From an uncultured bacterium (GTDB lineage Bacteria > Patescibacteriota > Minisyncoccia > Phycocordibacterales > UBA9973), in contig CAITGV010000003.1 of NCBI GenBank assembly GCA_903892035.1, positions 1-37,472 on the forward strand: a DNA stretch of 37,472 nucleotides. The letters are read 5' to 3'. The position numbers and the translations under genes are program-made. Positions 1-37,472 of the stretch are shown here, one piece after another. Numbering within the stretch: the stretch's first letter is position 1; every line of letters starts with the position of its first letter. The notes under the pieces are model-generated. The model was not told the DNA's origin, searched no databases, and saw only the letters and a list, made by a program, of their open reading frames with translations.

Positions 1-292
1 TCTCGTCCGCTTTGTATTTAGCGTTTCCCCGCACTTTCCATTTTGGAAAGCTCTGTGCTTCGCACAGAGGCGCGTAGCGCGCGGGGAACGCTAGTGATTA
101 CGATTTTGAAAAAATGTTCGAGCTTGGTACAATAGGGACACACGAGAGCAAGACAACTGCTTGTCTTGCGTGTGGGATTCGAAAGGCGCAGGCATAATTT
201 TTTCAGCAGAAAAAATTGCCGAGCCAGGGTCGTGAAAATTTTTTTGTGACGACAAAAAAATTATTCCTGACAGACTCCCACCTCGAATCATT
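1..292 (-). repeat. Composite structured GC-rich repeat (element A), possibly continuing beyond the window
   Basis: Dense palindromic DNA without a credible gene. Read on the minus strand it has two modules. The first, about 292 to 135, contains a nested hairpin (9-bp stem GCAAGACAA/TTGTCTTGC at 150-171) and a stretch resembling the island 2 arm near 33588-33640: CTGTCA, GGA, a T-rich/A-rich hairpin, then CGACC and GGCTCG. The second begins with GCTCGAAC at about 123-116 and runs into a cloverleaf (92-20), as in the island 1 arms. The order in island 1 (CTCGAAC terminus, spacer, cloverleaf) is kept, with a shorter spacer. It may be a junction of two elements, or the arm of another island upstream. 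Confidence 0.6.
20..92. other. Four-way-junction (cloverleaf-like) fold, copy 1
   Basis: An outer stem (AGCGTT, bulged T, CCCCGC at 20-32, against GCGGGGAACGCT at 81-92) closes three consecutive hairpins. These are CTTTCCA/TGGAAAG (34-50), CTCTGTGC/GCACAGAG with loop TTC (51-69), and GCGC/GCGC (70-80). The same fold recurs at 7059-7130 and 9337-9411 with different stem sequences that keep pairing. Whether it acts as RNA or as folded DNA cannot be told from the sequence. Confidence 0.6.
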
Positions 293-318
293 GAATTTTA
301 ATGATATTTATGTACAAT
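291..318 (+). promoter_or_regulatory. Promoter for the tRNA-Leu/tRNA-Lys pair
   Basis: A -35 box TTGAAT (291-296), a 16-bp spacer and a -10 box TACAAT (313-318) lie just before tRNA-Leu, whose first base is 331. A start at about 325 would give a very short 5' leader. Confidence 0.55.
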
Positions 319-330
319 GATGTAGTTAAT

Positions 331-414
331 GCCGGGATGGCGAAATTGGCAGACGCACTTGCCTTAGGAGCAAGCGAGAGCAATCTCATGGAGGTTCAAG
401 TCCTCTTCCCGGCA
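331..414 (+). tRNA. tRNA-Leu (anticodon TAG)
   Basis: This is an 84-nt class II tRNA. The acceptor stem is GCCGGGA/TCCCGGC with discriminator A, the anticodon stem is CTTGC/GCAAG, and the loop CTTAGGA gives anticodon TAG, reading CUA. A long variable arm follows, as expected for leucine, with a normal T arm (GGTTCAAGTCC). CCA is not encoded. A small hairpin separates it from tRNA-Lys. Confidence 0.95.
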
Positions 415-416
415 CA

Positions 417-439
417 AAAAAGCTATAATACAGCTTTTT
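417..439 (+). terminator. Small hairpin between two tRNAs
   Basis: AAAAAGCT (417-424) and AGCTTTTT (432-439) form an 8-bp stem around a 7-nt loop. It may be a weak terminator or a processing element. The stem is AT-rich, so termination is uncertain. Confidence 0.4.
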
Positions 440-469
440 AAGACTTTAAAACCAAGTCTAATTTACATT

Positions 470-542
470 CCGCCCTTAGCTCAGCTGGTAGAGCAGATCC
501 CTCTTAAGGATAAGGTCGTAGGTTCGATCCCTACAGGGCGGA
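470..542 (+). tRNA. tRNA-Lys (anticodon CTT)
   Basis: A 73-nt tRNA with acceptor CCGCCCT/AGGGCGG, discriminator A, a D arm (AGCTCAGCTGGTAGAGC) and a T arm (GTAGGTTCGATCCCTAC). The anticodon loop CTCTTAA gives CTT. The first anticodon-stem pair (G-A) is mismatched. CCA is not encoded. The last five bases lie inside the downstream 56-bp palindrome. Confidence 0.93.
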
Positions 543-593
543 CAAAATAAGAAAATCCCCGATTTTAATCGGGGATTTTCTTATTTTGTCCGC
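538..593. terminator. Perfect 56-bp palindrome, bidirectional terminator
   Basis: Bases 538-593 form a 27-bp perfect stem around a two-base centre. The GC-rich core (AATCCCCGATT and its complement) is flanked by A/T tracts that supply a U-run on both strands. It lies between converging transcripts: the tRNAs on plus, and the pilin-like gene that stops at 593 on minus. The stem includes the end of tRNA-Lys and reaches the stop codon of the minus-strand gene. Confidence 0.85.
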
Positions 594-886
594 TAGTGTG
601 TAAACGGTACAACCGTTCCACTTTCAGGATTGATTTGCGTGACACCTAAAGTATTAAGTATCAAGTGCATTATTCCAAAAACTGCAACCATTATAAATAT
701 ACCTATTATTCCCCAAAGCATATGTTGTTTCCCTGCGGACCTTTTTTCTTCGTTTTCAGAATTTGAAAGAAAAGTCACAACACCAAAAAGAAAATAAGCA
801 ATAGCTACAGCAAACATAGCAATAATCAACGGATTGAGAATCAATTTATCAATTTTACTAATTAGTATTACTGTTTTACTAGGCAT
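593..886 (-). CDS. T4SS pilin-like (TrbC/VirB2-type) small membrane protein 1
   Basis: This 97-aa protein has two predicted membrane helices at about residues 17-40 and 56-80. They are joined by a short polar, lysine-containing loop (NSENEEKRSAGKQ), and the C-terminus is short and polar. The layout of helix, acidic/lysine loop, then helix starting WGIIG recurs in the next genes and matches small two-helix VirB2/TrbC-like pilins that are common in Parcubacteria. No cleavable signal peptide is obvious. It is the last gene of the minus-strand run, 15 nt after the previous gene. Family assignment rests on topology and the loop motif. Function as a surface pilin or secretion component is inferred; no other secretion genes lie in the window. 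Confidence 0.7.
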   Translation of the reverse strand: MPSKTVILISKIDKLILNPLIIAMFAVAIAYFLFGVVTFLSNSENEEKRSAGKQHMLWGIIGIFIMVAVFGIMHLILNTLGVTQINPESGTVVPFTH

Positions 887-901
887 AGATATTTTCTAGA
901 A

Positions 902-1273
902 TTAAAGAGTTGGTGGTGGAAGTGTATTAACTCCTCCAGTACCTAGTGTGCCTTGAATCAAACGAATAAATCCCCAGAATGAGAAAATAACAACTAGACC
1001 GATAATACCTGAAATCATTGTTTCGCGAGCTTTCTTTTTTGATTCTTCATCATTTGCTGTGATGAATTTGATGATTCCCCAAATGAACCAAATGACACCG
1101 ATGATGATCAATGCTGGAATCAAAACATTGTTTGCAAGATCCATCAATTTACATATCAATGCTTCTACTGTACCTGCATTTTGTGTACAAGAGTACGATG
1201 CAGCCGACGCGACAAAAGGCAAAAATGCCATAAGACCCAAAAACGTATAAACTTTTATTCCAAATTTTTTCAT
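902..1273 (-). CDS. T4SS pilin-like small membrane protein 2, with signal peptide
   Basis: This 123-aa protein has a typical Sec signal peptide (residues 1-24, cleavage after VASA). A short cysteine-bearing segment follows (C29 and C41), then two membrane helices at about 50-70 and 85-110. The loop NDEESKKKAR is equivalent to the loops of the neighbouring paralogues, and the end is proline-rich (TLPPPTL). It resembles VirB2/TrbC-type prepilins, which are processed and inserted in the inner membrane before assembly. An extended -10 promoter lies about 90 nt upstream, so this gene and the next may be transcribed apart from the upstream genes. Role is inferred. Confidence 0.72.
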   Translation of the reverse strand: MKKFGIKVYTFLGLMAFLPFVASAASYSCTQNAGTVEALICKLMDLANNVLIPALIIIGVIWFIWGIIKFITANDEESKKKARETMISGIIGLVVIFSFWGFIRLIQGTLGTGGVNTLPPPTL

Positions 1274-1364
1274 TTATTTTTAATAATCCAGCAGTAGAAT
1301 AAATTCACTACGGGACAAGCTAATAATAATTTATAAACGACCTTAATAATAATTTACTCCTTTA

Positions 1365-1373
1365 ATTATAGCA
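1365..1373 (-). promoter_or_regulatory. Extended -10 promoter for pilin-like genes 1 and 2
   Basis: On the minus strand TGCTATAAT forms an extended -10 box, with no strong -35. It lies in the only sizeable gap (1274-1395) of the pilin-like cluster. Confidence 0.45.
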
Positions 1374-1395
1374 CAGTAAAAACAAAAACAAACAC

Positions 1396-1980
1396 TTATG
1401 GATTCTTTGGCTCTGCAAGTCTTGGAATTGCATTATCTACTCCAAATGATTTACCAAGCATAGCAACAAAACCCCAAATTGAAACCATAACCGTAATTGC
1501 AATTATACCCCAAATCATAAATGTCTTACCTTTTTTTCTTTTCTCTTCATTGTCACCATTGCCAATAAATTGAACCACACCCCAAATGAATATTAAAATT
1601 GCTATTCCAAAAACCAGAGGAATTATCGATCGGATAATCATACAAGTTACAAAATCAAACAAATCTTTAAGTTTTGGGCTACCACCCAGCGCTCCAGTAA
1701 AATTTGTACACAGAGTTGCATCTACTTGCCCCTGCCCTGCTTGACCATTTGTAGAAAAATTTCCATTTGATTGAGGAGGACCAATTGGACCATTGTTTGG
1801 GTCAGTAGAAGTGTCACCAAGAGTACTAGTTCCCCCACCACCAACTCCATTTAAACTAGAATCTACAGGTGGAATAGAACTATTACTTCCCCCTCCAACT
1901 GGAAATGTTTGTGCATTTACAGAAAATGGTAAAACAAAATTTATTATTATAAGAAAACTAATTAAAAATTTTTTATACAT
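1396..1980 (-). CDS. T4SS pilin-like membrane protein 3, with long low-complexity linker
   Basis: The ATG at 1980 gives a 194-aa protein starting MYKKFLISF with a clear signal peptide (cleavage near VNA). An in-frame start further upstream would put the signal peptide inside and overlap the neighbouring gene, so it was not used. About 60 residues of Gly/Ser/Pro/Asn-rich linker follow. The pilin-like unit comes next: a helix ending in FIGNG, the loop DNEEKRKKGK, and a helix beginning WGIIA. The linker makes it the longest of the five paralogues and may let it extend from the membrane. It starts 2 nt after the previous gene's stop, so it is likely co-translated. Family is by topology and motif; function is inferred. 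Confidence 0.75.
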   Translation of the reverse strand: MYKKFLISFLIIINFVLPFSVNAQTFPVGGGSNSSIPPVDSSLNGVGGGGTSTLGDTSTDPNNGPIGPPQSNGNFSTNGQAGQGQVDATLCTNFTGALGGSPKLKDLFDFVTCMIIRSIIPLVFGIAILIFIWGVVQFIGNGDNEEKRKKGKTFMIWGIIAITVMVSIWGFVAMLGKSFGVDNAIPRLAEPKNP

Positions 1981-1982
1981 AT

Positions 1983-2285
1983 TTAAAGTTGATTTATTGT
2001 ATCGCCCAAGGCATTTGCTAATACCCAAGCGCCTAATAATATTGCTCCACCGATGACAGTCCAAAGGAAACCGGTTTTCGCTTTACTAAGTTTCTCTGTA
2101 TTTCCAGAAGCTGTAACAAAAAGAAAACCACAATAAATAATTGCGACAGCAACAATTGGCACACCTATAATTACTACGGCATGTAAAATTTGCCCAATAA
2201 ATTCAGGCAAAGTATTTGCTGATGAAAGCGGATTTTTTATTGGGACATTTACTGTTAGATCTCCTGTAGCTGCGTAAGCATTCAT
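1983..2285 (-). CDS. T4SS pilin-like small membrane protein 4
   Basis: From the ATG at 2285 this is a 100-aa protein (MNAYAATGD...). A TTG at 2303 could add six residues, but neither start has a strong ribosome-binding site. A short extracytoplasmic N-terminus is followed by two helices at about 34-58 and 70-95, joined by the loop ASGNTEKLSKAK. The Gly-Asn-x-Glu-Lys pattern is close to the other cluster members. It sits between two paralogues with almost no spacing, as part of the same transcript. VirB2/TrbC-like topology is visible; the biological role is inferred. Confidence 0.7.
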   Translation of the reverse strand: MNAYAATGDLTVNVPIKNPLSSANTLPEFIGQILHAVVIIGVPIVAVAIIYCGFLFVTASGNTEKLSKAKTGFLWTVIGGAILLGAWVLANALGDTINQL

Positions 2286-2303
2286 AAAAATATTATATAA
2301 CAA

Positions 2304-2699
2304 TTAACTTTTAATACCAAGGAATAATAATGCATCGTTTGCTCCAAGCATATACAAAATAAATTTAACTATTACCCATGATGCCAAAGCAATAATAAAA
2401 CCAGTGACAACACTAATAAGGACGTGTTTAGCTTTTGTTTTTGCTTCAGATGATCCCCCACTAGAAATCAAAAGAAAACCTCCATAAGCAAAAGCAATTG
2501 CAGCAAGAGGTACAGCCATATCTTTCAATAGAAAATCAATAACATTGTTTATGAGTGTCATCAAACTGTCAAAGTTGCAGTGTCCAGGATTTTCTACTGT
2601 CTCACACGGTATGATAGTTCTTGCACTTGCAAAAAACGGCGCAAATATGCCAAAAATTAAAAATAGAGTAGAAATATATTTTTTATATAATTTTTTCAT
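2304..2699 (-). CDS. T4SS pilin-like small membrane protein 5, with signal peptide
   Basis: This 131-aa protein has a signal peptide (cleavage near FASA), a short Cys-containing mature N-terminus (C32 and C41), and two helices around residues 60-80 and 92-118. The loop SGGSSEAKTKAK matches the paralogues. Its ATG overlaps the stop codon of the upstream solute-binding protein gene by one base, indicating translational coupling. Two cysteines before the first helix recur in pilin-like protein 2 and could form a disulfide, which would fit the thiol-disulfide proteins encoded further along. That link is speculation. Confidence 0.72.
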   Translation of the reverse strand: MKKLYKKYISTLFLIFGIFAPFFASARTIIPCETVENPGHCNFDSLMTLINNVIDFLLKDMAVPLAAIAFAYGGFLLISSGGSSEAKTKAKHVLISVVTGFIIALASWVIVKFILYMLGANDALLFLGIKS

Positions 2700-4015
2700 T
2701 ATTGTGCTGGGGCTTGTGGAGCTACTGAATGCTGTGCGACGATCTGACCTAAAACATTGTTGGCATTTCCTAATACGGTATTCAAACTATCTCCCCTGTT
2801 TATACCATCAATTATATCACGAAAAACTGCATTAGAAGCACCACGGTCAGGATCAAGCCAAGATTCTGATATCAAAGCAGAATTGTTAAACACTGGACCA
2901 TAGCTTGATATTGCTTTTACTGCAAGTAGATCACGCCTTGGTGATGGAAGTGATAGAGTATTTGCTAAATTTCCAGAAAAATCTGCGCCAGCTAAAATAG
3001 TCGTAGCTGTATACGCTGTTGTGAGATTTTTTGAACTCTTTAGCAATGCTATACCGTACATTCTTCCAAAAGTCAGGCTTTTATTTGTACCTGTAAGTTG
3101 TGGCATTTTAGCAACATCAAAATCAAGATTTGGATTTTGAGCTCTAATGCCAAAAAGTTCACTTGCATAGCCAAAATAAATTGCGAGCTGACTTGATGTA
3201 AAAGCGTCGCGAGAATTTGGTAATGATGCATTCCAAGAATATAAATTATTTAGAGGATTTGAAAATTGAGAATAAAAATTCATCGATGCTTGTGTATTAC
3301 CGATTGAACTGTCACTAATATTGGAAATATAACCTCCATTTTTTTGTGAAATTATTGGATTGCCGGATTGAAGCATAAGCATTGCCATTAAATCTTTTGC
3401 GTGATTTACATTATTGTAGGATCCAAAAGGAATACCAGCGACATTTATATTTGAAGCATTGTCTTTTTGGGTAAGTTTTGGAACCAATGATACAACATCG
3501 TCCCAAGTACGAGGAGGTAATGAAATTCCAGCTTCATTGAACATACTTTTATTGTAATACATAACCATCGGATCGATCGTAATTGGTAATGCAAGAATTC
3601 CTTGATCTGTTAAATATAATGAAGCTTCATCTATAAATGTTGATTGAAAAGTCCCTTGTGGAATACTTGTATATGGAATTGGATATATTTTATCGCGATG
3701 TTTAATAATTAAATTATCTGGCAAAAAAATCATATCTGGACCTTTTCCTGAAGCAAGTGCCTCAATTAAACTTTGGTCTAAATCTGCATCTGTCTTTTCA
3801 ACATACGTCAGAGTGAAAGCTTTATTATTTCTTGCAAAATCATCAAGGAGTTTTGAAATGCTGGATTGTTTTACCGTGCCCCACATCACCACATTACCTG
3901 TGGCTGTTGATGGTCCAGTACTGCTACCGATTGGAATGATGCCAGCAAAAATCATCACGGCAACAATACCGAAAACTAGAAAAAAAGCTACGATAGCAAT
4001 TTTGAAACTAGACAT
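2699..4015 (-). CDS. Family 1 extracellular solute-binding protein, membrane-anchored
   Basis: This 438-aa protein has one N-terminal membrane helix (about 5-28) followed by a periplasmic-binding-protein fold. Recognisable parts are the opening strand (NVVMWGTVKQSSISKLLDDF), the GKGPDMIFLPD segment, and the region ALPITIDPMVMYYNKSMFNEAGI typical of sugar-binding (MalE-type) proteins. There is no lipobox cysteine, so it is anchored by the helix instead of a lipid. No ABC permease or ATPase gene is nearby. It is coupled to a pilin-like gene downstream (1-nt overlap) and a methyltransferase upstream (8-nt overlap). It may capture a saccharide at the cell surface or serve as a structural or adhesive part of the pilin-like system. 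Ligand unknown. Confidence 0.8.
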   Translation of the reverse strand: MSSFKIAIVAFFLVFGIVAVMIFAGIIPIGSSTGPSTATGNVVMWGTVKQSSISKLLDDFARNNKAFTLTYVEKTDADLDQSLIEALASGKGPDMIFLPDNLIIKHRDKIYPIPYTSIPQGTFQSTFIDEASLYLTDQGILALPITIDPMVMYYNKSMFNEAGISLPPRTWDDVVSLVPKLTQKDNASNINVAGIPFGSYNNVNHAKDLMAMLMLQSGNPIISQKNGGYISNISDSSIGNTQASMNFYSQFSNPLNNLYSWNASLPNSRDAFTSSQLAIYFGYASELFGIRAQNPNLDFDVAKMPQLTGTNKSLTFGRMYGIALLKSSKNLTTAYTATTILAGADFSGNLANTLSLPSPRRDLLAVKAISSYGPVFNNSALISESWLDPDRGASNAVFRDIIDGINRGDSLNTVLGNANNVLGQIVAQHSVAPQAPAQ

Positions 4016-4535
4016 ACTTGTAAATTATACCATAATGGTGGTCCCCTGCCACAATTTCACGTTCAAAAGTAAAACCATTATTCTCAAAATATGAACGCGC
4101 ACGATCTTTTGAAACCACATGTACAGGTTTTGGACCAATACCACCAAAAGATTCAAGCCAATCGACAACTAAAACTTGACCTTCAGGTTTCAATATTCTT
4201 TTTAATTCTTTTAAAAATACTGCCTTATCTTCAATTTGGAAAAGTAAATTTGAAACAATAGCTTTGTGTGCAGTATTTTCTGCTAGTTTTGTACCGAGGT
4301 GTTTTTCCACATCTCCCCAAAGTATTTCCAAATTTTTCATTTCAGCATCAATGGCTTCTTTTTTTGTACGAGCAATCAAATCTCGATTTATATCAATAGC
4401 ATAAACTTTTCCATGATGTCCTACTAAAGACACAGCAAGTAAGCTATACACACCAGTACCACTACCTAAATCCACGACAATATCACCTTCCCTTATTCCA
4501 AATTGTTTTATATTTTTTTTAGGATCTGAAAACAT
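4008..4535 (-). CDS. Class I SAM-dependent methyltransferase
   Basis: This 175-aa protein has the Rossmann-fold methyltransferase signature: motif I VVDLGSGTG at residues 20-28, an acidic residue ending strand 2 (YAIDINR), and a late motif around LKPEGQVLVVDW. It resembles the Methyltransf_11/25 group, and at 175 residues it is a minimal core with little room for a substrate domain. The substrate cannot be predicted. It is the first gene of the minus-strand run and its end overlaps the solute-binding protein start by 8 nt. Confidence 0.8.
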   Translation of the reverse strand: MFSDPKKNIKQFGIREGDIVVDLGSGTGVYSLLAVSLVGHHGKVYAIDINRDLIARTKKEAIDAEMKNLEILWGDVEKHLGTKLAENTAHKAIVSNLLFQIEDKAVFLKELKRILKPEGQVLVVDWLESFGGIGPKPVHVVSKDRARSYFENNGFTFEREIVAGDHHYGIIYKYV

Positions 4536-4589
4536 ATATCAATATTAACACAAATATCAATTATTCCTCATAAATTATCCCCAATTAAT

Positions 4590-4682
4590 AATACAACCCC
4601 ACCCTAGCCCTCCCCTTATCAAGGGAGGGAAAAATGCTATATATTTTATGCCCCCCTGATAAGGGGGTACGGGGGTTGTATT
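4590..4682. repeat. Palindromic intergenic repeat, copy 1
   Basis: The element is bounded by AATACAACCC at the left and GGGGTTGTATT at the right, which form the outer stem. Inside are two hairpins built on CCTCCCCTTATCAAGGGAGG and CCCCCTGATAAGGGGG. Related copies lie at 24249-24404, 25588-25680 and 29060-29185. It looks like a REP/MITE-type element. Its right end contributes the probable -35 box of the rpsB promoter. Confidence 0.75.
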
Positions 4683-4704
4683 TTTCCCCTTTTTCTGGTA
4701 TTAT
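4676..4704 (+). promoter_or_regulatory. Probable rpsB-tsf promoter
   Basis: TTGTAT (4676-4681), a 17-bp spacer and TATTAT (4699-4704). The -35 box lies in the end of the palindromic repeat. Transcription from here would give a leader of about 130 nt before rpsB. Confidence 0.5.
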
Positions 4705-4752
4705 AAGCTTGTTCCGTGGTCGGCCATTTATATGTGGTTTGACTGTAAAAAA

Positions 4753-4814
4753 CCCCGATTTTTATCGGGGTGAGCTGTAAATGCTTAAAAACGGAGCGTC
4801 TCGGTCGAACGAGA
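4753..4814 (+). other. Structured rpsB leader
   Basis: Two hairpins lie in the predicted untranslated leader: CCCCGAT/ATCGGGG (4753-4770) and TCTCG/CGAGA with loop GTCGAA (4799-4814). The first is not followed by a clean U-run. Ribosomal protein S2 leaders are often autoregulated in bacteria, but these hairpins do not match a leader class I can name. Confidence 0.35.
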
Positions 4815-4838
4815 GTTATAATTAATAGGTAAATTATC

Positions 4839-5525
4839 ATGAAAGATTTAAACGTAGAGAGAGAAGATATTAAGGCAATGTTCACGGCAGGTGCACATTT
4901 TGGTTATTCAAAGACTCGCCGTCACCCTTCTGCAAAGAAGTTCATATTTGGTCAGAAAAATAAGGTAGATATCATCGACCTTGAAAAAACTGCAGATATG
5001 CTAGCTAGTGCAAAAGAATTTATTAAAGGTTTAGCAATGGGAGGAAAAGTAGTACTTTTTGTTGGTACAAAACCAGAAGCAAAAGCTTCAGTACTTATGG
5101 CAGCAGAATCAATCGGTATGCCATCTGTCACAGAACGCTGGGTTGGGGGTATTATCACAAACTTCCCTGAAATTAAAAAGCGTGTAGCTCGCCTTATCGA
5201 TCTCACAGCTAAAAAAGAAGCAGGCGAACTCGATAAATACACAAAAAAAGAACGTCTACTTATCGATATTGAAGTTGCAAAAATGGAGAAAAATTTCTCT
5301 GGTATTATCGCAATGAAAAAGATTCCTGATGCTTTGGTTGTTATCGATTCTAAAAAAGAACACATCGCCGTCACAGAAGCTCGCAAATCTGGAATTCCAG
5401 TTATAGCACTCGTAAACACAGACTGTGATATGGGCGACATCGACTACCCTATCATTGCAAACGATGCATCTACTTCAAGTGTAAGTTATTTCATAAATGA
5501 ATTAAAAGGAGCTTATAAAATATAA
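4839..5525 (+). CDS. rpsB: Small ribosomal subunit protein uS2
   Basis: This 228-aa protein belongs to the S2 family. The N-terminal signature GAHFGYSKTRRHP runs into KFIFGQKNKVDIIDLEKT. The segments VLFVGTKPEAK, ERWVGGIITNF and IPDALVVIDSKKEHIAVTEA, and the end IPVIALVNTDCDMGDIDYPI, are all typical of S2. It is slightly shorter than the usual ~240 residues. It binds the 30S subunit head/platform and is required for S1 docking where S1 exists. tsf follows 24 nt downstream, the conserved rpsB-tsf pairing. Confidence 0.97.
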   Translation: MKDLNVEREDIKAMFTAGAHFGYSKTRRHPSAKKFIFGQKNKVDIIDLEKTADMLASAKEFIKGLAMGGKVVLFVGTKPEAKASVLMAAESIGMPSVTERWVGGIITNFPEIKKRVARLIDLTAKKEAGELDKYTKKERLLIDIEVAKMEKNFSGIIAMKKIPDALVVIDSKKEHIAVTEARKSGIPVIALVNTDCDMGDIDYPIIANDASTSSVSYFINELKGAYKI

Positions 5526-5549
5526 TTAATAGCTAAATAATAAAAATTT

Positions 5550-6326
5550 ATGGCAATCACAACAGAACAAATAAAAGAATTAAGAGACAATACTGGAGTT
5601 GCAGTAATGCAATGCAAAAAAGCTTTAGAAGAAGCTGAAGGCAATATGGAAAAAGCTTTAATGATTTTGAAAAAGAAATCAGGTGACATAGCTGCAAAAA
5701 AAGCTGAACGTGAAGCAAAAGACGGTATTATCGTAATTCAAAAAAATGGGAAAAAAGCTGTTGTTGCTATCGTAAATTGTGAGACAGATTTCGTTGCAAA
5801 AAATAGTGACTTCGTAGCCTTAGCAAATACAATAACAGCAAAAGCTCTCGCCGACGGTATTGATGCCACTGTAGCAGGTGTCGCAGATATGATAAATCCG
5901 GTGGTGCAGAAAATTGGTGAAAATATTCAACTTGGAAAAATCGAAATGATTGAAGGAGAGAATATCGGTACTTATGTTCACAATGGCAAAGCTGGAGTCG
6001 CTGTAGCACTCTCAGGAGGCGGTGAAGAGCTTGCACGAGACATTGCAATGCACATCGCAGCAATGAAGCCTGAATATATTTCACGTGATCAAGTATCAAC
6101 TGAAAAGGTGGCGATGGCTGAAGAACTTTATGGAAAAGAAGTAAATGCTTCAGACAAACCAGAAGAAATTAAAAAGAAAATGTTGCAAGGAAAAATTGAT
6201 ACATACTTTAAAGAAGTTACACTTCTAGACCAGGCATTCATCAAAAATCCCGAAATGACAATCGCAACACTTTTGAAAAATGCTGGGGATATAAAAGTCA
6301 CATCGATGGTTCGAGAAGTTATTTAA
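5550..6326 (+). CDS. tsf: Translation elongation factor Ts
   Basis: This 258-aa guanine-nucleotide exchange factor for EF-Tu has an N-terminal UBA-like domain (about 1-50, with IKELRDNTGVAVMQCKKALEEA). The core contains ETDFVAKNSDFVALA, a signature that contacts EF-Tu. The dimerisation subdomain includes MHIAAMKPEYISRDQV, and the C-terminal segment VTLLDQAFIKNP is typical. Length is within the family range. It is co-transcribed with rpsB. Confidence 0.97.
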   Translation: MAITTEQIKELRDNTGVAVMQCKKALEEAEGNMEKALMILKKKSGDIAAKKAEREAKDGIIVIQKNGKKAVVAIVNCETDFVAKNSDFVALANTITAKALADGIDATVAGVADMINPVVQKIGENIQLGKIEMIEGENIGTYVHNGKAGVAVALSGGGEELARDIAMHIAAMKPEYISRDQVSTEKVAMAEELYGKEVNASDKPEEIKKKMLQGKIDTYFKEVTLLDQAFIKNPEMTIATLLKNAGDIKVTSMVREVI

Positions 6327-6330
6327 TAAA

Positions 6331-6729
6331 ATGGCAATTATACTTATATTATTTTGTATTTCTTTAATCGGGCTCTCGAGCATGATTTCGTATCGTGCCT
6401 GGGAGCTTCGAACGGGGAAAATTGATTTAGCTAATATAGAAAGTTTACCTGCAATTCCTCATTTAAAACTAAATATTAAACAAATTAAAAAAGCTACTCC
6501 GGTTGTCACAAAATATATAATTCACTCCATACTTTTATTTTTTGCAAAAAATTACTTACAACTTAAAAAATTTATAAATAGAGTTCTAAGTGAAAGATTT
6601 CCAAGACTATTTGCAAATAATGAATTAAATGGTAGAACAGCAAAACCGACTTCCTTTTTTCTTCGAACTATGGCAGAGTATAAAGTGAAATTGCGAAAAA
6701 TGAAGGAAAGAATGGCCGACGAAGATTAG
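6331..6729 (+). CDS. Small N-terminally anchored membrane protein of unknown function
   Basis: This 132-aa basic protein starts 4 nt after tsf, so it is probably co-translated. It has one N-terminal membrane helix (about 2-22). A second weakly hydrophobic stretch (about 60-73, IIHSILLFFAKNYL) could be membrane-associated. The rest is basic and helical, ending with a Lys/Arg-rich amphipathic helix (MAEYKVKLRKMKERMADED). No known domain is recognised. Its position after tsf is its only context. Confidence 0.7.
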   Translation: MAIILILFCISLIGLSSMISYRAWELRTGKIDLANIESLPAIPHLKLNIKQIKKATPVVTKYIIHSILLFFAKNYLQLKKFINRVLSERFPRLFANNELNGRTAKPTSFFLRTMAEYKVKLRKMKERMADED

Positions 6730-6815
6730 GGGTAAATGTCTAATGACTAATTTCTAAAATCTATTTTTGATTTATTAGATATTAGATATTGTGATTTAGT
6801 TATTGTATTATTATT

Positions 6816-6891
6816 GCCGCTTTAGCTCAGTTGGTAGAGCAACGCTTTTGTAAAGCGAAGGTCCTCGGTTCGAGTCCGAGAAGCGGCTCCA
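6816..6891 (+). tRNA. tRNA-Thr (anticodon TGT), CCA encoded
   Basis: Acceptor GCCGCTT/AAGCGGC, D arm GCTCAGTTGGTAGAGC, anticodon loop TTTGTAA giving TGT, and T arm CCTCGGTTCGAGTCCGAGG. The discriminator T (6888) is followed by CCA (6889-6891), unlike the two tRNAs at 331-542, which lack CCA. A partial decayed copy follows, then island 1. Confidence 0.94.
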
Positions 6892-6915
6892 GTGTAAAAC
6901 TAAAAAGGTTCTGTC

Positions 6916-6965
6916 AACGCATAACTAAAACAAAGGTCCTCGGTTCGAGTCCGAGAAGCGGCTCC
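6916..6965 (+). pseudogene. Decayed partial copy of the tRNA-Thr 3' half
   Basis: Bases 6933-6965 repeat the last 33 bases of the tRNA-Thr (6858-6890) exactly. The preceding AACGC (6916-6920) keeps the same spacing as in the intact gene, but the anticodon arm between them has changed. The 5' half is unrecognisable. It is either a tandem tRNA pseudogene or the footprint of an integration event that duplicated the 3' end. Island 1 begins 33 bp further on. Confidence 0.8.
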
Positions 6966-6997
6966 TTAACCCGACTTTTTGGTTGGGAATCAAGAAA

Positions 6998-7291
6998 GGA
7001 GTGTCTTTACGATTCCGCTCGAACTTACTTTATCAAAAATTTGTGAGAATATCCACAAGCGTTCCCCGCGCGCTGAAGCGCCACCACGCGAAGCGTGGTG
7101 CTTCTGCTGAAGCAGAAGTGCGGGAAACGCCCTGCACTCCGCCACAATGTTTTGGGGGCAAAGGAGGCGAAGTGCAGAAATGCGGAACGCGAGCGAAATT
7201 TTGCGAAATGCTGGGGGTTTGGGGGAAAGTATTTCGCAAAATTCGCTTCGCGTACTTCCTGATTTTTTGGCGGGATTTTGGCGGGGCGGGC
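6998..7291 (+). repeat. Island 1 left inverted-repeat arm
   Basis: The order inward is GGAGTG end, CTCGAACTTACTTTATC terminus, cloverleaf fold (7059-7130), a second hairpin (CTGCACT/AGTGCAG, about 7131-7177), and a long GC-rich segment ending GGCGGGGCGGGCTA. Relative to the right arm, most differences fall in hairpin stems and come in compensating pairs. For example CACCACGC/GCGTGGTG replaces CTCTGTGC/GCACAGAG. Confidence 0.8.
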
Positions 7292-7331
7292 TAAAAAAAT
7301 TAAATTGTTCTTTTTAACAAAAGTAGTTTAT

Positions 7332-7934
7332 TTATGTTTGACAATTCTCAATAATTTTTTGCATTTTAATCCTACACTTATCTAAAATTTTTGATTCCCA
7401 TTCAGAATTTTTTAGCTCTCCAACATATAGATTTAATTCCTTATGTAACTCATATAAAAATTTAGTCGCGTTTATTGTCTTATTTTCTAAAAGAGATCCT
7501 CCTCTTTTTATTCGCCATCCGCCAGTTGTCTCACCTTGGTGTAAAATACCACAACGAATATGTTTGTAAAAATCTTTTTTAGAAAACTCTTTTAATGTAA
7601 TAGTCTTATTAAAAAAATCGTTAAATATTTTATCACCCCCTTTCGGGGTTTTATCCCACCCATTCTTAAATGATTGAAGTGCTTCTATACAAAGACAACA
7701 GTTCGCCATTATTGCAAATCCGCTTTTATATTCTTTCTTAAAAATATTATTCTCAAAAGTAAATGGTTTAAGATACCTACCATACAATCTACAAAAAATC
7801 ATTTTGGCTATGGCTGATTTATTTTTTTCGTTAACAAATTGCTCATAATTTTTAATCGTTACATCTTTACCATTTTCAAGTGTTGCTAAAATAATATCAT
7901 CGGTATTCGATTTATATTTTTTAGTTTTTATCAT
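7332..7934 (-). CDS. HEPN-like protein (putative RNase-type or nucleic-acid-associated)
   Basis: This 200-aa helical, soluble, lysine-rich protein starts 4 nt after the J-domain gene and so is probably co-translated. Near the C-terminal third, HIRCGILHQGET carries R127-x4-H132, the Rx4-6H motif of HEPN domains. The preceding helix (AIMANCCLCIEALQSF) and overall length also fit a HEPN four-helix bundle. Many HEPN proteins are RNases in toxin-antitoxin, abortive infection or CRISPR systems, though others are inactive. A partner antitoxin (MNT nucleotidyltransferase) is not present. The assignment rests on this motif and fold pattern, without homology support. It lies inside the inverted-repeat cassette. 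Confidence 0.55.
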   Translation of the reverse strand: MIKTKKYKSNTDDIILATLENGKDVTIKNYEQFVNEKNKSAIAKMIFCRLYGRYLKPFTFENNIFKKEYKSGFAIMANCCLCIEALQSFKNGWDKTPKGGDKIFNDFFNKTITLKEFSKKDFYKHIRCGILHQGETTGGWRIKRGGSLLENKTINATKFLYELHKELNLYVGELKNSEWESKILDKCRIKMQKIIENCQT

Positions 7935-7938
7935 TTTT

Positions 7939-9078
7939 TTATTTAGGCACTACCTTGAGAAAATCTGTTGCGAGTAGTATCGGAGTAGTATTACCTTGAT
8001 AGCCACCGTCTGTGTAAATATTGGAATAACTATATATACCAACAGTATAATCTCCCTCTTTAAGCGGTTTCCAAATTTTATTAAAATATATACCCGACGA
8101 AGATCCTATTGGGCAAAATTCTACTCCACCTCCATGGTCAGTGCCGTCATAATAAATAGATTCCTGTGTTGTCGGTAATGTCAATCTACCTTCCCATATT
8201 CGTACTGATATGCCACCATAGCCGTGAGTATTTGAATAAGTTCCATAAATTGCTGTAGATTCAGATGTTGATACCAGCGAACTTTTATCAATTGTTGCAG
8301 TCGTAGCAACCCCCTCCTTATAAGAAGTATTGGGGAGGTTTGTGCAGTCATTTTTGAATTGTTCAAGTGTATATGAGGACGGCGATTGTGAAATATATTT
8401 TGGGACATTCGTATTGGTATTTTGTGTTGGAACAAAAGAATTTATATCATTCACCGAAGAATTATCAGAATATAGATTATTTTGATTTTGTTGAATATCT
8501 GGTGTTGAATTAGAATTTCTTGACAATGTTACAACAAGAGTAATTATTGAAATAATTAAAAATGCAATTGCCCAATTTACTTTTTGTTGTTCTTTATCAT
8601 TTTCCTTTTTAATAACTGAAAAAATATGTGCAATAATTTTTGATATTACCAGTCCTCCTAATAACTGTCCTAGCAAACGAGGAAAAGAAACCCCGCCAGA
8701 GCTAAAGGAAGAAATAATTTCAATCAATAATCCAATGCTAATTAAAACCCAGAAAAGTTGTGATTTATTTATTGAAAAATTTGTACTGTCGTTGTTTATT
8801 GGCTTATTAGAATTTTGAGAACTTGTTTTATTTTTATTATCCTCATTTTCTTTTTGTTTATTTGATTCCTGGCGTGGTTTATAGTTAAGATCATATTGTG
8901 CCTTGTTTTTATCGTTAGAAAGAATACGGTATGCCTCGTTGATTTCTTTGAATCTCTTCTCCTTGCCTTGATTTTTATCAGGGTGAAATTGGTGCGCGAG
9001 AATATGATACGCTTGCTTTATATCCTCTTTTGAGGCATTTTGCGTAATTCCTAGAATATCGTAATAATCTTTTTGCAT
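7939..9078 (-). CDS. Membrane protein with N-terminal J domain and extracytoplasmic C-terminal domain
   Basis: The ATG at 9078 (379 aa) is preferred over a TTG 18 nt upstream. Residues 1-65 are a J domain (DYYDILGI, HPD at 32-34, the EINEAYRILSND helix), which stimulates DnaK-type ATPases. A polar Asn/Lys/Ser-rich linker follows (about 66-105). Next come hydrophobic segments (about 110-160 and 172-190) predicted to cross the membrane. The C-terminal half is beta-rich (GGISVRIWEGRLTLP, GGGVEFCPIG, EGDYTVGIYSYS), resembling an Ig-like fold. The G/F and zinc domains of classical DnaJ are absent. It could couple an outside or envelope event to cytosolic DnaK. It forms a two-gene unit with the HEPN-like gene inside island 1. 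Confidence 0.8.
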   Translation of the reverse strand: MQKDYYDILGITQNASKEDIKQAYHILAHQFHPDKNQGKEKRFKEINEAYRILSNDKNKAQYDLNYKPRQESNKQKENEDNKNKTSSQNSNKPINNDSTNFSINKSQLFWVLISIGLLIEIISSFSSGGVSFPRLLGQLLGGLVISKIIAHIFSVIKKENDKEQQKVNWAIAFLIISIITLVVTLSRNSNSTPDIQQNQNNLYSDNSSVNDINSFVPTQNTNTNVPKYISQSPSSYTLEQFKNDCTNLPNTSYKEGVATTATIDKSSLVSTSESTAIYGTYSNTHGYGGISVRIWEGRLTLPTTQESIYYDGTDHGGGVEFCPIGSSSGIYFNKIWKPLKEGDYTVGIYSYSNIYTDGGYQGNTTPILLATDFLKVVPK

Positions 9079-9087
9079 ATAGCCTTT

Positions 9088-9116
9088 ATTATACAAAAAT
9101 AAGCTTAAAAAGCCAA
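9088..9116 (-). promoter_or_regulatory. Promoter of the island 1 genes
   Basis: On the minus strand: TTGGCT (9116-9111), a 17-bp spacer, and TATAAT (9093-9088). The ATG of the J-domain gene lies 9 nt beyond the -10, so the transcript would begin 1-4 nt before the start codon. The AAAGG resembling a ribosome-binding site would then fall at or before the transcript start. Confidence 0.6.
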
Positions 9117-9124
9117 TTTATTTA

Positions 9125-9157
9125 GATACCATAAAATTATGAAAATTTTATGGTATC
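9125..9157 (+). terminator. Hairpin with T-tract at the inner edge of the right arm
   Basis: GATACCATAAAATT and its complement form a 14-bp stem with a 5-nt loop, followed on the plus strand by AATTTTTTCTTTT. As a plus-strand terminator it would block rightward transcription leaving the cassette. It also sits just upstream of the promoter of the minus-strand cargo. Confidence 0.55.
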
Positions 9158-9173
9158 AATTTTTTCTTTTCCA

Positions 9174-9471
9174 TAGCCCGCCCCGCCAAAATCCCGCCAA
9201 AAAATCAGGAAGTACGCGAAGCGAATTTTGCGAAATACTTTCCCCCAAACCCCCAGCATTTCGCAAAATTTCGCTCGCGTTTCGCATTTGCATTTCTGCA
9301 TACCACATCCTTTTTAAAAGATTGTGTGGTGTGCAGAGCGTTTCCCCGCACTTCTGCTTCAGCAGAAGCTCTGTGCTTCGCACAGAGGCGCTTCAGCGCG
9401 CGGGGAACGCTTGTGGATATTCTCACGAATTTTTGATAAAGTAAGTTCGAGCGGAATCGTAAAACCACTCC
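9174..9471 (-). repeat. Island 1 right inverted-repeat arm
   Basis: Reverse-complement counterpart of 6998-7291. It contains a cloverleaf copy (9337-9411) and a second hairpin (CTGCA/TGCAG and ACCACA/TGTGGT, about 9296-9336 on the opposite strand). The conserved terminus is at 9417-9451. The inner ~110 bp is essentially identical to the left arm; the hairpin regions differ in a paired manner. Confidence 0.8.
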
Positions 9472-9480
9472 AATAAAAAA

Positions 9481-10167
9481 CTACTTTGTTATTGTATTAG
9501 TCTGCGAAGGAATAGGTTTTGGAAGTAAATCTTTAAGAGCAGGCATTGCCTTCTCGATGTCATCTAGACTTGTAAAACCACTAAATATCTCTTTATTGAT
9601 GATGAGCGCAGGAAGTGTATTTGGTACTTTATAGGTTGAAATTAATGCTTTAATTGCAGAAAGATCTAGATTATAGTCAAAAGAGTAAACTCTAAGTCCA
9701 GGATATTTCTCACGAAGCGCAGTGAGTACATAACCCTGATTTACACAATCAGTACAATCAGTTTTTGTTGAATAGAAATATAGTACGAATACAGATTTAA
9801 AACCACAACGCTGACTAATTTTCTCCATCAAAAGATAATCTTTAATTTCTAGAAGTGAATAATATTTTTTCAAATATGTAACATCAGAATTATTTCCAAG
9901 ATTTTGATCACTATATTCAATTTTTTCTCCAAGGGAATTCAACTGATCAGAAAGGAAAGATTTATCTACATCCTTACAAGACAAATCTTCAAGTAAAGAA
10001 AACTGCGTTTCAGATGAAAGAATATCGAGAGAAATATTGTCCTGAATGCTTTTCAATTGTTGAATTTTTTTACTACCAAAATAGTTGCTTACATAACCAG
10101 CAGTTACAAAAAGCAAAGCTGAAATTATAAAAACAAGAAGATATTTTTTCCAATCAGGAGTTTGCAT
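9481..10167 (-). CDS. Membrane-anchored thioredoxin-like protein
   Basis: This 228-aa protein has an N-terminal membrane helix (about 9-28) and an extracytoplasmic helical linker (30-120). The C-terminal thioredoxin-like domain has a CxxC at C138-T-D-C141 and a cis-proline segment NTLPALII (P186). C64 and C121 are additional cysteines. CTDC is not the usual CGPC of thioredoxin, so its redox preference is uncertain. It follows the glycosyltransferase gene by 3 nt and is co-transcribed with it, suggesting a role in envelope assembly or in redox care of an exported protein. Substrate unknown. Confidence 0.8.
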   Translation of the reverse strand: MQTPDWKKYLLVFIISALLFVTAGYVSNYFGSKKIQQLKSIQDNISLDILSSETQFSLLEDLSCKDVDKSFLSDQLNSLGEKIEYSDQNLGNNSDVTYLKKYYSLLEIKDYLLMEKISQRCGFKSVFVLYFYSTKTDCTDCVNQGYVLTALREKYPGLRVYSFDYNLDLSAIKALISTYKVPNTLPALIINKEIFSGFTSLDDIEKAMPALKDLLPKPIPSQTNTITK

Positions 10168-10170
10168 AAA

Positions 10171-11436
10171 TTACAAAAGGTTTCTTTCCGCTGCCCAATT
10201 CCCTGCACCGCGTGAAAAAATTACATTATATAAAGCTTTTCCGAGCCAAAAGGGTGCAACTGTAAATGATAAAATATAAAAATAAACAATACTCATATTT
10301 GGTCGCATTTTACCTTCAGCCATATTTTGCCCAATTAAAAGTGAAGTAATAAGCGTTACTGCAAGCAAAACTGCCACAATATTTATCAAACTTGTATTTA
10401 TATAAAACAAACTAAAATTTCCCATGTGAAAAAAATTATGAAAACCGATAATTTTAAATTCAGTTATCTTATGAATTGTAAAAGTAATTATCTGATATAC
10501 AAACATTAACGATATATATATTACTGAGATAATTGAAATTATTCCGGCAGGCAAAGCAAAAAAACCAATATTGCCATATTTTTTCTTAAACAATAATTCT
10601 TTATAATCTTGAACGTTTTTCAAAAAACCATATATCCAACGCACACGTTGACGGTAAAGTTTAGCCACTGTGTTTGGAGTCACAGTATAGACATAAGCAT
10701 CTGGACAATGCTCAATTTTATAATGATTTTTTTGCATTCTTAAAGCAATTTCTTGATCTTCTGTATTGTGTGCTTTTCGAAATGGACCAATATTTTCAAA
10801 TACTTCTTTTCTATATATTGAAAAAGGCCCAGGTGTAACATACACTGCGCCAATAAAACTTTGAACTTTTTTCATGAAAATACCAAAATTATAGTCTGCT
10901 CGCTGGGCTTTTTGAATTAAATTTTTTGGTTCATAGGCAATCACAGCAGGACAAACAGCCATCGCACTTGAATCCTTTTGAAAATAAGTCATCATACGAT
11001 TCAGGGCTTCTGGGTGCACAAAAGAGTCAGCATCAAGCCCACCAATAAATTGACCACGAGCTTTTGAAATACCAAAATTCATTGCAGTATGTTTACCTCC
11101 ATTTTCTTTTTTATATACATCAATATTTGGAAAATTTTTAAAACTCTCTAATACCAAAAAAGTATTATCTCTTGAGCCATCGTCGATGAGCATTATTTGC
11201 AATTTGTCTTGCGGATAATGTAAAGCAAGCAATGATTCAACGGTTCTCTTTACTGTTTTTTCTTCATTATAGCAAGGCACAATAATAGAGACCTGAGGAT
11301 AATACGGCAATGTAATATTGTCTTTTCGAATTTCAATATTTTTTCTTTTTTCTAAAAATGTAACGATCAAAAACACCTGTATATATACGGCAAAAAAGGT
11401 TAAAATATAGAAAATTACATCTGGAATATGTGACAT
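10171..11436 (-). CDS. Processive family 2 membrane glycosyltransferase
   Basis: This 421-aa protein has an N-terminal membrane helix (about 6-27) and a GT-A catalytic domain with VSIIVPCYNEE (49-59), the LDAD metal site (134-137), TED (225-227) and QRVRW (263-267). The C-terminal part holds several membrane helices (about 278-305, 345-365, 380-405). The D, DxD, TED and QxxRW set is that of processive beta-glycosyltransferases such as cellulose, hyaluronan, NodC and PgaC-type enzymes, which polymerise and export a polysaccharide. The sugar cannot be told from the sequence. It starts 13 nt after a -10 box located inside a hairpin and is followed by the membrane thioredoxin. Confidence 0.9.
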   Translation of the reverse strand: MSHIPDVIFYILTFFAVYIQVFLIVTFLEKRKNIEIRKDNITLPYYPQVSIIVPCYNEEKTVKRTVESLLALHYPQDKLQIMLIDDGSRDNTFLVLESFKNFPNIDVYKKENGGKHTAMNFGISKARGQFIGGLDADSFVHPEALNRMMTYFQKDSSAMAVCPAVIAYEPKNLIQKAQRADYNFGIFMKKVQSFIGAVYVTPGPFSIYRKEVFENIGPFRKAHNTEDQEIALRMQKNHYKIEHCPDAYVYTVTPNTVAKLYRQRVRWIYGFLKNVQDYKELLFKKKYGNIGFFALPAGIISIISVIYISLMFVYQIITFTIHKITEFKIIGFHNFFHMGNFSLFYINTSLINIVAVLLAVTLITSLLIGQNMAEGKMRPNMSIVYFYILSFTVAPFWLGKALYNVIFSRGAGNWAAERNLL

Positions 11437-11478
11437 AAAAACAGCCCTAATTATAGCATTTTAGGGCTGTTTTTACAA
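11437..11478 (-). promoter_or_regulatory. Promoter nested in a terminator-like hairpin upstream of the glycosyltransferase
   Basis: On the minus strand TTGTAA (11478-11473), a 17-bp spacer and TATAAT with the extended TGC form a strong promoter. AAAACAGCCCTAA and TTAGGGCTGTTTT flank the -10 box, so it lies in the loop of a 13-bp hairpin. The hairpin ends in a T-run directly before the glycosyltransferase ATG. It can terminate the upstream DUF378-like transcript while starting a new one. Confidence 0.65.
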
Positions 11479-11493
11479 ATTCCTTGAAATTCC

Positions 11494-11516
11494 CTCTCTC
11501 CTTTACAGGGAGAGAG
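11494..11516. repeat. Short palindrome of the CTCTCC/GGAGAG type
   Basis: CTCTCTCC and GGAGAGAG pair around a TTTACAG loop. It resembles the CCCTCTCCTTTACAAGGAGAGGGG core inside the repeat at 24249-24404, so it may be a minimal or degraded member of that family. It lies just after the DUF378-like gene. Confidence 0.5.
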
Positions 11517-11531
11517 TTGGAGAAAGGTGCA

Positions 11532-11813
11532 TTACATTGCCTTTGGAGCCTCAGGCATGACACCCATACACTTTTTACAGTGGCAACCTCCGAAAGCCTT
11601 CATGGCAGCACATAGACCCACCACAACGTAAACGATAGATTCTACAGTACCTGAAAAACTAAAAATTGTATGTACTAGATTAAATTCTGATCCAAAAAGA
11701 GCACTAACTCCTACTATTCCCCAATTCAAACCTCCGACGATTAGAAGCCATTTTGCAATAATTGCAGTTGTACACTTTGAACCACATTTTCCTCCTTCGC
11801 ATGTTCCTGTCAT
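11532..11813 (-). CDS. DUF378-like two-helix membrane protein with cysteine clusters at both ends
   Basis: This 93-aa protein has a central part matching the DUF378 pattern: helix LLIVGGLNWGIVGVSALFG, then helix VESIVYVVVGLCAAM. Unusually, the N-terminus contains C5, C10 and C14 and the C-terminus contains GGCHCKKCMG, giving two clusters of closely spaced cysteines plus a histidine. These could bind a metal or an Fe-S centre if both face the cytoplasm. Typical DUF378 members lack these tails. Function of the family is unknown. Confidence 0.75.
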   Translation of the reverse strand: MTGTCEGGKCGSKCTTAIIAKWLLIVGGLNWGIVGVSALFGSEFNLVHTIFSFSGTVESIVYVVVGLCAAMKAFGGCHCKKCMGVMPEAPKAM

Positions 11814-11917
11814 ATAATTTTTGCGTGTTTGTTTTAAAAAATAAAACGCCCACGAGTTAATATAATAAATTGACCTGTATGTCTATTATACCAAGTAAAT
11901 AATTTGGGGCAAGTTTG

Positions 11918-11944
11918 TTGATAAAGTAAACTTTCTGATATAAT
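11918..11944 (+). promoter_or_regulatory. Probable promoter of the DsbA-family gene
   Basis: TTGATA (11918-11923) and TATAAT (11939-11944) are near-consensus, but the spacer is only 15 bp. An ATG at 11943 overlaps the -10 box and so cannot be the start if this promoter is used. That favours the ATG at 11976. Confidence 0.5.
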
Positions 11945-11975
11945 GCATAAACATTATAAATTAAAGAAAATACAT

Positions 11976-12755
11976 ATGGATGATGAACAAATAGTAATAG
12001 TAGAAAATATTTCACCCGTGGTAGAAAACAAAACGAATGGGTTGTCTGTACCTACTGCAATTATTATTGCAGGACTTATGATTGCAATATCAATATTTGC
12101 AACATTTGGACATTTTGGTGGAAATGATGGAGTAAAAACAATAGCTCAAAGAGCTGGTTTAAATATTTCAAAATTTAATACCTGTCTTGCAAGTAATAAA
12201 TATGATGCAAAAATTACTGCAATGCATAAAGAAGGTGAAGCAATCGGCATCGATGGCACTCCGTTTTCTGTAATTATTGCCAAAGATGGAACAAAAGTTC
12301 CAGTTGTTGGCGCGCAAGAGTACAATACATTTAAGGGAATTATCGATGGACTTCCAAAAGTTCCAACACTTGACCCAAGACTTGCAGCATATCATTTAGA
12401 TAAAGTAAGCCCAGTGGATCCAACAGAACACATATTTGGAAATCCAAACGCTGATATAAAAATAGTTGAATATTCTGATACTGAATGTCCATTTTGTAAG
12501 CGTATAGAACCAACACTCAAAAAACTTGTTGCTGATTACGATGGAAAAGTTGCTTGGGTATATCGCCACTTCCCGCTTGATTGTAATGACAGTGTGGACC
12601 CAAGTTGCCAAACTCTTCACGCAAAATCCCGCCACGAAGCAGTAGCGACAGAATGCGCAGGTGAGCAAAAAGGTAATGATGGTTTTTGGAAATATATCGA
12701 CGCACTATACACCGCCACTCCATCAAACGACGGCTTCGACGCGCAAATGCTGTAG
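11976..12755 (+). CDS. DsbA-family thiol-disulfide protein with swapped (circularly permuted) halves
   Basis: The ATG at 11976 gives 259 aa with a membrane helix at about 25-45. The catalytic fold is in unusual order. Residues about 52-135 look like the second half of a DsbA domain (AQRAGLNISKFNTCLASNKYD, then the cis-Pro segment GTPFSVII at 94-101). Residues about 143-259 look like the first half (GNPNADIKIVEYSDTECPFC with C171-x-x-C174, and KVAWVYRHFPLD). The protein ends at TPSNDGFDAQML, where a normal member would continue into the segment found at its N-terminus. Both halves appear once and complete, so this fits a circular permutation. It probably acts outside the membrane on exported proteins. 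Confidence 0.8.
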   Translation: MDDEQIVIVENISPVVENKTNGLSVPTAIIIAGLMIAISIFATFGHFGGNDGVKTIAQRAGLNISKFNTCLASNKYDAKITAMHKEGEAIGIDGTPFSVIIAKDGTKVPVVGAQEYNTFKGIIDGLPKVPTLDPRLAAYHLDKVSPVDPTEHIFGNPNADIKIVEYSDTECPFCKRIEPTLKKLVADYDGKVAWVYRHFPLDCNDSVDPSCQTLHAKSRHEAVATECAGEQKGNDGFWKYIDALYTATPSNDGFDAQML

Positions 12756-12780
12756 GCAGATTGTAAAAAAATATAGATTT

Positions 12781-13272
12781 TTACTCTACTAAAATTTTTA
12801 TAACTGGCAAGTTTGATTCTTCAATTTCTTTTTCCAGAAAATTTTGTATCGTTTTTGCATCATCAAATGAAATATCTTTTCTGAGGTTTATTCTTTCTTT
12901 CAGCAATTCGTCGTTAATTAAAAGATATACAACAAGCTCAGTGCCCACCGCAATACTAGTACCAAAAGCAGGTTGACCAGCTTCTACATATGCTCTCTTG
13001 GCGCGTAGCTCAAGTCTTTTTTTGCGATTTTCCGGAGTAAGCGGCGCATTGTAATAAAAAGATTTTTCTTCTTCAGTTAATTCCGGGGCTAAATCAGATA
13101 TCTCTATTCCTTGCGATATATTCTTGAGCAGAGTTGTTTTTCCGGTGCAGGCAGTACCGACAACTGAAATACGTTTATCCTTGTTTTCCTCCAAAACTAA
13201 TCTAAGTTTTTCCAAAGTTTTATTGCGATTTTCAAGTTGATTTCCTGTCTCCGGTTCTTTATTAAAATTCAT
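12781..13272 (-). CDS. Small P-loop NTPase/kinase-like protein
   Basis: This 163-aa soluble protein has a Walker A motif GTACTGKTT at 39-47 after a beta strand (RISVVG), as in small nucleotide or metabolite kinases and AAA-type proteins. A later acidic/basic helical segment (ELTEEEKSFYYNAPLTPENR) could be a lid. The end LPVIKILVE is a final strand. A clear Walker B is not obvious. The N-terminal 20 residues are polar. It appears monocistronic, with a -10 box (TATACT, 13288-13283) 10 nt before the ATG. Substrate unknown. Confidence 0.7.
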   Translation of the reverse strand: MNFNKEPETGNQLENRNKTLEKLRLVLEENKDKRISVVGTACTGKTTLLKNISQGIEISDLAPELTEEEKSFYYNAPLTPENRKKRLELRAKRAYVEAGQPAFGTSIAVGTELVVYLLINDELLKERINLRKDISFDDAKTIQNFLEKEIEESNLPVIKILVE

Positions 13273-13309
13273 AGATTCTCATAGTATACACAATTGTAAT
13301 ATAAAAAAC

Positions 13310-13353
13310 ACATTCCACTATCTTTACGCTATAGCGTAGTGATAGTGAAGTGT
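13310..13353. terminator. Long imperfect hairpin with T-run
   Basis: ACATTCCACTATC and GATAGTGAAGTGT, with the inner TACGC/GCGTA, form a ~20-bp stem with two mismatches, followed by CTTTTT on the plus strand. It lies upstream of the P-loop gene and downstream of the Nudix gene, both on minus. Its orientation as a terminator for the rpoB-Nudix operon is plausible, because an A-run on the other side gives T's on minus. Confidence 0.55.
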
Positions 13354-13509
13354 CTTTTTATTGATTATTCTAGACCTAGTTGTTTTTATTTTTATATTCG
13401 ACTAGATCTTGCCTAGTCACTTTCCCCCTGTCAACCTGCCAGGTTGACATATTGGTACCAATTTCCGCATATGCGAATTTTAGTACCACTAGTAAGTACT
13501 CCCCCATTA
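13354..13509. other. Gene-free spacer with small palindromes
   Basis: No gene is seen. The stretch holds a perfect 9-bp-stem palindrome (GTCAACCTG/CAGGTTGAC, 13430-13448) and an imperfect hairpin from GGTACC to GTACC around CGCATATGCG (about 13454-13488). CTAGT occurs several times. These could be operator-like sites or remnants of repeats. Confidence 0.4.
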
Positions 13510-14022
13510 CTACTGATTTGCTAGTAAGGGATTCGGGTAATTGAAAAAATCTTCCGCACGCTGACGAACACTCCCAAGAAACATCTCTGGTTTTTCATCC
13601 AACGCTTTTAAAAGTTCTTCTTCAGAAAACCATTTAATAGCTTCTACTTCGTCGTCTTGTTTTACTAGAGGATAGTCGCTTTTTATAAAGGCGACATATG
13701 ATTGAACAAAATAAGCATGACTAGTTGTGCGGCGTGATTTTTGCCACGGAATAAGTTCTGCTCCCTTAAGTCCAATTTCTTCTTCTGCTTCTTTTACCGC
13801 ATTTGAATCATAGGTTTCCCCTTCTTCAACACTACCAGCAGCAGCGGGACCCCACACACCTGGACTGTCTTTTTTAGTGAACGCACGTTGTGCGAGCAAG
13901 ACTTCTCCTTTTTCGTTACCAACCCAAAGACTGGTAATACGAGTTATGCTTCCAGGAATTCTATCTTTTCGGTCTTCATAACCTATTATCTCATCTGACT
14001 CATTTACGATAGGAATTCTCAT
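13510..14022 (-). CDS. Nudix hydrolase
   Basis: This 170-aa protein has a Nudix box at 63-85 (G63, E69, then KEAEEEIGL at 77-85). The usual Arg before the first catalytic Glu is Lys77; the metal-binding glutamates are present. The N-terminus (VNESDEIIGYEDR) and the segment LLAQRAFTKKDSPGVWGPAAAG resemble the isopentenyl-diphosphate isomerase-like/YfcD subgroup, but assigning that activity would be a guess. It begins 5 nt after the rpoD stop and ends the large transcription/replication operon, so it may hydrolyse a nucleotide or a damaged metabolite. Confidence 0.88.
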   Translation of the reverse strand: MRIPIVNESDEIIGYEDRKDRIPGSITRITSLWVGNEKGEVLLAQRAFTKKDSPGVWGPAAAGSVEEGETYDSNAVKEAEEEIGLKGAELIPWQKSRRTTSHAYFVQSYVAFIKSDYPLVKQDDEVEAIKWFSEEELLKALDEKPEMFLGSVRQRAEDFFNYPNPLLANQ

Positions 14023-14027
14023 AAATT

Positions 14028-15320
14028 TTAATCAAAATAATTTTTTAGTCTTGTGATTTTGTCATGGGTGCGGAGTTTTTCGTGAACTTTGGCTTCGATT
14101 TGGCGGATACGTTCGCGAGTGACGCCAAATTCTGCACCGACTTCTTCGAGGGTGTGTTGAACAGAGTCTACGAGGCCGTAACGCATTTCAAGGATTTTGC
14201 GTTCTTTTGGAGAAAGCTCATCGAGTACTTCTTTTATTTGATCAGAAAGAATGCGACGAGAAGAATCTTGGTCAGGGCGAAGGATTTTGTCATCGGCGAT
14301 GAATTCACCGCGAGTAGATTTTTCATCATCGTCCCCTATTGGTTGCTCAAGAGAAATTGTATCTTGATTGATATTTTCAATGATATGAATTTTTTCCACT
14401 TCCACGCCCATCTCTGTAGCAATTTCTTCTGCAAGTGGTTCACGACCGAGGTCTTGAGAAAGACGGCGAACTACCTGTTTGTATTTTGAAATAGTTTCAA
14501 CCATGTGCACTGGAATACGAATTGTACGACTCTGGTCGGCTAGAGCACGAGTTATAGATTGGCGAATCCACCATGTAGCATAAGTTGAAAATTTGTAGCC
14601 TTTTGTCCAATCAAATTTTTCAACTGCTTTAAACAAACCGAGATTTCCTTCTTGAATAAGGTCTAGAAGTGTAAGATCACTCGAGCGCCCAACATATTTT
14701 TTTGCAATTGAAACCACGAGACGAAGGTTTGCGCGAGCAAGTAAATTCTTTGCCTCTAAATCCCCTTTTTCAATTCTGCGAGCCAATTCTTTTTCTTCAG
14801 CTGCGTGAATAAGCGGGTATTGTCCAATTTCTTTCAAATAAATTTGAATAGAATCATAAGCAGGTTGGTCTTTACCAGTACGAGTCATATCACTATCTGC
14901 CTTCACAGCGTCTAGGTCAAGCAAGTTTCCACCCTCCAAAACATCTACTCCAGCGATAGAAAATTTCTCATACAATTCATCTAAAAATAAGATATTATTT
15001 TCAATTTCAGGAAAAACTTTAAGAATTTCATCGTAAGTGACAAAACCACGTTTCTTTCCCTTTTCAATAATCATATCTGCCTTTTCTGCCAATGACATTA
15101 ATGGTTCACCTTTTTTACCTTTTGTATTTTTCTTTACTTCTACTTTTGTTTTTTTTGTAATTATTTTTTTAACCGCCTTTTTAACTATTATTTTCTTTTT
15201 CGCAACTTTTACAATCTTTTTAACTTTTTTTGGTGCAACTTTTTTCATAGTCCTTTTTACAACTTTTTTTACTTTCTTAACTATTTTCTTTTTTGTTTTT
15301 TCTTTTTTGTTTTTTTTCAT
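14028..15320 (-). CDS. rpoD: Primary sigma factor (sigma-70) with lysine-rich N-terminal tail
   Basis: This 430-aa protein opens with about 70 residues dominated by Lys and Val, resembling eukaryotic linker histone tails. A short region 1.1-like helix set follows (about 78-135). Then come region 1.2 ([15 protein letters not shown]), region 2 ([50 protein letters not shown]), region 3 ([13 protein letters not shown]), and region 4 ([35 protein letters not shown]). Region 2.4 and 4.2 determinants are conserved, in line with the -10/-35 boxes seen in this window. It is 35 nt after dnaG in a single operon. The tail may bind DNA non-specifically; that is inference. Confidence 0.96.
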
Positions 15321-15355
15321 ATATAAATAATTTAATTAATAATTTTTAATAAAAA

Positions 15356-17122
15356 TCAACCGGACAAAAATCTTTTTGATTTAATTTCCGAAATTCTTTT
15401 TGAAATACCATTACACTCTGCCAAAATTATCATAGCATGATCAGCTTGACCTTCGGCTTCGGCTTTCTTTAAATCCATCATATATTTTTGCAATTTCTCA
15501 TCTAAAATATCTTTTTCCAAATTATCTAAAAGCTCATCTGCATCAAAATTTACATTTTTATGTCCTTCGTAGTATGCTTCCGCTTTGAATACTAAATTTC
15601 CTTTTATTGCATCAGTATAATTTTCCAATAATTCTGCCATATTTTGTTTTGTTATATCTTTATATCTTTTTTCCACAATACTAAAATCAAGCTCTGGGTT
15701 TTCCCTACCCTTTTGCCAAAGATATAATCCGGCAAAAGAATCAACTACCGCCTTACGCATATTTGGAATTTCACTTACTTTAGTATCTATTTGTTTAAAT
15801 ATTACATTTTCACTTTTTTTAATCTTCTCTTCTTCAGTAAGTATTCGTGCATTTATACTTTCCTCTGATAAAAACAATTTTTCTGCTACCATTTTTGCAT
15901 AAAATGCCTGATTTATTTTATTTGGCATTTGTGCAATTTTAGGTATTACAATTTTATCCACATTATTTTTCAATTCTTCTTTATCTTTTGATTTTTCACC
16001 GAAATAATCTAAAAGGAAACCAATAATATTTTTTGCTTCTGATAAGGATTTCAACCATTCTGTTTTATCTTTAAGTATTAGGTCAGCTGGATCAAGACCA
16101 TCAGGAATTTTTACAACTTTCACTTGCATTTCATTGGCAATTGCCAAATCTACTCCCCTGTTTCCAGCTTTAAGTCCTGCAGGGTCAGCATCAAAAGAAA
16201 GTATGAGGTTTTCTGTAAAGCGTTTAATTAAGCCAAGGTGTTCAACTGTGAGTGCAGTGCCAGATACTGCTACAGCATTCTCTGTGCCTGCTTGGTGGGC
16301 CATAATGAGGTCCATTTGACCTTCTACAAGCACACAAAGGTTCTCTGACATAATTGCACGCTTCGCTTTATCGTAACCAAAAAGAATTCGTGATTTATTG
16401 TAAAGCTCAGTTTCAGGACTATTTATGTATTTTGCAATCTCCTTTTCATTTTGAGTATAACCAAATATTCTTCCGGTAAAAGCAACAACTCTCCCTTGAC
16501 TATCAGAAATTGGAAACATTATTCTAGAACGAAAACGATCATAATATTGTTCTTCAATATTATTAGAAGGTTTTGTTTGACTACGACTTTCAATCACAAG
16601 TCCTGCTCTGTCAATGGCTTCGAGAGAATATCCGAGACGTAATAAGTATGATACTGTATTTCTCCAACCATCTGGCGCAAAACCAATTTGCCATTTATTT
16701 ACAGATTCGATAGATAAACCTCTGTGTTTTAAATAATTTAATGCTTCAACATTTTTTGCCAAATTTTCTCTATAAAACTTTACTGTTGCTTCCATCACTC
16801 CATACACAGGAGAGCGTTCACTTTTTTGATTTACATTTCCGCGATCAAGTGTGACTCCTGCACGTTCTGCAAGAATTTTTAATGCATTTGCAAAATCAAT
16901 ACCTTCAATATCTTCGACAAAAGTAAATATATCTCCGCCTTTACTGCAACCAAAACAATGAAAATTTCCTCTCGCAGGCGAGATAAAAAACGATGGTGTT
17001 TTTTCATTATGAAATGGACAGCGGGCGCGATAGTTTGCACCCGCTTTTTCCACTTTCACATACGATGAAATCACATCCACAATATTCAGCCGTTCTTTGA
17101 TCTGTTCTACGGGTGAGTTCAT
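15356..17122 (-). CDS. dnaG: DNA primase
   Basis: This 588-aa protein starts with a CHC2 zinc finger (C35, H38, C56, C59). Next are the catalytic core with YYDRFRSRIMFPI and the TOPRIM domain with VLVEGQMDLIMAHQAG and LSFDADPAGLKAG, carrying the catalytic acidic residues. A C-terminal helical region would contact the DnaB helicase. It makes RNA primers for replication. It lies between rpoC and rpoD, with 35-nt gaps on each side. dnaG-rpoD is the classic macromolecular-synthesis pair; here it follows rpoBC and not rpsU. The stop codon is TGA, which supports standard decoding. Confidence 0.96.
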   Translation of the reverse strand: MNSPVEQIKERLNIVDVISSYVKVEKAGANYRARCPFHNEKTPSFFISPARGNFHCFGCSKGGDIFTFVEDIEGIDFANALKILAERAGVTLDRGNVNQKSERSPVYGVMEATVKFYRENLAKNVEALNYLKHRGLSIESVNKWQIGFAPDGWRNTVSYLLRLGYSLEAIDRAGLVIESRSQTKPSNNIEEQYYDRFRSRIMFPISDSQGRVVAFTGRIFGYTQNEKEIAKYINSPETELYNKSRILFGYDKAKRAIMSENLCVLVEGQMDLIMAHQAGTENAVAVSGTALTVEHLGLIKRFTENLILSFDADPAGLKAGNRGVDLAIANEMQVKVVKIPDGLDPADLILKDKTEWLKSLSEAKNIIGFLLDYFGEKSKDKEELKNNVDKIVIPKIAQMPNKINQAFYAKMVAEKLFLSEESINARILTEEEKIKKSENVIFKQIDTKVSEIPNMRKAVVDSFAGLYLWQKGRENPELDFSIVEKRYKDITKQNMAELLENYTDAIKGNLVFKAEAYYEGHKNVNFDADELLDNLEKDILDEKLQKYMMDLKKAEAEGQADHAMIILAECNGISKRISEIKSKRFLSG

Positions 17123-17157
17123 ATTTTTTATTGTTTACGCAATAGCTTGCGCGGAAA

Positions 17158-20100
17158 TTATTCTTCTACTGCTTCTTTTTTTATTTCTTTTTTGTTTCGA
17201 AAACCAGTTCCTGCTGGAATCAATCTTCCAATAATGACATTTTCTTTTAGTCCTCGTAGGCGATCAATTCCTCCTCTCATAGCATTTGTGATAAGCACTC
17301 TGTTTGTATTTTGGAATGAAGCAGCAGATAGCCAACTTTTTGTAGTAAGAGATGTTTCTGTAATTCCAAGTACTGCGCGCTCGCCTTTTGCTTCACGATT
17401 GCCTTCTGCAAGAACTTTTTCATTCTCTTCTTTAAGTTCAATATTTTCTACCAATTCACCTGGTGAGAATGATGTATCTCCAGCATCTTTGATTCTCATA
17501 CGTCCAAACATTTGGCGGATGATAATCTCGATGTGTTTGCGAGAAATTGAAGCTCCCTGCAATTCATACACTTTATTGATTTCACGAACGATGTATTCTT
17601 CTGCAAGTTCTTTACTTCCGTATTTGAATATTTCAGCAATGTCTGCAGAACCATCTGTAAGTAATTCACCTTTTTTAACTTTATCACCAGGTTTTACTGT
17701 AATCAAACGTCGAGCAGATACTTCGTATTCTATTTGATTAGATTTTCCATCAACTTTTGTATCAGACAAAACTGTTATAACTTTTTCTCCTGCAGGACCC
17801 TTGATACTAAGTACATCACCGTCAGTGTGTGACACAATAGCTGGACTTTTTGGCATTCTTCTTTCAAAAATTTCTTCAACACGAGGTAGACCCATAGTAA
17901 TATCTGTTCCTGCGACTCCTCCGGCGTGGAAAGTTCGAAGTGTAAGCTGTGTTCCAGGTTCACCGATAGCTTGTGCAGCGACAATACCAACTGCTTCTCC
18001 AAGGTCCACAAGACGATTGCGTCCAAGATCAAGACCGTAACAATTTCGACAAATTCCGTGCATAACTTTACATGTGAGTGGTGATCGAACAAAAGCTTCC
18101 TTAACTCCCAAGTTTTCAATAACCTGAGCTTCTTCTTTTGTTACCAAAAATCCACGTTTGTAAATTGTATTTCCTTTCTCATCTTTCAAATCTGCTGCAA
18201 GTACACGTCCACGAAGATTCTTTGAAAATGGAATAATAACACCAGAAATATTTTCACCAGAAACCAATTTACCTTCTTTTGTTCCACAGTCTTCTTCGGT
18301 AATTACGACATCTTGAGCGACGTCTACGAGACGACGTGTGAGGTAACCAGCTTTTGCTGTATTGAGCGCTGTGTCGGCCAAACCTTTACGTGATCCGTGT
18401 GTAGTAATGAAGTATTCAATAGGTGAAAGACCTTCTTTGTATGATGGAATGATTGGAAAATCAATTGTGCGTCCTGAAGTGTTGATGATGAGACCTTTCA
18501 TACCAGCCATCTGAATAAGGTTGCTGATTGATCCGCGGGCACCAGAATAAATCATATCGTGCACAGAACCTTTTGAATCAAAAGTACTTGGCAAAAGTTT
18601 TTCTATTTCTTTTCTTGCCAATTCCCAGATTTCAATTACTTGTCTGTATTTTTCATCTTCTGAAAGCAAACCGTCATTGTATTGAGAAACGATTGTTTCT
18701 TCTTTTGCACGTGCTGTTTTTACAATTGCCTCTTTTCCTTCTGGAACACGGACATTGTCTATTCCCCATGTCACACCAGATTTTGTAGCATATGTATAAC
18801 CAAAGTGTTTTATCTTGTCGAGAATTGGTGGAGTAGCGTCGATACCGTAGTGCATTATAAGTTCATCTACGAGAGCTGAGACACGCTTTTGTGTAATTTC
18901 TTCGTTTAAGTAAGGGAAGTTTTCTGGCAAAATACTATTGAACAAAAGTCTTCCAACTGTAGTTTCAAAAATTTTACCATCAAAAACATTGTATTTTGTT
19001 TTTTCACTTGGCATAACTTTTATTTTTGATCGGAAAGAAACTTCACCGAAGTCATACGCAGTGATAGCTTGGTTTGGAGTTGCAAAAATTTTGCCTTCTC
19101 CTTTTTCACCATCAATTGATTTTGTCATCCAGTAACAACCAAGAACCATATCCATTCTAGGGTTCACGATTGGCTCACCATTTTGAGGTTTAAGCAAATT
19201 TTTATTTGCTGCCATAAGTTCGCGAGCTTCAGCTTGAGCATCATCTGAAAGTGGTAAATACACACCCATCTGGTCTCCATCGAAGTCAGCGTTGAAAGCC
19301 TGACAAACAAGAGGATGGAGTTGTATAGCATTTCCTTCGATAAGCACAGGATTGAAAGCTTGAATACCAAGACGGTGAAGTGTAGGCGCACGGTTTAGAA
19401 GTACAAATTTTCCTTGAATTGCATCTTCAAGCATTGCCCAAACTTCTGGAACTCCTTCTTCAATAAGACGATTTGCTCCACGGATATTGTAAGCCAATTC
19501 TCCTGCAAGAATTTTTGAAATAACAAAAGGTTTGAAAAGTTCAAGAGCCATGTGTTTTGGCAAACCACATTGATTCAATTTCAATTGAGGACCGACGACG
19601 ATAACAGAACGTCCTGAATAGTCCACACGTTTACCCAAAAGATTTTGACGGAACAAACCTTGTTTTGATTTCAAATTGTCTGACAAAGATTTCAAAGCTC
19701 GCTTTTGAGATTGAGAAACAGCTTGTGAATCATTTTGTTTTGCAATTGAGTTGTCGATAAGAGCATCTACTGCTTCTTGAAGAATTCTTTTTTCATTACG
19801 CAAGATAACATCTGGCGCACCAATTTCCATCAATTTCTTCAAACGATTATTTCTATTTATCACACGTCGGTAAAGATCGTTTAGGTCAGAAGTTGCGTGA
19901 CGTCCACCATCAAGAGCAACCATAGGGCGAAGTGCTGGTGGAATAACTGGAATCACAGAAAGGAACATCCATTCTGGGCGAATATTTGAATGAATCATTG
20001 AACGCAAAAGTGCTAGACGCTTTTGCAATTTTTCTTTTTCGACTGCACTTGCTTTTTCAAGCATTTTTTCAGTTTTCTCTTTCAATTTGTTTAGATCAAG

Positions 20101-20772
20101 ATTTTTGAAAATTGTGTATATAGCTTCTGCACCGATGTTCGCTTCAAAACAAGAACTGTATTTTAGAGAGTAATGGTGATATGAAAGTTCGTTCAAAACT
20201 TTTCCTTCAAAAATTTCACCAATTTCTTTTTTCGCATTCGTCAAAAGCTCTTTCAATTTCTCGCGATCCTTTTCGTCTTGAACGTTTTTGATTTTTGACT
20301 TGTATTCATTTTCAATACTTTGCAAAAGTTCAACTTTCTCATCTTCATGAACTTTCGTGATGATGTATCCAGCAAAGTAAATTACTTTTTCCAATTCATT
20401 GATTGGAATCATAAGCAAAATACTCATGCGTGATGGCACACCGCGCAAAAACCAAATGTGTGCTACTGGACTTGCCAATTCGATGTGACCACTTCGGTCG
20501 CGACGCACTATTGAGCGAGTAACTTCAACTCCACATTTTTCACAAATAATATCTTTATAACGAATTCGGCGGTATTTTCCACAGTAACATTCATAATCTT
20601 TTTCTGGGCCGAAAATTCTTTCGTCGAAAAGTCCACCTCGCTCTGAGCGACCTGTACGGTAGTTTATTGTCTCGGGCTTTGTCACTTCACCATATGACCA
20701 CTCGCGAATACGATCTGGACTTGCGAGCTTGAGAACGATGCTATTGAAATCTGTTGTATCAATTGTTTTCAT
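17158..20772 (-). CDS. rpoC: DNA-directed RNA polymerase subunit beta'
   Basis: This 1204-aa protein has the N-terminal zinc ribbon (CYCGKYRRIRYKDIICEKCG, about 60-80). RQNLLGKRVDYSGRSVIVVGP is present, and the absolutely conserved NADFDGD magnesium site lies near residue 490. The bridge and trigger region follows (GSRKGLADTALNTAKAGYLTR), then the second zinc site including CKVMHGICRNCYG and the conserved end (SFQNTNRVLITNAM). It is close to the minimal bacterial length and lacks large lineage insertions. It starts 19 nt after rpoB and is followed by dnaG. Confidence 0.98.
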   Translation of the reverse strand: MKTIDTTDFNSIVLKLASPDRIREWSYGEVTKPETINYRTGRSERGGLFDERIFGPEKDYECYCGKYRRIRYKDIICEKCGVEVTRSIVRRDRSGHIELASPVAHIWFLRGVPSRMSILLMIPINELEKVIYFAGYIITKVHEDEKVELLQSIENEYKSKIKNVQDEKDREKLKELLTNAKKEIGEIFEGKVLNELSYHHYSLKYSSCFEANIGAEAIYTIFKNLDLNKLKEKTEKMLEKASAVEKEKLQKRLALLRSMIHSNIRPEWMFLSVIPVIPPALRPMVALDGGRHATSDLNDLYRRVINRNNRLKKLMEIGAPDVILRNEKRILQEAVDALIDNSIAKQNDSQAVSQSQKRALKSLSDNLKSKQGLFRQNLLGKRVDYSGRSVIVVGPQLKLNQCGLPKHMALELFKPFVISKILAGELAYNIRGANRLIEEGVPEVWAMLEDAIQGKFVLLNRAPTLHRLGIQAFNPVLIEGNAIQLHPLVCQAFNADFDGDQMGVYLPLSDDAQAEARELMAANKNLLKPQNGEPIVNPRMDMVLGCYWMTKSIDGEKGEGKIFATPNQAITAYDFGEVSFRSKIKVMPSEKTKYNVFDGKIFETTVGRLLFNSILPENFPYLNEEITQKRVSALVDELIMHYGIDATPPILDKIKHFGYTYATKSGVTWGIDNVRVPEGKEAIVKTARAKEETIVSQYNDGLLSEDEKYRQVIEIWELARKEIEKLLPSTFDSKGSVHDMIYSGARGSISNLIQMAGMKGLIINTSGRTIDFPIIPSYKEGLSPIEYFITTHGSRKGLADTALNTAKAGYLTRRLVDVAQDVVITEEDCGTKEGKLVSGENISGVIIPFSKNLRGRVLAADLKDEKGNTIYKRGFLVTKEEAQVIENLGVKEAFVRSPLTCKVMHGICRNCYGLDLGRNRLVDLGEAVGIVAAQAIGEPGTQLTLRTFHAGGVAGTDITMGLPRVEEIFERRMPKSPAIVSHTDGDVLSIKGPAGEKVITVLSDTKVDGKSNQIEYEVSARRLITVKPGDKVKKGELLTDGSADIAEIFKYGSKELAEEYIVREINKVYELQGASISRKHIEIIIRQMFGRMRIKDAGDTSFSPGELVENIELKEENEKVLAEGNREAKGERAVLGITETSLTTKSWLSAASFQNTNRVLITNAMRGGIDRLRGLKENVIIGRLIPAGTGFRNKKEIKKEAVEE

Positions 20773-20791
20773 AGTTTTATATAGTTAATGA

Positions 20792-23700
20792 TTAAAGTGA
20801 CTTATCATCAATTTGTTTTTTCAAATCGACATCGAGAGCCAAACCACGAAGATAATTCAACATCACAGAAAATGATGCGGGTGAATTTGGTTCGCGTAGT
20901 TTCTCGCCTTTGATAATAGCGTCAAATGTCGCCGACCGTCCGACAATATCGTCTGATTTAATTGTTATCATTTCACGAAGTACGTGAGCAGCACCATAAC
21001 CTTCGAGTGCCCAGACTTCCATTTCTCCAAATCTCTGACCTCCACCTTGAGCTTTACCTCCGAGTGGTTGTTGTGTGATGAGAGAGTAAGGACCGACTGA
21101 ACGCATGTGAATCTTGTCTTCAACCATGTGGTGCAATTTCAAGATATACATATATCCAACTGCAACATCTTGATCAAAAGCTTCGCCTGTGCGTCCGTCA
21201 AAAAGTTTTACAAGACCAGTTTCTGGAAGACCAGCTTTTACTAATTCTTGTTTGACTTCAACATCGCGTGCTCCAGAGAAAATAGGAACGATTGCTTGGT
21301 AGTTTAGAGTGTGAGCAGCAAGACCCAAGTGCATTTCCAAAATCTGACCGAGGTTCATACGTGATGGCACACCGAGTGGAGTAAGAATAACATCCACAGG
21401 AGTTCCGTCTGCCATAAATGGCATTTCTTCTTCTGGAAGTATTGTTGAAATAACACCTTTGTTTCCGTGGCGTCCTGCAAGTTTGTCTCCAACTGAAATA
21501 TTTCGTACTTGAGCAACTTCAATAACAACTTTCTTTATGATTCCAGATTCCAAATTGTGTCCAGCTTCACGTGAGAAAATTTTCACATTGATGACACGTC
21601 CGCGTGCACCGTGCTCCATACGTAGAGATGTATCTTTCACATCACGAGCTTTTTCAGCAAAAATCGAACGGAGCAATCTTTCTTCTGGTGTAAGTTCTGT
21701 CTCACCTTTTGGAGTAATTTTTCCAACCAAAATATCATTTTCTCCGACTTCAGCTCCGACACGAACGATTCCATCTTCATCGAGGTCTTTCAATTTTGCT
21801 TCACCGACGTTTGGAATATCACGAGTTGTAATTTCAGGTCCAAGTTTTGTATCACGAACGAGAGAAATAAATTCTTCAACGTAAATACTTGTAAATTTAC
21901 TTTCTTTAACAAGACGCTCTGAAAGAATAATCGCATCTTCATAGTTGTGACCACTCCATGACATAAATGCAACGAGAGCATTTTGACCAAGAGCAATTTG
22001 TCCTTGATCTGTACTTGAAGCATCTGCCAATACATCATCTTTTTTAACTTTCTGACCAAGGTTTACACTTGGACGTTGATGAAATGATGAGAAGTTATTT
22101 GTACGAGAGAAATTTATCAAATGGTATTCGTGGTCTTTTCCTTTTTCGTCTTCAACAACAATTCTTTTTGCATCAACATATTTTACAGTTCCTGCTGTGC
22201 GAGAAATGATAAGGCGTCCTGAATCGCGAGCTGCTGATTCTTCAACACCTGTAGCAACAAGTGGAGCTTCTGGCACAATACAAGGCACAGCTTGTTTTTG
22301 CATATTACTTCCCATGAGTGCGCGGTTTGCATCATTGTGTTCAAGGAAAGGCACCATACCTGTAGCAATAGAAAATGCTTGGTTTGTAGCGACGTCGATA
22401 TAATCAACTTTTTCGCGCTCAATAAAACCAGGACTCGTTTGTACGCGAGCTTCTACTTTTGCATCGAGAAGATTTCCCTTTTCATCATAACGCACATTGA
22501 AGTGAGCGATATTAAATTTTTCTTCTTCAAGAGCATTTAGATAAACAACTTCGCCAGTGATGCGAGCTTTATCTACTTTTACATATGGAGTTTCAATAAT
22601 TCCAAATTCATTTATGCGAGCGTAAGTAGCCAAGTGCAAGATAAGACCGATGTTTGGACCTTCTGGAGTGTGAATTGGACAAACGCGACCGTAGTGAGAT
22701 GTGTGCACGTCACGAACTTCAAGACCTGCGCGTTCACGAGTAAGTCCGCCGGGACCAAGTGCTGAAAGAGTACGCAAATGTTCGAGCTCAGCAAGAATAT
22801 TTTCTTGGTTCATGAATTGCGAAAGCTGGTTTGTTGTGAAAAATTCTTTTATGCGAGCTTGAAGTGGACGTTGGTTAATGATTTGAATTGGCATTGCTGT
22901 AGCCACATCGATTGTCGACATACGGTCTTGAATATTTCTTTTGATCTGAGTCATACCGACGCGGATTTTTTGTTGAAGAAGTTCTCCAACATAACGCACA
23001 CGGCGTTGACCCAAGTGATCGATATCGTCAGCTTTTGCATTTGGAGTAGTATTTAACAATACGATGTTTTTTACGATTTCTACCAAATCAATTTTTGAAA
23101 TTGTACGGCGAGCAAGTTCTGTTTCGTCCATTCCCAAATTAAAACGCTTATTGAAACGGAAACGTCCAACAGGAGAAAGGTCATAACGCTCAGGACTAAA
23201 TAAAGAATTTATAAATTCTTTCGCATTGTCTGGAGTTGCGAAATCGCCATCGCGAATACGCTTGTAGATTTCGATATATGCATCGTGGAGACTTTTCTCT
23301 CCATCTTTTGACATACAAAGTTTTACACATTCGAGTGCAGCTTCATTGTCTTTAAATGCTGCGAGTATTGATTCATCTGTAGCCAAACCTAAAATACGAA
23401 GGAGGGAAATAACTGAAAACTTTCTCTTTTTGTCCACGCGCACAAAAAGCATTCCGTCTACATCGGATTCGATTTCAATCCATACTCCGCGAGCTGGAAT
23501 TATTTTTGCACCGAAAAGTCTTTTACCTTTTACTTCAGTGTCTGGAAAAAATACTCCGAAACTTCTTGCAAGCTGTGGCACGATGACACGCTCTACTCCA
23601 TTTATAATAAAAGTACCGTGCGCTGTCATCATAGGCACGTCAGCCATAAATATTTCTTGTTCTTTTGTACTTCCCAAAGCTTTGTTTACGAGCTTTACGC

Positions 23701-23974
23701 GAGCTTTGAGCTGAGATTCATATGAAAGCTTGTTGATCTTTGCGTGCTGTTCATCACACTTCGGATCACCAAGTGAGAAAGATGTAAATTCTAAATTAAA
23801 TTTTTTGTCTGAATAATCAGCAATTGGAGAAAACTCCTTGAAAACTTCTTTTAAACCGGATTCCACTAGCCATGCGTACGACCTTACTTGATTCTCTATC
23901 AGATTTGGAAACGGGGTGAGCGGAGTCTTGTATTTCGAAAAATACTTTTTTTCCCTCTTTTGCGCAGTTTTCAT
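20792..23974 (-). CDS. rpoB: DNA-directed RNA polymerase subunit beta
   Basis: From the ATG at 23974 (MKTAQKREKKYF) this is 1060 aa. A TTG at 24031 would add 19 hydrophobic residues and is less likely. Family landmarks include TPHGTF-like MTAHGTFIINGVERVIVPQL, the fork and rifampicin region (SQFMNQENILAELEHLRTLS, LGPGGLTRERAGLEVRDVH), HTPEGPNIGLI, SWSGHNYEDAIILSE, KLAGRHGNKGVIS and the C-terminal GGKAQGGGQRFGEMEVWAL. At about 1060 residues it is shorter than most bacterial beta subunits. It heads the rpoB-rpoC-dnaG-rpoD-Nudix operon; rplL and rplJ, its usual upstream partners, are absent. Confidence 0.97.
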   Translation of the reverse strand: MKTAQKREKKYFSKYKTPLTPFPNLIENQVRSYAWLVESGLKEVFKEFSPIADYSDKKFNLEFTSFSLGDPKCDEQHAKINKLSYESQLKARVKLVNKALGSTKEQEIFMADVPMMTAHGTFIINGVERVIVPQLARSFGVFFPDTEVKGKRLFGAKIIPARGVWIEIESDVDGMLFVRVDKKRKFSVISLLRILGLATDESILAAFKDNEAALECVKLCMSKDGEKSLHDAYIEIYKRIRDGDFATPDNAKEFINSLFSPERYDLSPVGRFRFNKRFNLGMDETELARRTISKIDLVEIVKNIVLLNTTPNAKADDIDHLGQRRVRYVGELLQQKIRVGMTQIKRNIQDRMSTIDVATAMPIQIINQRPLQARIKEFFTTNQLSQFMNQENILAELEHLRTLSALGPGGLTRERAGLEVRDVHTSHYGRVCPIHTPEGPNIGLILHLATYARINEFGIIETPYVKVDKARITGEVVYLNALEEEKFNIAHFNVRYDEKGNLLDAKVEARVQTSPGFIEREKVDYIDVATNQAFSIATGMVPFLEHNDANRALMGSNMQKQAVPCIVPEAPLVATGVEESAARDSGRLIISRTAGTVKYVDAKRIVVEDEKGKDHEYHLINFSRTNNFSSFHQRPSVNLGQKVKKDDVLADASSTDQGQIALGQNALVAFMSWSGHNYEDAIILSERLVKESKFTSIYVEEFISLVRDTKLGPEITTRDIPNVGEAKLKDLDEDGIVRVGAEVGENDILVGKITPKGETELTPEERLLRSIFAEKARDVKDTSLRMEHGARGRVINVKIFSREAGHNLESGIIKKVVIEVAQVRNISVGDKLAGRHGNKGVISTILPEEEMPFMADGTPVDVILTPLGVPSRMNLGQILEMHLGLAAHTLNYQAIVPIFSGARDVEVKQELVKAGLPETGLVKLFDGRTGEAFDQDVAVGYMYILKLHHMVEDKIHMRSVGPYSLITQQPLGGKAQGGGQRFGEMEVWALEGYGAAHVLREMITIKSDDIVGRSATFDAIIKGEKLREPNSPASFSVMLNYLRGLALDVDLKKQIDDKSL

Positions 23975-24116
23975 ATAAACGACGATTTCCACTAAAAAAC
24001 CCAAACGAGCCAAAAAGGCAAAAGACAACAAGCAAGAATATTTCTTATCTTGAAATCTTTTAAGCCAAATCTCCAGCTTGTATTGTTTTTTCTAGCAAAA
24101 TAAAGTTATATTGCTA

Positions 24117-24146
24117 ATAATATTCAGCCAATCATCAGTAACTCAA
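24117..24146 (-). promoter_or_regulatory. Probable rpoB operon promoter
   Basis: On the minus strand TTGAGT (24146-24141), an 18-bp spacer and TATTAT (24122-24117), giving a leader of about 135 nt before the rpoB ATG. It lies in the 450-bp gap between rpoB and trmD. Confidence 0.45.
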
Positions 24147-24248
24147 TCGTTCATTTCGTGTTTCCTATCCTACTCCTTTTTAAAACCAAAGTCAAGAGAT
24201 TTGAAAGTGTGTATAACTTTACAATCGTGAGGCAAGGCCTAACGATGA

Positions 24249-24404
24249 AATACAACCCATCCCTAACCCTTCCCTTATCAAGGAAGGGAAACTGCTAAGC
24301 ATTTTCTGTATTTGCATTTCTCCCCTCTCCTTTACAAGGAGAGGGGTTGGGGTGAGGTTCTTACCTTCCTTGATAAGGGAAGGTGCCCGAAGGGCGGATG
24401 GGTT
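24249..24404. repeat. Palindromic intergenic repeat, copy 2 (three-hairpin form)
   Basis: Starts AATACAACCCATCCC and ends GGATGGGTT. It contains three palindromes: CCCTTCCCTTATCAAGGAAGGG, CCCCTCTCCTTTACAAGGAGAGGGG and CCTTCCTTGATAAGGGAAGG. The first ~50 bp is the reverse complement of the conserved right part of the copies at 25629-25680 and 29134-29185. No coding potential; it fills much of the rpoB-trmD gap. Confidence 0.75.
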
Positions 24405-24424
24405 TTCTTTCCGCTAGGTCTTGC

Positions 24425-25102
24425 CTAGCGGGTTTTCCAAGCTTCGATTTTTTTATGATCTCCCGAAAGGAGGATTTTTGGGACACGGTATTTTTTGGCT
24501 TTGTGGACTAGGATTTCTGGGCGTGTGTAAACTTCACTTGAAGATACGCGCTCTTCTTCGAGGGATTCAAATTTACCTAGGATGCCGGGGATTTGGCGAG
24601 AAATTGAATCTATCAAAACCATAGCTGGCAATTCCCCGCCAGTGAGAACGTAGTCGCCGATTGAAGTCTGGTCTGGTTTTAGTATTTTTGAAACTCGTGC
24701 ATCGATGCCTTCATAACGGCCAGAAATCATAATTATATCTGTATATTTTTTTGCAGAATTTTTTGCATATTCTGTTGTAAATTTTTTTCCAGACGGAGAA
24801 AATAAAATAATTTTTATCTTGGCTTTTGAATTTTTCTTTATCTTTTTTATTACACTTTCCACTGCTTTTAAAATCGGTTCTGCACGCATCACCATCCCCG
24901 GTCCTCCACCATACGGTCGGTCGTCCACGGCGGCGGAAATGTTGCCGTCAGGCCAAACTTTTTTATATTTTCCTGTAACAAATTTTCTGGGATTCACAAA
25001 AGAAACCTTTATCTTTTTTTCTTTAATTCCCCGTGCCAAAATAGAATCACCCAAATATGATTCAAACATTCCTGGGAAAATTGTAATTATATGAAAATGC
25101 AT
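24425..25102 (-). CDS. trmD: tRNA (guanine(37)-N1)-methyltransferase
   Basis: From the ATG at 25102 this is 225 aa; a GTG at 25111 would add three residues. It is a SPOUT-fold enzyme that methylates G37 in tRNAs reading CNN codons, preventing frameshifting. Family features are FHIITIFPGMFESYLGDSIL, the DDRPYGGGPGMVM loop, the MISGRYEGIDARV knot segment and the YVLTGGELPAMVLIDSISRQIPG motif. It lies downstream of khpA and rpsP on the same strand, reflecting the conserved rpsP-(KH)-trmD order. Confidence 0.96.
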   Translation of the reverse strand: MHFHIITIFPGMFESYLGDSILARGIKEKKIKVSFVNPRKFVTGKYKKVWPDGNISAAVDDRPYGGGPGMVMRAEPILKAVESVIKKIKKNSKAKIKIILFSPSGKKFTTEYAKNSAKKYTDIIMISGRYEGIDARVSKILKPDQTSIGDYVLTGGELPAMVLIDSISRQIPGILGKFESLEEERVSSSEVYTRPEILVHKAKKYRVPKILLSGDHKKIEAWKTR

Positions 25103-25117
25103 ATATTGCACTATAAC

Positions 25118-25154
25118 ACAAAACCCCTACGACACAAGGTCGGAGGGGTTTTGT
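25118..25154 (-). terminator. Hairpin between khpA and trmD
   Basis: ACAAAACCCCT (25118-25128) and AGGGGTTTTGT (25144-25154) make an 11-bp stem with an inner CGAC/GTCGG-like pairing. On minus the stem ends in TTTTGT just before trmD. It may terminate or attenuate read-through from khpA into trmD. Confidence 0.6.
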
Positions 25155-25174
25155 AAAAAAAACATTGTGAACAA

Positions 25175-25501
25175 TTATAGGTCCTTCAAATCTTCCATTG
25201 CTTGATCTACTGTCTTTGTAGAAGTAGAGGTCGCCATTGGGGCTGATTTCATTCCGCCTTCTGGTTCATTGATCTTTAGATTAACGCGAGCGTTATTCTT
25301 CATACCGATGACACGTAGAAGTGTGCGGATAGCTTTCGCTGTATTACCCATGCGTCCGATAATCTTGCCCATGTCGCCTGGATTTACAGTGAGTGTAATG
25401 AGAACTCCCATTTCATCTACCGTACGATCTAGCTTTACATCTGCTGGATTGTCGACGAGCGCCTTTACTACATACTCTAAAAATTCTTTGTCGTCAGTCA
25501 T
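25175..25501 (-). CDS. khpA: KH-domain RNA-binding protein KhpA
   Basis: This 108-aa protein is a single KH domain of the KhpA/YlqC type with the RNA-binding loop G49-R-M-G52 in GKIIGRMGNTAKAIRTLLR. KhpA typically partners KhpB to bind many RNAs and affects cell division and envelope growth; no khpB is in this window. The C-terminal ~25 residues (Ser/Thr/Ala-rich) form an extra tail. It sits between rpsP and trmD, its common location in other bacteria. Confidence 0.9.
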   Translation of the reverse strand: MTDDKEFLEYVVKALVDNPADVKLDRTVDEMGVLITLTVNPGDMGKIIGRMGNTAKAIRTLLRVIGMKNNARVNLKINEPEGGMKSAPMATSTSTKTVDQAMEDLKDL

Positions 25502-25587
25502 ATTGTATCGTATACGTTTGTAATTTTTCGTGCAGTGTTCGACCTAGAATTACTGCTTGTCTACATTATACATTTTTTCATAATAAA

Positions 25588-25680
25588 AATACAACCCCCT
25601 TAATCCCCCTTATCAGGGGGAAATAAATGCTAAGCAGTTTCCCTTCCTTGATAAGGGAAGGGTTAGGGATGGGTTGTATT
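25588..25680. repeat. Palindromic intergenic repeat, copy 3
   Basis: Bounded by AATACAACCC and GGGTTGTATT with inner palindromes CCCCCTTATCAGGGGG and CCCTTCCTTGATAAGGGAAGGG. The 52-bp right part (25629-25680) is the same as that of copy 4. It lies between rpsP and khpA within a conserved operon, so the transcript would carry this hairpin. Confidence 0.8.
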
Positions 25681-25691
25681 GGAGTGGTGGT

Positions 25692-25994
25692 CTATTTTCC
25701 AGCTTTTACGTCTTTGCGCTTTTTTGTAGGAGATTTCTTTGAGAGTACGTTTTTCTTTTTAGCAGTGATGATTTTTTCTTTAACCAAGAAATTGTGCATT
25801 GTATCTGAAACCTGTGCACCTTTACTCATCCAGTAAGTGATGCGGTCGCCCTTAAGTGCGATGACACCAGCCTTTGCATTGTAAGTGCCCAAAATTTCCA
25901 AGAACTTTCCGCTCTTTGTACTATTTTTTGAGTCAGTCAAAACAGCCCGAAATGCTGGGTCGTTCTTTCTACCTATACGTTGTAATCGAATCAT
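25692..25994 (-). CDS. rpsP: Small ribosomal subunit protein bS16
   Basis: The start at 25994 gives a 100-aa protein opening MIRLQRIGRKNDPAFR, the S16 signature. A GGGGGA lies 7 nt upstream. An ATG at 26000 would add two residues and would fit a leaderless transcript from the promoter noted here. Middle segments KFLEILGTYNAK, DRITYWMSKGAQVSDT and NFLVKE are family-typical. The lysine-rich tail (KKKNVLSKKSPTKKRKD) is somewhat long. It heads the rpsP-khpA-trmD set, divergent from rnr. Confidence 0.95.
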   Translation of the reverse strand: MIRLQRIGRKNDPAFRAVLTDSKNSTKSGKFLEILGTYNAKAGVIALKGDRITYWMSKGAQVSDTMHNFLVKEKIITAKKKNVLSKKSPTKKRKDVKAGK

Positions 25995-26007
25995 TAACAT
26001 GTCCCCC

Positions 26008-26035
26008 ATCTTAACAAATAGGGGCAAAATGTCAA
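26008..26035 (-). promoter_or_regulatory. rpsP promoter
   Basis: On the minus strand TTGACA (26035-26030), a 16-bp spacer and TAAGAT (26013-26008). Transcription would begin near 26001, immediately before the ATG at 26000, so the transcript may be leaderless. The SD-like GGGGGA would then be mostly upstream of the start site. Confidence 0.55.
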
Positions 26036-26053
26036 ATATGCTATGCTACCTGT

Positions 26054-28018
26054 ATGAAAAAGCCGTATAAAAAAGACAAAAATACAAATATTAAAAAAGG
26101 GCCAAAAAACCCTCAAAATAAAACCCTCCGTGGAAATATAAGCATAAATAGCCGTGGTATTGGCTATGTCCGCACAAAAGAATATAAAGACGATATTGAA
26201 GTTGATCATGCAAATCTCGCCACAGCACTACATGGAGACATTGTTACAATATCACTATCTGGAAATGGCCGTGAACACAAAGGTAAAGTCGTAGAAATAA
26301 TTCACCGTGCAAAAGCAGGCTTTGCCGGAGTTCTAGAATTAAAAAATAATATTTACTATTTGAAAGCTGACGATACACGACTATATACAAATATTATAAT
26401 TCCAAAAAATTCTCTTGGTGAAGCAAAGGTTGGGGAAAAAGTTTTTGTTATTATCGAAAATTGGAAAAGTTCCAAAGATGAACCTGTTGGAAAAATAGAA
26501 AAAATTCTAGGTAAACAATACGATCACAATGCTGAAATGGAAGGCATCGCTCTTGAGCGTGGTTTCGATGAATCATTTCCGCGTGACGTTGTTGCAGAAT
26601 CAAAAAGTTTGCACGAAATTGGAATTCCTGCCGACGAATTTAAAAACCGTCGTGATATGCGAAAAATTCCAACTTTCACAATTGACCCAGAAGATGCAAA
26701 AGATTTCGATGATGCTCTTTCTGTAAACGTATTGCCAGATGGAAACTTTGAAATTGGTATTCACATCGCTGATGTGTCGCACTATGTACGAGTAGGAACA
26801 GCACTTGATCGTGAAGCATTTCGCCGGGGCACCTCTGTATACATGGTTGACCGTACTATTCCAATGCTTCCCGAAGTTCTTTCAAATGATCTTTGTAGTT
26901 TAAAACCTGATGTAGATCGCCTGACTATGAGCGCAATTTTTATAATTGATAAAAATGCAGAAATAAAAAGTGAATGGTTTGGCCGAACAATAATTCACTC
27001 TGCAAAACGCTTCACATATGAAAATGCACAAAAAGTTTTAGATGATAAAAATGGACCAAATTTAGCTGAACTAGAAATCCTTCAAAATTTAGGTAGAAAA
27101 TTAAAAAAGAAAAGAGACAATGAAGGCGCATTGGAATTTGACCAGGATGAAGTAAAATTTGTTCTTGATGCAAATGGTGTTCCGCTCCGTGTTATGAAAA
27201 AAGTTCGCATTGAAACTATGAAGCTCATTGAGGAATGGATGCTTCTTGCAAATCGTCGCGTGGCCGAATACATCACTCGTGATGTGAAAAACAAAGACCG
27301 TATTTTCTTATATCGAATTCACGATTTACCAAATAGAGAAAAAATAGAAAATCTTGCCCAATTTGTAAAAACACTTGGTTACGATTTACATTTAGAAAAT
27401 GGCAAAATCTCGTCAAAAGAACTTTCAAAACTTCTAGAAACTCTCGAAGGTAAACCAGAAAAAGGATTGATTCAAACTAGCATCATCCGCTCAATGGCCA
27501 AAGCAATTTATTCAACAAAAAATATTGGTCACTACGGTTTGGCTTTCACATTTTATACTCATTTCACTTCACCTATTCGTCGCTACCCCGACATTGCCGT
27601 ACACCGCCTGCTCGCTGATTATCTCGCTGGAAAAACAATTTCAAAAGAAAGAGCACACGATTTTTCACACATTGCGGAATATGCTTCAGATCGTGAAAAA
27701 GGTGCCTCTGATGCTGAACGTGCATCTATCAAATACAAACAAGTAGAATACATGGCAAAACGCCTCGGGGAAACTATAAATGCTGTGATTACAGGGGTGA
27801 CCGAATGGGGCATGTATGCAGAGGAAATTGATACAAAATGTGAAGGTATGATCCCCTTGCGTTCAATAAAAGGCGACTTTTATAAACTCGATAAAAAAAC
27901 ACTTTCACTTGTAGGAGAAAAAACAAAAAAGCGTTTTCGTGTCGGTGACCCTGTAACTGTGAAAGTAATGAGTTCAGATATTGTCAGAAAAACTATTGAT
28001 TACGAATTAGTTTCATAA
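26054..28018 (+). CDS. rnr: Ribonuclease R
   Basis: This 654-aa 3'-5' exoribonuclease belongs to the RNB/RNase II family. It has an N-terminal cold-shock domain segment (ISINSRGIGYVRTKE, about 30-90). In the RNB domain the catalytic acidic cluster is in TIDPEDAKDFDDA (about 210-222), and the late signature is HYGLAFTFYTHFTSPIRRYPD. A C-terminal S1 domain (AVITGVTEWGMYAEEI) follows. The N-terminal winged helix and long basic tail of the E. coli enzyme are absent, so this is a short version. It degrades structured RNA. A -10-like TATGCT sits 6 nt before the ATG. A CapA-like gene follows by 6 nt. Confidence 0.94.
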   Translation: MKKPYKKDKNTNIKKGPKNPQNKTLRGNISINSRGIGYVRTKEYKDDIEVDHANLATALHGDIVTISLSGNGREHKGKVVEIIHRAKAGFAGVLELKNNIYYLKADDTRLYTNIIIPKNSLGEAKVGEKVFVIIENWKSSKDEPVGKIEKILGKQYDHNAEMEGIALERGFDESFPRDVVAESKSLHEIGIPADEFKNRRDMRKIPTFTIDPEDAKDFDDALSVNVLPDGNFEIGIHIADVSHYVRVGTALDREAFRRGTSVYMVDRTIPMLPEVLSNDLCSLKPDVDRLTMSAIFIIDKNAEIKSEWFGRTIIHSAKRFTYENAQKVLDDKNGPNLAELEILQNLGRKLKKKRDNEGALEFDQDEVKFVLDANGVPLRVMKKVRIETMKLIEEWMLLANRRVAEYITRDVKNKDRIFLYRIHDLPNREKIENLAQFVKTLGYDLHLENGKISSKELSKLLETLEGKPEKGLIQTSIIRSMAKAIYSTKNIGHYGLAFTFYTHFTSPIRRYPDIAVHRLLADYLAGKTISKERAHDFSHIAEYASDREKGASDAERASIKYKQVEYMAKRLGETINAVITGVTEWGMYAEEIDTKCEGMIPLRSIKGDFYKLDKKTLSLVGEKTKKRFRVGDPVTVKVMSSDIVRKTIDYELVS

Positions 28019-28024
28019 ATTTAA

Positions 28025-29074
28025 ATGACGAAGAAGCACGCTTTCTATTTATTGTTAATGATGATAATTGGTGTCGGTTTTGGTTCATTTTTGTGGACTG
28101 GTATTTCGCATGGAGCAATATTTTTAGATAGAATGAAAAACAATGAAGTTATTAGCTCAGAAATTCCTGTAGAAAATATTTTACCCAAAAAAGATGAAAA
28201 TAAAGAAACTACATTAACATTTGTCGGTGACATAATGCTCGACCGCGGTGTAGCATATTCTGTAAAAAATAATTTTGGAGGTGATTATTCACAGCTTTTT
28301 GCAAACATTTCTCCCCTCGCAAAAAGTGACATACTTTTTGCCAATCTCGAAGGACCAGCTTCCGACGTTGGAGTCGACGCTCACAATTTATATTCATTTC
28401 GAATGACACCCGAAGCACCACAAATTTTAAAAAATGCAGGTTTTAACATTGTTTCTTTTGCCAACAATCACGTCGGTGACTGGGGACGACCGGCATTTGA
28501 AGATACAATGGCACGAATGAAAACTGCAGGACTCCTTTTCACAGGAGCTGGTATGAATAAAAGTGAAGCAGAAACTCCGACGATAATTATTCACAATGGA
28601 GTAAAATTTGGTTTTCTTGGTTTTACAGATATTGATCCGAGCAACTTTGGTGCTACGGACACTTCTTCGGGAATTCTACTTGCAAGTGATCCAGACTATT
28701 CAAATATAATTTCAAATGCATCAAAACAAGTAGATGTGCTCATCGTATCAATGCACTGGGGTGAAGAATATAAAGAGCATACAGAAAGACAGACGATGCT
28801 TGGGCATATGGCGATAGATGCTGGAGCAAAGCTCGTAATTGGTATGCATCCACACGTGATACAGCAAACAGAAGAATATAAAAATGGCTATATTGCATAT
28901 AGCCTTGGAAACTTTATTTTTGATTTAAATTTTTCAAAAGAAACAATGCACGGTCTAGCACTCACTGTCACAATGAATGGAACCAACATCGACCACGTAG
29001 AAAAATCCCTCGTCACTTCAAATAAATACTTCCAACCGGAAACCATCGAACCCTATACAAATACAACCCACTAA
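28025..29074 (+). CDS. CapA-like (poly-gamma-glutamate capsule type) metallophosphatase-fold protein
   Basis: This 349-aa protein has an N-terminal membrane anchor (about 7-28) and an extracytoplasmic CapA/PGA_cap domain. Visible motifs are LTFVGDIMLDRGVA, DILFANLEGPASD, IVSFANNHVGDWG, DVLIVSMHWGEEYKEH and GAKLVIGMHPHVIQ, which together form the calcineurin-like metal site. CapA proteins take part in polyglutamate capsule synthesis, but many bacteria carry homologues of unknown role and no capBC is present here. It is the second gene of the rnr operon. Its last codons and stop lie inside the left end of a palindromic repeat, so the native C-terminus has been altered. Confidence 0.88.
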   Translation: MTKKHAFYLLLMMIIGVGFGSFLWTGISHGAIFLDRMKNNEVISSEIPVENILPKKDENKETTLTFVGDIMLDRGVAYSVKNNFGGDYSQLFANISPLAKSDILFANLEGPASDVGVDAHNLYSFRMTPEAPQILKNAGFNIVSFANNHVGDWGRPAFEDTMARMKTAGLLFTGAGMNKSEAETPTIIIHNGVKFGFLGFTDIDPSNFGATDTSSGILLASDPDYSNIISNASKQVDVLIVSMHWGEEYKEHTERQTMLGHMAIDAGAKLVIGMHPHVIQQTEEYKNGYIAYSLGNFIFDLNFSKETMHGLALTVTMNGTNIDHVEKSLVTSNKYFQPETIEPYTNTTH

Positions 29075-29185
29075 ATAACCTATCGTTCATGATAGGCACC
29101 TGTAGACGGCCCCCCATCAAGGGGACTTTAAAAGCTAAGCAGTTTCCCTTCCTTGATAAGGGAAGGGTTAGGGATGGGTTGTATT
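29060..29185. repeat. Palindromic intergenic repeat, copy 4, overlapping the capA-like 3' end
   Basis: The left end AATACAACCCA forms the last codons of the CapA-like gene and the right end GGGTTGTATT touches the smc stop codon. Between them are CCTATCGTTCATGATAGG and CCCTTCCTTGATAAGGGAAGGG. It separates two convergent operons and may serve as their shared terminator. Bases 29134-29185 match copy 3. Confidence 0.8.
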
Positions 29186-31452
29186 TATTTCGCAATCTGC
29201 ACCGCCTCATCAAGCTTGATTGACAGAAGTTTGGACCCTCCATCGGCACCGATGGTGATACCGTAGAGGATGTTTGCGCGTGACATAGTCTCACGGTTGT
29301 GGGTGACGACGATGAGCTGAGAATATTTTGAAAGGTTTTCAAGCATATCGCCATATTTGCGAGAGTTTGATTCGTCGAGCGCAGCGTCGGTCTCATCGAG
29401 CACGAGAAATGGCGGAGGGTTTACCTGTGAGATAGCAAACAGTAGCGCTATGGAGGTAAGCGAACGCTCACCACCGGAAAGCATATGTAAATCTTTTACC
29501 TTTTTATGAGGAAGCGAAACGTTGATTTCAATTCCCCTTTCAAATTGCAATTCTGCATCTTCGTCGACTTCAGAGTCTTCGTCTTCCGTCATATTTGGAC
29601 GCTTGTGTTCAACGACGACAGAAAGAAAAGCACTTCCCCCGCCAAACATAAGAGAGAAAAATTCTTGAAATTGTTTATTAATTTTTTCTACTCCAGTTTT
29701 GAAATCCATATCAAGATTTGATTTCAATTCACGAATTAAAATTTGAAGTGACGAAATGCTTGCTTTTATGTCTTCTACTTCATGCGCAAGAAAAGCATCG
29801 CGCGCAACTGCTTCATCGTGCTCTTTTATGAGCTCTCCTCCGCTTCCTCCTAAGTCTTCAAGTTTAATTTTTATTCTTTCAATTTTTCTTCGCAAATCTT
29901 GTTGAATTATTTCTACATTTACTCCCTCTGCATCAGAAAAATTTTCCACAAATACGCATGACTCTGGGCCTGAGAGCACACTCGCCTCTTTGAGTTCATT
30001 GTCGAAGTCAAAACGTGCCTTATTTATTGCTTCATCTTCTAGTGAAAGAATTTGAAGTTTTGATGAAAGCTCATTTTTCTTGGCTTTCACTTCATACAAA
30101 GCTCTCTCTGCATCACGCATTTTATATGCTTGTTCGTCAGCTTGCGCACGAATTTTTTCTATTTCTTCACGAGTTTTATTTTCATCTTCTTCAATTTTTA
30201 CAAGTTCGGCAGTCAATGCATCTTTTGCAGAAATATATTCTTGCATTTTTTCCTGATTATTATTTGTATCATTATTTTCTACAATTCTTTCACTGCGATT
30301 TTTCTTTGCTGATACAAAAGTATCAAGATTCTCTTTCATTGAATTTAAAGAATAGTGAATTACTGCCACATTGTCTTCCATAAGAGCACTTTCAATTAAC
30401 ACTGTAAGTTCTTCGAAAAGAACTTCCACTTCTTCAAATGGTACAGCTTGTGACTTAATTTCTGCTGGTGCACTTTCTTTTTGATTTGAAAGAGCTTCGA
30501 GCATTCCTTCTAGGCGACCAATTTTTCTCCCTATTTCATCTTTTACAGAACGCAAAGAGTAAAGTGTTCGCTCGTGATTTGCAATCTCATTATTGAAAGA
30601 ATTTTTTAATGCTTGGGAATTGTCATCTTGATATTCATTTAATTTTTGCTCAATCTCAAGGAGTGCATCTTGGATAGTTTTTTTCTGCTGAGAAAGTTCC
30701 AAACTTTTTGTTTTTATGCGTGTAGCTTCACGAGAAAAATATTCACGATAATAGTCTTTGAGTTCAAGGCGCATGCCACGAGCTTTTTCAAATTTTTCTA
30801 CCTGCTTTTTCAAAAAAGTAATATGCGGAGCAATTTCTCGACGAAGTGATTCTACTTCTTTTAAATTTGCTGTAGTTTTTTCCAATTTTCTTTCACTTTC
30901 TTTTATTTTATATTGATAAACTTTAAGTCCCAAAGCGTCTTCTATCATCACACGACGGTCTTTTACTGAAGCATTCAATACTCGGTCTGCTTCACCTTGT
31001 GAAATGATATGGTGACTCGAACTACCAATATTTACTGACGCCAGAAGTTCCATAATGTCTTTCAATCGAACTTCTGTGCCATTTATCTGATACACATTTT
31101 TTCCATCACTATATACTTCGCGAGAAATTGTAATTTCATCATAATCTAAATGTACATCTTTTAGTCCTCCAGAAAAAGAAAAAACTTTTTTGCTATTGTC
31201 GAAAGACATTGATACTGATGCACGCGAAAGAGCACTCAAATGTTTTGAGCCTTTAAAGATGAGGTCTACTCCGCCTTTTCCGCGAAGTGATTTCATCGAC
31301 TGCTCTCCGAGCACAAATCGTATTGATTCAACAATATTTGATTTACCAGAACCATTTGGACCCACTACAGAAGTGATAGGGCTATTGAAAACCAAAGGTG
31401 TTTTCTTTGCGAATGATTTAAAACCGTTTAATGTAAGACTTTTTAAATACAT
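29185..31452 (-). CDS. smc: Short SMC-family ATPase (chromosome segregation)
   Basis: This 755-aa protein has the SMC N-terminal head with Walker A GPNGSGKS (31-38) and the SFDNSKK/EVYSDGKNVYQING region. It also has a C-terminal head with signature LSGGERSLTS (about 658), Walker B FLVLDETDAALDES (about 682) and the final HNRETM switch. Between the heads there are only about 450 residues of coiled coil, compared with roughly 800-900 in normal bacterial SMC. No glycine-rich hinge domain is visible in the middle (about 330-400). It starts 1 nt after rnc, the common rnc-smc order. It may be a reduced condensin, as no scpA or scpB is in the window. Confidence 0.9.
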   Translation of the reverse strand: MYLKSLTLNGFKSFAKKTPLVFNSPITSVVGPNGSGKSNIVESIRFVLGEQSMKSLRGKGGVDLIFKGSKHLSALSRASVSMSFDNSKKVFSFSGGLKDVHLDYDEITISREVYSDGKNVYQINGTEVRLKDIMELLASVNIGSSSHHIISQGEADRVLNASVKDRRVMIEDALGLKVYQYKIKESERKLEKTTANLKEVESLRREIAPHITFLKKQVEKFEKARGMRLELKDYYREYFSREATRIKTKSLELSQQKKTIQDALLEIEQKLNEYQDDNSQALKNSFNNEIANHERTLYSLRSVKDEIGRKIGRLEGMLEALSNQKESAPAEIKSQAVPFEEVEVLFEELTVLIESALMEDNVAVIHYSLNSMKENLDTFVSAKKNRSERIVENNDTNNNQEKMQEYISAKDALTAELVKIEEDENKTREEIEKIRAQADEQAYKMRDAERALYEVKAKKNELSSKLQILSLEDEAINKARFDFDNELKEASVLSGPESCVFVENFSDAEGVNVEIIQQDLRRKIERIKIKLEDLGGSGGELIKEHDEAVARDAFLAHEVEDIKASISSLQILIRELKSNLDMDFKTGVEKINKQFQEFFSLMFGGGSAFLSVVVEHKRPNMTEDEDSEVDEDAELQFERGIEINVSLPHKKVKDLHMLSGGERSLTSIALLFAISQVNPPPFLVLDETDAALDESNSRKYGDMLENLSKYSQLIVVTHNRETMSRANILYGITIGADGGSKLLSIKLDEAVQIAK

Positions 31453-31453
31453 A

Positions 31454-32149
31454 TTATTCTAGCCAATTTTTTTTCTTAATCGCAGAAGCTGCTGCACTTT
31501 GTTCGGCTTCTTGTTTGCTTTTGCCTTTACCTTCACCCGCAAGCTCTCCACCAAAATAAATTCCTACTGTGAAATGTTTGTCGTGGTCAGGACCAGTTTC
31601 TGAAATAACTTTATATGCTGGAGTAATACTCAAATATTCTTGGGCTTTTTCTTGCACAAAACTTTTCGCATCGCGCCACAATTTATTTTTTACAATTTCA
31701 TCGATTTTTCCAAAAAGAGTCGAAGCTACAAATTTCTCTGCAATTTTGTAACCCTGATCGAGGTAAACTGCCCCAAGAAATGCTTCGTAAGTATTTGCAA
31801 GTATGTATTGGCGGGCTTTGCCCATATCCTTGGCTTCACCTTTTGAAAGTAGTAGAAATTCATTCATTCCGAGAGTACTTGCGACTTCAGCAATTGTCAC
31901 AGCATTTACAAGAGCTGCGCGAAATGAAGTCAGGTCACCTTCTGTGCGATCTGGATATTTATTGTATAAATAATCTGTGATAACGAGTTCTAAAACGGCG
32001 TCACCCAAAAATTCTAAACGTTCATTGTGACCAGACCCTAGTTTTGGATTTTCATTTATATATGAACGATGAGTAAAAGCTTGCTCAAGTAAAAGCTTTT
32101 CTTTAAATACTATCTTTGTTTGTTTTTCGAATTTTGAAAAGTCTATCAT
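31454..32149 (-). CDS. rnc: Ribonuclease III
   Basis: This 231-aa enzyme has an RNase III catalytic domain with the signature HNERLEFLGDAVLELV (41-56; E44, D50), later acidic residues in NTYEAFLGAVYLDQGY, and a C-terminal double-stranded-RNA-binding domain (about 158-228, ending GKGKSKQEAEQSAAASAIKK). It processes rRNA precursors and cleaves structured RNAs, so the many hairpin repeats here are potential substrates. It is packed between nusB-nudix (7-nt gap) and smc (1-nt gap). Confidence 0.96.
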   Translation of the reverse strand: MIDFSKFEKQTKIVFKEKLLLEQAFTHRSYINENPKLGSGHNERLEFLGDAVLELVITDYLYNKYPDRTEGDLTSFRAALVNAVTIAEVASTLGMNEFLLLSKGEAKDMGKARQYILANTYEAFLGAVYLDQGYKIAEKFVASTLFGKIDEIVKNKLWRDAKSFVQEKAQEYLSITPAYKVISETGPDHDKHFTVGIYFGGELAGEGKGKSKQEAEQSAAASAIKKKNWLE

Positions 32150-32156
32150 TTCGAGA

Positions 32157-33053
32157 TTATTTACTAATTATTTCTATAGCTTTTGTAATAAGTGAAAGCA
32201 CATCGTCGTAAATTTTCAATTCTGCAACTTCTGCAAGTGTAAACCAGCGGGCATCGTCGAGTCCGCCAGAAACTTCCAATTGAAGTGGTTCGTACTTTGC
32301 TTCAGCCAAGAAAAAAGTAACTTGTTTACGAATTTTCCCATCTGTTGGGTGCTTGGCAATGTATTCGCTTTCACCAAGTTTTTCTTTAATCACAATATCA
32401 ATACCAATTTCTTTTTTTAATTCTCGTACTGCACCCATCTCGGCATCTTCACCTTCCTCAATTCCCCCTTTTGAAAGCGTCCAGTAGCCAAAAACATCAT
32501 GCACAAATGCTAGATAAATTTCTCCTTCGTGCTTCGCATATACTACTGCACCTGCCTTTTTTTCAATAGGTAATGATTCTAAATCAAGAGGTTCGTCGGC
32601 CATTTGTCTTTTACTTTTTTCATCTTTGCCCGGCTCGCCAAGCTCTTTGTAAACTGCACCGAGAACCCCATTTACAAATTTACCACTTGTCTCACCGCCA
32701 AAACTTTTTGCCAATTCGATAGCTTCATTGATTGCAACTTTTGGAGGAACTTGTGTGCGATCACCAAAAAGTAATTCAGCCAAACCCATGCGCAAAATAT
32801 TCCTGTCTACAACAGAAATTTTTTCAACAGGCCATTCTGGCGCTGCTTTTGTGATAATTTCATCTACAATATTTATTTTTGTGACCACTAGATGCGCCAA
32901 CTCTTTAATAAAGATTTCATCATCAAGACCAGGACCAAATTCACTTTGGTTGCGGTCGATTATCTCATCGATAATGCCGTCTATCTTGCCACGGAAATCC
33001 CACTCAAAGAGCGATTGCAATGCTATTGACCTGGAAAGGTGCCGATTTGCCAT
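32157..33053 (-). CDS. nusB: NusB-Nudix fusion protein
   Basis: Residues 1-142 are a complete NusB antitermination factor: MANRHLSRSIALQSLFEWDF, PVEKISVVDRNILRMGLAELLF and AINEAIELAKSFGGETSGKFVNGVLGAVYK, which form the helical bundle binding boxA RNA with NusE. After a short charged linker (GEPGKDEKSKRQMADEPLD), residues about 160-298 are a Nudix hydrolase with GYWTLSKGGIEEGE and RELKKEIGI. In the Nudix box the first of the EE pair is Lys, while other metal ligands are retained. The frame runs through without a stop. It sits between rpmF and rnc. Domain identities are clear; why they are joined is unknown. Confidence 0.92.
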   Translation of the reverse strand: MANRHLSRSIALQSLFEWDFRGKIDGIIDEIIDRNQSEFGPGLDDEIFIKELAHLVVTKINIVDEIITKAAPEWPVEKISVVDRNILRMGLAELLFGDRTQVPPKVAINEAIELAKSFGGETSGKFVNGVLGAVYKELGEPGKDEKSKRQMADEPLDLESLPIEKKAGAVVYAKHEGEIYLAFVHDVFGYWTLSKGGIEEGEDAEMGAVRELKKEIGIDIVIKEKLGESEYIAKHPTDGKIRKQVTFFLAEAKYEPLQLEVSGGLDDARWFTLAEVAELKIYDDVLSLITKAIEIISK

Positions 33054-33092
33054 AATGTCTTTTAAAGCCCAAATTTTTTGAGCTGTTAACTA

Positions 33093-33341
33093 TTATTTAG
33101 ACTCCTCTTTTTTGCCTTCTTTCTTTGCAGTCTTTGCTTTGATTTTACTCTGTTTCTTTTCTACTTTCTTAACCAAATCAATGACTTTTCTTCCACGGTA
33201 CATGCCACATTTCTCACACACTGTATGTGAAATATGCATCTCTCCGCAGTTACTGCACTTCGAAAGATTCTTTGCCTTTAGGGCGTGATGAGAACGTCTA
33301 TTTGCCGTATGAGAACGGGTATGTCGCATTCGTATAACCAT
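33093..33341 (-). CDS. rpmF: Large ribosomal subunit protein bL32
   Basis: From the ATG at 33341 this is 82 aa. The N-terminal half matches L32 (TANRRSHHALKAKNLSKC) and contains a four-cysteine zinc site: C29, C32, C42, C45. The end is a lysine/glutamate-rich tail of about 30 residues, longer than in typical L32 (~57-60 aa). It heads the rpmF-nusB/nudix-rnc-smc operon. A good promoter places the transcript start right at the ATG. Confidence 0.94.
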   Translation of the reverse strand: MVIRMRHTRSHTANRRSHHALKAKNLSKCSNCGEMHISHTVCEKCGMYRGRKVIDLVKKVEKKQSKIKAKTAKKEGKKEESK

Positions 33342-33348
33342 AGACAAT

Positions 33349-33376
33349 AGTATAGCTATTTTTCACAAAAAAGCAA
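33349..33376 (-). promoter_or_regulatory. rpmF operon promoter (leaderless configuration)
   Basis: On the minus strand TTGCTT (33376-33371), a 16-bp spacer and TATACT (33354-33349). The ATG at 33341 lies 7 nt beyond the -10, so the predicted start site coincides with the start codon. The island 2 terminus begins only 35 bp upstream of the -35 box. Confidence 0.6.
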
Positions 33377-33410
33377 ATGGTGGATAAAAATGAGTCCCTC
33401 TTAAACAAGG

Positions 33411-33685
33411 CTCGAACTTACTTTAGCAAAAATTCGTAAGAGTACAAACTCTAGCTAAGTGGTACGCTCCACGACCGTCGTTCATCCGAGTTCATACTAC
33501 GCTCGCACTCTGTGCCAAATCTGTCGCCCGCTTCCGATTGAGTACAATCGCCTACTGGGTCAATCGGGAGTACCCTCACGATGTCCGCCCTGTCACGGAT
33601 ATTTTTCTGCTGAAAAATTCCGCGACCCCGACTCGGCTCGTCAGCCTCCGTCTCTAAAACGCTCCGAGCACTCGCGTTTTAGCCC
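33411..33685 (+). repeat. Island 2 left inverted-repeat arm
   Basis: After the shared terminus (33411-33444) come GTGGTACGCTCCAC, a T-rich/A-rich hairpin (ATTTTTCTGCTGAAAAAT, 33600-33617) and a terminal hairpin CTAAAACGC/GCGTTTTAG (33654-33682). Compared with the right arm it has an extra ~27-bp stretch containing CGATTGAGTACAATCG. The terminal hairpin differs from the right-arm copy by compensating changes. Confidence 0.8.
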
Positions 33686-33905
33686 TCGCCATCCCCACTC
33701 CACGTTTTGCATATGAGAGTAAGTGGTGTCGCTTTCGCTTCTGTACTTCAGTGACTTCGACAACGTCGGCGCTCATCCGTTCGCCATGGACGCTCCTAGC
33801 GGAAATGTCCGAGGCGGAGATGCGAATGCTTGCCCCAGTCTCCGCTTGAGTACAAGCGGAGACTCCCACCCGTGCGCGCAGGCAGGTGCCTCCCTTATTT
33901 TAAAA
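33686..33905. other. GC-rich palindromic spacer inside island 2
   Basis: No gene is supported. A long perfect hairpin, GTCTCCGCTTGAGTACAAGCGGAGAC (33839-33864), shares its TTGAGTACAA centre with the hairpin in the left arm, followed by ACTCCCACC as in element A (about 276). It appears to be a further piece of the same repeat family. Confidence 0.45.
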
Positions 33906-34379
33906 CTAGATTTTAGAATACGAAACCCCTTCTCCAGTCTTTGAATTCTGTTTGATTTTGTTTTCCTTTTTTAGTATCTCTAAATATCGAGTTGCGGTTG
34001 CATCAGATGCATGCAAAAGTTTCTCGACTTCGTCGTTTGTGATACTTGTTCGCTTCGCGAACAAGGTCATGAGTAAATCAAGTTTCTTTTGTTTCCGAGA
34101 CTGGATAGCACTTCTCGCTTTTGCGAGAAGTGAGCGGGCAAGATCGCGGGGAGAGATACTTGAAGACTGCGGAGGCTTCGCCTCCGCAGTTGGTTGAGGT
34201 TGAGATACTGGTTCGCCTAACGGCTCACTGACTGGAGCAAACGGCTCATTTACGCCCACTTGAGCCGTTTCGGTTGTAGGAGTTGGAATGGATTCAGGAG
34301 GAGAAATTGGGTCGGAGACTGCGCCTGACGGCACAGTTGAGGGAGAGGTTTGTGGGGCTTGGGATTGGTCTGGGGGCAT
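33906..34379 (-). CDS. Winged-helix protein with disordered proline-rich N-terminus
   Basis: In this 157-aa protein residues 1-75 are Pro/Ser/Thr/Glu-rich and probably disordered. A basic helix follows (RDLARSLLAKARSAIQSRKQKK). Residues about 98-157 look like a winged helix: LDLLMTLFAKRTSITNDEVEKLL, the recognition-helix-like SDATATRYLEILKKE, and a short wing. This suggests a DNA-binding regulator. Three perfect hairpins lie within the coding sequence (34045-34065, 34109-34132, 34166-34190), each with a TTC or TTTT loop as in the structured repeats. The gene is the last of island 2 on minus and ends close to the left repeat region. Target unknown. Confidence 0.72.
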   Translation of the reverse strand: MPPDQSQAPQTSPSTVPSGAVSDPISPPESIPTPTTETAQVGVNEPFAPVSEPLGEPVSQPQPTAEAKPPQSSSISPRDLARSLLAKARSAIQSRKQKKLDLLMTLFAKRTSITNDEVEKLLHASDATATRYLEILKKENKIKQNSKTGEGVSYSKI

Positions 34380-34418
34380 AGGTAGAGTATATCAAAGTTA
34401 ATATATTAGAAAAAGAAA

Positions 34419-34444
34419 AAGCTCGAACATTTCTGTCCGAGCTT
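34419..34444. terminator. Hairpin between membrane and winged-helix genes
   Basis: AAGCTCG (34419-34425) and CGAGCTT (34438-34444) form a stem flanked by an A-run on the left and AATTTTTTGA on the right, so termination is possible on both strands. It ends the membrane-protein transcript on minus. Confidence 0.65.
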
Positions 34445-34471
34445 AATTTTTTGATTAAAGATTTATGTTTA

Positions 34472-35380
34472 TTAAATCTTTTTGTTTACCCACCACTTCA
34501 CTGTAGCTAGTGAAGCTTTTCTTCGATTAATCATTGTAGGTATGCCGAATCGAATTAATATAAACGAGACGACAACTTCAAGAATAGTATAAATCCATAT
34601 GCCCAAAGGTGAGCGAAAACCCGATATCCCATTTCTGTCTCTTAAACATAATCCATATGGCGTTTTCCAAACATCGAATTCATTATTGGATAAATAACCA
34701 TTATCTAAATCAATCGTTTGATCAACTCTCTCAACAAATAAATCTTGTTTAAGATTATTCCTTGAAAATAGTGACACGATAAAGTCATTACCCGTTAGAC
34801 TTTTTACAGTATCAAATCCATTAGATACTTTACTTATTTCACCTCTACTACCTGAGAAAAAGTTTAAATTGTTAATATAGAGAAAACTCAAAGGTAACAA
34901 GCACAACATGATTCCAATCAGTCTAACTGGAATGGTTGAGTTTCTTGCTTTAAAGATTCCGTCATTAAACAATTGTTTTCCTCTGTTGAATAAAAGAAAG
35001 CTAAAGTACCAAACCGTACCGACTGATAATGCTAGTAGTCCGTAAGATTTACTACTCAAGTACATTTCTCGCATATCAACGCCTTTTATTTTGGCAATGA
35101 TAAACAGAGTTGCAATACCAAGACTTGCCATACCGATAAAAATACCAGTGAGGCTACACATCAGGAATGCGGAATTTCTTCCAATTCCTTTTTCCATTTT
35201 TACAATTTCATTATTGACTACATCTGCCATAAGAGCAGAGCCAATAGCAAAAGTGATTACAAGACCGCATGCAGCGATATTGCTTAGTAAGTTTGACAGG
35301 GCAATGTTTCCTACTACGAAGGAAGAAATGCCAACGATCATTGTGATCGCGAATACGATGAGAACAATTTTACTTTTCAT
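34472..35380 (-). CDS. Polytopic membrane protein of unknown function
   Basis: This 302-aa protein has predicted membrane helices at about 5-24, 30-53, 72-96, 112-132, 152-170 and 262-282. One larger soluble loop (about 172-260) is polar and probably lies outside the membrane (SGSRGEISKVSNGFDTV ... FDVWKTPYGLCLRDRNG). The C-terminus is basic. I recognise no family. It has its own promoter (35511-35540) and a long hairpin in its leader, and is bounded by terminators on both sides, so it is an independent unit inside island 2. Confidence 0.7.
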   Translation of the reverse strand: MKSKIVLIVFAITMIVGISSFVVGNIALSNLLSNIAACGLVITFAIGSALMADVVNNEIVKMEKGIGRNSAFLMCSLTGIFIGMASLGIATLFIIAKIKGVDMREMYLSSKSYGLLALSVGTVWYFSFLLFNRGKQLFNDGIFKARNSTIPVRLIGIMLCLLPLSFLYINNLNFFSGSRGEISKVSNGFDTVKSLTGNDFIVSLFSRNNLKQDLFVERVDQTIDLDNGYLSNNEFDVWKTPYGLCLRDRNGISGFRSPLGIWIYTILEVVVSFILIRFGIPTMINRRKASLATVKWWVNKKI

Positions 35381-35413
35381 TTTTTTTTACTTATTTAATT
35401 ATTATTAGTTTAT

Positions 35414-35464
35414 TTAATTACGTTACTTTATGCTCCGCTTGGAAGGACAAAGTAACGTAATTAA
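35414..35464 (-). promoter_or_regulatory. Large hairpin in the leader of the membrane-protein gene
   Basis: TTAATTACGTTACTTT and its exact complement form a 16-bp stem around a 19-nt loop, located 34 nt before the ATG and downstream of the promoter. It lacks a T-run, so it is more likely an RNA-stability, protein-binding or translation-control element than a terminator. Confidence 0.5.
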
Positions 35465-35510
35465 CTACCAATAAAAACAGTATTTTCAAAGAACCCTTAT
35501 ACTTACTTAT

Positions 35511-35540
35511 ATTATAGCATATATAAGGCATAAAAGTCAA
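35511..35540 (-). promoter_or_regulatory. Promoter of the membrane-protein gene
   Basis: On the minus strand TTGACT (35540-35535), an 18-bp spacer and TATAAT (35516-35511), both near consensus. The leader to the ATG at 35380 would be about 125 nt. Confidence 0.65.
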
Positions 35541-35544
35541 TAGT

Positions 35545-35584
35545 AAAGCAAAAGTACCTTGTATTTACAAGGTACTTTTGCTTT
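35545..35584 (-). terminator. Terminator of the coiled-coil gene
   Basis: AAAGCAAAAGTACCTTGTA with its complement forms an ~18-bp stem (35545-35584) with a tiny loop, 49 nt after the coiled-coil gene stop and just before the next promoter. Confidence 0.7.
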
Positions 35585-35633
35585 CTAAGTGACTTGGAGC
35601 TGTGCTTAGTACTACTAATATGTAATTTTAAGA

Positions 35634-37109
35634 TTATTTCTTCTTTGAAACCTCGATAATCACTTTTTGTGCTTCTTCAAATTTTTTCTTTGCTTTATTG
35701 TATATATCAAGTATTTCTTGCTTTTCTTTTGAAAACTCTCTTGTTTTAACTTGTTCTATATAAGTCTCTAATTTTTGTACCAACTCGCCAATCGTTATGT
35801 CATTTTGAACTCCGCCAATTTTCTCAAACTTTTTAGTTAAAAGATTTTCTTCATAGCCTGGAATTTCCCTTATCAACTTTTCAACACCTGACAAGTCTTT
35901 GGAAAGACTTTCTTTCTCTTTATAGAACTTCTCAGCATTTTCCTTATCTTCAAAACGAGCAATTTGTCCTTCTAAATATTCCTTACGACTGTTCCATTTT
36001 TTCTTTCCAAATATACCACCTAGTGTACCAGGCTCATTTTTTAGATGTTCTTCAAGTTCTTTGCTAACTTCAGTCCATTTTTTTCTATCTTCCGTTGACA
36101 AAAAATTTCGTGAAGTTTCTCCCCAACTTTTTTGAGCCTTTTCATATGCTTCATGCTGAGACATTGGCATAATTTCGTAATCATTTGTCCACAGCTTTTC
36201 TTCGCTATCTTTTATTCCTTTTTTGAAGTCAGGCAGATTTAAGGACAAATAAATTATATCCTTTTTCTCTTTTTCAATAGAATTCTTTTCGGTTTCAAGC
36301 GCGCCGAGTGCATTGTAGTTACCAACAGTGTCGCCAAACGTATTACGAGTATTTGCCAGTATAACAGTCATTTCTATTTGTGGTTCAACAAAATTACGCA
36401 GAAGTTTTTTTGTTTCTTCATTAAGTCCGCGAGGATCCTTATCTATGATTTTCAACACAGACTCTTTAAGAAGCTCTGTTATTTCTTCAGGGGAATTTTG
36501 CTGCAATACTCTTTTTAACTTATCAAAATATATGTTACCGCTCTCCCATGTTCCTTTCTTGAATTTATCTACATCCACGTAACCATAGCTAACTTGTAAC
36601 AGCTCTTTCTCTATCGCTTGTCTTTTTTCTTCATGAGCCTTTTCTTTGCCCTCTTTTGTTTGCGAAAAAAGTTCGTTAACTTGCTTTTCTTTTTCAGGAA
36701 TAGAAGTTTCAAGACTTTTTATTTCTTCATTTAAATTACTTACTTCTTCTTGCAGATTTTTCCACTCTGTTTTTTCACTAGAAAAAACTTCGTCAAAACC
36801 TTCTTTGGTGTGCAAAATCTTCTCAACTTCTTCGTCTTGGCGAGCTTCTTCAACTGCTTTGTGTCCTGTTTTAATAATACCTCCTCGTTGTGATTTTATT
36901 TCAGTTAAACGTTTCAAAATTTCATCTTTGCGCGTCAATAGACCAGAAAGAGCTTGTTTTTCGGTGTTGTATTCAGCAACTCTTTGTATTTCGGCTTCTG
37001 CTTCACTCGTCTGTCTCTGATTTTTCTCATTTTGGCGCTTTTCTTGCTCCTTTTGCTTAAGGGCTTTAATCTTGGCAAGGCCTGATTCATTTTGAGTCAC
37101 ATTTTCCAT
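35634..37109 (-). CDS. Long coiled-coil protein of unknown function
   Basis: The ATG at 37109 gives 491 aa and fits the nearby promoter. An in-frame ATG at 37178 would add 23 residues encoded in a GC-rich palindrome next to the repeat arm and is less likely. The protein is soluble and extremely rich in Glu, Lys and Gln. Long heptad-like helices occupy about 10-150, and a second charged helical region spans about 285-490. The middle (about 160-270) is less charged and may be globular. No ATPase motif, signal peptide or membrane helix is visible. It resembles generic filament- or SMC-arm-like proteins, with no family recognised. It is the first gene of island 2. Confidence 0.68.
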   Translation of the reverse strand: MENVTQNESGLAKIKALKQKEQEKRQNEKNQRQTSEAEAEIQRVAEYNTEKQALSGLLTRKDEILKRLTEIKSQRGGIIKTGHKAVEEARQDEEVEKILHTKEGFDEVFSSEKTEWKNLQEEVSNLNEEIKSLETSIPEKEKQVNELFSQTKEGKEKAHEEKRQAIEKELLQVSYGYVDVDKFKKGTWESGNIYFDKLKRVLQQNSPEEITELLKESVLKIIDKDPRGLNEETKKLLRNFVEPQIEMTVILANTRNTFGDTVGNYNALGALETEKNSIEKEKKDIIYLSLNLPDFKKGIKDSEEKLWTNDYEIMPMSQHEAYEKAQKSWGETSRNFLSTEDRKKWTEVSKELEEHLKNEPGTLGGIFGKKKWNSRKEYLEGQIARFEDKENAEKFYKEKESLSKDLSGVEKLIREIPGYEENLLTKKFEKIGGVQNDITIGELVQKLETYIEQVKTREFSKEKQEILDIYNKAKKKFEEAQKVIIEVSKKK

Positions 37110-37119
37110 AGATGCCGAA

Positions 37120-37148
37120 ATTGTAGCATTTTCCAAAATGTGTTGCAA
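37120..37148 (-). promoter_or_regulatory. Promoter of the coiled-coil gene
   Basis: On the minus strand TTGCAA (37148-37143), a 17-bp spacer and TACAAT (37125-37120), 10 nt before the ATG at 37109. The transcript would have only a few bases before the start codon. Confidence 0.5.
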
Positions 37149-37231
37149 TTTTTTATCCACCGCCCGCCCCTCCCGCATCGCCCATACGAATCAAAAAGAA
37201 ATCCCGCCGACTCAAAGAAGAATGGAAAAGC

Positions 37232-37472
37232 GATGCGGGCTGAAATGCGAATACTTGGAGCATTTCAGAGACGGAGGCTGACGAGCCGAGTCGGGGTCGC
37301 GGAATTTTTCAGCAGAAAAATATCCGTGACAGGGCGGACATCGTGAGGGTACTCCCGATGAGAAGCGGGCGACAGAATTAGCACAGAGTGCGAGCGTAAT
37401 ATGAACTCGGATGAACGACGGTCGTGGAGCGTACCACTTAGCATTGTTTGTACTCTTACGAATTTTTGCTAA
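37232..37472 (-). repeat. Island 2 right inverted-repeat arm (runs off the window)
   Basis: Inverted counterpart of 33411-33685. The terminal hairpin is CTGAAATGC/GCATTTCAG (37240-37268) and the T-rich hairpin lies at about 37303-37321. The shared outer terminus is cut at the last base of the window. The arm lacks the ~27-bp insertion present in the left arm. Confidence 0.8.

Follow-up and report, generated by a model that had tools for sequence, protein, structure and literature searches.

A covarying four-way fold at the integrase gene end in the terminal inverted repeats of tRNA-targeting integrative elements of Patescibacteria

In this study, we investigated a window of 37,472 nucleotides, which is the entire contig C3 of an 807-kb genome, and the four-way-junction fold found in it in three copies. 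From sequence comparison, and with a probability of roughly 60%, we read this fold as a non-coding foldback module in the terminal inverted repeats (TIRs) of small integrative elements of Patescibacteria, which would close the integrase gene, with the junction between integrase repeat and TIR as the putative attP, and which would more probably act as DNA than as the 3'UTR of an mRNA. The fold is conserved by paired mutations, and the element that carries it is a new variant of the tRNA-targeting serine-integrase islands.

Copies and structure of the fold

The three copies in the window are as follows.

20 to 92, minus strand: four-way-junction fold of a second element, cut by the contig end (covariance model; positions 1 to 141 are identical to the end of contig C5)
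7,058 to 7,131, plus strand: four-way-junction fold, left copy (folding; covariance model match of 93.8 bits)
9,337 to 9,411, minus strand: four-way-junction fold, right copy, same element as the copy at 7,058 (folding; covariance model)

A sequence-only reading of this DNA had described three copies sharing an outer stem and three hairpins; all of them are present where it placed them and fold as it described, having in common an outer stem of about 12 bp and hairpins of 4, 8 and 7 bp. In the order listed, RNA folding gave -46.4, -45.1 and -48.2 kcal/mol, with z-scores of -8.6, -5.7 and -6.0, and the same fold was obtained with DNA parameters. The paired changes claimed for two hairpins were also confirmed, as both quoted sets of arms are found in the sequence, namely CACCACGC/GCGTGGTG versus CTCTGTGC/GCACAGAG in one hairpin and CTTCTGC/GCAGAAG versus CTTTCCA/TGGAAAG in the other.

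The copies at 7,058 and 9,337 form the inverted left and right ends of a single element. The copy at 20-92 lies within a 141-bp stretch that the start of C3 has exactly in common with the end of C5, and thus marks an end of a second element, cut by an assembly break. Contig C4 of G000 (L107, 1678 bp) consists entirely of N and could represent the cargo missing where the end of C5 would join the start of C3.

Conservation by paired changes

Three copies alone are thin evidence for covariation. A covariance model built from them and searched against related genomes, the check suggested with the sequence-only reading, gave 80 matches, which are spread over 38 of 147 genomes from the same GTDB family; the refitted model found more copies in 16 genomes from other families of the order (genomes drawn as a sample), and the fold also in 5 genomes from other orders of the class. 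In a pattern scan of named genomes, the copies came mostly from Candidatus Nomurabacteria and other Paceibacterota/Parcubacteria, and single contigs from Kaiserbacteria and Daviesbacteria also carry the fold. The covariation set comprised 102 copies, 84 of them distinct, from Paceibacteria genomes. Among the 84 distinct sequences, 96.5% of cells are paired, two-sided changes occur at 28 of the 31 pairs (shuffled mean 18.0), and the covariation score is 0.387 versus 0.149; none of the shuffles comes up to these values, and slid registers all fall to 31-60% paired. Conservation of the fold by covariation, as put forward in the sequence-only reading, has strong backing when many copies are compared.

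The stems do not all change in the same way. Single-pair compensated steps are seen in the third, 7-bp hairpin (e.g., CTTTCCC/GGGAAAG versus CTTTTCC/GGAAAAG and CTTTCTC/GAGAAAG) and likewise in the outer stem. The 8-bp middle hairpin occurs as a few block alleles, of the CTCTGTGC, CACCACGC and CTGTGT types, with no compensated intermediates; two copies have its loop inverted from GAA to TTC, and L098:5133-5214 is a chimeric fold, its first half inverted and its second half normal, which matches both strands. Hairpins swapped whole by recombination instead of mutating pairwise had been named beforehand as an observation that would refute the sequence-only reading, and this applies in part: the middle hairpin changes as whole alleles, inverted loops and the half-inverted L098 occur as well, and the third hairpin and the outer stem change pair by pair. 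Template switching in palindromes could turn imperfect arms into perfect ones, and the two-sided changes would then be a by-product without selection on function. The features of the middle hairpin and of L098, together with the near absence of G-U pairs, fit such a process, but many families of one class have retained the stem lengths (about 12, 4, 8 and 7) and the short loops, and the outer stem covaries at all 12 pairs although about 50 nt of other hairpins lie between its arms, so that we regard it as an unlikely explanation of the fold. Palindrome-correcting mutation may possibly have aided selection of a DNA hairpin, and that part of the covariation could stem from it counts against the foldback-module reading.

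Integrase module and tRNA target

Next to the fold and outside the fold repeats, an integrase was noticed in 18 loci and in contig C5 of this genome. This recombinase is of the large serine type, with Resolvase, Recombinase and Zn ribbon domains (E 1.6e-18, 1.5e-18 and 1.9e-10, respectively), reads away from the fold and towards the tRNA where one is seen, and has its own pair of flanking inverted repeats, each about 115-170 bp long. The far side of the module, where present, abuts the 3' end (CC(A) end) of a tRNA gene, the targets at the junctions being tRNAs for Leu, Thr, Gly, Arg, Ala, Val, Phe, Ser and others. The same integrase family was found in 103 of the 147 genomes, a wider spread than that of the fold; beside some integrases, hairpins of another kind take the place of the fold. 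It had been proposed that a recombinase recognises the fold as single-stranded DNA; the involvement of a recombinase holds, but a single-stranded att site is not supported because the enzyme is a large serine recombinase, and such enzymes act on duplex DNA and cut both strands.

In L155 and L170, the integrase repeat on the 5' side meets a tRNA 3' end where the TIR would otherwise be; in L155 the integrase lies between tRNA-Tyr and tRNA-Arg, a different tRNA on each side. Both loci look like the outcome of recombination between the internal attP and a second tRNA, with a rearrangement of the chromosome as the result. At L006:4440-4530, L047:2285-2385 and L055:2110-2200, the integrase start is preceded by a conserved long hairpin (beginning AGCAGAAATGGYTAC) with a further complementary segment, which could give the integrase mRNA a structured leader.

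The left flank of the window element contains the following features.

6,816 to 6,891, plus strand: tRNA-Thr(TGT), integration target (tRNA call; related genomes with sites free of the element)
6,915 to 6,965, plus strand: duplicated tRNA-Thr 3' part (repeat family D8)
6,966 to 6,997, plus strand: remnant of the integrase module's inverted repeat (by inspection; similar to the repeat on the left side of L042 in G143)

With tRNA-Thr, a duplication of its 3' part and about 32 bp resembling the integrase repeat on this flank, the integrase seems to have been lost here. In the closest relative found (L218), the gene that stands to the right of the window element comes immediately after tRNA-Thr, a site without the element, and in L223 a partial tRNA-Thr duplication is present with the element absent.

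The integrase tail and its stop codon

The outer arms of the window elements encode the following tails.

91 to 141, minus strand: native integrase C-terminal tail VSLLYQARTFFQNRNH with stop, the stop overlapping the fold's first 2 nt
6,999 to 7,046, plus strand: native integrase C-terminal tail ECLYDSARTYFIKNL with stop, 11 nt before the fold
9,423 to 9,470, minus strand: native integrase C-terminal tail EWFYDSARTYFIKNS with stop
33,392 to 33,439, plus strand: integrase tail ESLLNKARTYFSKNS with stop, of another element without the four-way fold (TIRs of this element at 33,423-33,685 and 37,237-37,472)

The outer 50 bp or so of each TIR encodes the native C-terminal tail of the integrase (ending in LLYQVRTYFQNR and a stop), in frame across the junction. 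The frame from integrase through repeat and TIR tail to the stop is unbroken in all of the approximately 18 loci with a complete junction, as in the tails SLLYQVRTYFQNR and CLYDSARTYFIKNS, each ending at a stop, which are read through the repeat into the TIR; on the tRNA side, the same integrase frame runs on into antisense tRNA. Of 69 distinct outer arms, 63 carry an R-T-(Y/F)-F tail motif, written in a mixture of synonymous codons (CGA/AGA; ACC/ACT/ACA; TTT/TTC), and in 63 of 69 distinct copies the stop codon stands at -16 to +2 nt relative to the fold's first base. The L079/L126 contig harbors an intact 570-aa integrase, ending in RYLLDKVRMFFEENPDDQNY and a stop, with the fold 3 nt after the stop. 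Taken together, the conserved in-frame tail, the stop at the fold start and the intact L079 gene indicate that the fold is the immediate downstream, non-coding tail of the integrase gene.

Two other readings of the outer arm were considered and set aside. Outward promoter-like matches are found in 61% of arms versus 14% in shuffles, and an outward promoter with a LexA-like box is not claimed because the coding tail LLYQVRTYF explains the conserved bases. A mimic of the tRNA T-loop (GTTCGA) has its spacing to the junction off by about 4 nt, and the coding-tail reading replaces it.

The sequence-only reading had also suggested an independent structured RNA of about tRNA size. The fold is indeed stable in both senses, but it gave no tRNA call and no match at gathering score in Rfam 15, inward promoters occur in 7% of the outer arms versus 14% in shuffles, against 61% for outward promoter-like sites, and its position is bound to the integrase stop codon. 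We therefore regard the free small RNA as highly improbable.

Terminal inverted repeats and cargo

The fold lies about 60 bp inside TIRs of about 300 bp that bracket 1.5-6 kb of unrelated cargo. In the window element, these parts are as follows.

6,998 to 7,307, plus strand: left TIR with integrase tail, fold and further hairpins (87% identical to the inverse of 9,157-9,471)
7,332 to 7,934, minus strand: cargo ORF of 200 aa (no Pfam or PADLOC match)
7,939 to 9,096, minus strand: cargo ORF of 385 aa, DnaJ-domain membrane protein (Pfam DnaJ, E=1.4e-22)
9,157 to 9,471, minus strand: right TIR, which pairs with 6,998-7,307

Eight complete elements were found in other genomes; their TIR arms measure 265-324 bp and show 91-100% identity. 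TIR pairs are in opposite orientation, 2-6 kb apart. Cargo is rarely common between the eight, that of L040 and L044 being related, and the types observed in other elements include a glycosyltransferase, methyltransferase, NUDIX, metallophosphoesterase, ART domain and a helicase-nuclease resembling defence proteins. No transposase was seen between the repeats. The fold is optional, since the window element at 33,410-37,472 has the tail and no four-way fold, and in L156, L173 and L176 the tail is followed by other hairpins; this, too, speaks against the foldback-module reading.

Further in, the TIRs (e.g., L047:2775-2930) contain two more hairpins with varying stems and conserved purine-rich loops (ending in TTTTCTGGGGAAAGGA, and GGAGGGGTCTGGGGAGGAA), whose loop cores seem to vary together (CTGGGG or GCGGGA); in one copy, the left arm of L044, an inner-hairpin loop is inverted. 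At L130:2628-2936 and L114:2449-2907, two fold copies stand about 160-320 bp apart, as if the cargo unit were nearly empty.

LOOT RNA (RF03000), a structured RNA frequent in these genomes, was found inside at least five of these elements (L047:2981-3102, L050:5791-5932, L076:1161-1282, L082:160-284 and L088:5341-5463), where it mostly lies a few hundred nt inside the TIR. It differs from the fold as a separate family and an occasional cargo, and the other LOOT loci examined are mostly without nearby integrase tails; as only a minority of LOOT loci lie within these elements, it was rejected as a general partner of the fold. The genome's own single LOOT is at C1:96381-96503.

Elsewhere in the window, dispersed, near-identical, MITE-like palindromic repeats (beginning AATACAACCCATCCCTAACCCTTCCCTTATCAAGG) were observed at 4,590-4,632, 24,249-24,304, 25,615-25,680 and 29,120-29,185. 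Five adjacent small membrane-protein ORFs of 97-222 aa lie at 593-2,699 and resemble TrbC/VirB2-type pilins by eye only; they adjoin a 438-aa protein (2,699-4,015) that looks like a solute-binding protein.

Folded DNA or mRNA end

The position of the fold at the stop codon is compatible with both a DNA element and an mRNA 3'UTR, and in this respect weakens the preference for DNA. It is possible, though we rather doubt it, that in the circular form the integrase mRNA ends in the fold and the hairpins after it, which would terminate or stabilise it, so that integration would separate the gene from this tail and expression would drop. The sense orientation directly after the stop agrees with this, and so do the additional hairpins further down, which have conserved purine-rich loops and often a T-run behind the last of them. 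Against it, the stems hold hardly any G-U pairs, with 26 in about 2500 cells (1.0%) versus 90 of 1233 pairs (7.3%) in the tRNAs found at these loci, G-U is no more frequent than A-C once two columns are left out, one a misaligned bulge and the other confined to a single clade, and loops and half-folds are sometimes inverted. The few G-U pairs, the lack of strand bias and the inverted hairpins lean towards DNA over an mRNA 3'UTR. The commonest allele contains the GCGAAGC mini-hairpin, which is unusually stable in DNA. For the inner hairpins, a strand bias was dropped, as distinct arms of the first one gave G-U 1 versus A-C 3; a count of G-U 31 versus A-C 6 had included one shared outer pair many times and was not used.

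Under the foldback-module reading, the integrase gene with an inverted repeat on either side forms a module at the tRNA CC(A) end, and the other side of this module abuts the TIR-bracketed cargo, an arrangement seen in the sequence. The junction of repeat and TIR, which is observed inside the elements, would serve as attP in the circular form and occur in two oppositely oriented copies, and integration into the tRNA would swap the native integrase tail for antisense tRNA sequence. The fold would close the integrase gene and be selected as a compact self-pairing structure, more likely as DNA hairpins or a cruciform beside the recombination site than as an mRNA 3'UTR; its candidate roles are insulation of attP and gene end, or a landing structure for some factor. 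Against this reading, serine integrases need duplex DNA, and no partner needing a DNA hairpin was found. A single-stranded element folding into a duplex attP was also considered, as the two inverted junctions would pair, and was rejected because a serine integrase, by cutting both strands, would leave the chromosome with hairpin-capped ends.

As a tentative proposal that may well prove wrong, the integrase could change its C-terminal tail on integration, from native RTYF in the circle to an antisense-tRNA tail in the chromosome, while a selected four-way DNA junction marks the gene end beside each of the two inverted attP, making a built-in integration-state sensor coupled to folded DNA. This tail swap is directly testable.

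Patescibacteria have tiny genomes and their gene exchange is little known. The element family, recognisable by tail motif, fold, TIRs and tRNA target, with exact borders for finding more, moves defence-like genes, glycosyltransferases, NUDIX enzymes and LOOT RNA, and many contig breaks in these genomes fall within its repeats.

Comparison with known systems

No description of these elements was found in the literature searched, which covers part of the field, and an exact pattern scan of IMG/VR viral contigs did not detect the fold. The fold is a new covarying nucleic-acid family, without an Rfam match and tied to the integrase gene end. With the known tRNA-targeting islands that use a large serine recombinase, these elements share a Resolvase/Recombinase/Zn-ribbon integrase at tRNA 3' ends, variable cargo and an integrase 3' end at att. 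They differ from them in their two-module build, in which either module has inverted repeats of its own at its ends and the putative attP therefore occurs twice in opposite orientation, and in a tail-coding TIR with a covarying four-way fold. The CTX phage folds two inverted att copies of its single-stranded DNA into an attP for XerC/D, with single-strand exchange. Inverted duplicate att sites able to pair in one strand are present here as well, but the enzyme is a serine and not a tyrosine recombinase, and since it cuts both strands, the same trick would break the chromosome. An integron attC cassette would go with attC boxes and the tyrosine integrase IntI; the recombinase adjacent to the fold belongs to the serine class. 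The staphylococcal SCC elements likewise employ serine recombinases and a fixed chromosomal site, and have cargo units that are also found without a recombinase; their target is a different one, and we know of no four-way fold or tail-coding TIRs described there.
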